From an uncultured Paracoccaceae bacterium (GTDB lineage: Bacteria > Pseudomonadota > Alphaproteobacteria > Rhodobacterales > Rhodobacteraceae), in contig CANNFE010000003.1 of assembly GCA_947503775.1 (NCBI GenBank), positions 33,501-97,500 on the forward strand: a stretch of DNA of 64,000 nt. The letters run 5' to 3'. The notes beneath the pieces are model-generated. The model had not been told where the DNA came from and made no database searches. It worked only from the letters and a program-made list of their open reading frames with translations. Shown piece by piece: positions 1 to 64,000 of this stretch. Positions within the stretch are counted from its first letter, which is position 1. The number at the start of each line of letters is the position of its first letter. The translations under genes and the position numbers were made by a program.

Positions 1-444
1 GTCGAGATGAAAGAGCGGACGGTCGAGGTCCAGAGCGCTGTCGCTTGCGACTGCACGGATCGTGGGATCACCCGGCGCGATCAAGGGCTGGCGCGTGGCA
101 GCCCGGTGGGCCTCGACCTTGGGGTGGGTGTCGCGCTTGAAGCCCTCGACCAACACCAGATCGACGGGGTCGAGTTTAGTTAGCAGGTCGGAAAGAGGCG
201 GCTCGGGGGCGCCGCGCAGTTCGGACATCAGCGCCCAGCGGGTGGCAGAGGAGAGGAGCACCTGCCCGGCCCCGGCGGTGCGATGGCGGTAGCTGTCCTT
301 GCCCTCCTGATCGAGATCGAAGCGGTGATGGGCATGTTTGACGGTCGAAACGGTCAGCCCGCGCCCGGTCAGATCGGTGACGAGCCGCTCCATCAGGCCG
401 GTCTTGCCGGAATTCTTGTAGCCGACGACGCCGAAGATGTTCAC
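1..444 (-). CDS. mobB: Molybdopterin-guanine dinucleotide biosynthesis protein B (partial, 3' end outside window)
   Basis: The reading frame is open from a GTG at 442-444 to the window edge and gives 148 residues. It begins VNIFGVVGYKNSGKTGLMER, with a P-loop (GYKNSGKT, residues 8-15), then a VKHAHHRFDLDQEGKDS segment and VLVEGFKR, all typical of MobB GTP-binding adaptors that assist MobA in attaching GMP to molybdopterin. Family members are about 160-175 residues, so little of the C-terminus is missing. The GTG start overlaps the mobA stop by 4 bp (GTGA), which implies translational coupling. The identity is clear from the motifs and the neighbour; the exact C-terminus cannot be seen. Confidence 0.9.
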   Translation of the reverse strand, partial: MNIFGVVGYKNSGKTGLMERLVTDLTGRGLTVSTVKHAHHRFDLDQEGKDSYRHRTAGAGQVLLSSATRWALMSELRGAPEPPLSDLLTKLDPVDLVLVEGFKRDTHPKVEAHRAATRQPLIAPGDPTIRAVASDSALDLDRPLFHLD

Positions 445-1025
445 AGCATGGCCTCGGCTTTGGTCAGGTCATCGGGTGTGTTGACGTTGAAGAAGGCGGC
501 GTCGTCCGGAAACTCTGCTGTTGCGGCACCGTGGCGGTCGGTCCAGAGGACGACCTTGCGGGTGCCGTTTTGCAAGGCGGTTCGCAGATCCTCGCGAAGC
601 GCCGTGGACCAGAAGCCGAAGGTTGGGTGGCGACCGCCGGGACTTGCGGCAAGCGCGATGGGCGCGCCCGCCTCGCAAGCCTGGGTCAGATGCGGGACGA
701 GATCGCAGGGAAAAAACGGCGTGTCGCCCGCTACGGTGACAATAGCCTCCGCCCCTTCGGAGGCCGCCCAGTCGAGACCGGCGAGAACACCTGCGAGCGG
801 ACCGGGGTGATCTGCCACGCTGTCAGGCAAAATCGGGAGGCCAAAGCGGGCCAGGCGGTCCGGATCGCCATTGGCGTTGATCGCAACGCTGGCGACCTGC
901 GGCGCGAGGCGGTCCAAGATGCGCTGAAGAATCGTCGTATCGCCAAGCGTGAGAAGGGGCTTGTCGCCGCCTCCCATCCGGCGGGCCTGACCACCTGCGA
1001 GAACGACGCCGAGAGGGGCTTTCAT
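441..1025 (-). CDS. mobA: Molybdenum cofactor guanylyltransferase MobA
   Basis: This 194-residue cytoplasmic enzyme transfers GMP from GTP to molybdopterin-bound Mo to make the MGD cofactor of DMSO-reductase-family enzymes such as formate dehydrogenase. The N-terminal nucleotide-binding signature is seen directly: GVVLAGGQARRMGGGDKPLL (residues 6-25), followed by the VAGDTPFFP metal-site loop near residue 100. The length matches the family. It sits between fdhD and mobB with 4-bp overlaps on both sides, so fdhD-mobA-mobB is one transcriptional unit on the minus strand. Confidence 0.95.
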   Translation of the reverse strand: MKAPLGVVLAGGQARRMGGGDKPLLTLGDTTILQRILDRLAPQVASVAINANGDPDRLARFGLPILPDSVADHPGPLAGVLAGLDWAASEGAEAIVTVAGDTPFFPCDLVPHLTQACEAGAPIALAASPGGRHPTFGFWSTALREDLRTALQNGTRKVVLWTDRHGAATAEFPDDAAFFNVNTPDDLTKAEAML

Positions 1026-1900
1026 CGTGCGCCTTTCCGGATCTGTCGGGGATCTTCGGCTTGTGGGCGCGGGGCAGTATCGCGGATCAGGCGCTCTTCG
1101 CCGGAGAGGCAGACGAACCGCTCGCCGCGCAGGCGCCCGATCAGGGTGAGGCCGACCTGCCGCGCGATCTCAACCCCCCAGGCAGTGAAACCTGATCGCG
1201 AGGCGAGGATCGGGATGCCCATCAGCGCGGTCTTGATGACCATCTCGGAGGTCAGACGGCCCGTCGTGTAGAGCATTTTATCCGATGCGGTCGCGCCCTC
1301 GGACAGCATCCAGCCCGCAATCTTGTCGACGGCGTTGTGGCGGCCGACATCCTCCATGTAAACGAGGGGCTGGGCGCCCTCGCACAGGACCGTGCCGTGA
1401 ATTGCCCCCGCTTCGAGATAGAGCGATGGCATCCGGTTGATCCGCGCCGAAAGCGCGTAGAGATCGGACAGCTTGAGCGTGGTTTGAGGCAGCTGCACCT
1501 CGTCCAGCCCTTCCATCATGTCGCCGAAGACAGTACCGAAGGCGCAGCCGCTGGTGCGGGTCTTCTTCTTGAGCTTCTCTTCATGGCGGGTGGTGCCGTC
1601 AGTGCGGACGACGACCGTTTCAAGCTCGTCGTCATAATCGATGCCCCTGATGGCCTCATCGGGGGATAGCATCCTCTGGTTGAGGAGAAATCCAAGGGCC
1701 AGATAGGCCGGATAATCGCCGATCGTCATCGCCGTGACGATCTCGGTACCGTTGAGGAAAATCGTCAGCGGGCGCTCTTCGACGACGGCCGTTTCGACCG
1801 TCTGGCCGGACGCGTCGATGCCGGTGACGGCACGTGTCAGGCCCGGTGCCTGCGGATTGGGCGCGATCAGAACGCCATCGAGATCGTGAGAAATTGCCAA
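1022..1900 (-). CDS. fdhD: Formate dehydrogenase accessory sulfurtransferase FdhD
   Basis: FdhD passes sulfur from a cysteine desulfurase to the bis-MGD cofactor of formate dehydrogenase. The 292-residue protein shows the family landmarks: ERPLTIFLNG near the N-terminus, the active-site region TSGCAFGTVFGD around residue 118, and MEDVGRHNAVDKIAGW and TTGRLTSEMVIK in the C-terminal half. Only the first cysteine of the CxxC active site described for the E. coli protein is present (GCAFG); the second position is not Cys. It is the first gene of the fdhD-mobA-mobB operon and diverges from azlC across a 62-bp gap. The formate dehydrogenase genes themselves are not in the window. Confidence 0.93.
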   Translation of the reverse strand: MAISHDLDGVLIAPNPQAPGLTRAVTGIDASGQTVETAVVEERPLTIFLNGTEIVTAMTIGDYPAYLALGFLLNQRMLSPDEAIRGIDYDDELETVVVRTDGTTRHEEKLKKKTRTSGCAFGTVFGDMMEGLDEVQLPQTTLKLSDLYALSARINRMPSLYLEAGAIHGTVLCEGAQPLVYMEDVGRHNAVDKIAGWMLSEGATASDKMLYTTGRLTSEMVIKTALMGIPILASRSGFTAWGVEIARQVGLTLIGRLRGERFVCLSGEERLIRDTAPRPQAEDPRQIRKGAR

Positions 1901-1962
1901 TTGCGGTTCCGTTTTGGGGTCGATATTCAGTCGGTCATGTCTTGCCAGACTAAGGTCTTCGG

Positions 1963-2658
1963 ATGACCGTCACCACCACGAAATCGGCCTATGCCCTGGG
2001 TCTTCAGGATGGCTTCCCCTTTCTGATCGCAGTGATCCCGTTTGCCGTCCTTTTCGGAGTGGTCGCGACCGAGGCGGGGCTCGACCTTTTGCAGGTCCTG
2101 TCCTTCAGCGTCGTGGTCATTGCGGGCGCCGCGCAATTCACCGCGCTTCAACTGATGATAGAGGAGGCGCCGACGCTGGTGATCCTTGTAACAGCGCTCG
2201 CGGTAAACCTGAGGATGGCGATGTATTCGGCGTCTCTGACGCCCTATCTGGGCGACGCGCCGCTTCTGACACGGGTCTTCGTGTCGTACTTTCTGGTCGA
2301 TCAAAGTTATGCCTGCTCGATCGCGCGGTTCGAGGAGAATCCGCATTGGAGCACGGCGACCCGAGTGTCGTACTTCTTTGGCGCGATCACATTCGTCTGC
2401 CCGATGTGGTATGCGATGACGGTCGTGGGCGCCCTGATCGGAACGACGTTGCCCGAATGGCTCGCGCTCGATTTCGCGGTGCCGATCACATTTCTGGCGT
2501 TGATCGCGCCGATGCTGCGCACAATCCCGCATCTGGCGGCCGCCGTCACGTCGATCGTTCTGGCGCTGGTCTTTGCCTTTCTGCCCTATAATCTTGGCCT
2601 TTTGATCGCGGCGCTCACGGCGATGGCGGTCGGAGCGGAACTGGAGCGGCGCGCGTGA
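1963..2658 (+). CDS. azlC: AzlC-family amino acid exporter, large subunit
   Basis: This 231-residue inner-membrane protein has about seven hydrophobic segments. Its N-terminal region (GLQDGFPFLIAVIPFAVLFG) and VVIAGAAQFTALQLM stretch are typical of AzlC, the large subunit of a two-component branched-chain amino acid exporter. The next gene encodes the small AzlD-type partner and overlaps its stop by 4 bp, so the two form a unit. The substrate of this copy cannot be read from the sequence. Confidence 0.87.
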   Translation: MTVTTTKSAYALGLQDGFPFLIAVIPFAVLFGVVATEAGLDLLQVLSFSVVVIAGAAQFTALQLMIEEAPTLVILVTALAVNLRMAMYSASLTPYLGDAPLLTRVFVSYFLVDQSYACSIARFEENPHWSTATRVSYFFGAITFVCPMWYAMTVVGALIGTTLPEWLALDFAVPITFLALIAPMLRTIPHLAAAVTSIVLALVFAFLPYNLGLLIAALTAMAVGAELERRA

Positions 2659-2990
2659 TCACCGATGATGGCCTTGTCTGGACGATCATCTTCGCGCTGG
2701 GCGCAGGCACCTTCCTGATCCGGTTTTCGTTTCTCGGAATCGTGGGCAAGCGGCCCCTGCCCGACTGGCTGCTGCGGCATCTGCGCTATACCGCTGTTGC
2801 GGTTCTGCCGGGGCTTGTTGCGCCGCTGATCTTCTGGCCTGCGGCGACGGGCGGAGAGCTTGATCCCGCGCGACTGTTGGCGGCGCTTTTTACGGTGATT
2901 TTCGGTCTTCTGACGCGCAATATCCTGGCTGCGATCATGGGCGGTCTATCGACGCTTTATGTCGCGCAGATCGCCTTGCGCCTCATCTAG
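2655..2990 (+). CDS. azlD: AzlD-family amino acid exporter, small subunit
   Basis: This is a 111-residue membrane protein with three to four hydrophobic helices. It contains GTFLIRFSFLGIVGKRPLPDW followed by LRYTAVAVLPGLVAPL, the usual AzlD layout. Its start lies inside the azlC stop, so the two products are probably translated together and assemble in the inner membrane. Its stop overlaps the end of the convergent lipoprotein gene by 4 bp, leaving no room for a separate terminator. Confidence 0.85.
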   Translation: MITDDGLVWTIIFALGAGTFLIRFSFLGIVGKRPLPDWLLRHLRYTAVAVLPGLVAPLIFWPAATGGELDPARLLAALFTVIFGLLTRNILAAIMGGLSTLYVAQIALRLI

Positions 2991-3574
2991 CGCGGCGCCT
3001 CGATCCCTTCGGCGATATCGCGGTCGTAGAGACGATTCTGTACGCCCGGAAGTTCGGCAAAGGCGCGGTGAAGGCGCATCGGGAACCATGTCCGCGGCAG
3101 GCTTTGAAAGCCGGGAACATCTTCGAGGATATCCGTCACGGATTGCGCGCAATGGGCCTTGGGAACCGCGCCGTAGGCCATGGCGGACTGCATGATCTGC
3201 TCTGCGATCTCGGGCGAGACAACCATCGTCTGAGACAAAAGCTCGAGATTTTCGTTTGTATAAAAGGCGATATAGGCCTCGAGCATCGCGTCGGTCATGC
3301 CGAAGATGACGTCGTTGCGCTCGGCAAAGGAGTCGTGCGCGAAGTTGCCAGCGGGATCGAAGACGACGCGCTGGGAGCCGTTGATGAGAAGCCCGGTATG
3401 GGCACCGGAGCCGTCGCGGCCGCGCGCTGTGAATAGGGTGATCGAGGTCGGGCCGGGATGTTGGTAGACGGCCCTTGAGACGACATCGTCGCTGGCCCAG
3501 CGCGGTTCAGGCCCGCCACAGCCCGCAAGCAAAAGGGCGCCGCAAAGCGCCGTCACCACACGAGAATTAGGCAT
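2987..3574 (-). CDS. Lipoprotein, possible permuted papain-like (NlpC/LRAT-type) hydrolase
   Basis: The ATG at 3572-3574 is chosen because it begins a clean lipoprotein signal (MPNSRVVTALCGALLLAGCG, lipobox LAGC); an earlier start would only add a Ser/Arg-rich stretch overlapping the upstream gene. The mature part has GSGAHTGLLINGSQRVVFDP and, about 100 residues later, PKAHCAQSVTDIL. A His in an xHTGLLI strand followed by a Cys heading a helix is the order found in circularly permuted NlpC/P60 or LRAT-like folds, so a peptidase or acyltransferase is possible. That assignment is inference from motif order only. The protein is 195 residues, and it lies 1 bp downstream of the oxidase microprotein gene. 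Confidence 0.7.
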   Translation of the reverse strand: MPNSRVVTALCGALLLAGCGGPEPRWASDDVVSRAVYQHPGPTSITLFTARGRDGSGAHTGLLINGSQRVVFDPAGNFAHDSFAERNDVIFGMTDAMLEAYIAFYTNENLELLSQTMVVSPEIAEQIMQSAMAYGAVPKAHCAQSVTDILEDVPGFQSLPRTWFPMRLHRAFAELPGVQNRLYDRDIAEGIEAPR

Positions 3575-3575
3575 G

Positions 3576-3713
3576 TCAGGAGGCGAAGAGCGCCAGGAAG
3601 ACGAGGATGCCGACGATGATCCCGACGCTCCACACGGTGAAGCTAACGAAGCGTTCGAACGTCTTTTCCTGTTCGGTGATGTCCATCTCACCTTCTTTGT
3701 AATCGTCAGCCAC
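3576..3713 (-). CDS. aa3-type cytochrome c oxidase subunit IV (45 aa)
   Basis: This short frame encodes 45 residues from a GTG start: VADDYKEGEMDITEQEKTF, then a short linker and one transmembrane helix (WSVGIIVGILVFLALF). The soluble acidic N-terminus with an 'ITEQEKTFxxF' motif followed by a single helix is the hallmark of the bacterial aa3 oxidase subunit IV family, which packs against subunits I and III in alphaproteobacterial oxidases. A strong ribosome binding site (AAGGAG, 7 nt before GTG) supports the start. Its TGA is one base from the lipoprotein start, so the two are probably co-transcribed. The other oxidase genes are elsewhere. Confidence 0.85.
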   Translation of the reverse strand: MADDYKEGEMDITEQEKTFERFVSFTVWSVGIIVGILVFLALFAS

Positions 3714-3772
3714 GGATCAGCTCCTTGAAAAACGGGTGTCAGCGAGGTCTCTAGACGATTCCAGCGGGTCTG

Positions 3773-4252
3773 TCACGTCGTTGAAATATCATTGTTTTCA
3801 GAGAGTTGCTTATCTTCCAGCTCTTGAAAGAGACGGAAGCCGATCCGGTTGGGTTCGGCGGCGTCGATATGTTTGGGCAAGGCGCGGAGCGTCACGTTCA
3901 TCTGGGTGACATGCTGGATCATCTGGGTCTTCGCGCCGGTTGGATCGGTGCCGTAGAAGGTGACGATATCGGGGTCGAAATAGCCCATCCCCTCAATCTT
4001 GAGCGTACCACTGGTGGAGCCGACAAAGCCCATCGCTAGCTCGTGTTCATTGTCGAGCGTTTCCTCGAACTTCTTGATATAGAAGATAATTCTCTCGTAA
4101 GCCCAGCGTGCCGGGCTTTTCTTGGCCGCGGCTTTCTTCAGCTCCTCAGGCACGTCGGGGCAGTGTGCCTCGGGGGTGACGTGGACTTCGCTGATGGCGG
4201 GGATGGCGTCGGCTTCTAGGGCCTCGGCGGAGGTTTGGATCGGACTTGTCAT
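3773..4252 (-). CDS. Conserved protein of unknown function (DUF6173-like)
   Basis: This is a 159-residue soluble, acidic protein with no signal peptide or membrane segment. The N-terminal 45 residues are low-complexity. The core contains SPARWAYERIIFYIKKFEETLDNEHELAMGF in pieces, then GTLKIEGMGYFDPDIVTFYG and a C-terminal IGFRLFQELED. It resembles a family of small alphaproteobacterial proteins I recall as DUF6173, but I cannot verify that or assign a function. A 260-bp intergenic stretch without a convincing gene lies upstream and probably holds its promoter. Confidence 0.7.
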   Translation of the reverse strand: MTSPIQTSAEALEADAIPAISEVHVTPEAHCPDVPEELKKAAAKKSPARWAYERIIFYIKKFEETLDNEHELAMGFVGSTSGTLKIEGMGYFDPDIVTFYGTDPTGAKTQMIQHVTQMNVTLRALPKHIDAAEPNRIGFRLFQELEDKQLSENNDISTT

Positions 4253-4512
4253 AGGCGCTCCGGCTGTGGGTCGAGGAGCAGTCTAGTGGAGTGTTGCGCC
4301 GGGGGGCGAGTGGGAAATTGCCGCGTCGGCATCCGGTCGGAGTGCCGTAGGCATGCCGGAGGAGGCAAATTCGGGTGGTTAACGCATGCTTGACGGGCCG
4401 TGCGGGGCCTGAGGACCCTGTGTTGTCTGACGGGATCACTTGCGGTCGGGGTTGGTAAAAGGACGGTGACTGCAACGCGCGTTGCGGAGACCGATTTCGC
4501 AGGATGAAACAA

Positions 4513-5541
4513 TCAGGCCCCGGATCGTTGCCAGAGCCAGCTTTCATCATCGGTTAACGTTCTGGTCACACGTCCTGTCGTCAAAAGATGATTGAGATGG
4601 GCCACCGCCTCGGCCAGGGCGAGACCGTATTCGCCGCCCCGGATCTCTCGTTTGAAAAGGACCGGGAAGCAGTCGGCGGCTGTGTGGGGCTCCTCGAGGA
4701 AGAGGGCGAGACGGTCGAGCGCATGCTCGTGATTGTCGATGAGCTGCTTGAGCCGGAACGGCAGTCCGGTGAAAGGCAGCTTATGGCCGCCAAGGACGAG
4801 GTGATGGTCCTCGGCCAGCGTTGCGAAGTAGCGACACGAGGCGAGCCATTCGGCCAGCGGATCGGCCTCGGGCTCGTTCGGGTGAACGCCGATATTCGGC
4901 GAGATCGAAGGGAGAAGCTGGTCGCCGGCGAGGATCAGGTTGTCCGTCTCGGACCAGAGGACGGCGTGTTCCGGCGCATGACCATGGCCAATCTCGATCC
5001 GCCAGGTGCGACCCGCCGCCTCGATCCGGTCGCCCTGCTGGATCCGACGAAAGCCGGGCGGAAGAGGGGCGACCGCATCGGCGAAGTTGAAGGGGCGGGA
5101 ATTGGCGCGATCTTCGTAGATGTCGCTTGCCATCCCGGCACGGCGATAGAAGGTCAGCGCCTGCGCGCTGGGGCGGTCCTGCTCGTCCAGCGTCAGCATC
5201 CGGGCGTAGAGCCAGGAGGTGCGGGTGGTCCAAAGCTCGGCGCCCTGCTCCTGAAACCAGCCGGCGAGGCCGATATGGTCGGGATGGTAATGGGTGACGA
5301 TCAGGCGGTGGACTGGCTTTCCGGCGAGGGGACCGGTGAGGATGGCGGTCCAGAGGTCGCGGGTCTTTTGCGAGGCGAAACCGGTGTCGATAATCGTCCA
5401 GCCGTCCCCGTCATCGAGCGCGTAGACATTGACGTGATCGAGCGCCATCGGAAGCGGCAGGCGGAACCAGAGGATGCCTGGCGCGACCTCGATCCCGTCG
5501 GGGCCGGTGGGGGGCGTGTCCCAATGGTAGTGGATGGTCAT
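4513..5541 (-). CDS. MBL-fold metallo-hydrolase with C-terminal helical domain
   Basis: This 342-residue cytoplasmic hydrolase has the metallo-beta-lactamase zinc motif THYHPDHIGLAGW (about residues 82-94), a second ligand region IGHGHAPEHAV, an AGDQLLPSI Asp and a GGHKLPF C-terminal His. A roughly 80-residue helical or winged-helix tail (LIDNHEHALDRL onward) follows, as in LACTB2-like members. The ATG at 5539-5541 is chosen because conservation begins at MTIHYHWDTPP; earlier in-frame codons add only Arg/Pro-rich residues. The physiological substrate (thioester, phosphoester or other) cannot be told from sequence. Confidence 0.85.
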   Translation of the reverse strand: MTIHYHWDTPPTGPDGIEVAPGILWFRLPLPMALDHVNVYALDDGDGWTIIDTGFASQKTRDLWTAILTGPLAGKPVHRLIVTHYHPDHIGLAGWFQEQGAELWTTRTSWLYARMLTLDEQDRPSAQALTFYRRAGMASDIYEDRANSRPFNFADAVAPLPPGFRRIQQGDRIEAAGRTWRIEIGHGHAPEHAVLWSETDNLILAGDQLLPSISPNIGVHPNEPEADPLAEWLASCRYFATLAEDHHLVLGGHKLPFTGLPFRLKQLIDNHEHALDRLALFLEEPHTAADCFPVLFKREIRGGEYGLALAEAVAHLNHLLTTGRVTRTLTDDESWLWQRSGA

Positions 5542-5610
5542 GCGAAACCGACCAGGGAGGAAGGGATCTGTGACGGCGCCGCAATACGGTGAGGATCGCG
5601 CCCGGCCCGA

Positions 5611-5673
5611 GGGTGGGTGCATCGCACCCGTCCTGGGGGGCGGGTCGGGTGCGATCCGGGGCTGACGCCCCGG
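5611..5673. repeat. Paired palindromic elements between two minus-strand genes
   Basis: Two inverted repeats lie side by side. ATCGCACCCG (5621-5630) pairs with CGGGTGCGAT (5646-5655), and CCGGGGC (5656-5662) pairs with GCCCCGG (5667-5673) around a TGAC loop. Both arms are perfect. They lie downstream of the acyl-CoA dehydrogenase stop. Neither is followed by a T-run on either strand, so this may be a REP-like palindromic unit or a factor-assisted terminator. Confidence 0.55.
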
Positions 5674-5716
5674 AAGAAGCTATGAGCAGGTGAGCCGGAT
5701 CTCACCCGAACCAAAA

Positions 5717-7420
5717 TCACGCCGCCAGATCGTCGTTGGTCAGGGCAAAGATGGCGTCGGCTCCGTCGCGGGTCTGGGCGAGAAGCGCCGTATGCTCGGG
5801 CAGGAGGCGGCGGATGTAGAAGGCGGCGAGGCGCTGGCGGCTGTCGTCTCCGTGCAAGGCGGAGGCGAGGTGATAGTGCGCGCCTAGGATCCGGGCAAAG
5901 GCCTTGAGATAGGCGGTCGCGCCGACGAAGCGCTCGTTTAGATCCGATTGCCCGACGAGCCATTCGGTGGTCTCGCGCAGGGATTCGGCGGCCTGCCAGA
6001 CAGCCTCTCCCAGCTCTTTATGGGTCTTGCGAGCGTGTTCGGCGCAGTCGATGACCTCGTCGATCAGGCGGAAGGCGGCATCGCCCCCATCCATCAGCTT
6101 GCGGGCAACGAGGTCCATCGCCTGAATACCATTGGTGCCTTCGTAGATCGCGGTGACGCGGACGTCGCGGGAATACTGCGCGGCGCCGGTTTCCTCGATG
6201 AAGCCCATGCCGCCATGGACCTGAACGCCCTCGTGAGCGACCTCCATGCCGACCTCGGTGCCGAAGGATTTGGCGATCGGGGTGAGGAACGCGGCGCGGG
6301 CCTGCCAGTCGGCATCGCCGGTGGCGGTGGCCATGTCGATCGCGACGGCGCAAGACAGGTTAATGGCGCGGGCGGCGTAGGTGTCGGCCTTCATCGCCGA
6401 GAGCATGCGGCGCACGTCGGCATGTTCGATGATCGCGCCGGTGCCGGGCGCCTTGCCCTGCTTGCGGTCAACGGCATAGGCCAGCGCATGCTGATACGCG
6501 CCTTCAGCGACGCCGACGCCCTGGACGCCGACGCCGAGACGGGCGTTGTTCATCATGGTAAACATGGCGGCCATGCCCCTATGCGGCTCGCCGATCAGCC
6601 AGCCCTTGGCCTCGTTATACTCCATCACCGCGGTGGGGGAGCCATGGAGACCCATCTTGTGCTCAAGGCTGACAACCTTGAGATCGTTGGCGACGCCGGC
6701 ATTGCCGTTCTCGTCGGGCAGGCGCTTGGGCACCATGAAGAGCGAGATGCCCTTGGTGCCCGGCACTCCGTCCGGGAGGCGGGCGAGGACGAGATGGCAG
6801 ACGTTTTCGGTGAAGTCATTGTCGCCCCAGCTGATGTAGATCTTCTGGCCGGAGATGCGGTAGGTGCCGTCATCGTTAGGCTCGGCTTTGGAGCGGAGCG
6901 CGCCGACATCGGATCCGGCCTGTGGTTCGGTCAGGTTCATGGTGCCGCACCATTCACCGGAGATGAGCTTGGGCAGGTAAAGGTCCTTGATGGCGTCCGA
7001 GGCGTGATGCTCGAGCGCCTCGATCTGGCCTTGGGTCATCAGCGGGTTGAGTTGAAGCGACAGGCAGGCGGACGACATCATCTCGTTGACGGCCGTTGTC
7101 AGCGTCATCGGCAGGCCCATTCCGCCAAATTCGGGATCGGCGGACATGCCGATCCAGCCGCCCTCGGCGATGGCCTGATAGCCGTCGCCGAAGCCTTGGG
7201 ACGTGCGCACGACGCCGTTCTCAAGCCGGGCGGGGTCGGTGTCGCCATTGCGCTGGAGCGGGGCAAGGATCTCTTCGCAGAGCTTGGCGGCCTCGGTGAG
7301 GATCTGATCGGCGAGTTCGGGCGTTGCCTCGGCGAAGCGGTCGGTCGCGGTGACGCGGTCGAAGCCGGTGACGTGGTCCATCAGGAAGCGGAAGTCTGCG
7401 ACGGGAGCGCGATATGGCAT
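5717..7420 (-). CDS. Acyl-CoA dehydrogenase with C-terminal extension (FadE/DmdC-type)
   Basis: This 567-residue flavoprotein should oxidise an acyl-CoA to the 2-enoyl-CoA using FAD and an electron-transfer flavoprotein. Visible landmarks are AMNLTEPQAGSDVGALRSKA (middle domain, starting GTMNLTEP here), GLHGSPTAVMEYN, VQVHGGMGFIEETGAAQ and RDVRVTAIYEGTNGIQAMD, in the usual order. The family subset of about 570-600 residues with an extra C-terminal domain includes DmdC, the 3-methylmercaptopropionyl-CoA dehydrogenase of DMSP demethylation, so DmdC is a candidate; a general fatty acyl-CoA enzyme is equally possible. The start at MPYRAPVADF is chosen because upstream frame sequence runs into the divergent neighbour and lacks family similarity. 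Confidence 0.9.
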   Translation of the reverse strand: MPYRAPVADFRFLMDHVTGFDRVTATDRFAEATPELADQILTEAAKLCEEILAPLQRNGDTDPARLENGVVRTSQGFGDGYQAIAEGGWIGMSADPEFGGMGLPMTLTTAVNEMMSSACLSLQLNPLMTQGQIEALEHHASDAIKDLYLPKLISGEWCGTMNLTEPQAGSDVGALRSKAEPNDDGTYRISGQKIYISWGDNDFTENVCHLVLARLPDGVPGTKGISLFMVPKRLPDENGNAGVANDLKVVSLEHKMGLHGSPTAVMEYNEAKGWLIGEPHRGMAAMFTMMNNARLGVGVQGVGVAEGAYQHALAYAVDRKQGKAPGTGAIIEHADVRRMLSAMKADTYAARAINLSCAVAIDMATATGDADWQARAAFLTPIAKSFGTEVGMEVAHEGVQVHGGMGFIEETGAAQYSRDVRVTAIYEGTNGIQAMDLVARKLMDGGDAAFRLIDEVIDCAEHARKTHKELGEAVWQAAESLRETTEWLVGQSDLNERFVGATAYLKAFARILGAHYHLASALHGDDSRQRLAAFYIRRLLPEHTALLAQTRDGADAIFALTNDDLAA

Positions 7421-7471
7421 GGTTTGTCCTTCGGACGGCGTGTAACTACGGGGCTTGACGAGAGGGTAAAG

Positions 7472-8455
7472 ATGGACAGCGACCCCGCAACTGAAACGCA
7501 GCGTCATAGCCTCGCGACGCTGGGGCTTGGCCCGGACAAGGCGGATCTGGCACAGGCTGCCGAGATCCTGCGGGAGGGCGGGCTTGTCGCGTTCCCGACG
7601 GAGACGGTTTACGGGCTTGGCGCGGATGCGCGGAACGCAGAGGCTGTGGCGCGGATCTATGAGGCGAAGGGGCGGCCGAGCTTCAATCCGCTGATCGTGC
7701 ATGTCGGAAGCTTTGAGGCTGCGGGAGAGATCGCGGTGCTTGACCGCGCCTCGAAAGCCGTTGCGCGCGTGCTGTGGCCAGGGCCGCTGACGCTGGTTTT
7801 GCCGGTCCGGGAGGGATCCGGCCTGTCGTCGCTGGTCACGGCGGGGCTGCCTTCGGTTGCGGTGCGGATGCCGGCGGGCAAGGTGGCGCAGCGATTGCTG
7901 GAGGCCTTTGGAGGCCCTATCGCAGCGCCGTCGGCCAATCCGTCAGGGCGGGTCAGCCCGACGACGGCCAGCCATGTTTTCTCGGGGCTGAGCGGGAAGA
8001 TCGATGCTGTCATCGATGGCGGAGCCTGTGTCGTTGGGCTGGAATCCACGATCATCGATCTGACCGGAACGCCGCGGCTTTTACGCGCCGGAGGCGTGCC
8101 GGTGGAGGAGATCGAGGCGTTGATCAGGACCTCTTTGATCGCGCCTCTGCCCGGGGAGCAACCGACGGCGCCGGGGCAGCTTGCCTCGCATTACGCACCG
8201 AAGGGCCGGGTTCGGCTGGGCGCCGAGACGGCAGAGCCGGGCGAGACGCATCTGGGGTTTGGCGCGGTGACTGGCGATCTGACCCTGTCGGAAACCGGCG
8301 ATCTGAAAGAGGCGGCCACGCGGCTTTTCGACTGCCTTCACAAGATCGATGCGATGAACGCGACGCGGATCGCTGTTGCGCCCGTTCCAAGAGAGGGCTT
8401 GGGCCGCGCGATCAATGATCGGCTTGAGCGAGCGGCCGCGCCCCGAGCAGAATAG
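7472..8455 (+). CDS. L-threonylcarbamoyladenylate synthase (Sua5 type)
   Basis: The enzyme makes threonylcarbamoyl-AMP from threonine, bicarbonate and ATP, the precursor for t6A37 of ANN-decoding tRNAs. The YrdC domain occupies residues ~25-205 with FPTETVYGLGADA, KGRPSFNPLIVHV, LWPGPLTLVLP, VRMPAG and APSANPSGRVSPT. A GQLASHYAPK linker and a C-terminal Sua5 domain complete the 327-residue long form, as opposed to short TsaC. The ATG at 7472 begins MDSDPATETQ and is divergent from the acyl-CoA dehydrogenase with 51 bp between the starts. The frame is also open far upstream on this strand, but that part is antisense to the dehydrogenase. Confidence 0.93.
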   Translation: MDSDPATETQRHSLATLGLGPDKADLAQAAEILREGGLVAFPTETVYGLGADARNAEAVARIYEAKGRPSFNPLIVHVGSFEAAGEIAVLDRASKAVARVLWPGPLTLVLPVREGSGLSSLVTAGLPSVAVRMPAGKVAQRLLEAFGGPIAAPSANPSGRVSPTTASHVFSGLSGKIDAVIDGGACVVGLESTIIDLTGTPRLLRAGGVPVEEIEALIRTSLIAPLPGEQPTAPGQLASHYAPKGRVRLGAETAEPGETHLGFGAVTGDLTLSETGDLKEAATRLFDCLHKIDAMNATRIAVAPVPREGLGRAINDRLERAAAPRAE

Positions 8456-8474
8456 ACGCCGTCTTGCGGCGTCT
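8454..8474. terminator. Candidate bidirectional terminator hairpin
   Basis: An 8-bp perfect stem (AGACGCCG/CGGCGTCT) with a TCTTG loop starts at the stop codon of the plus-strand synthase gene and lies just before the end of the convergent minus-strand gene. There is no clear T-tract, so termination strength is uncertain. Confidence 0.45.
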
Positions 8475-8486
8475 CGGCCCGGGCGA

Positions 8487-9428
8487 TCAGGCCGTCCGCT
8501 TTGCGAACTTGGTATAAAGCTGCACGACGGCGTTCATATCCTTGAGCATCGTGTTGAGCATCTGAAAGGTATCGGCTTGTTCCTCGCTGGTGAGCGTCTC
8601 ACCTGCGATCAGGCGGTCGAGATAGGCCTTAACCTCGATCCAGTCGTCATTGACGAGATCAAGACCGGCGACGATTTCTGGTGTCGGGGGCGGATTGATC
8701 CCGGCATCCGGAAAGCCCGAGATCAGGGCGTTCAAGGATGTCTCGAAGAGAGACATCGTGCCCTGAAGTGTGTCGGTCGAGGCTTGCGCGGCCCCATCGC
8801 TCCACAGGTAGCAGGCTTCTTTGGAGATCTTCTGGCTGAGCATCCGCTGGCGGCCGGAGATGTCGACCAGCATGGCATCGGATTGAAGCATGGCCGCCGG
8901 ATCGGAATATTGTCCTGAAATCTCGCTGACCAGCAGTTTGGCCCGCTCCAGCAGCGGCATGTTGCCTGCAAAGATCACCTCGATCTCGGCTTTGGACAAA
9001 CCATTGGCCGCGATGCCCTCGGCCGCCTGTTTGATCGGGGCCCATTCGGTGCGCAATTCCTCGATGGCAAAGAGCGTCTTACGCCGTTCTTCGGCGCCGA
9101 TGATGTTCAGATCCGTATTCCCGATCTCGAGCGCTGTCGCGATCAGTTCGAATTCGGCGACGGTGGCATGGAGGATCTGTTTTGCGGCGTCGGGATCGTT
9201 GTCTGCCGCAAGATTGCAGGCCGCAGCCGCAATGCGCTGAGACAGCATCCGCAGCTTACCCGAGGAATCGACGCGTTCGCTCGCCCCGACATCCTCGACC
9301 AGCTGAGCCTCTAGCAGCTGTTCAGAGCCCTGTTCGGCGGGCGCTGCGGTCGTGATGAAGGAAAGCGCGATGGCAGTGCAGCCGAGCCTCATCGCGGGCC
9401 GGGTCAGACGGGCACTAGAAAACACCAT
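8487..9428 (-). CDS. Secreted protein with two PilJ-type sensor domains
   Basis: The 313-residue product has an N-terminal signal peptide (AMRLGCTAIALSFITTAAPA) and then two repeats of a helical PilJ/NarX-like ligand-binding domain. Each repeat opens with a near-identical motif: GKLRMLSQRIAAAAC in the first and GRQRMLSQKISKEAC in the second. In NarX and PilJ the equivalent 'P-box' segment forms the ligand-sensing helix. There is no output domain or second membrane helix, so it is probably a free periplasmic sensor or binding protein. The ATG at 9426-9428 has a CAGGAG site 7 nt upstream. It follows the PstS/OmpA gene and may belong with the kinase cluster; that link is inference. Confidence 0.82.
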   Translation of the reverse strand: MVFSSARLTRPAMRLGCTAIALSFITTAAPAEQGSEQLLEAQLVEDVGASERVDSSGKLRMLSQRIAAAACNLAADNDPDAAKQILHATVAEFELIATALEIGNTDLNIIGAEERRKTLFAIEELRTEWAPIKQAAEGIAANGLSKAEIEVIFAGNMPLLERAKLLVSEISGQYSDPAAMLQSDAMLVDISGRQRMLSQKISKEACYLWSDGAAQASTDTLQGTMSLFETSLNALISGFPDAGINPPPTPEIVAGLDLVNDDWIEVKAYLDRLIAGETLTSEEQADTFQMLNTMLKDMNAVVQLYTKFAKRTA

Positions 9429-9612
9429 GTGAATACTCCTGAGCAGACGGCCCTGAACCAACATGGGGGACGGCCGATGCGAGACGTTCGTTGATCGATT
9501 GAGATATCGATTTTACGTCAAGATTGAGATGTGAACCGCGCGGCCTTATGGCGTGTCCCTGCAATTGGACACAGCTGCCTTGGGGCTTTGCCGTTCGGGC
9601 TGGGCATGCAGA

Positions 9613-9640
9613 CCGCACGGCAGGATGTGCCGCCGTGCGG
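9613..9640. terminator. Candidate hairpin downstream of the PstS/OmpA gene
   Basis: A 9-bp perfect inverted repeat (CCGCACGGC/GCCGTGCGG, 10-nt loop) lies 10 bp after the stop of the minus-strand PstS/OmpA gene. No T-run follows, so it could reduce rather than stop readthrough into the PilJ-domain gene. Confidence 0.4.
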
Positions 9641-9649
9641 GGGCTGCGG

Positions 9650-11236
9650 TCAGGCGGCGTCGCGGATCCAGATTTCGACCCGCCGGTTGATCTCTCGTCC
9701 GCGCTCGCTGGTGTTGCAGGTTGCGGGAGAAATCTCGCCGAAGCCGGTGGCGGAAATCGTGATATCGCTCAGATCGTCCCCGCCTGCGGCCCGAAGCTGG
9801 CGGGCGATCTCTTCGGCCCGAACCCGCGAAAGCTCGCGATTGCTTTCGAAGGCTCCGACATCATCGGTGAACCCGACGACGAGAACCTCGGCCCCCGAAT
9901 TCCCGTCTTTGAGATAGCTCACGAGCCGCGCCATATCGATTGCGCCTCGCTCGTCCAGGCGCGATGAGCCTGTGCGAAACCGGAAGGTGGTGGAGAGCCG
10001 GTCGTAATCGACCATTTCCGACAGCATTTCCCGCATCACACCGCCTTCGAAGTCATCGACAGTCGGATCGAGAAGCGCGCGCGCTCGGCTGCTGTCTAGG
10101 TCCTGCGCCTTGCGCTTGACCCCCAGATTGATGAAGCCCGATTTGGCGATCACGCCGTCCGCTTCGGAGGAAAGCGAATATTTCAGGAATTCCGATGTCG
10201 CCTCGTCCAGCGTGTCGACGCGATTATAGAGGTAAAGGCGGCGCTGAAGGGCATATTCCTCGGTTTTTGCGGAAAACTCATCCGGGTTCATCTGCAGCCC
10301 GCATTCGTTGACGAGCGTGATTGGCTTGGCCCCGCGCTGAAACGCATAGCCGACGAACCCGATGGCGCCCTCATCCGCGTTGACGGCGGTCGCCATGTCG
10401 TTGTTGCTGCCCGTGATCTGGGCCTGCGGCGCAACGCGGGGGGTGTCGTCTCCGAAGATTCGGCTTTCAAAGACAGACCGTGTGCCGCTTCCGTCGGGCC
10501 GCGTCATGACGTTGATCGGGCCAGCCTGGCCGCCGACATCGGCCCAGTCGGTCACATCGCCCGAATAGATCGCCTGAAGCTCGTTCAGGGTCAGCGATTC
10601 GATCGGGTTTTCGGGATGGGTGATCACCACAAGGCTGTCGATTGCGACGATATTTTCCTGGTTGGGGCTGACCATGTTACCGGCGCCCGCATCGCGCAGC
10701 GCGCGCGCTTCGGCGGGGCGGATCCGGCGCGAGGCCATCCCGACCTGGGCCTCTTTCGCAAGCAGCGCCTCGAAGGCGCGGCTGGACGTCTTGGAGTCCA
10801 CGAGGACCTTTACCATTTCATCGCCGAAGCCCCCATCGCCGACAAAGGTGGCAAGGATCTCGCCCTCGGTTTCGGTGGTGCTGATCGATGCTTCGGCATC
10901 GAGAAAGGACGCGTATCCGGACAGCATCAATGGCATGAGGCCAAGGCCGACCGTATCAGAGCCCTGAATGACGACATCGGCCGATGCGGTATCGAAGCTT
11001 GGACAAGCGGCGCCTTCGCACCGGACCCGGGCCGAGCTGACGCGCAGATCGCCGAGCGCTGTGCGAATGATGTAGTTGTTATCGGAGAACTCGATAAATT
11101 CACCGACCAGATTGACCGTTCCATCCTCAGATTTCAGGGCAACCTGATCAGCGGCTGCAAATGTCGGGGCCATGACGGCACCCGCGATTGCGATGGGATA
11201 TGCCAAAGGGCTCCCCCGTCCCTTGAAAAAACTCAT
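9650..11236 (-). CDS. PstS-like substrate-binding domain fused to OmpA peptidoglycan-binding domain
   Basis: This 528-residue exported protein has a signal peptide and a small N-terminal domain (VALKSEDGTVNLVGEF), then a phosphate-type periplasmic binding domain at ~85-385 (VIQGSDTVGLGLMPLM, TRPDGSGTRSVFE, NNDMATAVNADEGAIGFVGY). The C-terminal OmpA domain at ~415-525 contains FRTGSSRLDERG, VVGFTDDVGAFESNRELS and GREINRRVEIWI. No pstC, pstA or pstB genes accompany it, so it is not a classical transport subunit. It would be a ligand-binding protein tethered to the cell wall. It lies 245 bp downstream of the kinase/GTPase cluster, and the AT-rich gap (around 11340-11420) may hold its own promoter. 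Confidence 0.88.
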   Translation of the reverse strand: MSFFKGRGSPLAYPIAIAGAVMAPTFAAADQVALKSEDGTVNLVGEFIEFSDNNYIIRTALGDLRVSSARVRCEGAACPSFDTASADVVIQGSDTVGLGLMPLMLSGYASFLDAEASISTTETEGEILATFVGDGGFGDEMVKVLVDSKTSSRAFEALLAKEAQVGMASRRIRPAEARALRDAGAGNMVSPNQENIVAIDSLVVITHPENPIESLTLNELQAIYSGDVTDWADVGGQAGPINVMTRPDGSGTRSVFESRIFGDDTPRVAPQAQITGSNNDMATAVNADEGAIGFVGYAFQRGAKPITLVNECGLQMNPDEFSAKTEEYALQRRLYLYNRVDTLDEATSEFLKYSLSSEADGVIAKSGFINLGVKRKAQDLDSSRARALLDPTVDDFEGGVMREMLSEMVDYDRLSTTFRFRTGSSRLDERGAIDMARLVSYLKDGNSGAEVLVVGFTDDVGAFESNRELSRVRAEEIARQLRAAGGDDLSDITISATGFGEISPATCNTSERGREINRRVEIWIRDAA

Positions 11237-11481
11237 ACTTCTCTCCTCGTCAATAACGAGACGAGATCAGCCTGCCGTCCAGGCGAACACACTATTTACC
11301 GAACGATGATCTGAGTTCCCGTCTCCTCCCTCTCCGGCCCTGATGAACTGCTTCAATTGTGAAGAAATTCGGGCCAATTATAGCTATAGTTGAGGATAAG
11401 TGTTAACAAAATAAGCAAAAGTCATAGGATTTGCCGGAAATTGAGACTTTTCTCGCGCCCCGATTTTTCCCTGACTTTGCC

Positions 11482-12279
11482 TCAACCTTGGGTTTCGGAC
11501 CACGCGGAAAGGATCGATCCGAGTGTTTCGGCGCGAAAAAGGAGGACGGCCGCCTCTTCCTCGGTCTCTGCGAAGCCGACCTGAAAGGCGTCGGGACCTG
11601 AATGTCCGCAGATTGCCAGACGGGCCTCGGGCAGGCCTCGCCGGATGCCGGAGATGCCCACCGTCAAGGCCGGGCCGGTCGATTTGAGGATCTTCTTGAG
11701 GTCGCTGCTGTGGTCTGTTCCCCCGGTCTCTTCGACCTTGCCGTCCGGAGTGCGGCGCACCGATGCCTCAAGATGGCGGCCGCAGATCTGCAGGAAAGTG
11801 CCAAGCGGCGATCCGGGTTCTGCGTTCAGATCGACCGACCAGGCTTGCGCCAGTGACTGCACGGAAAGACCGCTTTCCACCTGACTGCCGGGACGCTCCG
11901 TTTCAGCGGTGCGTATCGTGACCGGACCGGAGGCATTTTCGAAACGATTCATAAGCGCGGTCAGCGCCGCAAGCTGAGCGCGGTCGCCGGTCTCCAGAGG
12001 CGTCATCTCGAGATCTTTGGTCTCGGACGTGGCGATATCCTCGCTGGTTTCAGCGATGCCGAGCAGGCGGCGCCCGGCGACAATAAGCGCGAGCATCGTC
12101 TCTGCTCGCTGGAAGATCAGCTTGCGCAGCAGGACCGTCTCATCAATTTCGGTGAGCATCGCCTGCAGGGGCGGCGGGATAATACCGCGCGACAGAACAC
12201 GCGCCCCGTCCTCGCGATATTGCGTCGAGGTCGCCGCCAGGGCCGCGAGTTTGCGCGCGATATCTTCGTTTTCGTCCAT
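11482..12279 (-). CDS. Unknown protein, last gene of the kinase/GTPase cluster
   Basis: This 265-residue soluble protein has no signal peptide or membrane helix. The first 100 residues look helical and charged (QAMLTEIDETVLLRKLIFQ, AQLAALTALMNRFENA). The C-terminal half has a compact alternating pattern including GTFLQICGRHLEASVRR, PALTVGISGIRRGLPEARL and AAVLLFRAETLGSIL. I do not recognise a family. It is on the same strand as the roadblock-like gene and lies 33 bp downstream of it. By position it is a candidate regulator or partner of the GTPases. Confidence 0.72.
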   Translation of the reverse strand: MDENEDIARKLAALAATSTQYREDGARVLSRGIIPPPLQAMLTEIDETVLLRKLIFQRAETMLALIVAGRRLLGIAETSEDIATSETKDLEMTPLETGDRAQLAALTALMNRFENASGPVTIRTAETERPGSQVESGLSVQSLAQAWSVDLNAEPGSPLGTFLQICGRHLEASVRRTPDGKVEETGGTDHSSDLKKILKSTGPALTVGISGIRRGLPEARLAICGHSGPDAFQVGFAETEEEAAVLLFRAETLGSILSAWSETQG

Positions 12280-12312
12280 GGGATCAGATGTAGGCCGATT
12301 TGAGGAGATGCC

Positions 12313-12693
12313 TCATGCAACCTCTCCGCTGCTGATCCGGTCGAGACTGGGCCGCGCGGCGGCGAGCAAGCGGGCGGTGTCGACCTCGGGGCTGCAAAGG
12401 AGGCATAACAGATCGGCCGGCTCGTTCGTCGCCCTTAGAAAAAGCGTTATTCCATCGGGGGTTGCCGTCACCGCCGTATCGGCGGAATCCCCGGTCACCG
12501 ACAAGGCAGAGCTGCCCCCTGCCCCTTCGAAGAGCAACGACGCCTCGGCGCAAAGCGCATCGAGCGCCTCCTGACGGAGGATCTTGCGGCTGCTCGTGAC
12601 AAGGACCATACGGGCCGACAGATCCGCAAAGGCGATGGCACTACATTCGGGAAACTGCTCTCTCAAGCTGTCAAGGTCGTCCGATATGCTCAT
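12313..12693 (-). CDS. Small roadblock/LC7-like protein
   Basis: The product is 126 residues from the ATG at 12693; ATGs at 12702 and 12729 are also possible because none has a convincing ribosome binding site. The pattern CSAIAFADLSARMVLVTSS, a helix EALDALCAEASLLFEG, then GITLFLRATNEPADLLCLLC and a final helix is like the roadblock/LC7 fold of MglB, a partner and GTPase-activating protein of MglA. This is a fold-level guess from secondary-structure pattern, not a clear family match. Its place directly after two GTPase genes makes a GTPase-partner role plausible. Confidence 0.6.
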   Translation of the reverse strand: MSISDDLDSLREQFPECSAIAFADLSARMVLVTSSRKILRQEALDALCAEASLLFEGAGGSSALSVTGDSADTAVTATPDGITLFLRATNEPADLLCLLCSPEVDTARLLAAARPSLDRISSGEVA

Positions 12694-12765
12694 GGATACC
12701 ATTACCGAGGGGGTCTGCTCCCCTCGCATATGTCAAACGGACAGCGTTTGAAACCCCGGGCTCTC

Positions 12766-13821
12766 TTACCGCTCTCTTGACGCGGCTTCGGCATCGTCGT
12801 CGGGCTTGGTCTCGGCAAAAGTGGACCGCAGACCGGACAGTTCGGCCGCCGGACGCGTCGTGCGATCAGGGTCCGGCTGGGCTTCTGCCCCGATCTTGAG
12901 CGCGCCTGCGGTATCGACCGCATCGCGGCGGGGACGGGCCGTTCGCTCGCCGGTTGCACGAACGCGGCGCGGCGTGACGATGTCTTCTTCGCGCACTGCT
13001 TTGAGCGCACCGGGCTTGGATTGCTTGAGCGGCTGGATCCGGCGGGTCTGCTGCGGCGGCAGACGGGATTCGGGCGGCTCTGCGGTATAGAGCGGGGCCA
13101 TGCTGCGCGAGACAACCTCGGTCAGGCGCATGACCAGATCGATCAGGTGATCGGCGAAGGCATTCGCGCCGCTGGCCGCCCATTTCGCCTCGTCCTCGCC
13201 TGCAGCAAGCGCTTGGGTGAGGGAAATCGGAAAGATCGCTTCGAACATGCCTTCGGTTTCGCGTTTGACGCGGCCCAGAACGCGGTTGCGGTCACGATCG
13301 GTGAGCAGCTTGTCCCAGCGGGTGATCAGAAGCGCGCTTCGGGCCCGTACATTCGCCGGCATCGTTTCCCAGACGCCCGCCTCGCTTTGGCGCCAGGCCT
13401 GCGTGGCATGGGTACACCAGAGAACGGCATCGACCTCGGACAGCATGCGCTGCCACACATCGGCCGACATGTTCGGGTCGGAAATGCCGGGAAAATCAAT
13501 CAGATCGCAAACTTCGAGGATGTCCGCCTCGAGGAACAGGCGAATGACGCGCGTCTCTTCGACCGGGATCTGTCCGATATTCGAGAGCGAGACCTCGTAA
13601 AGCTCTCCGTCTACCGTTTCGCGATAGGCGGGGTCGGTTCCATGAGCAATCCAGACCGGCGACAGGCGGGTCGCGGTCACCTTTTCGGGCAGCGGGCGGG
13701 CGCCGAGCAGAAGGTTGGAAAGCGTGCTTTTACCCGCGCTGAACTCTCCCATCAGCGCGATGCGCGGCTTTCTCGATTTCCCGGACGTGTCCGCGATCGT
13801 CTGCATTCCGGTTTCGCTCAT
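12766..13821 (-). CDS. Dynamin-like small GTPase B with disordered C-terminal tail
   Basis: The GTPase domain fills residues ~18-235 of 351. G1 is GEFSAGKST (25-33), a Thr-rich G2 lies at 49-53 (TATRL), G3 is DFPG (109-112), and the G4 position reads TRWDK (167-171), with Arg-Trp in place of the usual Lys-x. The tail from ~245 is rich in Pro, Arg and Ser and probably disordered, and could be a kinase substrate or contact region. It aligns throughout with the other small GTPase of the cluster (for example WETMPANVRARSALLI against WSTMPDRIKDHAFLVI), so they are paralogues. It starts 3 bp after the stop of the large dynamin-like gene. Confidence 0.83.
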   Translation of the reverse strand: MSETGMQTIADTSGKSRKPRIALMGEFSAGKSTLSNLLLGARPLPEKVTATRLSPVWIAHGTDPAYRETVDGELYEVSLSNIGQIPVEETRVIRLFLEADILEVCDLIDFPGISDPNMSADVWQRMLSEVDAVLWCTHATQAWRQSEAGVWETMPANVRARSALLITRWDKLLTDRDRNRVLGRVKRETEGMFEAIFPISLTQALAAGEDEAKWAASGANAFADHLIDLVMRLTEVVSRSMAPLYTAEPPESRLPPQQTRRIQPLKQSKPGALKAVREEDIVTPRRVRATGERTARPRRDAVDTAGALKIGAEAQPDPDRTTRPAAELSGLRSTFAETKPDDDAEAASRER

Positions 13822-13824
13822 GGC

Positions 13825-15912
13825 CTAAGCCTCGACCTGCTCTTCGGTCTGAACGCCGCCCAGTTCCTCGTACATGATGCCGAGAAGCTCGTCGCGTTCC
13901 TGCTGGGCGGTGACGCCAAAGAGGCTGTTGAGCTCATCCAGGCTGACATCGGCCTTGTTGCTGATATCCATCAGGATTTCACGCTGCTCATCGATGAAAT
14001 CGTGCAGAACCTCGTCAGCGGCCTGTCTGATTTCCTCGGTCTGCTTTTGCTTGAGCTCTTCGACGATGGGCGAGGTTTCCGCCTCGATCAGCTCGTAAAA
14101 GCTTTCGGCGAAGGCGCGGTACCCCTTACGGCGCTGCCACCAGCCTTTCCACCATGCCGTCTGAAGATCGAGCGCGATGGTCTGACCAAGCGAGACCGGC
14201 GCCGGAACGGGCGGAGCGCTCGGGGGCGAAATCGTGAACCCCTCGACCGAGACGCCGCAGACATCCTTATAGGTCGCGGCAGCGTCGAAGGCGGCTTCGG
14301 AGAACACCTTTTCACAGGTGGCCGTGTAGTTGCGGCGCAGCACCTGATAGCTGGAGCGGAGCAGCATTCTGAGGCCGTTCGGGCTGTACTGCCACAGCTC
14401 GTTCTCGCCATGGGTTTCCAGATGCGTGATCAGCGATTCGAGCGCGCGGTCGAGGAACCGCTTGTGCGATTGGTCGATCCGGCTTGAGAACTGTTTGAAG
14501 ACGTTGTCGAGCCGTTCGTGCAGGACCTTGGAGGCGTTCACCTCGATCAGGTCGAGCCGTTCCTTGAGCGCGGTTTTGTCCAGCGGGGCGATCGTATCGC
14601 TCTCCAGACGCATGGAGACGACCTTGGACGAGGTCATCAGGCCGTTGACGACGTTGAGCGCGCTTTTGCGAACGTTTTCGAGAATGTCACGACCGGGTCC
14701 TTCGATCACCCGCTCGGAGAGCGCGTCGAAGAGGTGCGGAATGCCGGACAGTTGCCAGACCAGTTCGGCCGGCGAGAGGCTGGCGGCCGCATCGCCGAGC
14801 ATGACCTCGGCCCAGTTGAACATCGCGTTGGCGCTGTCGTCGACAATCTCGTGCAGGTCGCCGGAAACGGCCATATTAGCCCAATACGCGCTGCCGAAGA
14901 CGATTTCTGGATTCTCCGGCCCGTCATTGGCGGCGAGCGTTTCGAGGATACTTTCGCGGATTTCGAGGATCTGGGTGCTCGGCTCGGACAGCTCGTCAAT
15001 CCGGTTGACAAAGATCACCACCTCGCGCGCCTTGATGTTCGAGATGAGGCGCATCAGCGCCATATCCATCGAGGTCAGCGCCTGGTGGGCGGAAAGGACC
15101 ACGACGCAGATGCGGCTGTCGCGAAGGGCGTTAATCGTGACCTGCTCGCGCATCATGAACGTGTCGTTCACACCCGGCGTGTCGCGGAAGCAAAGTGGGA
15201 TCGGGAATTCGTCCTGTTCGAGATAGAGGTCGGCGGATTTGGTGATGTCGGCAAAGCGGCCCTGCTGATCGCGGATGCTTTCCTCGTCGAAATCGTCGCC
15301 CATGCAGACGTAGCGCTGAACGAGCGCCTCATCGATATGGCCGTAATCGTGCTTTTGACCGAGAAGGAGTTCGAACTTGCGGCCCAGACGTTCCTTGGTC
15401 TTTTCGCGCATATAGGCGATTTGCTGGCGGACTTTCTCAAGTTCATCATCGGCGCCGGCGCGGCTGGACAATTCTCCGAGGCGGCCACCGTTTTCGACAA
15501 GGTGGTCCCATTCGTTGCGGTCGAAGAATTGGAAGGACGCCATCGGGCTGTCCTCGGATTCGGGGGCGTTCATGTGCAGCGACGTGACAACGGAGGTCCA
15601 CGGGTTGACGTCCGCAGGCAGGAATTCCGGGCGGCCGATCATGGCGTTGACGAGCGATGTCTTGCCCGCCTTGATCTGGCCAATCATGGCGATGCTGGGT
15701 TCGATCCCCCTAAGCGTCCGCGACAATTTGCGCGTCTTCTTGGCAACCTCATCCCCGCCGATTTCCGCGATCGTGCTGAGCGTATCCTCAAGGTCGGCGA
15801 TCTCGGCGCGGAAATCCTCGAGCTTATCAAGGCCAATAGAGAGCAAAGCCGTTTGCGGCTTTGCCTTCGGCTTTACGATATCCATCGTCTGTGGCTGGCT
15901 CAGGTCTTTCAT
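13825..15912 (-). CDS. Dynamin family GTPase (695 aa)
   Basis: This is a large GTPase with G1 GQIKAGKTSL (78-87), G2 Thr in NPWTSVV, G3 DTPG (244-247) and G4 NRID (303-306), followed by about 350 mostly helical residues as in bacterial dynamin-like proteins. Near residue 585 there is a strongly aromatic and basic patch, TAWWKGWWQRRKGYR, which is a good candidate membrane-insertion paddle, then long acidic coiled-coil helices to the C-terminus. There is no classical transmembrane helix. The ATG at 15910-15912 is preferred because GGAG lies 6 nt upstream; longer forms starting at 15924 are possible. It probably polymerises on, or remodels, the inner membrane under control of the neighbouring kinase. 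Confidence 0.87.
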   Translation of the reverse strand: MKDLSQPQTMDIVKPKAKPQTALLSIGLDKLEDFRAEIADLEDTLSTIAEIGGDEVAKKTRKLSRTLRGIEPSIAMIGQIKAGKTSLVNAMIGRPEFLPADVNPWTSVVTSLHMNAPESEDSPMASFQFFDRNEWDHLVENGGRLGELSSRAGADDELEKVRQQIAYMREKTKERLGRKFELLLGQKHDYGHIDEALVQRYVCMGDDFDEESIRDQQGRFADITKSADLYLEQDEFPIPLCFRDTPGVNDTFMMREQVTINALRDSRICVVVLSAHQALTSMDMALMRLISNIKAREVVIFVNRIDELSEPSTQILEIRESILETLAANDGPENPEIVFGSAYWANMAVSGDLHEIVDDSANAMFNWAEVMLGDAAASLSPAELVWQLSGIPHLFDALSERVIEGPGRDILENVRKSALNVVNGLMTSSKVVSMRLESDTIAPLDKTALKERLDLIEVNASKVLHERLDNVFKQFSSRIDQSHKRFLDRALESLITHLETHGENELWQYSPNGLRMLLRSSYQVLRRNYTATCEKVFSEAAFDAAATYKDVCGVSVEGFTISPPSAPPVPAPVSLGQTIALDLQTAWWKGWWQRRKGYRAFAESFYELIEAETSPIVEELKQKQTEEIRQAADEVLHDFIDEQREILMDISNKADVSLDELNSLFGVTAQQERDELLGIMYEELGGVQTEEQVEA

Positions 15913-16081
15913 TTTCTGCTCCATCCTCGATCTTAGTGGCAAATGGCCTACCGATTCGTGAACGACGAACGACAAAACACTAATCAGCCTTGGTTATTCG
16001 CCTCTTTTTTCAAGAAAAACAAGGCTTAAACGTGGCAAGATTGTGTCTGCGCAGTCATCCGCGCCTCGGAAGACGCAACGT

Positions 16082-17524
16082 TCAGGCGGCCAGCCGCGAC
16101 TCGAATTCGCGTTTCATCTGTAGCAGGACCGCCAGCGCTTCGGCTGCAGCATTATCCTGTTTTTCAATTTGCATCAACTGAAGCAGGTCAGCTGCGTCAA
16201 AAGACATCTCGGCGGCCTTGGCCAAGGCCGGATCGTCATGCATGCCGAGCATGCCGAACTGATCGACAAGCTCGTTCGCGATCTCGATCGTCTCGTCGAT
16301 GATCCATTTGGGGGCGGCAGGGCCCATTTTGGGCAATTCGTTGGCCAGCTCCTGCCCTTTATCCGCCAGATAACCCACGGCCTTTTTGAAGGCGTCCCGG
16401 GTTTCGGGATGCAGCTCGACGATGTTGGAGGTGGAAGGCTCGGCGCTGTCTGCCTCTACGGCGACCTCTTCGATGGCTTCCGGTTCGGGCTCAGCCTCCG
16501 GTTTTTCAACGGGCTGGGCGACCTGGACCTGATCAGCGATTCTTAGAAGCATCCGCAGTTCCGATTTCTGGCGCGGGCGTCTGCGGGTTCGGGGGTCCGC
16601 CGATCCAGTATTCTTCTCTTCCGGTTGCGGCTCTTCGGCGGCCGGCTCGGCCAGGCGGGGCGTGGGCTCGGGGGCAGGCGCCGGAGAAACAGTCTTGGAG
16701 AGCGTCTCCTGATACTGGCGCAGCAAAATTCCTGCATTGTCCAAGGCCGATTGGCGGCCCTGCTCGACGATACGGAGGATGGCACCGATCAGCGCGCGAC
16801 CGCCGCTCGAGGTCAGCTTGGCCTTGTCGACGGAGCCGTCGGGCGCGCGCGCGCCAAGCGCCTGAAGCGTGGCGATCGGATAGATCCCCTGGAAATCCTC
16901 AGCTGCCATGGCGGCCAGATCGGCAAGACGATCCTGAAGCGCGCCTGCGGCAGCCAGCTCGTCCGCCTTGCTGATGACCAGAAATGCATGATCCTTGATG
17001 CGGTCAGGCATGGTCGACCAGAGCGCCTGTTCTTCATCGTTGAATGTCTGCGAGCACCAGATCGCGATATCAGTGCGGCGCGTGGCCCAGCCAAGCGCGC
17101 GGCGGCGGTCACTGACCTCAGGGCCCATGACCACCTCGAGGACGGAGATCTTGTCGAGTGCGGGCAACTGCATCTCAAGGCGGACGAAAACCGGAGCGCA
17201 GGCCGCGATTTCGGCGGCATCGATCGGCTCCACCACTTGTTCGGTGCCGTCGCGCAATGTGCAGATCGCGCGGTTCCTGTCGCCTTTGACAACCCAGAGG
17301 CTGGGCATCCGGATGCCTTCGGGAACGACGGAGGCGCCGGTCAGGAAATTCGTGAGGGTGGACTTACCGGTTCCGGGCAAGCCCATGACGGACAGGCGCA
17401 CAGGCTCTCGCAGATGCGACAGGTAGCTTTTGGCCTGCTCGGCGACGGCATCGGGAAAGATCCCGGAGGCCAGTCCCTTGTCGAGGGCGGCGCAGATCTC
17501 CTGTTCGGATCTGGCTGCGCTCAT
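16082..17524 (-). CDS. Dynamin-like small GTPase A with degenerate switch II
   Basis: The 480-residue protein has G1 GLPGTGKST (48-56) and G4 SKAD (185-188), but the G3 DxxG motif is missing: the aligned stretch reads VLEVVMGPEVSD where the paralogous GTPase has ILEVCDLIDFPGISD. It may bind nucleotide with little hydrolysis. Residues ~270-350 are Pro/Glu/Ala-rich linker. The C-terminal ~110 residues form a helical domain (AFKKAVGYLADKGQELANE, then EIANELVDQFGMLGM). The start overlaps the PP2C stop by 4 bp (ATGA). Together with GTPase B and the dynamin it suggests a three-GTPase complex. Confidence 0.84.
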   Translation of the reverse strand: MSAARSEQEICAALDKGLASGIFPDAVAEQAKSYLSHLREPVRLSVMGLPGTGKSTLTNFLTGASVVPEGIRMPSLWVVKGDRNRAICTLRDGTEQVVEPIDAAEIAACAPVFVRLEMQLPALDKISVLEVVMGPEVSDRRRALGWATRRTDIAIWCSQTFNDEEQALWSTMPDRIKDHAFLVISKADELAAAGALQDRLADLAAMAAEDFQGIYPIATLQALGARAPDGSVDKAKLTSSGGRALIGAILRIVEQGRQSALDNAGILLRQYQETLSKTVSPAPAPEPTPRLAEPAAEEPQPEEKNTGSADPRTRRRPRQKSELRMLLRIADQVQVAQPVEKPEAEPEPEAIEEVAVEADSAEPSTSNIVELHPETRDAFKKAVGYLADKGQELANELPKMGPAAPKWIIDETIEIANELVDQFGMLGMHDDPALAKAAEMSFDAADLLQLMQIEKQDNAAAEALAVLLQMKREFESRLAA

Positions 17525-18729
17525 TTAGTTCCCCCGGCCACGCGAAGCGGAGCCTCTTCGGACGGACTAGCCTCGGAATCTGCACTCTCGACCGTCGTTT
17601 CTGTCGCCGAAGCAGACGCATCGACGGGCGCGACTGGATCCTCGGACAGCGTTTGAGGGGCTGCCTCGGTCTGCACCGGCTCTGGCTCGTCTGCGCTTTC
17701 CGCGCTCGCCTCTTTCGCTTCGGGCGCAGGCACGGAGACGGGCGGCACCTGGATCGGAGGCGCTTTTCCGCTGGCTTCGGGCTGGGTCGCGGCGAAGACC
17801 GGCGGCGTCTGAACCTTACGTTCGATGGGCGCTTCGGGATCGACCTTCATTGCGACGTCGGGCGTGACCAGACGCGTGGTTGCGGCGCTGGCTTCGACAT
17901 AGTCGATCGGCTTGGGCGCGACCTTCTGCTCGGTCGGCTTCATGTGGTTCATTTTGATGACGGAAAACGAGATGTTGTCCTGATCGGGATCGGCCAGACC
18001 GTCGAGCGCCTCGAGCAAGTAGCCTGCGATTTCCGCACTGCGACGGCGGCGATAGCGGTGGAGGATCTTCTCGATCTTGGCTTCCTCGAGATACTGAAGG
18101 CCGTCGCTGGAGACGACGACGATGTCGCCCAGCTTGAGCTCGAACGGCTTTTTCGGGCAATCGCTGCGCGCGACCTTTTCACCCAGAATAACCGATGTGA
18201 GACAGTTGCGGTCGGGGTGATTCTTTCCCGTCTCGGGATCGAGTAGGCCCGATTGCACCATGAAGTCGATTTGAGGCGCCATCGAATGGTCTTCGTTCAA
18301 CTGGCTCATCTTGCCGCCGCGATAGTGGTAAAGCGGCGAGTCCCCGATCGACATCCAGTACATGCGGTTCTCGACCAGAACGAGGGAGACGAGCGTAGCG
18401 CCCATTCCGCGGGTTTCCGGGTTTTCCTGAACGTGACTGCGGACGCAATCATTCGCGATCGTCGCCGCCTCGGTCATCATGTCCGGGATCTGATGTTCCA
18501 GCTGGAAGAGGTTCGCACTTTGGAACTTGAGCTCGCTGAAGACCTCGGTCACGACGATCTTGCTGGCGACGTCACCGGCGGCATGGCCACCCATTCCGTC
18601 GGCCAGGACGGCCAGACCGGTATCGGCACCGAAGGGGAAATCGGTGATGATGGCATCTTCTTGGTAGTCACGTCCGCCCTGGGCTATCGCCGAGGCGACA
18701 TCAAAGCGGGGTTCAGGCGATCGCCACAT
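17521..18729 (-). CDS. PP2C-family serine/threonine phosphatase with acidic C-terminal tail
   Basis: Residues ~10-255 form a PP2C domain with the metal-binding landmarks RDYQEDA (20-26), LADGMGGHAAGDVASK (42-57), WMSIGDSPLYHYRGG, VVSSDGLQYL and DQDNISF. It should remove phosphate from Ser/Thr residues modified by the adjacent kinase. The final ~130 residues are rich in Pro, Ala and Glu and look disordered. The ATG at 18727-18729 has AAGGAG 7 nt upstream and overlaps the end of the FHA gene by 17 bp, so the phosphatase and FHA reader are translationally coupled. The kinase/FHA/PP2C trio is known from type VI secretion and mycobacterial signalling, but here it is joined to GTPases. Confidence 0.92.
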   Translation of the reverse strand: MWRSPEPRFDVASAIAQGGRDYQEDAIITDFPFGADTGLAVLADGMGGHAAGDVASKIVVTEVFSELKFQSANLFQLEHQIPDMMTEAATIANDCVRSHVQENPETRGMGATLVSLVLVENRMYWMSIGDSPLYHYRGGKMSQLNEDHSMAPQIDFMVQSGLLDPETGKNHPDRNCLTSVILGEKVARSDCPKKPFELKLGDIVVVSSDGLQYLEEAKIEKILHRYRRRRSAEIAGYLLEALDGLADPDQDNISFSVIKMNHMKPTEQKVAPKPIDYVEASAATTRLVTPDVAMKVDPEAPIERKVQTPPVFAATQPEASGKAPPIQVPPVSVPAPEAKEASAESADEPEPVQTEAAPQTLSEDPVAPVDASASATETTVESADSEASPSEEAPLRVAGGTK

Positions 18730-19543
18730 CGTCGCTCTCCTTGGAGTCTGGCTTGTCGGACCAGTTGAAAGTCTCGTTGCAGAGGCCGACGAAACGCAGC
18801 GTCGTGTCTCCGATTTTAATTGAGTCGCCATCCGCAAGCGGTTCGGTGCTGACGACGGGAGCATCGTTCAGGCGAACGATGTTGGATTTGCCGCCGTGGC
18901 CCAGAAGAAACTTATGGGTTTCAGCATCATAGACGATGGCAGCATGATTGGTGCGCGAAATGGCGTTGTCGCCGAAATCGAGCTGAACGGTCTGGTCTTC
19001 GCCGCGTCCGATCTGGCTCATCCCGGAATAGAGGGCGAAGGATTCGCCCCGGCCCGGACCGTCGGTGACGACGACCCAGCCGACCGGGAAGGTCGCGCGC
19101 TGGGTGACACGGACGGTGCTTTCGGGATCGAAGAGGTCGACGACATCGGTCGCGGATTTCTCAAAGCCGATCAGACGGGTCTTGGCCCGGCCGGGACGGC
19201 GCTTGCTGCGGCCGGCGATGGGTTCGGGGATGCTGACCGCGTCCTTGACCGGAGCGGGCGCAATCGGTTCTGGCAGCGCATCGCTGTCCTCGCCATCCAT
19301 GTCCCAGATGTTGACCGGGGCCGGCGTGGCCTGAGGCGCTGGGGCCTCTTCCTGAACCTCGGCACTGACCTTGCCGATGACCTCGGTCGACTTCTGTTCG
19401 CCCACGAAGGGCGGGATCGTCGTGTGCGGCGGAACGCGAACAGTCGGATGAGGCTGCGGTTCGAGCCGACGCGACATCGCGCTATCGTCACCACCCTTTT
19501 GAGTGGAGGACTTCTTGGCGATCAACTGGCGAATGAACTTCAT
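18713..19543 (-). CDS. FHA-domain phosphothreonine-binding protein
   Basis: The C-terminal FHA domain (about residues 155-255 of 276) retains the phosphopeptide-contact residues: Gly-Arg in SQIGRGED (179-180), SRTNH (196-200) and an Asn in KSNIVRLND (221). The N-terminal 150 residues are Pro/Thr-rich and probably flexible, with Thr-Val/Thr-Thr clusters that could themselves be phosphorylated. A good ribosome binding site (AGAGGAG) precedes the ATG. The protein should dock onto a phosphothreonine made by the adjacent kinase and recruit GTPases or other partners; the partner identity is inference. Confidence 0.9.
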   Translation of the reverse strand: MKFIRQLIAKKSSTQKGGDDSAMSRRLEPQPHPTVRVPPHTTIPPFVGEQKSTEVIGKVSAEVQEEAPAPQATPAPVNIWDMDGEDSDALPEPIAPAPVKDAVSIPEPIAGRSKRRPGRAKTRLIGFEKSATDVVDLFDPESTVRVTQRATFPVGWVVVTDGPGRGESFALYSGMSQIGRGEDQTVQLDFGDNAISRTNHAAIVYDAETHKFLLGHGGKSNIVRLNDAPVVSTEPLADGDSIKIGDTTLRFVGLCNETFNWSDKPDSKESDDVAIA

Positions 19544-19571
19544 CGTTACATCTCCTCTGACTGAGCGGGAA

Positions 19572-19597
19572 CGGGATCGGATCCTTCAGGGATCCCG
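19572..19597 (-). promoter_or_regulatory. Hairpin between kinase and FHA genes (possible attenuator or mRNA stability element)
   Basis: A perfect 7-bp stem CGGGATC/GATCCCG encloses a second possible GGATCC/GGATCC pairing. It is in the 61-bp gap between the kinase stop and the FHA start and is not followed by a T-run. It may adjust kinase-to-FHA stoichiometry. Confidence 0.35.
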
Positions 19598-19604
19598 AAC
19601 CATA

Positions 19605-21536
19605 CTACTCAATAGCGCCTTTCGGAATATTTAGCGACGCCACCCACATGGAGCCCTCGCGCTGAACTGCAAACGTGAGCCGGTCGAGGGCGGACGAAAG
19701 CTCGCGTCGTGCGATGGTTTCGACCGCTTCCGGCTCGGTGATACGGCGATTGGTCGGCATGTAGGCGACGAGAACGTCCCCGACAGCCAGATCGGTTTCG
19801 ATCCCCTCTGCGAGGGCCGTGACGGTGGTGATCCAGCTCTCGCCATCGAAGCGAGATTGAAAGCGCGTGTCCTCGAAGATCGCCGTTTCATAGACGACGG
19901 GGAAGATCGTGTCGTTCGAAAGCGCCGCGCCCGATGGATCCTGCACACCAAGTTTGACCGACACCTGCGCCTCGTCCGCGAGATCGACCGTGTCTGAGAT
20001 CGCGGGCGCGAGCGGGGCGTTATTGCCCAGGGCGACGCCGTTCACGGACACAATTCGTTGACCGATGGAGGCCCAGTCTGGCGCGGCCTCTCCGAGGTCG
20101 GAGATGACATTGCCGCTGGAGAGCGAAAACGGGAGCGCGACGGTCCATTCACTCTGGATAGAGGACGCGTCGGTCGTATCGGCCTGCGAGACCGACGGGG
20201 CGGCATCGGCCGCAGCCTCCGGTTCGGGCAACAGGATCGTCATCGCGGATTGGTCCGGCTCAGCCGCAGCGGGCGCGGCAGTCTGTGCGGTTGAGGCGGG
20301 CGCTGGGGCCTCGACTTCGGGCGCAGGCTGCGGTTCTGCGGTCTGGACGGGAGCGACCGGTTCAGGCGCGGTCTGCACGGCAGGCACCGGGTCGGCCGCA
20401 GGTACGTCGTCGCTGCCCGACTGCGTCAGGACGATACCGCCGATGGCGATAAGCGCGATGGCGGCTACGGATGCGAAGAGAACCGGGCGCGGCAGATCCT
20501 CGATGAAGGCGAGAGGCGACACTTTCTCCGGCGCGGGCTTGGGCGCGGCACCCTCGACCTCGGGCGTCTCGACAGGTTGATCCGAGGACAGCGGCAGAAC
20601 GATCGCCTCCTCCCCGTCCATCATGCGGATCCAGTCCTTGACCGACTGCAAGCGCTTCTTTGGAAGCACCGCGAGCGCCTTGTCGATCGAGGCCAGCACA
20701 GCCTCGGGATACTCGTCAAAGCGGCCTGCAAGCGGCTCGTAGGGGTCCGGATCACCCGAGGCGATGGCGGCCAGGCGCGCCTGACTGTTCGACGGAACCT
20801 CGCCCGTAATCACGTGATAGAAAGAGGCGCCGAGCGCATAAAGATCGCTCCACGGGCCCTGCTCGCTGCCCGCGATATAGAATTCCTGTGGGGAATAGCC
20901 GTCCTTGACCACCCGCATGGCAGACAGAACGCGCGTCGTCTTGGTCGCCTGTTCGCGCGCGGCGCCGAAATCGATGAGAACCGGCTTGCGGTTGCCATCA
21001 AGGAGGATGTTATCGGGGGAGATGTCGCGGTGCAGCATCTCCTGGCTGTGGATGAAGCCGACAGCATCCAGAAGCTGGCGGAGAATATCCTCTACCTCTT
21101 CGGGGGAAAGCGGATCCGCCGAATCCTCGATCCGGTCGAGCATGTCGGGACCTTCGACAAAATCGAGGGCCATATAGGCGGTGTCGTTATCCTCAAAGAC
21201 CTGATGGACGCCGACGATATTGGGATGATTGAGCTTTGCGAGGCTGCGCGCCTCCTGGACGAATAGCTTGACGATCGACTTCAGCTCGGACTGATGCGCG
21301 CGGGAGCGGGCCTGCACGATGGCCCGGCTGCGGCGGCAAAAGGCGCCTGGAAAACACTCCTTGATGACGATCTTCCGATCGAGACTATCGCGCGCAAGAT
21401 AAGTGATCCCGAAGCCGCCGGCATTCAGGAAGCATTCGATCGTATATTGCCCATGCATGAGCTTTGTGCCGGGAGAGAGTTCGTCGACGACGTCCTCCGG
21501 ATCACCGGTCTGATCGACTTTCTGCGCAGTTACCAT
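19605..21536 (-). CDS. Transmembrane Ser/Thr protein kinase with periplasmic sensor region
   Basis: This is the first gene of the cluster and encodes 643 residues. The cytosolic kinase domain (~30-315) has a glycine loop NAGGFGITY (first Gly of the usual motif is Asn), catalytic Lys59 in IVIKE, Glu95, HRDISPDN (169-176), DFG (189-191) and SPQE in place of APE, so it looks active. One transmembrane helix follows at ~351-371. A Pro/Ala/Glu-rich spacer leads to a periplasmic region with two PDZ-like stretches (IGQRIVSVNGVALG and LAVGDVLVAYMPTNRRI). By domain order it should sense an envelope signal and phosphorylate cytosolic partners, which the FHA protein reads and PP2C reverses. Confidence 0.92.
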   Translation of the reverse strand: MVTAQKVDQTGDPEDVVDELSPGTKLMHGQYTIECFLNAGGFGITYLARDSLDRKIVIKECFPGAFCRRSRAIVQARSRAHQSELKSIVKLFVQEARSLAKLNHPNIVGVHQVFEDNDTAYMALDFVEGPDMLDRIEDSADPLSPEEVEDILRQLLDAVGFIHSQEMLHRDISPDNILLDGNRKPVLIDFGAAREQATKTTRVLSAMRVVKDGYSPQEFYIAGSEQGPWSDLYALGASFYHVITGEVPSNSQARLAAIASGDPDPYEPLAGRFDEYPEAVLASIDKALAVLPKKRLQSVKDWIRMMDGEEAIVLPLSSDQPVETPEVEGAAPKPAPEKVSPLAFIEDLPRPVLFASVAAIALIAIGGIVLTQSGSDDVPAADPVPAVQTAPEPVAPVQTAEPQPAPEVEAPAPASTAQTAAPAAAEPDQSAMTILLPEPEAAADAAPSVSQADTTDASSIQSEWTVALPFSLSSGNVISDLGEAAPDWASIGQRIVSVNGVALGNNAPLAPAISDTVDLADEAQVSVKLGVQDPSGAALSNDTIFPVVYETAIFEDTRFQSRFDGESWITTVTALAEGIETDLAVGDVLVAYMPTNRRITEPEAVETIARRELSSALDRLTFAVQREGSMWVASLNIPKGAIE

Positions 21537-21731
21537 TTCACATCCAGGTTCTTCAAAACGCTGACTTTGACACTCGTACGACTAGGCTCCGGAGCTTATC
21601 GATGCCAATTTAGGCTAAAGCGTGATCCTAATCTGTTTTTTCGACGCCTCTAATAGCCGGATTTAGACGGGAATTGTTTGCGATTCCAACACATGAAGCC
21701 GCTCCGCGAGGGAAGTGTGACATAAAGTTGC

Positions 21732-21745
21732 GTCAATGCGTTGAC
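21732..21745. promoter_or_regulatory. Palindrome upstream of the kinase cluster
   Basis: GTCAA-TGCG-TTGAC is a perfect short inverted repeat within the 239-bp AT-richer gap upstream of the kinase gene and just after the yqgE stop. It is a candidate operator for the cluster promoter. No regulator gene is adjacent, so the assignment is tentative. Confidence 0.3.
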
Positions 21746-21775
21746 ATTTTCGCAAAAACGTCTCGTGCATTCTAC

Positions 21776-22330
21776 TTACGCGTGTCCCGCCTCGCTCGAG
21801 AGGAGTAATGTGTCGATTCCAAGGGCAGCCAGCGCGCCGGTCCAGCGGTCCTGAATCGGCTGATCGAAGACCAGATCGGCATCCGCCGGACAGGTCAGCC
21901 AGTCATTGCGCCCGATCTCGGCCTCGAGCTGCCCCGGCGCCCAACCGGCATAGCCCAGCGCAAAAAGCGCCCGGGATGGCCCGCGTCCACTTGCGATCTG
22001 CTGGAGCGTCTCGACCGAGGAGCTGAGGGCAAAGGGCCCTGTGAACTCCTGATCCTCGGTCTCGTCCGGTTCATCGTGAAGCACGAAGCCGCGCGCCATC
22101 TCGACCGGACCGCCGAAATGGACGGGAAAGCGGCGCTTGGACGTTTCGATCCCGAGCGTGTCCAGAACGTCGGAAAAGCTGACCGCGGTCGAGACCTTGT
22201 TGACGATGATGCCGAAGGCACCGCCTTCGGAATGGGCATAAAGATAGACCAGCGACCGGTAGAATCGCGGGTCGGACATCGCAGGCATCGCGATGAGAAG
22301 AGTGCCAGTGAGATCGGTCGGACCGTCCAT
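21776..22330 (-). CDS. YqgE/AlgH family protein
   Basis: The 184-residue protein shows family landmarks LTGTLLIAMPAMSDPRF, SLVYLYAHSEGGAFGIIVNK, VHFGGPVEMARGFVLH and GYAGWAPGQLEAEI. The biochemical role of this widespread cytoplasmic family is not established. The start MDGPTDL is adopted because conservation begins at LTGTLLIAMP. It is divergent from the DsbD-domain gene across 93 bp and upstream of the kinase cluster, but the long gap argues against co-transcription with it. Confidence 0.9.
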   Translation of the reverse strand: MDGPTDLTGTLLIAMPAMSDPRFYRSLVYLYAHSEGGAFGIIVNKVSTAVSFSDVLDTLGIETSKRRFPVHFGGPVEMARGFVLHDEPDETEDQEFTGPFALSSSVETLQQIASGRGPSRALFALGYAGWAPGQLEAEIGRNDWLTCPADADLVFDQPIQDRWTGALAALGIDTLLLSSEAGHA

Positions 22331-22423
22331 GTGTTAAGGATGACCAGCGCGGCGCGGCCTTTCAAGGGATCGCTCGCCCCATCGTGACTTTATCGTCAGC
22401 GCAGGCCGTGGCATGGGGACGCA

Positions 22424-23209
22424 ATGACCCGATCTGCCCTCTTTTCGGCCGCTCTGTTGGCCTTGATCCCGATCTCCGCCGCCGCTGAACGGCTAAGCGA
22501 TGTCGCACAGCTCGATGTGCTGACCGGGTGGCGAGAGCCGTCGGGACGCCATATCGCGGCGGTCCGGATCCGGCTTGCGCCGGGCTGGAAGACCTATTGG
22601 CGCGCGCCGGGCGATGCGGGGATCCCGCCCGATTTCAGCTTTGAGGGCGCCCGGAACATGAGCGGCGTGGCCTGGCACTGGCCGACGCCGCAGATCTTTG
22701 AGACCAGTGGGATGCGCTCGGTCGGGTATGCCGATCAGGTGGTGCTGCCGGTCGAGATTACGCCGGGCGGGCCCGGTGAGATCGACTTTGCGGGATCGGT
22801 GCAGGTGGGGATCTGCAAGGATATCTGCATTCCGGCCTTCTTCGAGTTTTCCGCGGTGCTGCCCGATGGCGGGGATCGCGATGCATCCATCGTGGCCGCT
22901 TTGGTCGACCGCCCGATGACCGCCGAGGAAGCGGGCGTCGGGGGCGTGACCTGCCGGTTCGCACCTCTGGAGGATGGCCTGCGCCTGACGGCAGAGGTCG
23001 AGATGGCGCCGATCGGCGCGCAAGAGCTGGCGGTCGTCGAAGCCGGTCCGGGCATCTGGGTGTCAGAGCCAGATGTGACCCGGGCAGGCGGCACCCTGTC
23101 GGTCAGCGCGGATCTGGTGGGGGCGCAGGTGCTTGACCGCAGCGAGGTGCGGCTGACGCTTCTGGCGGATGGTCAGGGCGTCGATATCAAGGGATGCGAC
23201 GCGGGCTAG
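22424..23209 (+). CDS. Exported DsbD alpha-domain-like protein
   Basis: The 261-residue product has a cleavable signal (SALFSAALLALIPISAAAE). A domain resembling the periplasmic N-terminal domain of the thiol-disulfide transporter DsbD follows, with RIRLAPGWKTYWRAPGDAGI, VLPVEITPGGPGEI and VQVGICKDICIPAFFEF, which holds a CxxxC cysteine pair. It has no transmembrane reductase domain. It probably acts in periplasmic thiol exchange, for example with a CcdA-like protein encoded elsewhere. The gene ends 4 bp inside the convergent RND permease gene. Confidence 0.85.
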   Translation: MTRSALFSAALLALIPISAAAERLSDVAQLDVLTGWREPSGRHIAAVRIRLAPGWKTYWRAPGDAGIPPDFSFEGARNMSGVAWHWPTPQIFETSGMRSVGYADQVVLPVEITPGGPGEIDFAGSVQVGICKDICIPAFFEFSAVLPDGGDRDASIVAALVDRPMTAEEAGVGGVTCRFAPLEDGLRLTAEVEMAPIGAQELAVVEAGPGIWVSEPDVTRAGGTLSVSADLVGAQVLDRSEVRLTLLADGQGVDIKGCDAG

Positions 23210-26200
23210 GTCCGGCGGCGCGTTGTCAGGGCGACGATGTAGATCACGACAAGCAGACCGGCGAGGCAGGCGGCAAAGAGCGCGGCGGCTTGAAGCGGGG
23301 CAGCGGGCAGCACCGGAAGCAAGGCCGTGCCAGCGACCAGCGGCGGGCCGAGGATGAGCGCAAAGAGCAGCGCCGCCAGAATCTGGGCCGCTAGGACGGG
23401 CAGCGCCGCGCCTGATGCACTTGGACGCCCGATGGCGCGGGACGCCCGGCGGTTGGCGCGCAGCATCTTCCCGACATCCTGCTGCACCGCGATCAGGGTC
23501 GGCACGACCAGCAGCACAAGCAGCATCCCGAAGCCAAGCCCGTAGACCAGCGTGATGACCGTGGGTTTGAGGAACTGTGCCTGCGAGGACCGCTCGACCA
23601 GAAGCGGCGCGAGGCCAAGCACAGTCGTGAGGGTGGTCAGCAAAACGGGGCGGAGGCGGTCGGCGGCGCCGTCGATGATGGCGGGCAGGATCCCGCGATC
23701 CTCGGCATAGTCGTCGATCGTCGTGACCAGGACGATACTGTCATTGATGACGATGCCGGTCATTCCGATGATGCCGACGACGCTGAACATCGACAGCGGC
23801 ACGTCATGTAGCCAATGCCCGAAGATCGTGCCGACAAGGCCGAAGGGAATGATGGCCATCACCACCGCAGGCCGGGTCCAGCTGGCAAAGATCCAGGACA
23901 GCGTGAGGTAGATCCCCAAAAGCACGAAGATGAGGCCGAGGCGCGCATCGGCGAGGAATTCGTCCTCTTGTTCGGAGAGGCCGGAAAGGCGGGTCTCCAC
24001 GCTGTGGAGCGTTTCGATCTCAGGGAGGATGACCTCTTCGATCTGGGTTGCGATCTCGGCGGCGCGGTCAGCGTTATCCTCGTTCAGGTCCCCGGTGACC
24101 GAAATAAGCTGCACGCCATTCTCGCGGGTGATCGTGGAAAAGCCGGTCCGCCTGTCGACAGAGACGATATCGGCGAGCGGGACGTAATCCCCGTTCGGGG
24201 TGCGCAGTTGGGTCCGGTCGAGGAAATCGGCGGTCAGCTCGTCCTCGGGCAGCTCGACCCGGATCGCGCCGGAGCGGGGGCCATCCGGGAAGGTCGCCGC
24301 TTCGATCCCGGCGAGGCGGTTGCGCAGGGTGCGGCCCAGGGCATCGATGGTAAAGCCGAGTGCCTCGCCCTGTGCGGTCAGGTTCAGGATGAGCTCGTCC
24401 TTGTCGTAGGCGAGGCTGTCCTCGAGCGCAGAGACCTCGGGGAAGAGCGCGAGGCGGGTCTTGAGCGCCTCGGCGGCCTCTTTGAGCGTCTCGGAACTGG
24501 CGCCGTAGATCTGGACGTCGATGGCGTCGCCGCCGGGGCCGCCGCGCCAGGACCGGAAGGAGATATTCTCGACCAGCGGCAGGCGGGTGACGCGATCCTG
24601 AAGCTCGTCGTTGAAGGCGAAGGAGCTGTAGGGGCGCAAATCGGCATCGATCAGCTCGATCGAGAGGCCGCCTAGCAGATCGGCATCCTTGTTGTCGGTG
24701 CCGGACATCCCCCGCCCTGCGTTGCGACCAACCTGTCCCATGGCGAAATCGATGGGATTGAGGCCATAGCGCTCCTCGTATTCGGCACCCAGCTCTTCGG
24801 TGGCGCGCTGCATCTCGCGCATCATGGCCAGCGTATCCTCGCGCGTGGCGCCGTTGGCCATGACGAAGTTGCCGGTGATCGAGCCCTGTTCTGGAGAATT
24901 GAAGAAGCGCCATTGCACCTCGCCCGAGACGAAAAGCGCGATCTGGGTAGAGAGGATCAGAACGGTCCCGGCAAGGACGGGGTAGCGCGCCCAGATGACG
25001 GCGCGGATGAGCGGGCGGAAGCCGCGTTCGCGCACCCAGTTGAAGCCGCGCGTGATGTGGCGGGACGGAAAGTCGTACCAGTCCCGTCTAAGGGCGGCAG
25101 TGATCCGCAATTTGCGCGCACGTGGCAGGATCAGGAAAAGCGCCAGCGGCGCGGCCAGCGCAATGGAGCCTGCGGTCAGAGCCTCGGGGCTGGTCCAGCC
25201 CGGCACGATCTGCGGGGCGGCCAGATGCAGGGCCGCGACGGCGGCAAGGCCCGTCGCCGTTGGAATTAAGAGGATGGCCAGAGCGAGGTTCCACGGGCTC
25301 TCTGCGCCGTCCCGGCGCGCGAGGGCGTGGCTCATATGGTTGGGCAGGATCAGGAAGCACTCGATCAGGGACGCGATCAGAACGACGATCACCGTGAAAG
25401 GGATATCGGCGATTAGGTCACCGAACCGACCGCCGATCACGACGAGACCGAAGAAGGCGATCACCGTCGTCAGGGTCGAGGAAAAGACCGGCGTGAACAT
25501 TCGTTTGGCGGCGTTTTCGGCGGCGGTGACAGGGTCCTCGCCCAGACGGGTGACGCGGAAATCGGCATGTTCGCCGACGACGATGGCGTCATCGACCACG
25601 ATGCCGAGCGTGATGATGAGCGCAAAGAGCGAGATCATGTTGATCGTCAGGCCCGCCAGCCACATGAAGGCAATGGCCGCGAGAAGCGCGACCGGGATAC
25701 CGGCTGCCACCCAGAAGGCCGTGCGGGCATTCAGGAACAGAAAGAGCAGCATCATGACAAGCGCGAGACCGACCAGCGCATTGTCGAGCAGGATCTCGAG
25801 CCGGTCGGAAATGTATTCCGATCGGGCGCGGATCAGATCGATGGACACGCCGCTTGGCAGGGTCGCGGCCAGATCGGCGGCGACCTCCTCGACCACACTT
25901 TGAATTTCGATGGCGTCCCCTTGCGCAGAGCGATCCACCCGAAGCGTGATCGCGGGATCTTCTGCGACGAAATAGGCGTCGGAGCGATCGATGCCCTGAC
26001 TGGAAATCAGCGCGACATCGCCGACCGTCAGGGACGAGCCGTCAGGATTGGTCCGCAAGGTGATGCCCGCGATATCGTCTGCGGTCCGGCGTGCGGTGCC
26101 GGTTCGGATCCGCTCTGCCCCCGGGACGTCACCGGCAGGATCGGCATCCGCTTCGGAGGCGACGGCGGAGGCGATCTCGGCCATGGTGATGTCGTTGCGG

Positions 26201-26787
26201 ATCAGCGACAGGGACGGCACTTCGATCAGGATTTCGGACGCGGCGACACCGCGGATTGTCGTTCGGGTGACGCCGGCCGCGAAAAGGCGGGTCGTCAGCT
26301 CGTCGGCGAAGCGGCCAAGCTGATCGACGCCGACGGGCCCCGTGATCACGATATCGGTGACGCGGTCGCGCCAGGCGCCGCGCCGGACGGTCGGATCGTC
26401 AGCGTCCTCGGGCAGGGTCGTCAGCGCATCGACGGCCTGCTGCACATCCTCGGCGCCGCGGGCGACGTCCCAGCCCGGTTCGAATTCCAGATCGACCGAG
26501 GCGCGGCCTTCGCGGGCTGTCGAGCTTGAGGTCTCGACCCCTTCGACGGCCAGAAGCGCCGGTTCGAGGACCTGAACGATTGCGGCGTCGACATCCTCGG
26601 CCCCTGCGCCATCCCATGAGACATTGACCGAGACGCTGTCGACGATGACATCGGGAAAGAATTGCGCCCGCATATTGGGAAAGGCGGCAAGACCGCCTGC
26701 GACCATCAGAACCAGAAGAAGATTGGCGAGCGTGCGGTGCCGCGTGAAATAGGACAGAAGCCCCCCTGCCCTGAGATCGCGCGCCAT
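23206..26787 (-). CDS. RND efflux transporter permease
   Basis: This 1193-residue inner-membrane protein belongs to the AcrB/MexB class. It has a first helix near residues 18-35, a large periplasmic domain, then a helix cluster with TLGIVVDDAIVVGEHADF, and a second half repeating the pattern with GIIGMTGIVINDSIVLVTTID. The length is slightly above the usual 1,020-1,100 because of extra helices around residues 490-560 (LALAILLIPTATGLAAVAAL). It uses the proton gradient to expel hydrophobic compounds. The adaptor gene is 3 bp upstream in the same operon; an outer-membrane channel gene is not seen here. Confidence 0.94.
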   Translation of the reverse strand: MARDLRAGGLLSYFTRHRTLANLLLVLMVAGGLAAFPNMRAQFFPDVIVDSVSVNVSWDGAGAEDVDAAIVQVLEPALLAVEGVETSSSTAREGRASVDLEFEPGWDVARGAEDVQQAVDALTTLPEDADDPTVRRGAWRDRVTDIVITGPVGVDQLGRFADELTTRLFAAGVTRTTIRGVAASEILIEVPSLSLIRNDITMAEIASAVASEADADPAGDVPGAERIRTGTARRTADDIAGITLRTNPDGSSLTVGDVALISSQGIDRSDAYFVAEDPAITLRVDRSAQGDAIEIQSVVEEVAADLAATLPSGVSIDLIRARSEYISDRLEILLDNALVGLALVMMLLFLFLNARTAFWVAAGIPVALLAAIAFMWLAGLTINMISLFALIITLGIVVDDAIVVGEHADFRVTRLGEDPVTAAENAAKRMFTPVFSSTLTTVIAFFGLVVIGGRFGDLIADIPFTVIVVLIASLIECFLILPNHMSHALARRDGAESPWNLALAILLIPTATGLAAVAALHLAAPQIVPGWTSPEALTAGSIALAAPLALFLILPRARKLRITAALRRDWYDFPSRHITRGFNWVRERGFRPLIRAVIWARYPVLAGTVLILSTQIALFVSGEVQWRFFNSPEQGSITGNFVMANGATREDTLAMMREMQRATEELGAEYEERYGLNPIDFAMGQVGRNAGRGMSGTDNKDADLLGGLSIELIDADLRPYSSFAFNDELQDRVTRLPLVENISFRSWRGGPGGDAIDVQIYGASSETLKEAAEALKTRLALFPEVSALEDSLAYDKDELILNLTAQGEALGFTIDALGRTLRNRLAGIEAATFPDGPRSGAIRVELPEDELTADFLDRTQLRTPNGDYVPLADIVSVDRRTGFSTITRENGVQLISVTGDLNEDNADRAAEIATQIEEVILPEIETLHSVETRLSGLSEQEDEFLADARLGLIFVLLGIYLTLSWIFASWTRPAVVMAIIPFGLVGTIFGHWLHDVPLSMFSVVGIIGMTGIVINDSIVLVTTIDDYAEDRGILPAIIDGAADRLRPVLLTTLTTVLGLAPLLVERSSQAQFLKPTVITLVYGLGFGMLLVLLVVPTLIAVQQDVGKMLRANRRASRAIGRPSASGAALPVLAAQILAALLFALILGPPLVAGTALLPVLPAAPLQAAALFAACLAGLLVVIYIVALTTRRRT

Positions 26788-26790
26788 CTT

Positions 26791-28242
26791 TTAGCCGTCC
26801 ATCCGCGATTCGATGCGTTCGACCATGCGGATGGGCACCTCCTCGGCTTCGAGCTGGGACAGGGCGCGGGCCTTTGCCTCGGCCGGCATGCGGGGATTTG
26901 CTTCGATGAAAGAGACGAGGCGGGCACGGCGTTCGGGGCTCAGGATCACGGTCGCGGCCTGTTCAGGCGCCGCATCCCCGCGCAGGGGGCGTACCTTGAT
27001 GCCCGCGCCCAGAAGCGGGGAGCGTTCGGCCACCGCCTCGCGCCCCGCCAGATCGGGCGCGCGGATCAGGACATCGTCGCCCTGCCGGCGCATAAGGGTG
27101 ACGGAGGCCAGCTCGAGACGGTCCTCGGCATCGATCAAAAGAAGCGTGCCGTCCGAGCCAAGCGCGGAGGCCGGCAGGAGCGCGACATCGTCGAGGGGCG
27201 GCTCGGCGACGCGAACGGTCACGAAATCGCCAGGACGAAAGCCGCGGCTTTCATCGAGGCGTGCAAAGAGAAGCCGCCCGGTCTGGCCATCGCCGACGGC
27301 GGCGCTTTCGCGCGTGATCTCTCCGCTGGCGGTCAGGTCGACCCCGCCGACATCCAGCGACGCCTCGATGGGAAGGCCGATGAGCGCGCCGCTCTCATCG
27401 AGAAGGCGGGCATATTGCGCAGTCGAGACGCGAAACGCAGCCTCCAGCCGGGAGGGATCGATGAGGCTGCCGATCTGCTCGTTGGCGGTCAGACGAAGGC
27501 CGGGGACGACCTGAATATCGGCAAGCGTGCCGTCGAAGGCGGCGGTCAGGGTCGTGTCGGAGAGCGTCCGCTCCGCCTCGGAGAGGTTGATCCGCTCCCG
27601 GTCGAGGCGAGTGATCGCCTGATCGAGCGTCGCCTGCGACTGGGCCAGCGCCTGACGGCGTGAGAGCACCGCCTGATCGGCAGAAGAGGCTGAGAGCTCA
27701 GCCGCCTCAATGGCGGCTGCGGTCCCGACGCCGCGCTCTGCCAGATCACGCTGACGGGTCAGGGCCTGCTGCTGCAGGCGGGCCTGATCCTGTGCGGCGG
27801 CGAGTTCATCCTCGGCAAGGACAAGGCGCAATTCGGCATCGCGCAGACCTGCCTCGGCGTCGCGCACATCGGCGCGGACACGGGCAAGCGCGGCGTCGGC
27901 TTCGGCACCGTCGAGACGGAGGATCAGATCGCCCTCCTCCACCACCCCGCCATCGAGCGCATCCGGGCCGGTTTCGATGATCGTGCCGCCGACGGGCAGG
28001 CGAAGGTCGATGGTTCGGCGACTTTGCACTTCTCCGAACGCGGTGAGGACAGGCGTGATCCGCTCCGGCGTGATCTGCGCGACATTGACCGCAAAGATAC
28101 GCTCCTCGCCGCGCCGACCTGAGCGATCGTCGGCCATCTGCTCCTGAACGGCCGTTATCACGGTTCGCCCGGCAACCGCGAAAAGCGCGATGGTCAGGGC
28201 AAGAAGAAAGACACCTATCAGGCTGCGACGAAGAAAGCGCAT
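26791..28242 (-). CDS. RND efflux periplasmic adaptor (membrane fusion protein)
   Basis: The 483-residue protein has an N-terminal membrane anchor (SLIGVFLLALTIALFAVAG), a barrel-hairpin region with EVQSRRTIDLRLPVGGTI, a long alpha hairpin rich in Ala/Gln/Arg (about residues 110-215), and lipoyl and beta-barrel domains (LADIQVVPGLRLTANEQIG). It should link the RND permease to an outer-membrane channel. It is the first gene of the two-gene operon. The 120-bp upstream gap contains a short inverted repeat (CTTAC/GTAAG) that could be part of its control region. Confidence 0.92.
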   Translation of the reverse strand: MRFLRRSLIGVFLLALTIALFAVAGRTVITAVQEQMADDRSGRRGEERIFAVNVAQITPERITPVLTAFGEVQSRRTIDLRLPVGGTIIETGPDALDGGVVEEGDLILRLDGAEADAALARVRADVRDAEAGLRDAELRLVLAEDELAAAQDQARLQQQALTRQRDLAERGVGTAAAIEAAELSASSADQAVLSRRQALAQSQATLDQAITRLDRERINLSEAERTLSDTTLTAAFDGTLADIQVVPGLRLTANEQIGSLIDPSRLEAAFRVSTAQYARLLDESGALIGLPIEASLDVGGVDLTASGEITRESAAVGDGQTGRLLFARLDESRGFRPGDFVTVRVAEPPLDDVALLPASALGSDGTLLLIDAEDRLELASVTLMRRQGDDVLIRAPDLAGREAVAERSPLLGAGIKVRPLRGDAAPEQAATVILSPERRARLVSFIEANPRMPAEAKARALSQLEAEEVPIRMVERIESRMDG

Positions 28243-28363
28243 GAGACCTCTGGGTTGCTTACCTCGGGACGTAAGGCAAGTTCACGGCTTTCCAAGATAA
28301 CAGAGTTCACGGGGCGTGAGGATCCCTCGTGCTGCTCTGATACAATTTTTACAGCTTCGACTG

Positions 28364-28903
28364 TTACTTGCGGCGCTGCGTCTCGGTCAGGCGCGGCAGG
28401 ATCTCGACAAAGTTACAGGGCCTGTGCCGGTAATCGAGCTGGAAGAGCAGGATCTCGTCCCAGGCATCGCGGCACGCGCTGGGAGAGCCGGGCAGCGCGA
28501 AGAGATAGGTTCCGTTCGCCACGCCCGCGGTTGCGCGGGACTGTACGGCGGAGGTTCCGATCTTGGCGATGGAGGTATGGGTAAAGAGCGTGCCGAAGGC
28601 GTCGATTTCTTTCTCGTAGACGTCGCGATGAGCTTCGACGGTGACATCGCGCCCGGTCAGGCCCGTGCCGCCGGTGGAAAGCACGACGTCGATGCCCGGA
28701 TCGGCGCACCAGGCGCGCAGTTGTTCGGCGATCTCGGAGCGTTCGTCATGGAGCATCGCACGCGCCGCCAGCTCATGCCCCGCCTCTTCGAGCCGGGCGA
28801 CAAGCGTGTCGCCAGAGCGGTCGTCCTCGGGTGTGCGGCTGTCCGAAACGGTCAGGATGGCGATACGGACGGGGATGAATTCGCGGTTGGTATCGAGGCT
28901 CAT
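28364..28903 (-). CDS. moaB: Molybdenum cofactor biosynthesis protein MoaB
   Basis: The 179-residue cytoplasmic protein adenylylates molybdopterin (MogA/MoaB family). It shows ILTVSDSRTPEDDRSGDTL, VLSTGGTGLTGRDVTVEA (the MPT-binding TGGTG loop), and LPGSPSACRDAWDEIL. The ATG at 28901-28903 overlaps the uracil-DNA glycosylase stop by 4 bp. The frame is open further upstream, but that part overlaps the glycosylase gene and shows no family similarity. Together with mobAB and moaDE it shows that the cofactor pathway is dispersed over the chromosome. Confidence 0.94.
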   Translation of the reverse strand: MSLDTNREFIPVRIAILTVSDSRTPEDDRSGDTLVARLEEAGHELAARAMLHDERSEIAEQLRAWCADPGIDVVLSTGGTGLTGRDVTVEAHRDVYEKEIDAFGTLFTHTSIAKIGTSAVQSRATAGVANGTYLFALPGSPSACRDAWDEILLFQLDYRHRPCNFVEILPRLTETQRRK

Positions 28904-29697
28904 TTGGTCTCTCTCAGGCGGGCCTTGAGCGACAGAAGGTCGGCCCAGGCCTCGCGTTTGGCGGCGGGTTGGCGCAGAAGGTAGGCGGGGTGGAACATCG
29001 GCAGCGCGGGCCTGCCAAGCACATCGGTCCAGTTGCCGCGCAGCCGCGTGATCCCGGCACGCCCAAGAAGCGTCTTGCAGGGCGTGTTGCCCATCAGCAC
29101 AAGCAGATCCGGCGCGGCGAGGCGGATATGCGCCTCGAGGAACGGCAGGAACATCGCGATCTCTGCCGGCTCTGGCGTCCTGTTCTGAGGCGGGCGCCAA
29201 GGCAGGACGTTGGTGATATAGACCGACTGCGCCGCTTCGGGATGCGTCCGGTCCAGATCGATGGCGGCGAGCATGCGGTCGAGAAGCTGACCCGCCCGGC
29301 CCACGAAGGGCAGACCGGCCAGATCCTCGTCCCGGCCCGGCGCCTCGCCCACGATCATGATCCGGGCGTCGGGATTACCGTCGGCGAAGACGAAGTTGCG
29401 CGCGCCCTCTTTCAGGTCGCAATGGGGATAGGCCGTCATCGCAGCGGCTAGCCCTTCGATATCCGAGGCGGCCTCTGCCGCCGCGCGGGCCACGGCGACC
29501 GGATCCACATCCGCCGGGGCGGTATGGGCCGCTGGGGTCTGGGCCTTCGCGGATGCTGGTTTTGGCGGCTTGGCCTGGGCAGGCGCCTTCTCCTCAAGCG
29601 CATAGCGATCCACCGGCGCGTCGAGGATCGCCTCGTCCGCGCCAAGCTCGACCTGCCAGTCAAGGGCGGCCAGATCGCTCCAGTAGGTGTCGGTCAT
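28900..29697 (-). CDS. Uracil-DNA glycosylase, family 4-like without iron-sulfur cysteines
   Basis: This 265-residue base-excision repair enzyme has an N-terminal ~100-residue Ala/Pro-rich extension. The catalytic domain has IMIVGEAPGRDEDLAGLPFV, ITNVLPWRPPQNRTP and MFHPAYLLRQP, the three uracil-pocket motifs of family 4/5 enzymes. The Cys residues that hold the 4Fe-4S cluster in classical family 4 proteins are mostly replaced (AYPHCDL for CxxC, NVLPW for NxxKC), so the cluster is probably absent. The gene is first of a two-gene unit with moaB. Confidence 0.88.
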   Translation of the reverse strand: MTDTYWSDLAALDWQVELGADEAILDAPVDRYALEEKAPAQAKPPKPASAKAQTPAAHTAPADVDPVAVARAAAEAASDIEGLAAAMTAYPHCDLKEGARNFVFADGNPDARIMIVGEAPGRDEDLAGLPFVGRAGQLLDRMLAAIDLDRTHPEAAQSVYITNVLPWRPPQNRTPEPAEIAMFLPFLEAHIRLAAPDLLVLMGNTPCKTLLGRAGITRLRGNWTDVLGRPALPMFHPAYLLRQPAAKREAWADLLSLKARLRETK

Positions 29698-29777
29698 GGG
29701 CGGACGCTATGCCTGCGCGCGCCGAAGAGCAACGGGAACGATTGCCGCGCGGGACGGGCTGCGTATAAGAGGCCGGG

Positions 29778-30728
29778 ATGGGATTTCGCGCACGACATCT
29801 TTTGGGCATCGAACACCTCGCCCCGGACGAGATCGTCGCGATCTTGGATCTTGCCGAAGACTACGTCCGCCTGAACCGGTCGGGGACCAAGCACAGCGAT
29901 GCTCTGGCCGGACTGACGCAGGTCAACATGTTCTTCGAGGCCTCCACCCGGACGCAGGCCAGTTTCGAGCTGGCAGGCAAGCGGCTGGGCGCGGATGTCA
30001 TGTCGATGGCGATGCAGGCCTCTTCGGTCAAGAAGGGCGAGACGCTGATCGATACGGCGCTCACGCTGAATGCGATGCATCCCGATATTCTGGTGGTCCG
30101 TCACCCGCAGTCCGGCGCGGTCGATCTGCTCGCCGAGAAAGTGAATTGCGCGGTCCTGAACGCAGGCGACGGGCGGCACGAGCATCCCACGCAAGCGCTG
30201 CTGGACGCGCTGACGATTCGGCGCGCGCGGGGGCGGCTGCACCGCTTGTCGATCGCGATCTGCGGAGACATCGCCCATAGCCGAGTGGCCCGGTCGAACA
30301 TCATGCTGCTCGGCAAGATGGAGCACCGCGTACGGCTGATCGGGCCGCCGACGCTGATGCCATCGGGGATCGCAGAGTTCGGCGTCGAGGTGTTCGATGA
30401 CATGCGCGAAGGGCTCGCGGGGGTCGATGTGGTGATGATGTTGAGACTGCAGAAAGAACGGATGGACGGCGGTTTCATCCCCTCCGAACGCGAGTTCTAT
30501 CACCGCTACGGGCTCGATGCTGAAAAGCTGTCCCATGCCAAGGACGACGCGATCGTCATGCATCCCGGCCCGATGAACCGGGGGGTCGAGATCGACGGGA
30601 CCATCGCCGACGATATCAACCGCTCCGTCATTCAGGAGCAGGTGGAGATGGGCGTGGCGGTGCGCATGGCGGCGATGGACCTTTTGATGCGCATGCGGCG
30701 CGCGGGGCCGCGAGAGGTGGCAATATGA
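29778..30728 (+). CDS. pyrB: Aspartate carbamoyltransferase catalytic subunit
   Basis: The 316-residue enzyme condenses carbamoyl phosphate and aspartate in pyrimidine synthesis. Signature residues are visible: [19 protein letters not shown] (carbamoyl-phosphate loop), [23 protein letters not shown], and a C-terminal [13 protein letters not shown]. The length is normal for a catalytic subunit. No regulatory pyrI follows. Instead it heads an operon with an unknown membrane protein and a dihydroorotase-like gene, an arrangement compatible with an ATCase/PyrC' complex. Confidence 0.96.
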
Positions 30729-31273
30729 CAAACGATCTGGAGATATCCGCCCATATTCATGACAGCGTTCATGTTTTCGCACTGAACCTGCCGCCCGAAG
30801 AGGTGCCCGCCTTTGTCGAAGCCGGGCCGGATCGCTGGCCTTTGAAAGAAGCATTGGGCGCCGAAGCGCTGGATCCGGCAGGCGTCGATGTCATTCAGAT
30901 TGAGGATCTGACGGGCGTAGGGCTGCCGGGCTATCTGATCGATGGCAGCGGTATGGATCCCGAGGCGATCGAGGCAGACCGGGCGCGACTGATGGTGCTT
31001 TCGGGGCATGTTCTGGTGATCCATTCGAGTGCCTTCCAAGGAACGGCCCAGACCTTGATACCGGGACCGGAGCTGACCTTTATCGCGCGCTATTCCGGGC
31101 CGGGCAGCTCTTTTGTCGGCGAGCCGCTGCGGTCAGCCTCGGCCGAAGGGCAGATCAGCGCCACGGCCGAAGCTGCTCCGCCGTCGGATGCCAAGATGGG
31201 CGGACGCGTGGCGACAATCGCGCTGCTGGTGCTGTTCCTCCTCGTGGGGTTGATGATCTGGGTGGCGGTATGA
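30725..31273 (+). CDS. Unknown tail-anchored membrane protein between pyrB and pyrC
   Basis: The 182-residue protein has a soluble N-terminal domain with [35 protein letters not shown] and [11 protein letters not shown], and a single C-terminal hydrophobic helix ([18 protein letters not shown]). I do not recognise the domain. The start overlaps the pyrB stop by 4 bp and the next gene begins 10 bp later, so it is co-expressed with pyrimidine genes. It could place the pathway at the membrane, but that is only positional inference. Confidence 0.8.
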
Positions 31274-31283
31274 GCCGAGGCGC

Positions 31284-32570
31284 ATGAAGACGGTTCTGGC
31301 GAATGCGCGGCTGATCGATCCGGAGGCCGGTCGCGAGATCTTTGGCGCCGTGATCGTTCAGGACGGCCGCATCTCGGATGTCGTGGACGGCAACTGGAGC
31401 GGGGACGGGCAGGTCCTCGATTGCGGCGGCAAATGCCTGGCGCCGGGGATCGTGGATGTCGGCGTGAAGGTCTCCGAACCCGGAGAGCGGCACAAGGAGA
31501 GCTTTGCCAGCGCCGGACGAGCGGCGGCGGCCGGCGGCGTGACGACGATTGTCACGCGCCCCGATACGACGCCCGCGATCGATACGCCCGAGGTTCTGGA
31601 ATTCGTCTCGCGCCGCGCGGCTGAGGACAGCGTCGTCCGGGTCGTGCCGATGGCCGCGCTCACTAAGGGGCGGGCGGGCCGCGAGATGACCGAGATCGGG
31701 TTCCTGCGCGATGCCGGAGCGGCGGCCTTCACCGATTGCGATCGGGTCATCGCCGACACCAAGGTCGCGAGCCGGGCGCTGCGCTATTCAGGCGCCCTGG
31801 GCGCGCTGGTGATCGGGCATGTTCAGGATCCGGGGCTGAGCGCCGGCGCGGTCGCCACGAGCGGGAAATTCGCCTCTCTGCGCGGATTGCCCGGGGTTTC
31901 GGCCATGGCCGAACGGATGGCGCTGGACCGGGACATCGCGCTGATCGAGATGACGGAGGGGCGCTATCATGCCGATCAGATCACGACAGCGCGAGCCCTT
32001 CCCGCGCTGGAGCGGGCCAAGCGAAATGGGCTGGACATCACGGCGGGCGCGTCGATCCATCATCTGACGCTGAACGAGCTGGATGTCGGGGCCTACCGCA
32101 CCTTCTTCAAGGTCAAGCCGCCGCTGCGATCCGAAGAGGATCGGCTTGCCGTGATCGAGGCGGTGGCCAGCGGGCTGATCGATATCATTTGTTCGATGCA
32201 CACACCGCAGGACGAGGAGAGCAAACGCCTGCCCTTCGAGGAAGCCGCGAGCGGCGCGGTGGCGTTGGAGACCCTCCTGCCCGCCGCGATGCGGCTGGTT
32301 CACGGCGGATATCTGGATCTGCCGGTGCTCTGGCGCGCGCTGTCTTTGAACCCGGCGCGGCGGCTGGGTCTAGAGGGCGGTCGACTGGCCAAGGGCGCAC
32401 CTGCGGATCTGGTCCTCTTCGATCCGGACGCGCCATTCGTGCTCGACCGGTTCACGTTGCGATCCAAATCCAAGAACACGCCGTTCGACGGCCAACGAAT
32501 GGAAGGGCGCGTCCTGAGCACATGGGTAGCCGGGCGGCGTGTCTTTCCAGAGGAGGCGCGCGATGCCTGA
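31284..32570 (+). CDS. pyrC: Dihydroorotase-like protein, probably non-catalytic (PyrC')
   Basis: The 428-residue amidohydrolase-fold protein aligns with class I dihydroorotases across its length ([60 protein letters not shown]). Key residues are missing. The metal-binding HxH of DVHVHLREPG is replaced, giving [10 protein letters not shown] (Gly60, Lys62). The second His of the HxxH pair is Gln (YHADQ). The catalytic Asp of TDHAP is Met (SMHTP). It therefore resembles the inactive PyrC' proteins that stabilise aspartate carbamoyltransferase in other bacteria. An active dihydroorotase would have to be encoded elsewhere. Confidence 0.88.
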
Positions 32571-33177
32571 CTTTCCCGCCAACGCCTCGCTCCTTTGGCT
32601 TGTTGCCTTGGCAGCCTACCTGCTCGGCTCCATCCCGTTCGGTCTTTTGATAGCGCGCGCCTTCGGGCTGGGCGACGTGCGGAAGATCGGGTCAGGCAAT
32701 ATCGGGGCCACGAACGTTCTGCGGACCGGCAACAAATCGGCGGCAGCGGCGACGCTCGTGCTCGATGCGTTGAAAGGCGCATTGGCGGTTCTGATCGCGA
32801 GGGCGATGATGGGTGAAGCGGCCGCGCAGGTGGCGGCGCTGGCGGCCTTTCTGGGGCACTGTTTTCCGATCTGGCTGAAGTTCAAGGGCGGCAAGGGCGT
32901 CGCGACCTTCATCGGGGTCCTCTACGCGCTGTCCTGGCCGGTGGGTCTTGCAGTCAGCCTGACCTGGCTCGTGGTGGTGGCCATGTTCCGGATGTCCTCG
33001 CTGGGCGCGCTTCTGGCTGCTGGGCTTGCTCCGGTTTGGTCGATCGTCCTTGGATACGGGGCCGGAGCGATCCTGCTCATGGTGCTTTGCGTGCTGGTCT
33101 ATACACGCCATGCCGCGAACATCTCGCGGCTGCGCGCCGGGACAGAACCCAAGATCGGGGCGTCCAAGACCGAATAA
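32563..33177 (+). CDS. plsY: Glycerol-3-phosphate acyltransferase PlsY
   Basis: The 204-residue inner-membrane enzyme transfers an acyl group from acyl phosphate to glycerol 3-phosphate in phospholipid synthesis. Conserved motifs are [29 protein letters not shown] and [13 protein letters not shown], with five predicted membrane segments. The ATG at 32563 is favoured by GAGGAGG ending 6 nt before it, and it overlaps the end of the dihydroorotase-like gene by 8 bp, marking it as the last gene of the pyr operon. Confidence 0.93.
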
Positions 33178-33204
33178 GCGTTGCAATCCCGCGATCTTCT
33201 ATTA

Positions 33205-33222
33205 TTTCTGAATTGACAGAAA
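33205..33222. promoter_or_regulatory. Candidate operator site 1, TTTCTG-N6-CAGAAA
   Basis: This inverted repeat lies 15 bp before the start of the GbsR/MarR regulator gene. The same half-sites with the same 6-bp spacing occur upstream of the next gene. It adjoins a TATTAT stretch (33200-33205) that could be a -10 element, fitting autorepression. Confidence 0.6.
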
Positions 33223-33237
33223 TTTTGGAAACCAGCG

Positions 33238-33759
33238 ATGAACCTGACCCCTGCCATGAGAGACTTCATCCTCCATTGGGGAGAGATGGGCGCAAAATGG
33301 GGCACCAACCGATCGGTGGCGCAGATCCACGCGCTGCTGCATATCGCGCCCGATCCGCTGACCGCCGAGGAGATCAGCGAGATCCTGTCGCTGGCCAGAT
33401 CCAATGTCTCGACCGGCCTCAAGGAATTGCAGGCCTGGAACCTTGTCGAGGGCAAGCGCGAGATCGGCGAACGGCGCGACCGGTTTCACTCGGTACGCGA
33501 CATGTTTGAGCTGGTGACGCGAGTAATAGAAGAGCGACGCGCGCGGGAATTCGCGCCGACCCTCGCCGCGCTTCAACGCGTACGGGAAGAGGCCGAGCAG
33601 GATGCGACACCGCAGACCGTGAAGGACCGGATCGACGAGACTCTGCAGACGATGGAGCTCTTTGACGGCTGGTATCAGGACGTGTCGAAGCTACCGCGAC
33701 GGGTTCAGATGGCCGCGCTCAATCTGGGGGGGCGGATTGCTCGGCTGCTGCCTAAGTAG
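33238..33759 (+). CDS. GbsR/MarR-family transcriptional regulator
   Basis: The 173-residue protein has a winged-helix DNA-binding domain: RSVAQIHALLHIAPDPLTAEEI, then SLARSNVSTGLKELQAW as the recognition helix and ERRDRFHSV in the wing. A C-terminal helical dimerisation region follows. GbsR-type members in Bacillus respond to choline, but the ligand here is unknown. Matching palindromes upstream of its own gene and upstream of the following membrane-protein gene suggest autoregulation and control of that pair. Confidence 0.88.
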   Translation: MNLTPAMRDFILHWGEMGAKWGTNRSVAQIHALLHIAPDPLTAEEISEILSLARSNVSTGLKELQAWNLVEGKREIGERRDRFHSVRDMFELVTRVIEERRAREFAPTLAALQRVREEAEQDATPQTVKDRIDETLQTMELFDGWYQDVSKLPRRVQMAALNLGGRIARLLPK

Positions 33760-33774
33760 TTATTTGCCAAGTAT

Positions 33775-33792
33775 TTTCTGAAATTTCAGAAA
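33775..33792. promoter_or_regulatory. Candidate operator site 2, TTTCTG-N6-CAGAAA (perfect 18-bp palindrome)
   Basis: TTTCTGAAATTTCAGAAA reads identically on both strands and sits 20 bp before the next start codon. Its half-sites and spacing match those upstream of the regulator gene exactly. Confidence 0.65.
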
Positions 33793-33811
33793 TAACCGTA
33801 GGAAAAGGAAG

Positions 33812-34213
33812 ATGATGGAACTGCCCCTCTTTCGCTATCGGATCGATCCGTTTGCGTTTGTCATTGCTTTGGTTTTGGCCCCCTTGATCCCTGCCGTTGC
33901 CCTGTTCTGGATGCTTTTCATTCCAGTGTTCGCAGTTGGGTTCGGTGGCATCCCCTATCTGCTTTTTGGGACCCCAGCTTTTCTATACGCTCTGTCGGTC
34001 GGATGGCGTGACCCACCCCGGATCGGACTTATTGCTTTCCTAGCAAACGCTTTCTTCTGCGCCTTTCTCTGGATCGCAGCAGAGCCTGCCGTTTTCTTCC
34101 TCGCATTTGGGAGCGTCTTCGCTTTCATCTGGGGCGTCCTTTTCGCCATCCTCTACTGGATGTTCGAGCGCCCACGTTTTCAGCAACCCATCGAAAGGAT
34201 CTTGCCATGCTGA
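33812..34213 (+). CDS. Unknown four-helix membrane protein
   Basis: The 133-residue protein is highly hydrophobic, with about four transmembrane segments (FAFVIALVLAPLIPAVALFW, then FAVGFGGIPYLLFG, IGLIAFLANAFFCAFLWIA and FAFIWGVLFAILYWMF). A purine-rich AGGAAAAGGAAG site precedes two in-frame ATGs (33812 and 33815). I recognise no family. It follows the GbsR-type regulator and one of its putative operators, and overlaps the next gene by 7 bp. Confidence 0.72.
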   Translation: MMELPLFRYRIDPFAFVIALVLAPLIPAVALFWMLFIPVFAVGFGGIPYLLFGTPAFLYALSVGWRDPPRIGLIAFLANAFFCAFLWIAAEPAVFFLAFGSVFAFIWGVLFAILYWMFERPRFQQPIERILPC

Positions 34214-34545
34214 TTATCACTTACCTTTTGCCTGCGATCATCATGTTGCTTTGCTTGGCGCTCGTCATTCATCGTGCCGGATCTGAACTGGCGCGAAAGG
34301 CTCCCTGCGGCGGGTCACCGGCAACCATGGTCATCGTGACTGGCTTCGTAACGATCGGATTAGGCGGTATTCTACTGGCCGGCCTCGCGCTCTATCTGAT
34401 CGAGGATCTCGAACAGGGCGCTCCGCTTCTGGGACTTGGCGTTTCTTTTGTCTGCCTCGGTCTTGGCTTCGGACAAGCCATCACGACATTAGAGGTCGCG
34501 CTTGGCGTTAAAATTGACGGCCCAGCAGAAGCCGCCGATCAGTAG
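34207..34545 (+). CDS. Unknown small membrane protein
   Basis: The 112-residue product has about three hydrophobic helices (ITYLLPAIIMLLCLALVIH, VIVTGFVTIGLGGILLAGLA, LGVSFVCLGLGFGQAI). It overlaps the preceding membrane-protein gene by 7 bp and converges with gshA with another 7-bp overlap. No family is recognised. Co-expression with its neighbour under the GbsR-type regulator is likely. Confidence 0.7.
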   Translation: MLIITYLLPAIIMLLCLALVIHRAGSELARKAPCGGSPATMVIVTGFVTIGLGGILLAGLALYLIEDLEQGAPLLGLGVSFVCLGLGFGQAITTLEVALGVKIDGPAEAADQ

Positions 34546-35909
34546 CTGTACTCCGCAAAAACCGGGCGGACGTCCTCGCCCCAGTTCCCGTGGTACTTCG
34601 CCAAAAGCTCGTCCGCGGGGACATGACCCGTTTCGATACTCTCCTTGAGCGCGTTCAGAAAATGCGTCTCGTCCGGAACGAGGCCCCCTGCTCCGGGTTT
34701 GCCGCGCGCCTTGAGGCCCGCCTCGGCGATGGTGACGACCTCCTTGGCAAGATCGTGCATCCGGACGCCCTCAACCTGCGCCTGCAGACCGTCGACGGAA
34801 GCGGCGACACGAAGCGCCTCTCGGGTCTCGGCGGTCCAGCCCTTCGCAAGATCCCATGCGGCATCGAGCGCAGACTGATCATAGCACAGACCGACCCATA
34901 GCGCAGGCAAGGCGCAAAGCCGCCGCCACGGGCCGCCATCGGCGCCGCGCATTTCAAGGTATTTCTTGATCCGCGCTTCGGGGAAAATCGTTGTGAGATG
35001 ATCGGCCCAATCGCTCAGTGTCGGCTTTTCGCCGGGGAGCGCGGGCAGCTCTCCTTTGAGGAAATCGCGGAAGGACTGGCCCAGCGCGTCGATGTATGTC
35101 CCGTTGCGGTAAACGAAATACATCGGCACATCGAGCGCGTAGTCCGCCCAGGCCTCGAACCCGAACCCGTCCTCGAACACGAAAGGGAGTGTGCCCGTCC
35201 GGTCGGCATCCAGATCGCGCCAGATGCGCGAGCGCCAGCTTTTGTGGCCGTTGGGCTTGCCCTCGAAGAACGGGGAATTGGCGAAGAGCGCCGTTGCTAC
35301 CGGCTGCAGAGCAAGGGCAACCCGCAGCTTTTGAACCATGTCCGCTTCGGAGCCGAAGTCGAGATTTACCTGAACCGTGCAGGTACGGTACATCATCTGC
35401 GTGCCATGCGTGCCGACGCGGCCCATATAGTCGGTCATCAGCTTGTAGCGGCCCTTGGGCATCATCGGCATCTGCTCGTGCGTCCAGTGCGGCGCGGCGC
35501 CCAGACCGATGAAGCGAGCGCCGATGCCGTCCGCGACTGTCTGCACCTCGCGCAGATGCGTGTTCACCTCGTCGCAGGTCTCGTGGATCGTTTCGAGCGG
35601 CGCCCCTGAGAGCTCAAGCTGTCCGCCCGGCTCCAGCGAGACATTGGCGCCGTCCTTTTCCAGCCCGATGATCTTGCCCGCCTCTTCGACGGCGCTCCAT
35701 CCAAAGCTGTCGCGCAAGCCCTCGAGCATCGCCTTGATCGACCGGGGGCCGTCATAGGGCAGCGGCATGAGGCTGTCCTTGCAGTAGCCGAACTTCTCGT
35801 GCTCGGTCCCGATGCGCCACTGATCCTTGGGCTTGCAGCCGGAGGCGAGGAATTCGGCGAGTTGCGCGTCTCGTTCGATCGGGCCGCCGCCGGATTGAGG
35901 GATGGACAT
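34539..35909 (-). CDS. gshA: Glutamate-cysteine ligase (plant/alphaproteobacterial type)
   Basis: The 456-residue enzyme makes gamma-glutamylcysteine, the first step of glutathione synthesis. It matches the GCS2 class found in plants and alphaproteobacteria, not the E. coli type: RIGTEHEKFGY, VSLEPGGQLELSGAPLETIH, MGRVGTHGTQMMYRTCTVQ, and a C-terminal FLNALKESIETGHVPADELL. The ATG at MSIPQSGGG is supported by family length. The gene is divergent from nothing nearby and lies downstream of a conserved unknown gene and rsmE on the same strand. Confidence 0.95.
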   Translation of the reverse strand: MSIPQSGGGPIERDAQLAEFLASGCKPKDQWRIGTEHEKFGYCKDSLMPLPYDGPRSIKAMLEGLRDSFGWSAVEEAGKIIGLEKDGANVSLEPGGQLELSGAPLETIHETCDEVNTHLREVQTVADGIGARFIGLGAAPHWTHEQMPMMPKGRYKLMTDYMGRVGTHGTQMMYRTCTVQVNLDFGSEADMVQKLRVALALQPVATALFANSPFFEGKPNGHKSWRSRIWRDLDADRTGTLPFVFEDGFGFEAWADYALDVPMYFVYRNGTYIDALGQSFRDFLKGELPALPGEKPTLSDWADHLTTIFPEARIKKYLEMRGADGGPWRRLCALPALWVGLCYDQSALDAAWDLAKGWTAETREALRVAASVDGLQAQVEGVRMHDLAKEVVTIAEAGLKARGKPGAGGLVPDETHFLNALKESIETGHVPADELLAKYHGNWGEDVRPVFAEYSY

Positions 35910-35969
35910 GGGGGGCTGCTCCGGAACCGTGATACGAACTGGAAGAGGTGACGGGTTGGCCCCGGCCTG

Positions 35970-36485
35970 TCAATGCGGAGGTGCCGACAGGCTGGGCCGA
36001 ACCGCGCGATCGGACTGCCAGAGGATCACATCTTCGCGCGCGCGCAGCGCCCGGACGGTGCGGGCGGCATCAAGGCCGGGCAGAAGCAGGATCTCTTCGA
36101 GCAGATCATGCGCGTTGCGGGCATCGGTAGGGATCTGCAAGCGGTTTCCTTCGCTGTCCGAGAGATGCCACATGCCGCCCGCAAGGCGCACCTCGGTCAG
36201 CAGATCCATCGACAAAAGCCCGCCGCCACCGGCAGAGAGATAGGCAAGCTGACGTTCGTTGATCTCGACCACGCCGGCGCCGTCCTCGCCTGAGGCAAGC
36301 CGGACACGCCGGATCGCGGGAACTAGGAGGGCTGCGGCAGTCAGCACAAGCGCGAGACCGACGATGGTGATCGCCGTGCCGGTTCGGGTGGCAATCCAGA
36401 GGCCAAGCAGGCCTGCGCCAACAAGTGCGATCGGCTCGCGCCATTTGACGAGCATGGCCTGAAGTTCTGGGCGGATCGGGCTCAT
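35970..36485 (-). CDS. Conserved unknown protein with two N-terminal membrane helices
   Basis: The 171-residue protein has two close hydrophobic segments (ALVGAGLLGLWIATRTG and IVGLALVLTAAALLVPAI) and a cytosolic C-terminal part with VVEINERQLAYLSAGGGGLLSMD, GGMWHLSDSEGNRLQIPTDA and RTVRALRAREDVILWQSD. I do not recognise it as a named family. The ATG at 36483-36485 overlaps the rsmE stop by 4 bp, so the two are co-translated. Confidence 0.8.
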   Translation of the reverse strand: MSPIRPELQAMLVKWREPIALVGAGLLGLWIATRTGTAITIVGLALVLTAAALLVPAIRRVRLASGEDGAGVVEINERQLAYLSAGGGGLLSMDLLTEVRLAGGMWHLSDSEGNRLQIPTDARNAHDLLEEILLLPGLDAARTVRALRAREDVILWQSDRAVRPSLSAPPH

Positions 36486-37201
36486 GACCAATCTCCTGCG
36501 GCCGCCTGCCAGAGGGTGATCGCAGCGACGGCAGCGGTGTCGGCGCGCAGGATGCGCGGGCCCAGACAGATCGCGGTGCCAAGACGGGCAAGCCGCGTCC
36601 GCTCGGCCTCCGAGAAGCCGCCTTCAGGCCCGATCACGATCGCGCTGGGGCCGGTGGTGCCCGAAAAGCCGGACTGTCCCTTTTCACCCGCAAGCCCCTC
36701 GTCACAGAAGAAAAGCTGCCGATCTTCGGGCCAGGTATCAAGAAGGCTCGACAGCTTTTGCAGGGGCGCGACCTGGGGTACGTAGGTGCCGCCGCATTGC
36801 TCGGCTGCCTCGATGGCATGGGCCTGGAGGCGGTCCTGGCGGATCCGCTCTGAATTGGTGTGGTCGGTCTGGACCGGCAGGATCCGGGCGGCGCCCAGCT
36901 CGGTCGCCTTCTCGACGATGAAATCGGTGCGCGCTTTCTTGATCGGCGCGAAGAGAAGCCAAAGATCGGGCGGCGTTTGGAGCGGGCGGGTCTGCCGGAT
37001 GGCGCGCAAGGTGGCGGCGCGCTTGGAAATATCGATCAGCTCGGCCTGCCATTCTCCGTCGCGACCGTTGAAGACTGCGACAGAGGATCCGGCAGACAGC
37101 CGCATCACGTTCACAAGATAATGCATCTGATCGCGGCCAAGCGGGACGAGGTGTCCCTCGGCCAGCGGGTGATCTACATAAAGGCGGATGATGGATGCCA
37201 T
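36482..37201 (-). CDS. rsmE: 16S rRNA (uracil1498-N3)-methyltransferase RsmE
   Basis: This 239-residue SPOUT-fold enzyme methylates U1498 of 16S rRNA. An N-terminal PUA-like part (HYLVNVMRLSAGSSVAVFNG) is followed by KKARTDFIVEKATELGA and the knotted SAM-binding site AIVIGPEGGFSEAERTRL and LGPRILRADTAAVAA. It diverges from ubiA with only 12 bp between the starts, so both promoters must overlap coding sequence or one must lie further upstream. Confidence 0.94.
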   Translation of the reverse strand: MASIIRLYVDHPLAEGHLVPLGRDQMHYLVNVMRLSAGSSVAVFNGRDGEWQAELIDISKRAATLRAIRQTRPLQTPPDLWLLFAPIKKARTDFIVEKATELGAARILPVQTDHTNSERIRQDRLQAHAIEAAEQCGGTYVPQVAPLQKLSSLLDTWPEDRQLFFCDEGLAGEKGQSGFSGTTGPSAIVIGPEGGFSEAERTRLARLGTAICLGPRILRADTAAVAAITLWQAAAGDWS

Positions 37202-37213
37202 GAAAGATCTTCT

Positions 37214-38179
37214 ATGACCCAGACCGGGCAGAGACCAGAGACCAGCGATGCGGTTTTCGATGCTGTGCCCGACAACTGGGTCGACAGATATGCGCCGCCC
37301 AAGACGCGCCCGTTCCTGCGGCTCAGCCGGGCAGACCGACCCATCGGGACCTGGCTTTTACTGCTGCCGTGCTGGTGGGGCCTGCTGCTGGCGATGCTGG
37401 CGACCGGTCGGGCGGGCTGGGGCGATCTTTGGATCGCGATCGGCTGCGCCATCGGAGCCTTCCTGATGCGCGGGGCCGGCTGCACCTGGAACGACATCAC
37501 GGATCGCGAGATCGACGGTCAGGTCGAGCGGACCCGGTCGCGGCCCATCCCATCAGGGCAGATCGGCGTTCGCATGGCGCTCGGCTGGATGCTGGTCCAG
37601 TCGTTTCTCGCGCTGCTTATCCTGCTGACCTTTAACCTCAATGCGATCCTGCTGGGCTTTGCTGCGATCCTGCCCGTTGCGATCTATCCTTTCGCCAAGC
37701 GGTTCACATGGTGGCCGCAGGTCTTTCTGGGCCTCGCCTTCAACTGGGGGGCGCTTCTGGCCTGGACGGCCCATACCGGCACGCTGAACGGGCCTGCGAT
37801 CGCGCTTTATCTCAGCGGGATCATGTGGACGCTGTTCTACGACACGATCTACGCGCACCAGGATGCCGAAGACGATGCCCTGATCGGCGTGAAATCCACC
37901 GCGCGGCTCTTTGGCGACAAGACGCCCGCCTGGCTTCGGCGCTTTCTGGTGATGACGGTCGTTCTGATGACCGCTGCGGCCATGAGCGTCGCCCTGTCGA
38001 GATCCGCCCTCTCGCTTGCGCTTGCCCTCTGCGGGCCGTGGGTGATGGGCTGGCACCTGGCGCTTCAGCTTGGGCGCTTCGATGCGGACGATAACCCGAA
38101 GCTTCTTAAACTCTTTCAATCGAACAAGATCGCAGGCCTGATCCCCGTGCTCTTTTTCGCCGGTGCGATGCTCGTTTGA
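37214..38179 (+). CDS. ubiA: 4-hydroxybenzoate polyprenyltransferase UbiA
   Basis: The 321-residue inner-membrane enzyme prenylates 4-hydroxybenzoate in ubiquinone synthesis. It has nine predicted helices and both Asp-rich motifs: GAGCTWNDITDREIDGQVER (first) and DTIYAHQDAEDDALIGVKST (second). The start at MTQTGQRPETSD is chosen because it is the ATG nearest to the conserved DRYAPPKTRPFLRL region, and the frame upstream overlaps rsmE. Confidence 0.94.
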   Translation: MTQTGQRPETSDAVFDAVPDNWVDRYAPPKTRPFLRLSRADRPIGTWLLLLPCWWGLLLAMLATGRAGWGDLWIAIGCAIGAFLMRGAGCTWNDITDREIDGQVERTRSRPIPSGQIGVRMALGWMLVQSFLALLILLTFNLNAILLGFAAILPVAIYPFAKRFTWWPQVFLGLAFNWGALLAWTAHTGTLNGPAIALYLSGIMWTLFYDTIYAHQDAEDDALIGVKSTARLFGDKTPAWLRRFLVMTVVLMTAAAMSVALSRSALSLALALCGPWVMGWHLALQLGRFDADDNPKLLKLFQSNKIAGLIPVLFFAGAMLV

Positions 38180-38237
38180 TTGCACCTATCCATGCAGGGG
38201 ACTAGATAGTCCGAACCGTTAACGAGCCATCATTCAT

Positions 38238-40181
38238 ATGCGCCTCTCCTCTGTCTTCGTCATCCTTCTTGCCTTCCTTCTGGCAGCCGGCGGATCGATC
38301 CTTGCCGCCCGGGTGGCGGTCGACCGGGTCGAGACGATGTCTGTCGAGGCTGTGAGCGCGACATTGGCCGAGGAAGGCTATGACTGGGTCTCGACGCAGG
38401 GCGACGGACTTCAGGTCATCCTCGAGGGAACCGCCCCGTCGGAAGCGCTGCGCTTTCGCGCCATTTCGACCGCGGGGACCATCGTGGATGCCTCCCGCGT
38501 CTTCAGCACGATCAATGTCGAAGAGCCCCGCGCGCTTGCCCCACCCCGCTTTTCGGTCGAGATCCTGCGCAATGCCAGCGGCGTGTCGCTGATCGGGTTG
38601 ATCCCGGCGAGCGATGATCGCGAGGTCATCGTCGCACAGGTCCGCGACAGCGTTAACGGGATCCCCGTGACCGATCTTCTTGAAACCGCGAGCCACGAGG
38701 CGCGCGATGGCTGGACCGAGGCGATGGATTACGGGCTGCGGGCGCTCGCGATGCTGCCGCGTTCGAAGATTTCGGTCAAAGCGGGCGAAGTCTCGGTCAC
38801 GGCGATCAGCGATAACGAGGAACAGAAGTTCCGTTTTGAAAACCAGCTTCAACGCAGGATCCCGAGCACGGTCGATGTCACGCTCGATATCTCCGCGCCG
38901 CGCCCGGTGATCACCCCCTTCACGCTGCGCTTCGTGATCAACGAAGAGGGCGCGCGCTTTGACGCCTGTTCGGTCGATGCTCCCGCCACGCAGCGGCAGA
39001 TCGAAAGCGCCGCGCGCCAGTCAGGCTGGAGCGGCACCGATGCCTGCACCGAAGGGCTCGGCATGCCGTCGCGCACTTGGGGGGCAGCGGTGTCGATGGC
39101 GATCAAGTCGCTGGCCAAGATCGGTCAGGGCAGCGTCACATTCTCCGACACGGACGTGACGCTGGTGGCGGCCGAAGGCACGCCGCAAGAGGTCTTCGAC
39201 CGCGAGATCGGAGAGCTGGAGAACGCCTTGCCCGAACTCTATCAGCTCTTCCCGGTTCTGCCGGTCGCGCCTTCGGACGAAACGGTCGAGATCCCGGAAT
39301 TTACGGCCATCCGCTCTCCCGAAGGATTGGTGCAACTGCGTGGACGGGTGTCGGACGAGCTGATGAACCAGGCGACCGAAACCTACGCGCTGGCCCGGCT
39401 CGGCACCGATGAGATCACGATGGGCACCCGCATCTCAGAGGACGTGCCGCCCGGTTGGTCGGTGCGGGTTCTGGCGGGGATCGAGGCGCTGGCGGAGCTG
39501 TCGAATGGCTCTGTCATCGTGCAGCCCGGTCTTGTCACCGTTCGCGGGAATACGGGCAACAAACAGGCCAATGCCGAAATCGCCGGGCTTCTGACCGAAA
39601 AGCTGGGAGACGGCGAAGAGTTCGAGATCGACGTCAGCTATGTCGAGCAACTCGACCCAATCGCGGGTCTGCCGACGCCGGAGGAATGTATCGCACAGAT
39701 CGAATCCGTGGTGGCCACGGCCAAGATCAGCTTCGAGCCGGGATCGGCGACGATCGACGCGACGGGCCTTCCGGTGATGGACAATTTGGCGACCATTTTC
39801 CAGCGCTGCTCCGGCAACCGGATCGAGATCGCAGGCTATACCGACAGTCAGGGTCGCGAGGTCATGAACCAGCAGCTGAGCCAAGAGCGCGCTCAGGCGG
39901 TTCTGAATGCGCTGCGGGCACGGCGGGTGCCGACAGGCCGCTTCACGGCCGTCGGCTATGGCGAGGCTGACCCGATTGCCGATAACGGGACCGAAGAAGG
40001 CCGTGAGGCCAATCGCCGGATCGAGTTCCGCCTGATCCGACCGGAGGCCATTGAAGAGACGACAGCGCTCGAAGAGCTTGAACCGCCTCTGGAAAGTGTC
40101 CAAGAGGAAGCACCAGACGAGGCGCTGGAGGCGACCCAGGCCGACGAACCGGAAGACGAGGATACGGATGAACAGAACTGA
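38238..40181 (+). CDS. OmpA-family protein with BON-like repeats
   Basis: The 647-residue protein has an N-terminal signal or anchor helix (SSVFVILLAFLLAAGGSILA). Several ~70-80-residue repeats resembling BON domains follow (for example DGLQVILEGTAPSEALRF and EGLVQLRGRVSDELMNQAT). The C-terminal OmpA peptidoglycan-binding domain (~500-610) has SFEPGSATIDATG, IEIAGYTDSQGREVMNQQLS and GREANRRIEFRLI. The last ~30 residues are highly acidic. It should sit in the periplasm and hold the cell wall. The next gene overlaps its end by 14 bp and encodes a membrane-anchored coiled coil that may be its partner. Confidence 0.88.
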   Translation: MRLSSVFVILLAFLLAAGGSILAARVAVDRVETMSVEAVSATLAEEGYDWVSTQGDGLQVILEGTAPSEALRFRAISTAGTIVDASRVFSTINVEEPRALAPPRFSVEILRNASGVSLIGLIPASDDREVIVAQVRDSVNGIPVTDLLETASHEARDGWTEAMDYGLRALAMLPRSKISVKAGEVSVTAISDNEEQKFRFENQLQRRIPSTVDVTLDISAPRPVITPFTLRFVINEEGARFDACSVDAPATQRQIESAARQSGWSGTDACTEGLGMPSRTWGAAVSMAIKSLAKIGQGSVTFSDTDVTLVAAEGTPQEVFDREIGELENALPELYQLFPVLPVAPSDETVEIPEFTAIRSPEGLVQLRGRVSDELMNQATETYALARLGTDEITMGTRISEDVPPGWSVRVLAGIEALAELSNGSVIVQPGLVTVRGNTGNKQANAEIAGLLTEKLGDGEEFEIDVSYVEQLDPIAGLPTPEECIAQIESVVATAKISFEPGSATIDATGLPVMDNLATIFQRCSGNRIEIAGYTDSQGREVMNQQLSQERAQAVLNALRARRVPTGRFTAVGYGEADPIADNGTEEGREANRRIEFRLIRPEAIEETTALEELEPPLESVQEEAPDEALEATQADEPEDEDTDEQN

Positions 40182-40497
40182 ATTCATCCTGGCAACGGCT
40201 GTCATCCTCTTTATCGCGTTCTGCGTCGGTTGGTTTGCCAACTGGCTGATCTACCGCTTCACCCGCGTCAGCCAGGCCGAAATCGGAGAGCTTGACCGGA
40301 TGGCGCAGGCTCTGCACGAGGCCGAGGAAACGCGCGATCAGGCGATCACCTATCTGCAACAGCGCGAAGCCGAGATCACCAATCAGCTGACCCAGACCGA
40401 GGCCGAGCTGCGGGCCGCCATGGACGGTCTGCGGGATGCCCGGCAAGAGGCGGAAGAGCTGCGCTCTTATATCGAACGGCAGCGCAACGCCTCCTAG
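40168..40497 (+). CDS. Membrane-anchored coiled-coil protein
   Basis: The 109-residue product has one N-terminal transmembrane helix (FILATAVILFIAFCVGWFANW) and a long heptad-rich helix (residues ~45-105: QALHEAEETRDQAITYLQQ, then REAEITNQLTQTEAELRAA). The ATG at 40168 has GAGG 6 nt upstream and overlaps the OmpA-protein stop by 14 bp. Its function is unknown; co-translation suggests it works with that envelope protein. Confidence 0.8.
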   Translation: MNRTEFILATAVILFIAFCVGWFANWLIYRFTRVSQAEIGELDRMAQALHEAEETRDQAITYLQQREAEITNQLTQTEAELRAAMDGLRDARQEAEELRSYIERQRNAS

Positions 40498-40498
40498 A

Positions 40499-40948
40499 TC
40501 AGCCCGAAGACCAGCGGGCGAGGGCGTCCTCGTCCGTCTCCTTAGCCGCGACCCAGCTTTCATCGCTACCAGTGACTTCCTTCTTCCAGAAGGGCGCCCG
40601 GGATTTGAGATAATCCATCAGGAACTCGGCCGCCTCGAAAGCTGCGGCCCGGTGGGCAGAGGCCGTGGCCACCATCATGATCGGCTCCGAGGCTGCAAGC
40701 CGCCCGTAGCGGTGCAGGATCAGGCTGCCGGTCAGGGGCCAGCGCTCCGCCGCCTCTCGCGAGATCTGCGTGAGCGCACGTTCAGTCATGCCAGGATAAT
40801 GCTCGATCTCCATATGGGTGAGGCCGCCCGCGATGTCCCGCGTGATGCCGGTGAAACTGACGATCGCGCCCGCGCCGGTCTGCGCGGCCGTGAAGGCCTC
40901 CAGCACCTCACCTGCCGAAAAGCTTTCCTCCTGCACGCGAACATCCAT
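40499..40948 (-). CDS. moaE: Molybdopterin synthase catalytic subunit MoaE
   Basis: MoaE and MoaD together insert the dithiolene sulfurs into cyclic pyranopterin. The 149-residue sequence has GAIVSFTGITRDIAG, HMEIEHYPGMTE, HRYGRLAASEPIMMVATASAHRAAAFEA and a Lys-containing FLMDYLKSRAPFWKKE active-site segment. It follows moaD by 3 bp in the pgsA-moaD-moaE unit and ends one base from the convergent coiled-coil gene. Confidence 0.94.
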   Translation of the reverse strand: MDVRVQEESFSAGEVLEAFTAAQTGAGAIVSFTGITRDIAGGLTHMEIEHYPGMTERALTQISREAAERWPLTGSLILHRYGRLAASEPIMMVATASAHRAAAFEAAEFLMDYLKSRAPFWKKEVTGSDESWVAAKETDEDALARWSSG

Positions 40949-40951
40949 CGG

Positions 40952-41203
40952 TCAGCCCCCGGTCATCGGCGGAAAGAACGCCACCTCGCGCACACCGCCA
41001 AGCGGGCTGTCCCACTCGGCCAGCTCCTGATCGAGCGCGACGCGCAGCGCACGCCGGTCCGAGAACGCCGCCGCATACCGCTCTTCGCGGGTGACAAGCT
41101 CGGCCACCAGATCCTCGACCGTCGCGGCCTCGGTCGTCACCGTCTCGCGCGGCAATCCGATCCGCTCGCGCACCCAGGCAAAGTAAAGAAGATCCACGGT
41201 CAT
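40952..41203 (-). CDS. moaD: Molybdopterin synthase sulfur-carrier subunit MoaD
   Basis: The 83-residue ubiquitin-like protein starts MTVDLLYFAWVRERIG and ends VREVAFFPPMTGG, the Gly-Gly tail that carries the thiocarboxylate. The ATG overlaps the pgsA stop by 4 bp; a longer frame upstream only overlaps pgsA. It pairs with moaE. Confidence 0.93.
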   Translation of the reverse strand: MTVDLLYFAWVRERIGLPRETVTTEAATVEDLVAELVTREERYAAAFSDRRALRVALDQELAEWDSPLGGVREVAFFPPMTGG

Positions 41204-41865
41204 TTCGCGCCTTTCAAGAACGGAAGCGCCTTGCGGAAATAATCGGCGCCCGTGATCACTGTCAGCGCTGCGGCCAGCCAAAGCAAGGCGATGCCCAGCC
41301 ATCCGACCGCCGTCATCGCCATTTCGCGCAAGCGCAGACCAGCCTCATCCACTTCGGCGCCGGACAGGATCGCTTCGATCGTCGCCGGATCCATCCCGGC
41401 GGTCGCCTCGATCCGGGCATGAAAGAGAATGCCATGGGCAAAGAGCGTCGCGATCGCGACCATCTGCGCGGTCGTCTTCCATTTGGCCAGCTGCGTCACT
41501 TTCAGCGTTCCGGCGGTATCGCCCAGAAACTCGCGCAGCCCCGAGACAAAGACTTCGCGGAACAGGATCAGGACCGCGGGCAGAAGGATCGTGTAGCCCA
41601 ACGTGGAAAAGATGCAGAGCACCAGAAGGGCGATGGCGACCATCGCTTTGTCCGCGATGGGATCGAGCATCGCACCGAACTTGCTCTCCTGCCCCCAGGA
41701 CCGGGCCAGGTATCCGTCAATCCAGTCGGTGATCGCGGCGCCCGCAAAAAAGATCAACGCCAGCCAGTCCGCCAACGGACGCGAGACGAAAAGAAAAAGC
41801 ACGGCGACACCCGGCGCAGCCAGAAGCCGCAATGTCGTCAGGATATTCGGCAAGGTCCAAATCAT
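41200..41865 (-). CDS. pgsA: CDP-diacylglycerol-glycerol-3-phosphate 3-phosphatidyltransferase
   Basis: The 221-residue inner-membrane enzyme makes phosphatidylglycerophosphate. The CDP-alcohol phosphotransferase signature is seen as TDWIDGYLARSW followed by GAMLDPIADK (residues ~50-75), with five to six hydrophobic helices. The ATG at MIWTLPNILTTLRL is selected because this is where family similarity begins. The gene starts an operon with moaD and moaE. Confidence 0.93.
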   Translation of the reverse strand: MIWTLPNILTTLRLLAAPGVAVLFLFVSRPLADWLALIFFAGAAITDWIDGYLARSWGQESKFGAMLDPIADKAMVAIALLVLCIFSTLGYTILLPAVLILFREVFVSGLREFLGDTAGTLKVTQLAKWKTTAQMVAIATLFAHGILFHARIEATAGMDPATIEAILSGAEVDEAGLRLREMAMTAVGWLGIALLWLAAALTVITGADYFRKALPFLKGAK

Positions 41866-42015
41866 TCTCGTGATGTAGCGCGTCCCTTGCCGAGACAAAA
41901 GCAGACGACCGAAAGGCGCCCCATCACGATCCCGCAGACAACGGCGTCGCCCGATGTCGATCGGACACGGATGGATAAGTCGCAGCAGTCGATCAGAGGC
42001 GACAAAACATGACGT

Positions 42016-42033
42016 GGCTCGCGCAAGCGAGCC
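42016..42033 (-). terminator. Candidate terminator hairpin after uvrC
   Basis: A perfect 7-bp stem GGCTCGC/GCGAGCC with a 4-nt loop lies 12 bp downstream of the uvrC stop. Only a short, displaced T-rich segment follows on the minus strand, so strength is uncertain. Confidence 0.45.
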
Positions 42034-42045
42034 TCCGTTTGGCTG

Positions 42046-43941
42046 TCAGCCCTTCTCGTGAAAATGATCGTAGATCTTCTGGGCCAGACTGGCCGAAATC
42101 CCCTCGACCGCCGTCAGATCCGACAGATTGGCACGAGAGACCGCCTTGGCCGATCCGAAATGGGTGAGCAAGGCGCGCTTGCGCGTCGCCCCGACCCCGG
42201 CGATCTCGTCCAGCGGGGTCGCTCCGATCGCCTTGGAGCGCTTGGCCCGGTGCGTACCGATGGCAAAGCGGTGCGCTTCGTCCCGCAGGCGTTGGACAAA
42301 ATAAAGCACCGGATCATTGTGGCGAAGCGCCTTGACCGACTGACCCGTGCGGTGGAACTCCTCCTTGCCCGCATCCCTGTCGATCCCCTTGGCCACGCCG
42401 ATCATCGGGATGTCCTCGACGCCCAGCTCGGCCATGATCTCGTTGACGGCGCTGACCTGACCGGCCCCTCCATCGATCAAAAGAAGATCGGGCCAGGTGC
42501 CTGACTGGCGCTCGGGGTCTTCCTTCAGCAGCCGCTTGAACCGGCGGGTCAGAACCTCTTTCATCATGCCGAAATCGTCCCCCGGCGTCAGCTCCTCGCC
42601 GCGGATGTTGAACTTGCGGTACTGGTTCTTCTCCAGCCCGTCGCGCCCGGCGACGATCATCGCGCCAACGGCGAACTGCCCCTGAATATGGGAGTTGTCG
42701 TAGACCTCGATCCGCTCGGGCGGCTCGGGCAGATCGAAGGCGTCGGCCAGCCCGCGCAGCAGCTTGGCCTGCGTGGCCGTCTCGCTCATCTTGCGTGCGA
42801 GGCTTTCGCGCGCGTTGCGCAAGGCATGGCCGACCAGATCGGCCTTTTCCCCCCGCTGCGGGACGGCAAGGTCGACCTTGCGCCCGGCCTTCTGGGCCAG
42901 CGCATCGCAGACCAGATCCTCGTCATCGACCCCATGAGACGTAAGCACCAAACGCGGCGGCTCTTTGTCCGCGTAGAACTGAAGCAGGAAGGCCTGCATC
43001 ACCTCGGCGGCATCCACATCGTCGCCGACCCGAGGATAGTAGTCGCGGTTGCCCCAGTTCTGGTTCGCCCGAACAAAGAAGACCTGCACGCAGGCCTGCC
43101 CCTGCTGCAGATGAAGCGCGATGATGTCGGCCTCGGCCACGCCTTGCGGATTGATGCCCTGAGCGGACTGCACCTGCGTCATCGCCCGGATCCGGTCGCG
43201 CAGGGCGGCGGCCCGTTCGAACTCCATCGCCTCGGCGGCCTCTTCCATCTCGCGCGCCAGTTGCCCCTGGACGGCGGTCGTCTTGCCTTGCAGGAAGCGG
43301 TCCGCATCCTTGACGAGCGCGCCGTAGTCACTCGCCGAGACATACCCGACACACGGCGCGCTGCAGCGCTTGATCTGATAAAGAAGACAGGGCCGCGTCC
43401 GGCTGTCGAATGTCGCATCCGAGCAGTTGCGCAGCAGAAAGACCTTCTGAAGCTGGTTGATCGTCCGGTTCACGGCCCCCGCACTGGCGAACGGGCCGTA
43501 ATAATCCCCCTTCTCGCTTTTGGCGCCGCGATGCTTCTTGATTTGCGGAAAGGCATGTTCGCGGCTGACGAGGATGTTGGGAAAGCTTTTGTCGTCCCGC
43601 AGCAGCACGTTGTATTTCGGTTTGAGCTGCTTGATGAGGTTCTGCTCGAGCAGCAGAGCCTCGGTTTCGGTCTTGGTCGTCAGGAACATCATCGCCGCCG
43701 TCTCGCGGATCATGCGGGTGATCCGGGCGGAATGCTGGTTTGACGGGCGGCTATAGCTGGTGACGCGCGCCTTAAGATTGCGCGCCTTTCCGACATAGAG
43801 AACCCGCGCCTGCTCATCGAGCATCCGGTAGACGCCGGGCGAGCTGTCGAGCTGCCGGGCGTTCCGTTCGATACAGGCATATCCCGTCGGCCCGGACGCG
43901 AAACCGGACTGTTCAGCTGAGAGGTTGTTGTTATGCGCCAT
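42046..43941 (-). CDS. uvrC: Excinuclease ABC subunit C
   Basis: UvrC makes the two incisions around UvrB-marked DNA damage. The 631-residue protein has the GIY-YIG nuclease domain ([20 protein letters not shown]), a Cys-containing region ([20 protein letters not shown]), a UVR motif ([19 protein letters not shown]), the RNase H-like C-terminal nuclease ([24 protein letters not shown]) and two helix-hairpin-helix units at the end. The ATG at 43939-43941 gives the expected N-terminus; a TTG at 44040 would add 33 unrelated residues. Confidence 0.96.
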
Positions 43942-44239
43942 CGCGTCCCAGATATGATTCTGTGCCGGGCGCTGCAATCCTGCGCGACAAGGCTCAAGAC
44001 CAATTGCGTCCACGGCTTCTGTGGATAAAATCGTGGGCAAGTTCAGCAGAGATCGAAATTTTCGTTGTTATGCGGGTGTTTCTTCTAATTGCACAAAAAA
44101 TAAGCGCATCTATAAGTCTTTGTTTTTTCTTCTCTAATTTTTCTTCATCACGCAAAACGTTGAAAAGATTAAGAAACTGTAACTCGCATGTGAATGTTAC
44201 GTGACAGGGTGGACAAGTGCAGGTTGAGCCGCCGCGTTT
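43942..44239. other. Intergenic region upstream of uvrC with AT-rich island
   Basis: No gene is evident in these 298 bp. About 160 bp (roughly 44040-44200) is strikingly AT-rich compared with the surroundings, with T-runs such as TTTGTTTTTTCTTC. It probably holds the uvrC promoter and perhaps the end of the upstream SDR operon. A DNA-binding nucleoid protein site is possible. Confidence 0.5.
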
Positions 44240-45016
44240 CTATTCTGGTCCGACCACATCCGGCGTCTTCCAGGCAAGATGCTGACCCCCATCCACGCAC
44301 ATCAGCTGCCCGGTGACCGCCTTGGCATCCAGAAGATAGCCAAGGGCCGCGATAATCCCCTCAGGATCGCCTCCGCGCTCGAGGATCGTCGCATCTCTCT
44401 GGGCTTTGAAATGCGCAGCGCTTTGCCGGTCGCCCTGAACCGTCGGCCCGGGGCCGATCGCATTGACCCGGATCCGGGGCGCAAGGTCCTGCGCAGACGT
44501 TCGCGTCAGCGCCCAAAGCCCCATCTTGGCAATCGTATAGGTCGAGAAATGAGGCGTCAGTTTCAGCACCCGCTGGTCGATCATGTTCACGATCAGACCC
44601 TGCGCGACAGGCTCTCCGTTCGCGTCGATGTCGGGATCGGGGATCTGGCGGGCCATTTGCTGCGTCAGGATGTAAGGCGCGCGCAGGTTCGATCCGATAT
44701 GCCGGTCCCAGCTCTCTCGCGTCGCGGTCGTGATGCGGTCGGGTTCGAAAATCGACGCGTTGTTCACAAGGCAGGTGATCGGCCCGCCCAGCGCCTCAGC
44801 CGCAGCCGGCAAAAGCGCCTCGGTCGCCGCCTCGTCCAGCAAATCGGCTTGCAACGTGGCCGCCCGTCCGCCCGCCGCCTTTATGCGTGCGGCGGCGTCC
44901 CTCGCCCCTTCATCGGAACTGGCATAGTGGATGGCGACGTCAAAGCCGCGTGTGCCCAGGTATTCCGCCATCGCCCGGCCCAGCCGTCGGCCCGCTCCTG
45001 TCACAAGCGCCCGCAT
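44240..45016 (-). CDS. Short-chain dehydrogenase, pteridine reductase/FolM-like
   Basis: The 258-residue NAD(P)-dependent oxidoreductase begins ALVTGAGRRLGRAMAEYL. The TGxxxRLG form of the nucleotide motif is characteristic of pteridine reductases such as PTR1 and FolM, where classical SDRs have TGxxxGIG. Other landmarks are CLVNNASIFEPD, a catalytic YTIAK and VNAIGPGPT. A role in reducing dihydropteridines or dihydromonapterin is plausible; a general SDR role cannot be excluded. The ATG is at 45014-45016 and overlaps the antiporter stop by one base. Confidence 0.85.
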   Translation of the reverse strand: MRALVTGAGRRLGRAMAEYLGTRGFDVAIHYASSDEGARDAAARIKAAGGRAATLQADLLDEAATEALLPAAAEALGGPITCLVNNASIFEPDRITTATRESWDRHIGSNLRAPYILTQQMARQIPDPDIDANGEPVAQGLIVNMIDQRVLKLTPHFSTYTIAKMGLWALTRTSAQDLAPRIRVNAIGPGPTVQGDRQSAAHFKAQRDATILERGGDPEGIIAALGYLLDAKAVTGQLMCVDGGQHLAWKTPDVVGPE

Positions 45017-45984
45017 CAGGTCAGCACGATGACCATATAGGCCAGATAGAGGCCGGACAGGATAATGCCCCAGAGGCGGGTGATGTCCTTTTTCAGGAAG
45101 ACGAACGGGATCAGAAGAAGCGACGCGCCAAGCATGATCCACAGATCGAAAGCGAGGAAGGCAGGATCCACGGGAATGGGACCGACCAGGGCGGCGATGC
45201 CGATGATGGCCAGAAGGTTGAACATGTTCGATCCGATCACATTGCCCAGCGCGACATCCGCCTGACGGCGCAGGGCGGCCATGACGGTGGTCGCCAGTTC
45301 GGGCAAAGACGTTCCGATCGCGACGAGGGTCAGCCCGATCACGCTCTCGCTCAGGCCAAAGGTCCGGGCGATGTTGACGCTGCCACTCACCAAAAGCTCC
45401 GCCCCGAGCGGCAGACCGGCAAGACCAAGGAGAAGATAGACGGCAATGCGCCATCCGGCGATCGAGGGATCGGCGCCTTCCACGTCCTCGTCAGCGGCGG
45501 GAATCCCGTCGGACCGGTGGCGCCTGACATCGAGAAACGCGGTCAACAGCATAATGGCAAGCCCGCCAAGCAGGATCAGACCATGCCACCAGCGGATCGG
45601 ACCGAAAAAGCAGATCGAGATGAAGAGGAAAGTCGCGAACAGCATCTGAAGATAGCTTTTGCGCGTCTCGCACTCGCTCGTATGCATCGTCGCCAGAAGG
45701 GCAGGCACTCCTAGGACAAGCAGGATATTGGCCGTGTTCGATCCAACGACATTGCCCAGCGCAATGCCCGGCACATCGTCGAGGATCGCGTTGATCGAGA
45801 TGATAAGCTCGGGTGCTGAGGTGCCGAAGGCGACGATGGTCAGCGAAACAATCAAGGCCGGAACGCCCAGCCGAAGCGACAGATTGACTGCGCCCTTGAC
45901 CAAGGCATCCCCGGCCAGAACAAGGATCACCAGACCCAGAAGGGTCATGCCCCAATCCAGTAGAGGCCCTTCAGGCAAACCCAT
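45016..45984 (-). CDS. Calcium/sodium antiporter (CaCA family)
   Basis: The 322-residue inner-membrane protein shows the duplicated alpha-repeats of YrbG-like exchangers: SLTIVAFGTSAPELIISINA in the first half and GLTLVAIGTSLPELATTVM in the second, each with the ion-binding GTSxPE. About ten helices are predicted. The ATG at 45982-45984 overlaps the stop of the zinc-ribbon microprotein by one base (TGATG); a GTG one codon earlier is possible. Confidence 0.91.
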   Translation of the reverse strand: MGLPEGPLLDWGMTLLGLVILVLAGDALVKGAVNLSLRLGVPALIVSLTIVAFGTSAPELIISINAILDDVPGIALGNVVGSNTANILLVLGVPALLATMHTSECETRKSYLQMLFATFLFISICFFGPIRWWHGLILLGGLAIMLLTAFLDVRRHRSDGIPAADEDVEGADPSIAGWRIAVYLLLGLAGLPLGAELLVSGSVNIARTFGLSESVIGLTLVAIGTSLPELATTVMAALRRQADVALGNVIGSNMFNLLAIIGIAALVGPIPVDPAFLAFDLWIMLGASLLLIPFVFLKKDITRLWGIILSGLYLAYMVIVLT

Positions 45985-46139
45985 CACGCACCTTTCTTAC
46001 ACTCGCACGGGCCGCGCCCGATCTTGGGGCGCCCGCAGTCAGGGCATCGCGATGACGTGATGCGGGGCAGTCTAAGTCGACCGAACATGGCCAGAACGCC
46101 CATGCCGATCAGAAACAGGCTGACGATCTTGATGATCAC
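45984..46139 (-). CDS. Small membrane-anchored zinc-ribbon protein (51 aa)
   Basis: This short frame starts with GTG at 46137-46139, overlapping the S49 peptidase stop by one base, and its TGA overlaps the antiporter start by one base. The product has an N-terminal hydrophobic helix (IVSLFLIGMGVLAMFG) and a C-terminal zinc-binding pattern CPDC-x10-CEC followed by KKGA. Similar short proteins occur in other Rhodobacteraceae as far as I recall. The tight coupling on both sides supports it being real; its function is unknown. Confidence 0.75.
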   Translation of the reverse strand: MIIKIVSLFLIGMGVLAMFGRLRLPRITSSRCPDCGRPKIGRGPCECKKGA

Positions 46140-46939
46140 TAGAGACCGAACCTGGCATAGGCGGCGCGTTCCTCGAACGAGCCGACCGCGCCATCCACAA
46201 TCTCGGCGCCAAAGCGGCTGAGGAACGACTTGCGTTGACCGAAGCGCCGGATCTTTACCTTGTCGCCGAACCTCCGTTTCACCTCGGGCACGAGATGTCC
46301 GATGCCGTCGGCCAGTCCTACGGCAATACCGCGCTCACCCACCCAGATCTCACCGTTAAAAAGATCGGTCTCGGCCAGCTTGGCCCCTCTGCGTGTGCGG
46401 ATCTGATCCTTGAAGGCGTCGTGAATATTTTCAAGGAGCGTCTCCAGCCGCGCGACATCCTCCTTCTTCTCGGGCTTGAACGGATCGAGCATGCTCTTGC
46501 TGTCGCCGGCGGTATGCACACGCCGTTCGATCCCGTACCGGTCGATGAGCCCGTGAAGACCGAAGCCCGCTGAAATCACGCCGATCGATCCGATGACCGA
46601 GCTGTGATCGACAAAGATCTCGTCCGCCGCGCTGGCAAGCCAATAGCCGCCCGAGGCGGCAACGTCTTCGACAAAGGCCAGAACCGGGATAGACTTGTCA
46701 TCCGCGAGCGACCGGATATGGCCTGCAATCAGCGATGACTGGACGGCGCTGCCGCCCGGCGAATTGATCTCGAGAGCGATGGCCTCCGGTTTGGCGCGGA
46801 CGGCCTTGTCGATGACCGGGCGCAGGCTGGCGAAATCGATACCGCGCGGGCCGACGCCGATGGCGCCGCTCAGTCGGATGACCGAAACCGATGGCGGGCT
46901 CTTGAGGAAGGGAATCCATCTTTTCATTCCGTCCCACAT
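46139..46939 (-). CDS. S49-family serine peptidase (SppA/SohB-like)
   Basis: The 266-residue protein carries the SppA catalytic pair: Ser in VEDVAASGGYWLASAA and Lys in HTAGDSKSMLDPF, with INSPGGSAVQSSLIAGHI forming the oxyanion strand. Such peptidases degrade signal peptides or membrane-protein fragments. No transmembrane anchor is obvious, so it may be peripheral. The ATG at 46937-46939 is preferred because GGGGAGG lies 8 nt upstream. It is the first gene of a run with the zinc-ribbon protein, the antiporter and the SDR, all joined by one-base overlaps. Confidence 0.88.
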   Translation of the reverse strand: MWDGMKRWIPFLKSPPSVSVIRLSGAIGVGPRGIDFASLRPVIDKAVRAKPEAIALEINSPGGSAVQSSLIAGHIRSLADDKSIPVLAFVEDVAASGGYWLASAADEIFVDHSSVIGSIGVISAGFGLHGLIDRYGIERRVHTAGDSKSMLDPFKPEKKEDVARLETLLENIHDAFKDQIRTRRGAKLAETDLFNGEIWVGERGIAVGLADGIGHLVPEVKRRFGDKVKIRRFGQRKSFLSRFGAEIVDGAVGSFEERAAYARFGL

Positions 46940-46969
46940 AGGCCGCCCCTCCCCCGGGAACAACCGCCG

Positions 46970-47731
46970 CTATTGCCGGATCCTCCATCCTGTTTTGAAG
47001 ATCCACCAGATGACGCCAAGGCACAGGCATGTGAAACCGGCAATTGCGAACAGCGACAGCCAGATATCGACATCCGCCTCACCAAAGAACGCCCAGCGGA
47101 ATCCAGAGATCAGATAGACTACCGGATTGAAAAGAGTGATCGTCTGCCAGACCGGCGGCAGCATCGAGATCGAATAGAACGAGCCGCCTAAGAAAACGAG
47201 CGGCGTGATGACCAGAAGCGGAATCAGCTGAAGCTGCTCGAAATTGCCCGCCCAAATCCCGATGATAAAGCCAAGTAGCGCAAAGCTCAGACAGGTGAGC
47301 ACGAGAAAGAGCAGCATCGCCACAGGATGCGCGATCGTCAGATCGACAAAGAAATACGCTGTCCCCAAAATCACGAGCCCGATGAAAAGAGCCTTGGTGG
47401 CCGCCGCGCCCACATATCCGATCACGATCTCGATGAAATTCACGGGCGCAGAGAGCAGTTCGTAGATCGTGCCGATGAACTTCGGAAAATAGATCCCGAA
47501 CGAGGCGTTCGAGGTCGCCTGTGTCATCACCGACAGCATGATCAGCCCCGGAACGATAAAGGCGCCATAGCTGATACCCTCGACCTGATCGATCCGCGAT
47601 CCGATGGCCGCCCCGAAGACGACGAAGTACAGCGCCGTCGAAATCACCGGCGAGATGAAGGACTGCGTAAGCGTCCGGAAAAAGCGGGCCATCTCGAATT
47701 TGTAGATGGCGCGGATGGCATGGATGTTCAT
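46970..47731 (-). CDS. ABC-2 type exporter permease
   Basis: The 253-residue inner-membrane protein has six hydrophobic helices and the ABC-2 pattern [21 protein letters not shown] near the N-terminus and [19 protein letters not shown] in the C-terminal half. The length matches the single-domain permease class (NodJ/YadH-like). Its start overlaps the stop of the ATPase gene by 4 bp. The exported substrate is not evident. Confidence 0.9.
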
Positions 47732-48654
47732 GCTGGCTCCTTCACGAGACCGACAAAGATATCCTCGAGCGAGCTTTGTTCGGTCTGCAGATCGGCCAAT
47801 TGCAGATCGGTCCGCTGCAGGCTTGCCATCAGCCGGGTGATCCCGGTTTTCTCGCCGCGGGTGTCATAGGTGTAGACAAGGCACTCGCCATTCTCACTCA
47901 GCATGAGGTCGAATTCGCTCAGTTCGAGCGGGATCTCGGTCGTGGGCTGAGCCAGAGAGATGCGCAGCTGCTTCTGCCCCATCTGGTCCATCAACTCGCC
48001 CTTGTCCTGCACAAGCAGGATATCGCCCTTGTTGATGACACCGATCCGGTCGGCGATGGCTTCGGCTTCTTCGATGTAATGGGTCGTCAGGATGATCGTG
48101 ACGCCGTCGGCTTTCAGGTCCGCGACCGTATCCCACATATCGCGCCTCAACTCGACATCGACACCCGCTGTGGGCTCGTCAAGAAAAAGGATCCTCGGCT
48201 CGTGGCTCAGGGCCTTGGCGATCATCACCCGGCGCTTCATGCCGCCCGACAGCTCCATGATCTTGGATGTCGTCTTGTCCGCCAGGGACAGCTTGCCCAG
48301 GATTTCTTCAAGATACGCATCGTTGCGCGGCTTGCCGAAAAGACCGCGGGAGAAGCGCACCGTATCGATCACGCGTTCGAAAGGTTCGAGGTTGATCTCT
48401 TGCGGCACCAGCCCGATCAGACTTCGGGCGGCGCGAAAATCGGACAGAATGTCATGACCGCCCACCGTCACGGTTCCGCTGGACGGCGTGATGATCCCGC
48501 AGATCGTAGAGATCAGCGTCGTCTTTCCGGCACCATTCGGACCGAGAAGCGCAAGGATCTCCCCCTCCTCGATCGCAAGCGACACGCTTTTAAGCGCCTC
48601 GAATCCGCTCGAATAGGTTTTCGTCAGATCCTTCACCGAAACGATTGCCGACAT
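47728..48654 (-). CDS. ABC transporter ATP-binding protein
   Basis: The 308-residue ATPase has Walker [10 protein letters not shown], a Q-loop VPQEINLEP, signature LSGGMKRR, Walker [14 protein letters not shown] and a switch His in [11 protein letters not shown], all within residues 1-220. The C-terminal ~80 residues are the extra domain seen in NodI/CcmA-type exporters. The ATG at [10 protein letters not shown] is chosen; the open frame upstream has no similarity. It powers the permease encoded by the overlapping next gene. Confidence 0.93.
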
Positions 48655-48801
48655 CTTGGCCCCCCTTACCTGAACCCGCACCCTAGCGACTGGATCACGC
48701 CATGCAATCGCCGGGTCGCCAGTCTGGCCGGCCTGTCCGGTTTTGCCCTCCCGGCAGCCCGGTCTAGGTAGCTCAGGTAGTCGACAAGGAGGAGCCAGCC
48801 C

Positions 48802-49344
48802 ATGCCCGAAGCCGGAGAACGCCCCGGGACACGTCTGATGGACCGACCGGAATACAAATCCAAGCAAAAGCCCCTGACCCGCGGGCCGGATGTGACTGTG
48901 GCCGACGCCGTCAGCGCCATGTCAGATCGCAACTATGGCTCGGTCATCATCGTGGACGAGGATGACAAGGTTATCGGGGTCGTCACCGAACGGGACATCA
49001 TGACCAAGATCGTCGGGAAAGGCCTCGATGCCAAGACGACGAAACTGTCCGAGATCATGACAGCCGATCCCCGCCTCGCGCGCGAAACGGACGACATGGT
49101 CGACTGGCTGCGGATCATGTCGAACGAACGCTTCCGCCGCTTGCCGGTTGTCGACGCAGAGGGGCGCATCAAGGCCGTTTTCACGCAAGGTGACTTCGTC
49201 AGCTACACGTGGCCCGACCTCATCTACCAGATGAAAAGCATCGCCTCGGCCACTGTCGGGCGGAACTGGCCCTACTTCCTGATCGGCGGAGGGATCGCAC
49301 TTTATTCCATCATCATGGTTCTGGTGATCACTCTGGCCACCTGA
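48802..49344 (+). CDS. CBS-domain protein with C-terminal membrane helix
   Basis: The 180-residue protein has two CBS motifs ([20 protein letters not shown] with [18 protein letters not shown] loop, and [13 protein letters not shown] with [13 protein letters not shown]), which form an adenosine-nucleotide-binding pair. A C-terminal transmembrane helix ([21 protein letters not shown]) anchors it. The start is supported by AAGGAGGAG 10 nt upstream. It stands alone between an ABC operon and a convergent nth-like gene, so its regulatory target is unknown. Confidence 0.88.
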
Positions 49345-49352
49345 CGTCCTGA

Positions 49353-50123
49353 TCAACGCCCGGTCGGTCGCGGCCCCGGCGGCCGAGGTCCTTCATTCTG
49401 CGTTTGCGTCGCCTGGCTTGCCTTGCGGGTCGTCGCCTTCGCCGTCGGGCAAAGCGTGCGAAGCGGACAGGACGCGCAGCCCGGCAGACCATGGCGGCAT
49501 ATCGTCTGGCCAAGCAGCTTCATCATCTGGTGATGCGCATCAAGCTCTTCCGCGCTCCAGGTCTCGGGCAGGTCAGGCATGATCCGATCGTAGGCTTCGG
49601 ACAGATCCGCATTCTGGCGAACAAGCCGCAACCGCTTGAGGATCCTCAGATGATGGGTGTCGATCACCAGCGTCGAGCGCCGCATCGTGCTGAAATTCAG
49701 CGTCGCGGCTGAGGCTTTCCGGCCAACGCCGGGAAGCTGCTCGAGCCAGTAAAGCGCCTCTGCGTCCGATTTGTTGAGAAGCGGCGTAAGGGTCAGGCGC
49801 CCGAAAAGACCCGTGATTTGTTCAAGAGCGGCCTTGAGCCGGGGCGCTTTGATATCCGCAAAGGTCACCTTGGCGATCGCGCGCTCGATCTCGGCGACCG
49901 GCGCGTCGCGAACCGCCTCCCACGTGCCGAACATGTCCTGCAGGACCGTCAGGCTCTCTTGCGTTACAGAGGTATAGGTCCGCCCGCTGAGGATCCCCCA
50001 GACAAGCTGACTGATCGGATCCAGAAGCGGCGACCGGGTCGGACGACCGAAGGCATCGGCGAGCCGTTGGTTGATCTCGATCAGGATGCTTTGTGATCCA
50101 TCGAAGGGAAACGAGCTTTGCAT
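49353..50123 (-). CDS. Endonuclease III-like DNA glycosylase
   Basis: The 256-residue HhH-GPD protein has LPGVGRKASAATLNF (helix-hairpin-helix), the catalytic Asp in LVIDTHHLRIL, and a C-terminal CRHGLPGCASCPLRTLC four-cysteine 4Fe-4S loop. The Lys of bifunctional Nth lyases is not obvious at the LxGVGxK position beyond the Lys in GRKAS. It is longer at the N-terminus than E. coli Nth and belongs to the 'endonuclease III domain' group rather than canonical Nth. Confidence 0.86.
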   Translation of the reverse strand: MQSSFPFDGSQSILIEINQRLADAFGRPTRSPLLDPISQLVWGILSGRTYTSVTQESLTVLQDMFGTWEAVRDAPVAEIERAIAKVTFADIKAPRLKAALEQITGLFGRLTLTPLLNKSDAEALYWLEQLPGVGRKASAATLNFSTMRRSTLVIDTHHLRILKRLRLVRQNADLSEAYDRIMPDLPETWSAEELDAHHQMMKLLGQTICRHGLPGCASCPLRTLCPTAKATTRKASQATQTQNEGPRPPGPRPTGR

Positions 50124-50235
50124 GGTGCGGAAACTCTATCTTAGCGAGAAAAGAACGCAACGGGAACATTTGCGATCGGCCAAAAATCGCACTCATCTCC
50201 CCAGGAGCGATCAAGATGCTGAATGAGGCTTTCTT

Positions 50236-51003
50236 TTAAGCGGAAACCAGCAAGGAAAGCTCTTCCGCTGTCCGCCGAAGCGGGTCGAGGAAACGGACAG
50301 CCGTCTCGGCATCGAAACGCGGCCTCGGCGCATGAAAGGACAAGGTCGCCATCAACCTTCCGTTGACGTCCTGGATCGGAACGGCAAGCGCTATCATGCC
50401 GTCCATGAATTCTTCGCGGTCGAGCGAATACCTGTTCCTGCGGATCTCCTTCACCTCGCCCAGGAGGCGATCGGGGTCGCAGATCGTGTTCTCCGTCCGG
50501 CGCACCATATCGGTCCCGGACAGATAGCTTTTCAGATGATTGGGCGTCAGCGAGCTCAGATACATCTTTCCGCTGGCCGTGCAGTAAAACGGAACCCGGG
50601 TCCCCGTCGGAAGCTGGATGCGAAGCGGCCATTCGGTTTCGACCCGCTCCAGATAGATCATCGCATCGCGATCCGGCAACGCGATATTGCAGGTCTCCCC
50701 GATCTCGCGGCTGAGCCTTTTCAGGATCGCCTGCCGCGCCGTTCGGATGCGCAGCGACGACAGAACGCTGCCCGCCATCTGCCGCAACCGCGGCCCCGGT
50801 GAATAGGTCCGGCCATCAAGATCGCGCTGCAGGAATCCCTCCTCCTCCAGCGTGGAGAAGAGACGATGGATCGTCGGCTTGGGCAATCCCAGTTCCGCAT
50901 TCACTGTCGTCGGCGTCACGGGCACACCGGCCCGCGCGATCTCTTCGATCACGATCAGCAGCCTTAGATTGGTCGGGATCGTCTCGCGTCTGTTGCCGTC
51001 CAT
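50236..51003 (-). CDS. IclR-family transcriptional regulator of the sulfonate cluster
   Basis: The 255-residue protein has an N-terminal winged helix (TPTTVNAELGLPKPTIHRLF) and a C-terminal IclR effector domain (GTRVPFYCTASGKMYLSSL, then LAVPIQDVNGRLMATLSF). It is the last gene of the minus-strand unit with the TRAP transporter genes, 9 bp after dctM. IclR-type regulators accompany isethionate genes in published clusters (IseR). The 21-bp palindrome between the divergent TRAP and dehydrogenase genes is its likely operator, by inference. Confidence 0.9.
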   Translation of the reverse strand: MDGNRRETIPTNLRLLIVIEEIARAGVPVTPTTVNAELGLPKPTIHRLFSTLEEEGFLQRDLDGRTYSPGPRLRQMAGSVLSSLRIRTARQAILKRLSREIGETCNIALPDRDAMIYLERVETEWPLRIQLPTGTRVPFYCTASGKMYLSSLTPNHLKSYLSGTDMVRRTENTICDPDRLLGEVKEIRRNRYSLDREEFMDGMIALAVPIQDVNGRLMATLSFHAPRPRFDAETAVRFLDPLRRTAEELSLLVSA

Positions 51004-51012
51004 ACCGCGCCC

Positions 51013-52371
51013 CTACCGCTGCGGCAGGAGGGCCGTCGACAGTTCCGGGACCAACGCGACGACAAACCAGACCGAGATCAAGGCAACGAGGTAGGGAACC
51101 GTGTAACGCAGCAATCGAAAATACGGCACGCCGGTGACGCCTGAGGCGACATAAAGGTTCAGACCGTAAGGCGGCGTAATGAACCCGATGGACGCACCGA
51201 CAAGGAAGATGACCGCGAACTGCACAGGCTCCACCCCCACGGAATGGGCGATAGGGGCAAGGATCGGCGCCAGAATGATCGTGACCGGCAGGCTTTCGAG
51301 GACCATCCCGCACACGAAGACGATCGCCATCGAGGTGAAGAGGATCGCATGATATCCGCCCATCGATGTGACGAACCCGCTGATCGCCTCCTGCGCCCCC
51401 AGCACCGACAGAAGTTGTTGCATGACGACGGACACGGCGATCAAGGGCGCCAGAATGCCGGTGATCTGCGCCGACCGCATGGTGATGCTGGGCAATTCAA
51501 GCGGGCTGAACCCCTCGACCACCATCATCTGGCCGATGCTTTTCTCGGACGGATCGGCATCCGCCCGCCCTCCGATCATGCGGTGCAGCGGCAAGCAAAG
51601 GAACCCGACGATGACGCAAAAGCCCACGGTCACACCCGCCGCTTCGGTGGGAGAGAACTTCCCGGTATAGATCCCCCACAGCACCAGGCCGATCGCGAAG
51701 AATCCCAGCCATGCCCCGATGGCCGTCTTGAAGGCGCGCGAGAGGCTGAGCGGGATGAGAAAGCCCCACCCGTTCCGCCAGCAGATGAAGAAACAGGCCA
51801 TCATCATACCCGCGACCATCATCGCGCCGGGGATGATCCCGGCGACGAAGAGATCCGAAATCGGGAGGTTCAGCAGAAAGCCGTAGACGATGAAGATGAT
51901 CGACGGCGGAATGATGATCCCGACGGTGCCTCCGGCGGCGGCGGTCGCGGCCGAGAACCTTTCGTCATAACCGCCCTTCACCATCTCGGGATGCAGCATC
52001 GACCCGATCGTCGCGGTCGTTGCAGAGTTCGAACCCGAGATCGCCGCGAAAAGCCCGCAGGCCCCGAGCGAGGCCATACCCAACCCGCCTCGGATCCATC
52101 CAAGGCAGGCATAGGCAAAATCCGATAGCCGTCGCGCGATCCCGGAGCGGTTGATCAGATCCCCCGTCAGGATGAAAAGCGGCATCGCCAAAAGCGCAAA
52201 CCCATCGGTAAAGACATCCGCCAGCGCGGCCCCGATATTGTCGAGCGGCAAGCCCAGCAGAAACGACATGCCGATGACCCAGTAGCCGATTACCAGAAAG
52301 ACCGGCACGCCCAGCATGAAAAGGAGCGTCACCCCGACCGACAGAAGCGTGATGATCGTGCCGTCCGCCAT
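51013..52371 (-). CDS. TRAP transporter large permease (DctM type)
   Basis: The 452-residue inner-membrane protein has about twelve helices and DctM motifs: FAAISGSNSATTATIGSML, GGTVGIIIPPSIIFIVYG and a C-terminal SIGFITPPYGLNLYVASG. It moves an organic acid with sodium. The genome neighbourhood (Xsc and a GMC dehydrogenase) points to isethionate, which would make it IseM. It follows dctQ by one base. Confidence 0.93.
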   Translation of the reverse strand: MADGTIITLLSVGVTLLFMLGVPVFLVIGYWVIGMSFLLGLPLDNIGAALADVFTDGFALLAMPLFILTGDLINRSGIARRLSDFAYACLGWIRGGLGMASLGACGLFAAISGSNSATTATIGSMLHPEMVKGGYDERFSAATAAAGGTVGIIIPPSIIFIVYGFLLNLPISDLFVAGIIPGAMMVAGMMMACFFICWRNGWGFLIPLSLSRAFKTAIGAWLGFFAIGLVLWGIYTGKFSPTEAAGVTVGFCVIVGFLCLPLHRMIGGRADADPSEKSIGQMMVVEGFSPLELPSITMRSAQITGILAPLIAVSVVMQQLLSVLGAQEAISGFVTSMGGYHAILFTSMAIVFVCGMVLESLPVTIILAPILAPIAHSVGVEPVQFAVIFLVGASIGFITPPYGLNLYVASGVTGVPYFRLLRYTVPYLVALISVWFVVALVPELSTALLPQR

Positions 52372-52372
52372 C

Positions 52373-53041
52373 TCAGTCTCCGCCGATCACGGCGGGCCGG
52401 ATCAGCACCTCGCCCGATCTGTAATGTCCCAGGTCGATGGCAAGGTTCTCAAGCACCCGCGCCACAAGCAGGATGAAGGCCAGCGGCACAGAGATGAGGA
52501 ACCACCACTGCATGACATTGTCGGTGCCGAGCATGATTTGGAAATTCATCGCCGAATTGACCGTCACCCGCGTCGCGGTGACGACGACAATCCAGCAAAA
52601 CCCGATCCAGAGCGCGGCATCCAAAAGCAGGCACGCAAGCTGACCGGCGCGCGGCATCATCGTGCGAAACTCGGCAAAGGCCAGATGAGTGCGCAGCTTG
52701 ACGTTATAGCTGCAGCCGAACCACGTCATGATGAGGAAAAGAAACGGCGGAATGGTCGTCGACCAGGGCGCCTGCTCTTGCAGCACGAAGCGGCGGAAGA
52801 CCTCCACGAAGATGATCCCGCCGATGGCAAGGTAAGAGACGACCATCACGGTGGCCTCCAGATTACGTTCGACCCATGGGATGAACCGGTAGATCAGCAG
52901 CATCACCGTTGCCCCGGCCAGCATCACGATCAAGCCGACGGGCCAGACCGCGGGCTGCCGCAGCGCCTCGCTCAATATCCAGGAATCGCCCGAGGATAGG
53001 GCACTCAGGATCTCTCCGGTGCCGTCGAACCAACTGGTCAT
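52373..53041 (-). CDS. TRAP transporter small permease (DctQ type)
   Basis: The 222-residue protein has four core transmembrane helices with a DctQ-like RRFVLQEQAPWSTTIPPFLF loop and WFLISVPLAFILLVARVLENL at the end. It is slightly longer than the family norm because of an extra N-terminal helical part. It lies between dctP and dctM and would be IseL in an isethionate system. Confidence 0.9.
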   Translation of the reverse strand: MTSWFDGTGEILSALSSGDSWILSEALRQPAVWPVGLIVMLAGATVMLLIYRFIPWVERNLEATVMVVSYLAIGGIIFVEVFRRFVLQEQAPWSTTIPPFLFLIMTWFGCSYNVKLRTHLAFAEFRTMMPRAGQLACLLLDAALWIGFCWIVVVTATRVTVNSAMNFQIMLGTDNVMQWWFLISVPLAFILLVARVLENLAIDLGHYRSGEVLIRPAVIGGD

Positions 53042-53102
53042 GCCAGCTCCTTTCGCTAAGGTCTCAGATCTGCTGCGACTGCGCCGTCCCGGTCAGGCGT
53101 GA

Positions 53103-54338
53103 TCAGACAGACCGCCACCAGCGGCGCGGCTCGACATTTTCGGCCTTGGTATCAAGCGGGATTTCCCGCGCGACGTCATAGATCTCCTGATAGGTATCGA
53201 GACCGCCGGACCACCCGTTGAGCCGCTCGCGCCATTGCGCCCATGGCTCCGGGTTGAACTCGGGCGAACACATCTCTTCGGCCATCTTGATCTGATCGTC
53301 GGCCAGAAAAGCCGGACGCACGCCGTTCTCGGCAAAGATCGTGCCGGGCAGCTGCGGATCGGTATAGCCGACCGTATTGACGAGCGCCGCCTCGTTCGCG
53401 GCCTGCACATGGACCTGCGTGAGATAGGACGATTCCATGATCGCATCCTGCAGATGCGGCTCCATCGCATCGAACACCTTAGCTGACATCGCCGTATGCT
53501 CCGTGCCGCAGAAGAATTTCAGATCAACCGACTGACTGACCACAGGCGCCATATTGGCGTAGGCAACGGCCGAGGCCCAGGTTTCCGCGCCATCGATCAG
53601 ACCCTGCTTGAGGCCGTCGAGCGTTTCCTCCCAGGCGACCGGCACCGGATTGAGGTTCAAAAGCTGCATCGCGATCCGGCCAAGTTGCGTTCCCGTTACG
53701 CGGTTCTTCGTGCCAAAGATCTCTTCAAGCGACGTCACAGTCGGCTTGTCGGCGAAAGTCTGGCCCATATGGATGCCGCGCAGTTCACAATGGCTGAAGA
53801 GAAACTTCAGCCCATGCCGCTTTTCGAACGGATCACGCAAGACCTTCTGCGAGGCTGGGCTATAGAGGAAATAGTACTGCGCCGCGCGGCTGGGGAACAT
53901 GTAGGCATAATCCAGCACGTTCAGGTAAGGCGCGCCGCCCGCCGAATTCTGGGTCGAGGCGGAATACATATCCACGACGCCAAGCTGCGCCTTCTCCACG
54001 CAATTAAGCTGCCCGCAAATCTGGTTGTCCCCGATGAACTCCACCCGGATCTCGCCTTCGGTCCGCTCCTCCAGATCACGGGCGAATTCCAAAACGCCCG
54101 CCCGCTCGATCAGCAGGTTCCGCTGGTTGAACCCGGCTGCCCCAAGTTTGAGCGTGTGCTTAGGCTCGTTGGCGAACCGCTTGTTATAGGTTGATTCCGC
54201 CGCTGCAACGAGTGACGGGAGGGTGATCGCCCCCGTCAGCGTGCCCGCTCCGATCATCACCGAAGAAAGACCGAATTGGCCGCTCAGCTTGAACAGATCC
54301 CTGCGCGAAATGGCATTCAAGGCTTTCGAGACTTTCAT
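53103..54338 (-). CDS. TRAP transporter substrate-binding protein with Tat signal
   Basis: The 411-residue DctP-like protein begins with a twin-arginine signal: SRRDLFKLSG (residues ~9-18) followed by a hydrophobic stretch and AAAES. The mature part has LKLGAAGFNQRN, VEKAQLGVVDMYSA, LNPVPVAWEETLDGLKQGL and IDGAETWAS. The ATG at 54336-54338 is chosen because GGGGAGG lies 6 nt upstream. It captures the substrate in the periplasm, probably isethionate (IseK) given the divergent dehydrogenase and xsc genes. Confidence 0.92.
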   Translation of the reverse strand: MKVSKALNAISRRDLFKLSGQFGLSSVMIGAGTLTGAITLPSLVAAAESTYNKRFANEPKHTLKLGAAGFNQRNLLIERAGVLEFARDLEERTEGEIRVEFIGDNQICGQLNCVEKAQLGVVDMYSASTQNSAGGAPYLNVLDYAYMFPSRAAQYYFLYSPASQKVLRDPFEKRHGLKFLFSHCELRGIHMGQTFADKPTVTSLEEIFGTKNRVTGTQLGRIAMQLLNLNPVPVAWEETLDGLKQGLIDGAETWASAVAYANMAPVVSQSVDLKFFCGTEHTAMSAKVFDAMEPHLQDAIMESSYLTQVHVQAANEAALVNTVGYTDPQLPGTIFAENGVRPAFLADDQIKMAEEMCSPEFNPEPWAQWRERLNGWSGGLDTYQEIYDVAREIPLDTKAENVEPRRWWRSV

Positions 54339-54359
54339 TGCGTCCTCCCCACGACAGTC

Positions 54360-54380
54360 ATTGAGACTTGAGGTCTCAAT
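54360..54380. promoter_or_regulatory. 21-bp palindromic operator between divergent sulfonate genes
   Basis: Perfect 8-bp arms ATTGAGAC and GTCTCAAT flank a 5-bp centre. The site is in the 114-bp gap between the divergent substrate-binding-protein and dehydrogenase genes, where one bound regulator could control both directions. The adjacent IclR-type protein is the obvious candidate. Confidence 0.65.
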
Positions 54381-54452
54381 AGTGGGCATCTATGGATTTT
54401 TTTGGCAAGGATTTTCTTAAACTGCCTACAATCCAAGCAGGGACGGTCGCAA

Positions 54453-56084
54453 GTGACTGAGGATGTAGCCGATTTCGTGATCGTGGGGGCCGGATCCGCC
54501 GGCTGCGTTCTGGCGAATCGTCTGTCCGCCGATCCGAAAAACCACGTCGTCCTGCTCGAAGCGGGAGGGCGCGACTGGAATCCGTGGATCCATATTCCGG
54601 TCGGCTACTTCAAGACGATGCACAATCCTTCCGTCGACTGGTGCTACAAGACCGAGCCTGATCCAGGGCTGAACGGCAGACAACTCGACTGGCCGCGCGG
54701 GAAGGTTTTGGGAGGCTCCTCGTCGCTCAACGGGCTGCTTTATGTCCGGGGACAACCGCAGGATTACGACCGCTGGCAACAGATGGGCAATACCGGCTGG
54801 GGATGGGACGACGTTCTGCCCCTCTTCAAGCGATCCGAATGTCAGGAGCGGGGCGCGGACGCGTATCATGGCGATCAGGGCCCGCTTTCGGTCTCGAATA
54901 TGAGGATCCAGCGCCCGATCTGCGATGCCTGGGTCGCGGCGGCCCAGGCCGCGGGCTATCCGTTCAACCCCGATTACAACGGGGCCGATCAGGACGGTGT
55001 CGGATATTTCCAGCTGACCACCCGCAAGGGGCGACGCTGCTCCAGCGCGGTCGCCTTTCTCAACCCGGTGCGGTCACGCCCGAATCTCAGGATCATCACC
55101 GGTGCGCATACCCAGCGGATCCTGATCGAGAACGGTCGCGCCACAGGGGCGATCTACCGCGACCGAAGCGGCACGGAACAAACCGTCCGCGCGCGCGGTG
55201 AGGTGATCCTCTCGTCCGGCGCCATCGGCTCACCGCAGCTTCTGATGCTGTCAGGGATCGGAGAGGTCGAGCATTTGCGCGATCTCGGCATCGATGTGAT
55301 CCAGAACAAACCCGCCGTCGGCCGGAACCTTCAGGATCATCTTCAGGCCCGACTGATCTACAAATGCAACGAGCCGACCTTAAACGATGAAGTGCGCAGC
55401 CCGCTCGATCAAATACGGATCGCGCTGCGCTACGCCATGTTCCGATCCGGGCCGATGGCGATGGCCGCCAGCCTCGCCACCGGGTTCCTGCGCACCGAAG
55501 AACATGTCGAAACGCCCGATATCCAGTTTCACGTCCAGCCCTGGTCTGCCGACAGTCCCGGCGAGGGCGTTCATCCGTTCTCTGCCTTCACGATGTCGGT
55601 CTGCCAGCTGCGCCCGGAGAGCCGGGGCGAGATCCGTCTGACCTCGGCCAGGGCCTCCGATCATCCGGCAATCCGGACGAATTACCTGTCGACCGAGACC
55701 GACTGCCGCACGATCGTGAATGGCATCCGGATCGCCCGCCGCATCGCACGCCACGCCCCGCTGACATCAAAGATCGCCGAGGAATTCAGGCCGAATGCCT
55801 CTCTCGCGATGGACGACTACGAGGGCACGCTGGACTGGGCGCGCAATTTCTCCACCACGATCTATCATCCGGCGGGCACATGCCGGATGGGCGCCGATCC
55901 TCAGGCCGTCGTCGATGCGCGGCTTCGCGTGAAGGGTATCGATGGACTTAGGATCGCCGACTGCTCCATCATGCCGGAAATCATCTCCGGAAACACGAAT
56001 GCCCCCGCGATCATGATAGGAGAAAAAGCCTCCGACATGATCCTTCAAGACCAGAAACAAGGCCCGAACCGCGCGGTCGCCTGA
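54453..56084 (+). CDS. iseJ: GMC-family dehydrogenase, probable isethionate dehydrogenase
   Basis: The 543-residue FAD enzyme has an N-terminal nucleotide motif [48 protein letters not shown] and a C-terminal active-site IYHPAGTCRMGADP. It is choline dehydrogenase-like, but its neighbours are a TRAP transporter, an IclR regulator and xsc. In described isethionate clusters the GMC enzyme IseJ oxidises isethionate to sulfoacetaldehyde, the Xsc substrate. The start is uncertain: GTG at 54453 is preferred, while a TTG at 54402 would extend it by 17 residues. Confidence 0.8.
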   Translation: MTEDVADFVIVGAGSAGCVLANRLSADPKNHVVLLEAGGRDWNPWIHIPVGYFKTMHNPSVDWCYKTEPDPGLNGRQLDWPRGKVLGGSSSLNGLLYVRGQPQDYDRWQQMGNTGWGWDDVLPLFKRSECQERGADAYHGDQGPLSVSNMRIQRPICDAWVAAAQAAGYPFNPDYNGADQDGVGYFQLTTRKGRRCSSAVAFLNPVRSRPNLRIITGAHTQRILIENGRATGAIYRDRSGTEQTVRARGEVILSSGAIGSPQLLMLSGIGEVEHLRDLGIDVIQNKPAVGRNLQDHLQARLIYKCNEPTLNDEVRSPLDQIRIALRYAMFRSGPMAMAASLATGFLRTEEHVETPDIQFHVQPWSADSPGEGVHPFSAFTMSVCQLRPESRGEIRLTSARASDHPAIRTNYLSTETDCRTIVNGIRIARRIARHAPLTSKIAEEFRPNASLAMDDYEGTLDWARNFSTTIYHPAGTCRMGADPQAVVDARLRVKGIDGLRIADCSIMPEIISGNTNAPAIMIGEKASDMILQDQKQGPNRAVA

Positions 56085-56119
56085 CCGCCATCCCGATTGC
56101 CGAGAAGGAACGAGACCCC

Positions 56120-57898
56120 ATGAAAATGACCACCGAAGAAGCCTTCGTGAAAACCCTGCAACGGCACGGGATCGAACATGCATTCGGCATCATCGGGTCG
56201 GCCATGATGCCGATTTCGGATCTCTTCCCCAAGGCGGGCATCACGTTCTGGGACTGCGCCCATGAGGGCAGCGCCGGAATGATGGCCGATGGCTACACGC
56301 GCGCGACCGGCAAGATGTCGATGATGATCGCCCAGAACGGGCCGGGCATCACCAACTTCGTCACCGCCGTCAAAACGGCCTACTGGAACCACACGCCGCT
56401 TTTGCTCGTCACTCCTCAGGCCGCCAACAAGACCATCGGGCAAGGCGGCTTTCAGGAGGTCGAGCAGATGAAACTCTTCGAGGATATGGTCGCCTATCAG
56501 GAAGAGGTCCGCGATCCCTCCCGCATGGCCGAGGTTTTGGCGCGCGTCATCTCCAAGGCCAAGCTCACCTCCGCTCCGGCTCAGATCAACGTCCCGCGCG
56601 ATTTCTGGACGCAGGTCATCGATATCGAGATCCCCGATCCGATCGAGTTCGAACGCTCCTCAGGCGGTGAAAACTCCGTGACAAAAGCCGCCGAGCTTCT
56701 GTCGCAGGCAAAGAACCCGGTGATCCTGAACGGCGCGGGCGTCGTCCTTTCGGAGGGCGGCATCGAGGCGAGTAAGGCTCTGGCCGAACGGCTCGATGCG
56801 CCGGTCTGCGTCGGCTACCAGCACAACGACGCGTTCCCCGGCTCGCATCCTCTTTTCGCCGGTCCACTGGGCTATAACGGCTCGAAAGCGGGGATGGAGC
56901 TGATCAAGGCCGCCGATGTCGTTCTTTGCCTGGGAACGCGGCTCAATCCTTTTTCGACCCTGCCTGGCTACGGCATGGAATACTGGCCTCAGGATGCGAA
57001 GATCATTCAGGTCGATATCAATCCCGACCGGATCGGCCTGACCAAGAAGGTCACCGTGGGGATCGTCGGGGATGCCGCAAGGGTGGCGCAGGGCATTCTG
57101 AACAAGCTTTCCAAAACCGCTGGCGACGAGGGTCGCGATGCGCGCAAAGCCAGGATCGCCGAAACCAAATCGAAATGGGCGCAGCAGCTCTCGTCGATGG
57201 ATCACGAAGAGGACGATCCGGGCACGACCTGGAACGAACGGGCCCGCGAGGCGAAATCCGATTGGATGAGCCCGCGCATGGCCTGGCGCGCGATCCAAGG
57301 CGCCCTGCCGCGAGACGCGATCATCAGCTCGGATATCGGCAACAATTGCGCCATCGGCAACGCCTATCCATCCTTCGAAATAGGACGCAAGTATCTGGCC
57401 CCCGGTCTTTTCGGCCCCTGCGGCTACGGCCTTCCCGCCATCGTCGGCGCCAAGATCGGCTGCCCGGACGTGCCCGTCGTCGGCTTTGCCGGAGACGGCG
57501 CCTTCGGGATCGCGGTGAACGAGTTGACGGCCATCGGTCGTGGAGACTGGCCCGGCATTACCCAGATCGTCTTTCGTAACTATCAATGGGGCGCCGAGAA
57601 ACGGAATTCGACCCTTTGGTTCGAGGACAATTTCGTCGGCACCGAACTGGACGAAGACGTCTCCTTTGCCGGAATCGCCAAAGCCTGCGGCCTGCAAGGC
57701 GCCGTCGCGCGAACCATGGACGAGCTGACCGAGGCGCTGCGCAAGGCGATCAAGGACCAGATGGAGAGCGGGACAACCACGCTGATCGAAGCGATGATCA
57801 ATCAGGAACTGGGCGAGCCCTTCCGGCGTGACGCAATGAAAAAGCCGGTCGCCGTCGCGGGCATCGACGCCTCCGACATGGTCTCGCAAAGGGTGTAG
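56120..57898 (+). CDS. xsc: Sulfoacetaldehyde acetyltransferase
   Basis: The 592-residue thiamine-diphosphate enzyme converts sulfoacetaldehyde and phosphate to acetyl phosphate and sulfite. It carries GIIGSAMMPISDLFPKAGIT, CAHEGSAGMMADGYTRATGK (with the cofactor-activating Glu), TIGQGGFQEVEQMKLFED and the ThDP/Mg motif GDGAFGIAVNEL with RNYQWGAEK. The N-terminal SAMMPISDLFPKAGITFWD region is characteristic of Xsc and not of acetolactate synthase. It follows the dehydrogenase by 35 bp. The usual pta gene is not adjacent. Confidence 0.95.
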   Translation: MKMTTEEAFVKTLQRHGIEHAFGIIGSAMMPISDLFPKAGITFWDCAHEGSAGMMADGYTRATGKMSMMIAQNGPGITNFVTAVKTAYWNHTPLLLVTPQAANKTIGQGGFQEVEQMKLFEDMVAYQEEVRDPSRMAEVLARVISKAKLTSAPAQINVPRDFWTQVIDIEIPDPIEFERSSGGENSVTKAAELLSQAKNPVILNGAGVVLSEGGIEASKALAERLDAPVCVGYQHNDAFPGSHPLFAGPLGYNGSKAGMELIKAADVVLCLGTRLNPFSTLPGYGMEYWPQDAKIIQVDINPDRIGLTKKVTVGIVGDAARVAQGILNKLSKTAGDEGRDARKARIAETKSKWAQQLSSMDHEEDDPGTTWNERAREAKSDWMSPRMAWRAIQGALPRDAIISSDIGNNCAIGNAYPSFEIGRKYLAPGLFGPCGYGLPAIVGAKIGCPDVPVVGFAGDGAFGIAVNELTAIGRGDWPGITQIVFRNYQWGAEKRNSTLWFEDNFVGTELDEDVSFAGIAKACGLQGAVARTMDELTEALRKAIKDQMESGTTTLIEAMINQELGEPFRRDAMKKPVAVAGIDASDMVSQRV

Positions 57899-57919
57899 GC
57901 CAAAGGACCGCCCGGCAGA

Positions 57920-59581
57920 TCAGCGCTGCTGGGTCCGCCAATCGGGGTGGATCCAAGGCTCCGCGTTGGAGGCCGGCAGCGGATCGCGGCCCAGAATATG
58001 ATCGGCGGCCTTTTCGCCGACCATGATCGACGGGCCGTTGATATTGCCGTTCGTCACCCTCGGAAAGATCGAGCTGTCGGCGACCCGCAATCCGTCCACG
58101 CCGATCACCCGGCACTCAGGATCGACAACCACCATCGGATCGCCCGCATCCCCCATCCTCGCCGTCCCGCAAGGATGATAAGCGCTCTCGGCATGTTCGG
58201 CGATGAACCGGTCAAGCGCCGCGTCCGATTGCACGTCCTCTCCCGGTTGCAGCTCTCTGCCCGCATAAGGCGCAAAAGCATCCTGCCCGAAGATCTCGCG
58301 CGTCAGACGGATACAGGTTCGGAAGATTTCCCAGTCTTCGGGATGGCTCATATAGTTGAACACGATCCGGGGCGCCGCCGCCGGATCGGAGGACCGCAAG
58401 GTCACCTCTCCCCGCGACGGCGATCGCATCGGACCGACATGGGCCTGAAATCCATGCTCTCTCGCGGCGATCTTGCCATCGTAGCGGACGGCGAGCGGCA
58501 GGAAGTGATACTGGATGTCGGGATACTCGACGCCTGCCGATGACCGGATAAAGGCTGTCGATTCGAACTGGTTCGACGCCCCCGGACCCGTTCGCGTCAA
58601 AAGCCACTGCGCCCCGACCCGCGCCTTGCCCAAAAGCGACCAATACCGGTAAAGCGAAACCGGCTGGAGGCTCGCCTTCTGGATATAAAGCTCAAGGTGA
58701 TCCTGAAGATTCTGCCCGACACCGCCTCTGTCCGCCACAACGGGGATCCCATACTCGGCCAGATGATCGGCGGGCCCGACGCCCGACAGCATCAGCAGCT
58801 TTGGCGTGTTGATCGAAGAGGCGGCCAGGATAACCTCACGGCGCGCCCGGATGACCTCGGTGCCTCCCCGGCGGTCAACCTCGACCCCGACCGCGCGCCC
58901 CGTCTCGATCACGACCTTGCGGGCAAAGCCTGTGACAATCTCGCAATTGCTTCGCCCTAGCGCGGGCTTCAGATACGCGTTGGCCGCCGACCATCTTTGA
59001 CCGCGATGGATCGTATGCTCCATCGGGCCGAACCCCTCCTGTTTCTCCCCGTTATAGTCATCCGTCGTCTCATAGCCCGCCTGCCGGCCGGCCTCGACAA
59101 AAGCGGTGACCAAGGGGTTGTCGCGCGCCCCCCGCGTGACATGCAACGGCCCGCTCCGCCCCCTCCAGGCCGGATCGCCGCCATGCCCGTTAGCATGCCA
59201 CGCCTCCATCCGCTGAAAATACGGCAGCACATCCGCATAGGCCCATCCGGCCGCCCCGCTCGCGGCCCAATGATCGAAATCGCGCGCATGACCGCGCACA
59301 TAAACCATCCCGTTGATCGAAGAGGATCCGCCGATCACCTTACCGCGCGGCGTGGCCAGTCTGCGCCCGTTCAGATGCGGCTCGGGCTCGCTTTCAAAGC
59401 CCCAGTCGTATCTCTTCATATTCATCGGATAGGACAAAGCGCCGGGCATCTGAATGAACGGCCCCGCATCGCTTCCACCAAATTCGATCACCAGAACACT
59501 GTTGCGACCGTCCTCGGACAGCCGATAGGCCAGCGCGCATCCGGCCGAGCCTGCACCCACGATGACGTAATCGGCCTCCAT
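57920..59581 (-). CDS. betA: Choline dehydrogenase BetA
   Basis: The 553-residue FAD/GMC enzyme oxidises choline to betaine aldehyde at the membrane. Signature segments include [72 protein letters not shown] and [19 protein letters not shown]. The ATG at 59579-59581 (MEADYV) gives the usual N-terminus; an ATG one codon earlier is also possible. The gene converges with xsc and follows betB with an 8-bp gap. Confidence 0.95.
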
Positions 59582-59589
59582 CATCCGTT

Positions 59590-61041
59590 TCAATAGGGCG
59601 CGTCGACTGGGCCGGTGGCGACATAGACGGATTTCGTCTGCGTATAATGCTCGATCGCCGCCTTGGAATTCTCGCGTCCAAGCCCCGACGCCTTCACGCC
59701 GCCGAACGGCATCTCGACCGGCGCAAGATTGTAGGTGTTGATCCAGCAGGTCCCCGCCTCGAGCGCGCGAACGACCCGGTGCGCGCGCGCCAGATCCCGC
59801 GTGAACACCCCCGCAGAGAGGCCGAATTCGGTCGCATTGGCCCGCGCGATCACCTCTTCCTCGGTCTCGAAATCCAGAACCGACATGACCGGACCAAAGA
59901 TCTCTTCTTTCGCGATGATCATCTCGTCGGTGACATCGGCAAAGACCGTCGGCTCCACGAAATATCCATCGAGATCCGAAACCCGCTTGCCCCCGCAGAC
60001 AAGGCTCGCCCCCTCCTCCTGCCCGATCCTGATATACCCCATCACCTTGTCGAGCTGCGCCTCGCTGACGAGCGGACCCATCTGCGTCGTCTCATCCATC
60101 GGATCGCCCAGCCGGATCTTCGCAGCCCGCGCGGCAAACCGTTTGAGAAACTCCGCCTTGATCGAGCTGTGCACGAAAACCCGCGTCCCGTTCGAGCAGA
60201 CTTGCCCCGACGAATACATGTTCCCCAGCATCGCCCCGCCGACCGCATCGTCGAGATCGGCATCCTCGAAGACGATCAGGGGCGACTTGCCCCCAAGCTC
60301 CATCGTCACATGCTTCATCTGGGCAGCGGCGGCTTCATACACGGTCCGCCCCGTTGTCACGGAGCCCGTCAAGGACACCTTTGCCACCCGGGGATCGCTC
60401 ACAAGCTGCCCGCCCACATCGCCAAAGCCCTGCACCACGTTGAAACATCCCGCAGGCAGACCCGCCTCGTGCAGGATCTCGGCCACCTTGAGCGCGCAAA
60501 GCGGCGTCGTCTCGGAAGGCTTGAAGATCATCGCATTGCCGCACGCCAAGGCGGGCGCCGCCTTCCAACAGGCGATCTGGGTCGGATAATTCCAGGCCCC
60601 AATCCCGAGGCACACTCCCAAAGGCTCGCGGATCGTGTAGCTGAAATCCGGACCCAGCGGGATATATTCCCCGGTCAAACTGGCCGACAGACCACCGAAA
60701 TACTCCAGCGCATCCGCGCCACTCGTCGCATCGGCGACCAGCGTTTCCTGCAGCGGCTTGCCCGTATCCCGTGTCTCGAGAATGCTCAGGTCGCGGTTCC
60801 GCTCCCGCATCAGATCCGCGGCCCGCCGCAGGATTCGGCCACGTTCCATCCCGGTCATGGCGGCCCATTGCGTCTGCGCAGTCGACGCTGACGTGACGGC
60901 CTGCTCAACGATCCCGGGCGTTGCGCTGTGAACCCGTGCAATCACCTGCCCCGTCGCGGGATGGATGACATCAATGGGCGCGCCGGACGTGTCTTCGACA
61001 TAGGCGCCGTCGATGAAATGGCTGGCGGTCGGCTGGGTCAT
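59590..61041 (-). CDS. betB: Betaine aldehyde dehydrogenase BetB
   Basis: The 483-residue NAD(P)-dependent enzyme converts betaine aldehyde to glycine betaine. Visible residues are [37 protein letters not shown] (catalytic Glu) and [16 protein letters not shown] (catalytic Cys), with the family's ETVPLCALK-like cofactor site reading ETTPLCALK. The length is typical. Its start overlaps betI by 4 bp and betA follows, giving a betI-betB-betA operon. Confidence 0.96.
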
Positions 61042-61625
61042 TCGCTCGATCCCGTCGCCAGGGCCTGATCGACATAGCGGCTGACGATGCCGTGGGCCTC
61101 CGACGCATTCATCTCCTGAGGCCGCAGGGCATATTGTAGGTAAAGGCCATCGATCATCGCTGCGATCCCGCGCGCGAGCGGGTCGGGATCCCTATCGCCC
61201 AGCCTTCTCAATTCATGACGCAGGTTCGAAGAAAGCCTTTTGTGGTAAACGCTTAGCAGACGGGACGCGCCATCGGATGTCTGGGCCAGCACATAGAAAT
61301 GAAGCCAGGCGCTGATCGTCTCCGGATGGAAATTCGTTAGGGAAAAGCTCGCCCGGATGATCGCATCAAGCCGTGTCCGCGGGGTCTCCGCATCGGCCAA
61401 AGCGCGGCGCACCTCCTCGCCGAACACGGTCAGGATATGGCGCATGGCAGCCAGAAAGACCTTTTCCTTGCTGCCGAAATAATGATGAACCAACGCGCTC
61501 GAGACACCTGCCGTATCGGCGATCTGGCTCACGGTTACATCGAGTGACCCCGCACGCCCCACTTCGGCGATCGTCGCCGTCACGACCGAGTTCGTTCGTA
61601 TGGGTTTCATTCCAAGCTTGGGCAT
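61038..61625 (-). CDS. betI: Choline-responsive TetR-family repressor BetI
   Basis: The 195-residue regulator starts [20 protein letters not shown] and has the helix-turn-helix [20 protein letters not shown], followed by [15 protein letters not shown]. BetI represses bet genes without choline. It is the first gene of the operon, overlapping betB by 4 bp, and a palindrome 43 bp upstream of its start is a likely self-binding site. Confidence 0.93.
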
Positions 61626-61667
61626 AGCGCACTCTCAGATCATCATCTTTCGTGCAGGTATTTTTAA

Positions 61668-61683
61668 TTGACTGGTCAGTCAA
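61668..61683. promoter_or_regulatory. Probable BetI operator
   Basis: TTGACTGGTCAGTCAA is a 7-bp inverted repeat with a 2-bp centre, the type of site bound by TetR-family dimers, and it sits in the betI upstream region. Its TTGAC half also resembles a -35 element, which fits repression by occlusion. Confidence 0.65.
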
Positions 61684-61740
61684 GAAAAAGCCTCAGAGCC
61701 GACCATGCGAATTGGCCCGAGACCCGTTTTCTCCTTCAAC

Positions 61741-62008
61741 TTGAGGCAAAATCTGTCCCAACGAAGGAGATAGACAGAGTGAAGAGGCCGAAGAGCAGAT
61801 CATCGCGATCCTGAAGCAGCAGCAGAGCCGCATGGCGACGGCGAACGAGGCCAGAAATCAGCCGACAACCCCTTTCAAAGGCCGAAGGGAAGTCGGGTCG
61901 CCGGTCAGCATGCAATCCCGAAGAAAGAAAGGCATTCTCAAACGCAAACGGCCCACCGCGAGGGTGGGCCGTTTGCATATGGCTGGCACAAGACCAAATC
62001 TGCCTCAA
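61741..62008 (+). mobile_element. Degenerate IS3-family remnant (MITE-like)
   Basis: Near-perfect ends point inward: TTGAGGCA at 61741 and TGCCTCAA ending at 62008, with further partial matches inside (13 of 17 positions), and TG...CA termini as in IS3-family elements. Just inside the left end, GAAGGAG precedes a GTG at 61779. The translated segment EEQIIAILKQQQSRMATAN (about 61790-61850) matches the N-terminus of IS3-type OrfA, but with a small deletion after the first codons and then loss of similarity. No OrfB is present, so it cannot move by itself. No target duplication is visible. Confidence 0.65.
61944..61976. terminator. Long perfect hairpin, likely terminator
   Basis: A 14-bp perfect stem (GCAAACGGCCCACC with its complement) and a 5-nt GCGAG loop lie inside the IS remnant and downstream of the minus-strand rrn operon after the tRNA-fMet gene. 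The T-run usual for a terminator is imperfect (GTTTGC), but stem strength is high. It could stop rrn readthrough into betI. Confidence 0.6.
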
Positions 62009-62096
62009 AGCTGTCAGGCATCAACACGACAGCAAAGCCATAAGCCAAACGATCCAAAAGGACCGCTTGTGGCTGATAAATAGGGAATATTCGACC

Positions 62097-62173
<77 letters not shown>

Positions 62174-62228
62174 TCAAGGTCGAAGTATGATACATCGTCA
62201 GAGAGATACGGGCTGAGTTTCTTACTAG

Positions 62229-62344
62229 GTTTGGCGGTGACTTACTCTCCCACGCCTTAAGACGCAGTACCATCAGCGCAACGGTGCTTAACGGCCGAGT
62301 TCGGGATGGGATCGGGTGTTTCACTCGTGCTATGACCACCAAAC
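62229..62344 (-). rRNA. rrf: 5S ribosomal RNA
   Basis: The minus strand begins GTTTGGTGGTCATAGCACGA and contains CCCATCCCGAACTCGG, both conserved 5S segments; its ends are complementary (GTTTGGTGG and CCGCCAAAC). The boundaries are accurate to within a few bases. It lies between the 23S gene and tRNA-fMet. Confidence 0.92.
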
Positions 62345-62424
62345 CGAGAAAGAAACTCAACATCAGGCGTCCAAGCCATATGGTGTATGACTTCTGACCA
62401 GCGAAGACCTCGCTTCTACTGGAT

Positions 62425-64000
<1,576 letters not shown>

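Follow-up and report, generated by a model that had tools for sequence, protein, structure and literature searches.

A conserved Rhodobacteraceae operon linking a kinase–FHA–PP2C trio to a predicted dynamin and a pair of small GTPase relatives

To our knowledge, how bacterial dynamins are activated is largely an open question. A 64,000-nucleotide stretch of DNA from an uncultured Paracoccaceae bacterium, the whole of which we refer to as the window, bears on this question: on its minus strand, between positions 11,482 and 21,536, genes for a Ser/Thr kinase, an FHA protein and a PP2C phosphatase lie beside genes for a dynamin-like GTPase, two small GTPase relatives and two further proteins. Do these genes form one system, and what might such a system do? 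The ORF list and translations confirmed the coordinates and content of the eight ORFs given by a first-pass annotation of the window; they are listed here with two flanking genes.

19605..21536, minus strand: KIN (P0008), Ser/Thr kinase, 643 aa; Pkinase 112.9 bits, cut-off 31.7
18713..19543, minus strand: FHA protein (P0007), putative adaptor, 276 aa; FHA domain at residues 178–245, 27.6 bits, cut-off 20.7
17521..18729, minus strand: PP2C phosphatase (P0006); PP2C_2 41.3 bits, cut-off 24
16082..17524, minus strand: sGup (P0005), upstream small GTPase relative; 29% identical to P0003
13825..15975, minus strand: DYN (P0004), dynamin-like GTPase; Dynamin_N 48.8 bits, cut-off 27
12766..13821, minus strand: sGdn (P0003), downstream small GTPase; Dynamin_N 44 bits, cut-off 27
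12313..12729, minus strand: RB (P0002), roadblock-like protein; hhalign match to the Robl_LC7 profile
11482..12279, minus strand: P0001, earlier called unknown; N-terminal part and predicted C-terminal roadblock-like domain
9650..11236, minus strand: P0010, PstS-like binding domain fused to an OmpA domain; PBP_like_2 2e-30, OmpA 3.6e-13
8487..9464, minus strand: P0011, PilJ-domain protein after P0010, optional; PilJ 8.8e-28

Conservation and distribution of the operon

The eight-gene order is identical in 46 of the 80 loci surveyed in relatives; within the window dynamin's own branch, 35 of 55 loci share it. Both counts depend on the ORF caller and HMM thresholds used. The 34 other loci of the survey include Leisingera loci with a different arrangement, contig ends and loci where no kinase is adjacent. 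Seven of the 20 misses in the dynamin's own branch are flagged contig ends; in the rest, a gene went unrecognized by the ORF caller or HMM threshold, or no kinase is adjacent. The pooled locus set contains three doubled loci (L029/L136, L053/L137 and L081/L140), and several counts below are also given with these removed.

A tree was built from 104 dynamin relatives (excluding locus L219 and dynamin ORFs shorter than 550 or longer than 820 aa); in it, the window's branch comprises 55 rows with an SH-aLRT support of 100. At least two of the kinase, FHA and PP2C genes lie within 9 kb of the dynamin gene in 54 of these rows, and the single exception is situated at a contig end. Because the trio adjoins the dynamin so regularly, the eight genes are a conserved operon and not a chance cluster, and the co-occurrence anticipated by the first-pass annotation proves to be that of a recurrent module. 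The trio is also retained in re-ordered loci (L189, L193, L198 and L218). In genome G003, the parts are scattered over three places, arranged as DYN-sG-DYN-sG, KIN-FHA-PP2C-sG and RB-P0001-PstS-OmpA-PilJ.

The dynamin-type gene is patchily distributed, occurring in 80 of the 296 family genomes sampled (about a quarter). A search for DYN outside the family matched eight of 337 genomes of the class, two of them family members and six short generic GTPase matches. RB was found in nine of 61 genomes, all among the 11 that bear DYN (p 3e-9, uncorrected for kinship). We set aside the idea that loci without an adjacent kinase had lost it, which finds weak support: all eight genomes concerned keep a close kinase elsewhere.

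Sister branches of the tree contain related DYN–small GTPase pairs without kinase, FHA or PP2C genes; this GTPase pair is therefore the core of the system, and phospho-control is an added layer. The locus had been proposed to be a stand-alone module, with GTPases occurring apart from the trio named as the counter-evidence. Since such pairs do occur in the sister branches, the proposal holds only in part, for the near-absolute linkage within the window's own branch. The same pairs are consistent with a reading in which two separate devices share one promoter, namely a GarA/OdhI-like nutrient-signalling trio and a self-controlled GTPase/dynamin unit. So is the wide gap before DYN (median 140 bases, 35 loci), which contains a stretch conserved in Yoonia, in an alignment checked by eye, that could be a promoter of its own; our promoter and terminator scan gave nothing above shuffle level, and a conserved RNA in the gap was considered from the same alignment and set aside. 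The solute-binding protein near the kinase in some loci likewise recalls GlnH–GlnX–PknG (PMC6069109, PMC8546545). We nevertheless consider separate devices unlikely: the trio adjoins the dynamin throughout the branch apart from that one contig end, the PP2C and sGup genes overlap by 4 bases (median of 35 loci) and G003 keeps all of the parts despite their scattering.

Relatives of P0010 occur in 17 of 175 stretches, 16 of which have a copy of at least 500 aa, and relatives of P0011 in 13 of 175; P0010 is a candidate, optional periplasmic partner. The window's flanks are otherwise ordinary (AlgH-like, DsbD_N, RND pump and acyl-CoA dehydrogenase genes), and, to judge from ORF sizes, many Yoonia loci probably have these neighbours too.

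The GTPases and the roadblock-like proteins

The two small GTPases are paralogous, as annotated earlier (232 aligned columns, E 6e-18), and both are Era/dynamin-like by sequence, not MglA-like. No GTPase family in Pfam matched sGup over its cut-off. The catalytic G3 motif DxPG is missing in 123 of 124 sGup relatives (120 of 121 with doubled loci removed), and the P-loop is also missing in 21 of the 124. Both motifs are intact in all 52 members of the sGdn branch, and DxPG is missing in four of 160 sGdn proteins with doubled loci removed. With its degenerate G3, sGup is likely a pseudo-GTPase.

G1, DxPG and G4 are retained in all relatives of DYN (174 of 174). Its likely start is internal (Met22, position 15,912), because the listed relatives are about 690–705 aa long. 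The structure model (pLDDT 86.1, pTM 0.87) has BDLP 2j69 as its best Foldseek match (E 1.5e-15) and combines a helical neck and trunk with a predicted membrane paddle, as in BDLP-type proteins. Between the long trunk helices of the model sits a loop in which W608, W609 and W612 are nearly invariant among 61 aligned dynamins.

14110..14196, minus strand: Trp-rich basic loop within DYN residues 594–622, WWKGWWQRRKGYR; predicted membrane paddle

DYN is therefore predicted from its modelled fold to be a BDLP/mitofusin-class dynamin, a fold that fits the inner-membrane remodelling or guarding role suggested by the first reading. That reading's count of three dynamin-like GTPases was loose, because both small GTPases lack a dynamin stalk: Dynamin_N exceeds its cut-off in DYN and sGdn, but only DYN has the trunk. 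In contrast to known bacterial dynamin-like proteins (BDLP, the Campylobacter DLP pair, SynDLP and mycobacterial IniA), DYN is partnered with a stalkless small GTPase, in an operon that adds a kinase, FHA protein, PP2C and roadblock-like proteins.

LeoABC and DynA also include a dynamin-like GTPase, and we know of no phospho-module linked to them. DynA delays phage lysis in Bacillus subtilis (PMC8844932), and the operon could by analogy be an anti-phage or abortive-infection module in which the dynamin holds back lysis once the kinase has detected infection. When ten window proteins were scanned with PADLOC, DYN gave weak matches to the LeoA and LeoBC models, and the PD-T4-6 models matched KIN, as they do kinases in general; the patchy presence in the family points the same way. 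Against this, DYN scores 14.5 bits where the NCBIfam DLP_LeoA_gen cut-off is 325, and the genes flanking the operon are ordinary, in the window and, by ORF sizes, in many Yoonia loci, making an anti-phage function quite unlikely in our estimation.

The earlier designation of RB as roadblock-like is backed by profile comparison (hhalign to Robl_LC7, probability 66.9, E 5.3e-5, 115 columns), although the Pfam Robl_LC7 model matched none of 23 RB members. A Robl_LC7 HMM selects 13 of 581 short ORFs (12 RB and one from another roadblock-like family); it thus misses most RB, as there are 136 among the 581. P0001 combines an N-terminal part whose fold is unassigned with a predicted C-terminal roadblock domain, for which a domain-level fold match gives moderate support. 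Pfam roadblock models did not match P0001, and comparing the RB and P0001 profiles with PDB sequences gave nothing convincing.

11485..11820, minus strand: predicted roadblock domain of P0001, residues 154–265

Roadblock-type regulators, a pseudo-GTPase and a dynamin form a set otherwise regarded as eukaryotic or Asgard-like; the operon appears to unite them in one bacterial locus. As in MglA/MglB and Rag/Ragulator, small GTPase relatives are encoded next to roadblock-like proteins, but here the GTPases are of the Era/dynamin kind rather than Ras-like, and the fold match of P0001 is moderate.

The relation of MglB to MglA (PMC6785124) also brings to mind a role in envelope growth, polarity or division, in which the roadblock/GTPase pair would be a spatial cue and the dynamin would shape the membrane at growth sites. 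In seven relatives, mreB starts 100–330 bases past P0001 (L142, L147, L152, L153, L154, L156 and L160); in L147 and L153, Pfam identifies the genes that come next as mreC, one for a penicillin-binding protein and one of the RodA/FtsW kind. All seven belong to one lineage among the stretches and may reflect one insertion, and the small GTPases do not resemble MglA in sequence; we judge this role rather improbable.

The kinase, the FHA protein and the phosphatase

KIN has the features of a Hanks-type kinase (HRD at residue 169, DFG at 189), and its kinase domain is followed by one hydrophobic stretch and a C-terminal part predicted to be periplasmic. The same Kyte–Doolittle rule places a transmembrane segment after residue 300 in 71 of 114 KIN relatives. 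PDZ_6 was detected in 11 of the 23 members of the kinase alignment; in the window's KIN it was not detected at E 0.1.

20427..20483, minus strand: predicted KIN transmembrane helix, residues 352–370; Kyte–Doolittle mean 2.75 over 19 residues
19163..19180, minus strand: TRLIGF motif (Thr122), N-terminal to the FHA domain; predicted phospho-switch site

A new lead came from the FHA protein, in which a motif, TR[LVIM][IL]GF, is present in 118 of 124 operon members (115 of 121 without the doubled loci) and in none of 2,698 other ORFs. It lies 146–169 residues from the C terminus in proteins ranging from 107 (cut) to 697 residues, so that a conserved, phosphorylatable threonine precedes the FHA domain at a near-fixed distance, as in the GarA/OdhI switch. 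This threonine is likely both a kinase site and the switch read by the FHA domain, as far as motif conservation can tell. The actinobacterial GarA/OdhI–PknG–GlnX–GlnH system similarly pairs a Ser/Thr kinase with an FHA protein whose FHA domain is preceded by a tail with a conserved threonine, and a solute-binding protein lies nearby in some of our loci too. The phosphorylated tail of GarA/OdhI folds back, and FHA domains prefer certain residues at position +3; the threonine motif there is ETT instead. The operon also differs in linking PP2C and GTPases, and its FHA protein matches the equivalog models weakly, below their cut-offs (OdhI, 23.7 against 200 bits; FhaB, 30.9 against 125 bits).

The ORF of the phosphatase P0006 opens at 18,864, and its true start is probably Met46 (18,729). 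It matches Stp1_PP2C_phos (1.2e-42, 146 bits), under the equivalog cut-off of 230.

Trios of this composition are known from the T6SS threonine phosphorylation pathway (PpkA/PppA/Fha, with TssL in Agrobacterium; PMC3953482), and such a pathway might act remotely on the T6SS of the host. The first-pass statement that secretion components are missing is true of the neighbourhood only, because VipB is present in the host, on contig C7, and a distant kinase lies 17 kb away from this gene. However, no T6SS gene adjoins the operon, and the FHA protein is not a TagH (12.7 bits against a cut-off of 120.25). Among 61 genomes, VipB is present in five of the 11 that bear the dynamin, never on the dynamin's contig, and absent in the other six; its association with the dynamin has a p of 0.14 in the 61 genomes and 0.09 in 37 family genomes. 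On the TagH score and the VipB distribution we reject T6SS control as the main reading, and action at a distance is very improbable.

A proposed phospho-switch and related motifs

Gene content, linkage, motif conservation and the degenerate G3 can be read directly from the sequences, and the dynamin and roadblock folds are model predictions; from these we infer every link of the following scheme, in which the operon would act at the inner membrane as a switch, controlled by phosphorylation, for tethering or repairing membrane. An envelope signal would be read by the part of KIN that is predicted to lie in the periplasm and is often PDZ-like, in some species after passing through the neighbouring PstS-OmpA and PilJ proteins. 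Active KIN would phosphorylate the FHA protein at the motif threonine (Thr122 in the window), and an FHA domain, either that protein's own or that of a second copy, would bind the phosphothreonine, changing the adaptor's partners until PP2C resets it. The adaptor would then act on the GTPase/pseudo-GTPase pair, whose cycle the two roadblock-type proteins may set as MglB does for MglA, and the pair would license assembly of the dynamin on the inner membrane through its Trp-rich loop.

We give this scheme close to an even chance. It is favoured by the trio's linkage in the branch and its persistence in re-ordered loci, the co-retention of the parts in G003, the confinement of RB to DYN genomes, the specificity of the FHA motif, the GTPase/pseudo-GTPase pattern, the roadblock relation, the predicted dynamin fold and the PDZ domains in part of the kinases. 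Somewhat more tentatively, the operon may be the first bacterial signalling route to put a mitofusin-class dynamin under the control of a membrane Ser/Thr kinase, with a self-reading FHA switch and a pair of GTPase and pseudo-GTPase, gated by roadblock proteins, as the intermediate steps; we found no published description of such an operon, judging by titles and the beginnings of abstracts in a search that mostly left subscription journals and preprints outside. If true, bacteria would have their own equivalent of the several layers of regulation placed on membrane fusion GTPases in eukaryotes. For one bacterial dynamin, the operon offers candidates for the kinase, the phosphatase, the phospho-site, the adaptor and the regulators of the GTPases, and with these named and culturable carriers at hand, such as Yoonia vestfoldensis (L042 and L046), the question of dynamin activation becomes directly testable.

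Motifs resembling that of the FHA protein occur in two of its neighbours.

20925..20936, minus strand: KIN activation-loop motif TRVL, residues 201–204; resembles the FHA-protein motif
17857..17877, minus strand: TRLVTPD motif in the PP2C C-terminal tail; compared among tails

The pattern [ST]R[VIL][LIV] lies at most 30 residues from DFG in 73 of 115 kinases, with RAL instead in 25 of the other 42, and this likeness is only suggestive. Among 126 PP2C tails (those of at least 15 residues, from proteins with DGMGG/DAMGG), 41 contain TR[VLI][VLI]x[LMIVP][DEN], against 0.06 expected from shuffles (40 of 123 without doubled loci); 39 of the 41 belong to the window itself or to loci from the scan of close relatives. 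A TR motif common to every operon protein was rejected, the long form being at shuffle level in sGup, sGdn, RB, P0001, DYN and KIN. The short form TR[LVI][LVI] reaches about twice the shuffle level in DYN (17 against 9.8, of 91) and KIN (12 against 5.7, of 65), and clear enrichment is confined to the FHA protein and, among close relatives, to the tail of PP2C.

Composition of the operon

The minus strand from 21536 to 11482 is filled by eight ORFs, in the following order:

21536-11482, minus strand: Ser/Thr kinase P0008, FHA protein P0007, PP2C phosphatase P0006, small GTPase relative P0005, dynamin-like GTPase P0004, small GTPase P0003, roadblock-like protein P0002, and P0001 with a predicted C-terminal roadblock domain

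Pfam matches confirmed the kinase, FHA and PP2C domains and placed Dynamin_N in both P0004 and P0003, bearing out the first-pass annotation of eight same-strand genes that include this trio. Its claim that the two small GTPases are paralogues also held, with P0003 and P0005 matching at 29% over 232 columns (E 6e-18); similarity between P0003 and P0004 was not significant by BLASTP. The host dynamin is 97% identical to that of Aestuariibius insulae, placing the host close to this species by dynamin. All parts of the operon are of known kinds, and their joining (kinase/FHA/PP2C, GTPase, roadblock-like and dynamin) in one system was not found in the literature searched. The operon is real and recurrent, and likely sets two control layers on a dynamin; its membrane role and the direction of signalling we infer.

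Linkage of the dynamin to the kinase trio

Scanning genome contigs yielded 80 named loci, in which gene order was read with our own ORF calling and iterated HMMs. The order kinase–FHA–PP2C–small GTPase–dynamin–small GTPase–roadblock–P0001 recurs, and is exact in 46 of them. Dynamin relatives occur in 80 of 296 family genomes (even draw); in a class draw of 337, full-length dynamin was limited to family members (two genomes), with six further genomes giving short generic GTPase matches. Plasmid-borne copies comprise 20 records (12 Leisingera, 5 Ruegeria), 18 covering 80% or more and all 20 typed non-mobilizable. A Leisingera caerulea plasmid carries the full eight-gene set, judged by order (five annotated by family, three hypothetical). 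At L152 (G266:C1) the dynamin gene is broken into two ORFs.

We compared the surroundings of dynamin matches on a 104-row tree built by a quick method. The window dynamin falls in a 55-row branch (SH-aLRT 100), where at least two of kinase, FHA and PP2C lie within 9 kb in 54 rows; the sole exception, L170, has a contig end 537 bases from its start. In the nearest sister branch (10 rows) the trio is nearby in no row; typical loci there read dynamin–small GTPase–dynamin–small GTPase, as annotated in Rhodobacter sp. CZR27. A neighbourhood survey had been proposed at first pass to test the stand-alone module; the linkage to the trio holds within the window's branch but not for the sister-branch pairs. 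Elsewhere the same parts stand in altered order (L189, L193, L198, L218; Ruegeria sp. AD91A), and in genome G003 they are split over three places, with both dynamins outside the window's branch. Because of the trio-less sister branch, the re-ordered loci and the scattered parts in G003, the dynamin–small GTPase pair looks like the core, with roadblock–P0001 and kinase–FHA–PP2C as linked sub-units; in the window's branch, core and both sub-units form one operon. The roadblock-like protein occurs in 9 of 61 genomes, all among the 11 with the dynamin, and the FHA protein also in 9, 7 of them among those 11 (p-values here ignore kinship).

Tandem loci without the trio were seen at L199, L200, L203, L205, L206, L208 and NZ_CP023549.1:817-7665; the two dynamins of each tandem locus sort into two separate branches. 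A further short roadblock-like family lies near dynamins in eight loci (among them L148:4480-4836, L199:7068-7427, L201:123-497 and L206:12342-12716); its L148 member had no Pfam match.

Secretion components had been described as absent. VipB is present in 5 of the 11 dynamin genomes, each time on a contig other than the dynamin's. The description fits the operon's surroundings only, since the host has VipB on C7. There this T6SS sheath gene and a distant kinase, with 17 kb between them (G000:C7:89158-90066 and C7:106987-107484), stand apart from the operon.

Predicted phosphorylation layer and GTPase motifs

The window kinase has HRD, DFG and one hydrophobic stretch. PDZ_6 is present in 11 of 23 aligned kinases, with no match in P0008 at E 0.1. 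In the FHA proteins, whose length varies widely, TR[LVIM][IL]GF occurs in 118 of 124 operon members, a median 154 residues from the C-terminus, and in none of 2,698 other ORFs of the fetched stretches; shuffled tails carried the longer motif form in 0.3 of 72. Its placement ahead of a C-terminal FHA domain resembles GarA/OdhI and suggests a self-reading switch. Similar motifs appear in 41 of the 126 PP2C tails, most of them from close relatives, and 73 of 115 kinases have one in their activation loop.

Within the window's branch, the downstream small GTPase keeps its P-loop and DxPG in 52 of 52 copies; among 51 upstream copies, DxPG is absent from 50 and the P-loop from 17. Across all loci, DxPG is present in 159 of 163 downstream copies and missing from 123 of 124 upstream copies. 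Given these motifs, the downstream copy may be read as an active GTPase and the upstream as a putative pseudo-GTPase partner.

Neighbouring genes

In seven loci of one lineage (L142, L147, L152, L153, L154, L156, L160), mreB starts 100-330 bases after P0001; in the two checked (L147, L153) it is followed by mreC, a penicillin-binding protein/transpeptidase and a RodA/FtsW protein. This adjacency, which may be a single event, hints at envelope growth.

At 8487-11236, 3′ of the operon in the window, a PstS-like domain fused to OmpA (P0010) is followed by a PilJ-domain protein (P0011). Of 175 stretches, 17 have a PstS-OmpA protein and 13 a PilJ protein; in Marivita (L065) the two are placed before the kinase. 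A TTAACA-18-TATAAT site accompanies the pair at 11406-11377, from a promoter scan that as a whole was at shuffle level. Among eight stretches around non-operon kinases, PstS-OmpA adjoins the kinase in L274 and is one ORF off in L280. Its placement near a kinase recalls the GlnH–GlnX–PknG line (PMC8546545, PMC6069109). L280 (also L229; G000:C10:30794-32149) is the host's own second member of this kinase family (55% identity), and the PstS-OmpA gene near it is a different one from P0010.

The widest gap inside the operon precedes the dynamin (15976-16081 in the window; median 140 bases), and in Yoonia loci it holds a conserved stretch, perhaps an internal promoter. After the operon at L101, positions 13711-17405 encode an autoinducer synthase as well as a response regulator and a histidine kinase; of the even-draw stretches, 6-7 have relatives of the regulator and the histidine kinase.
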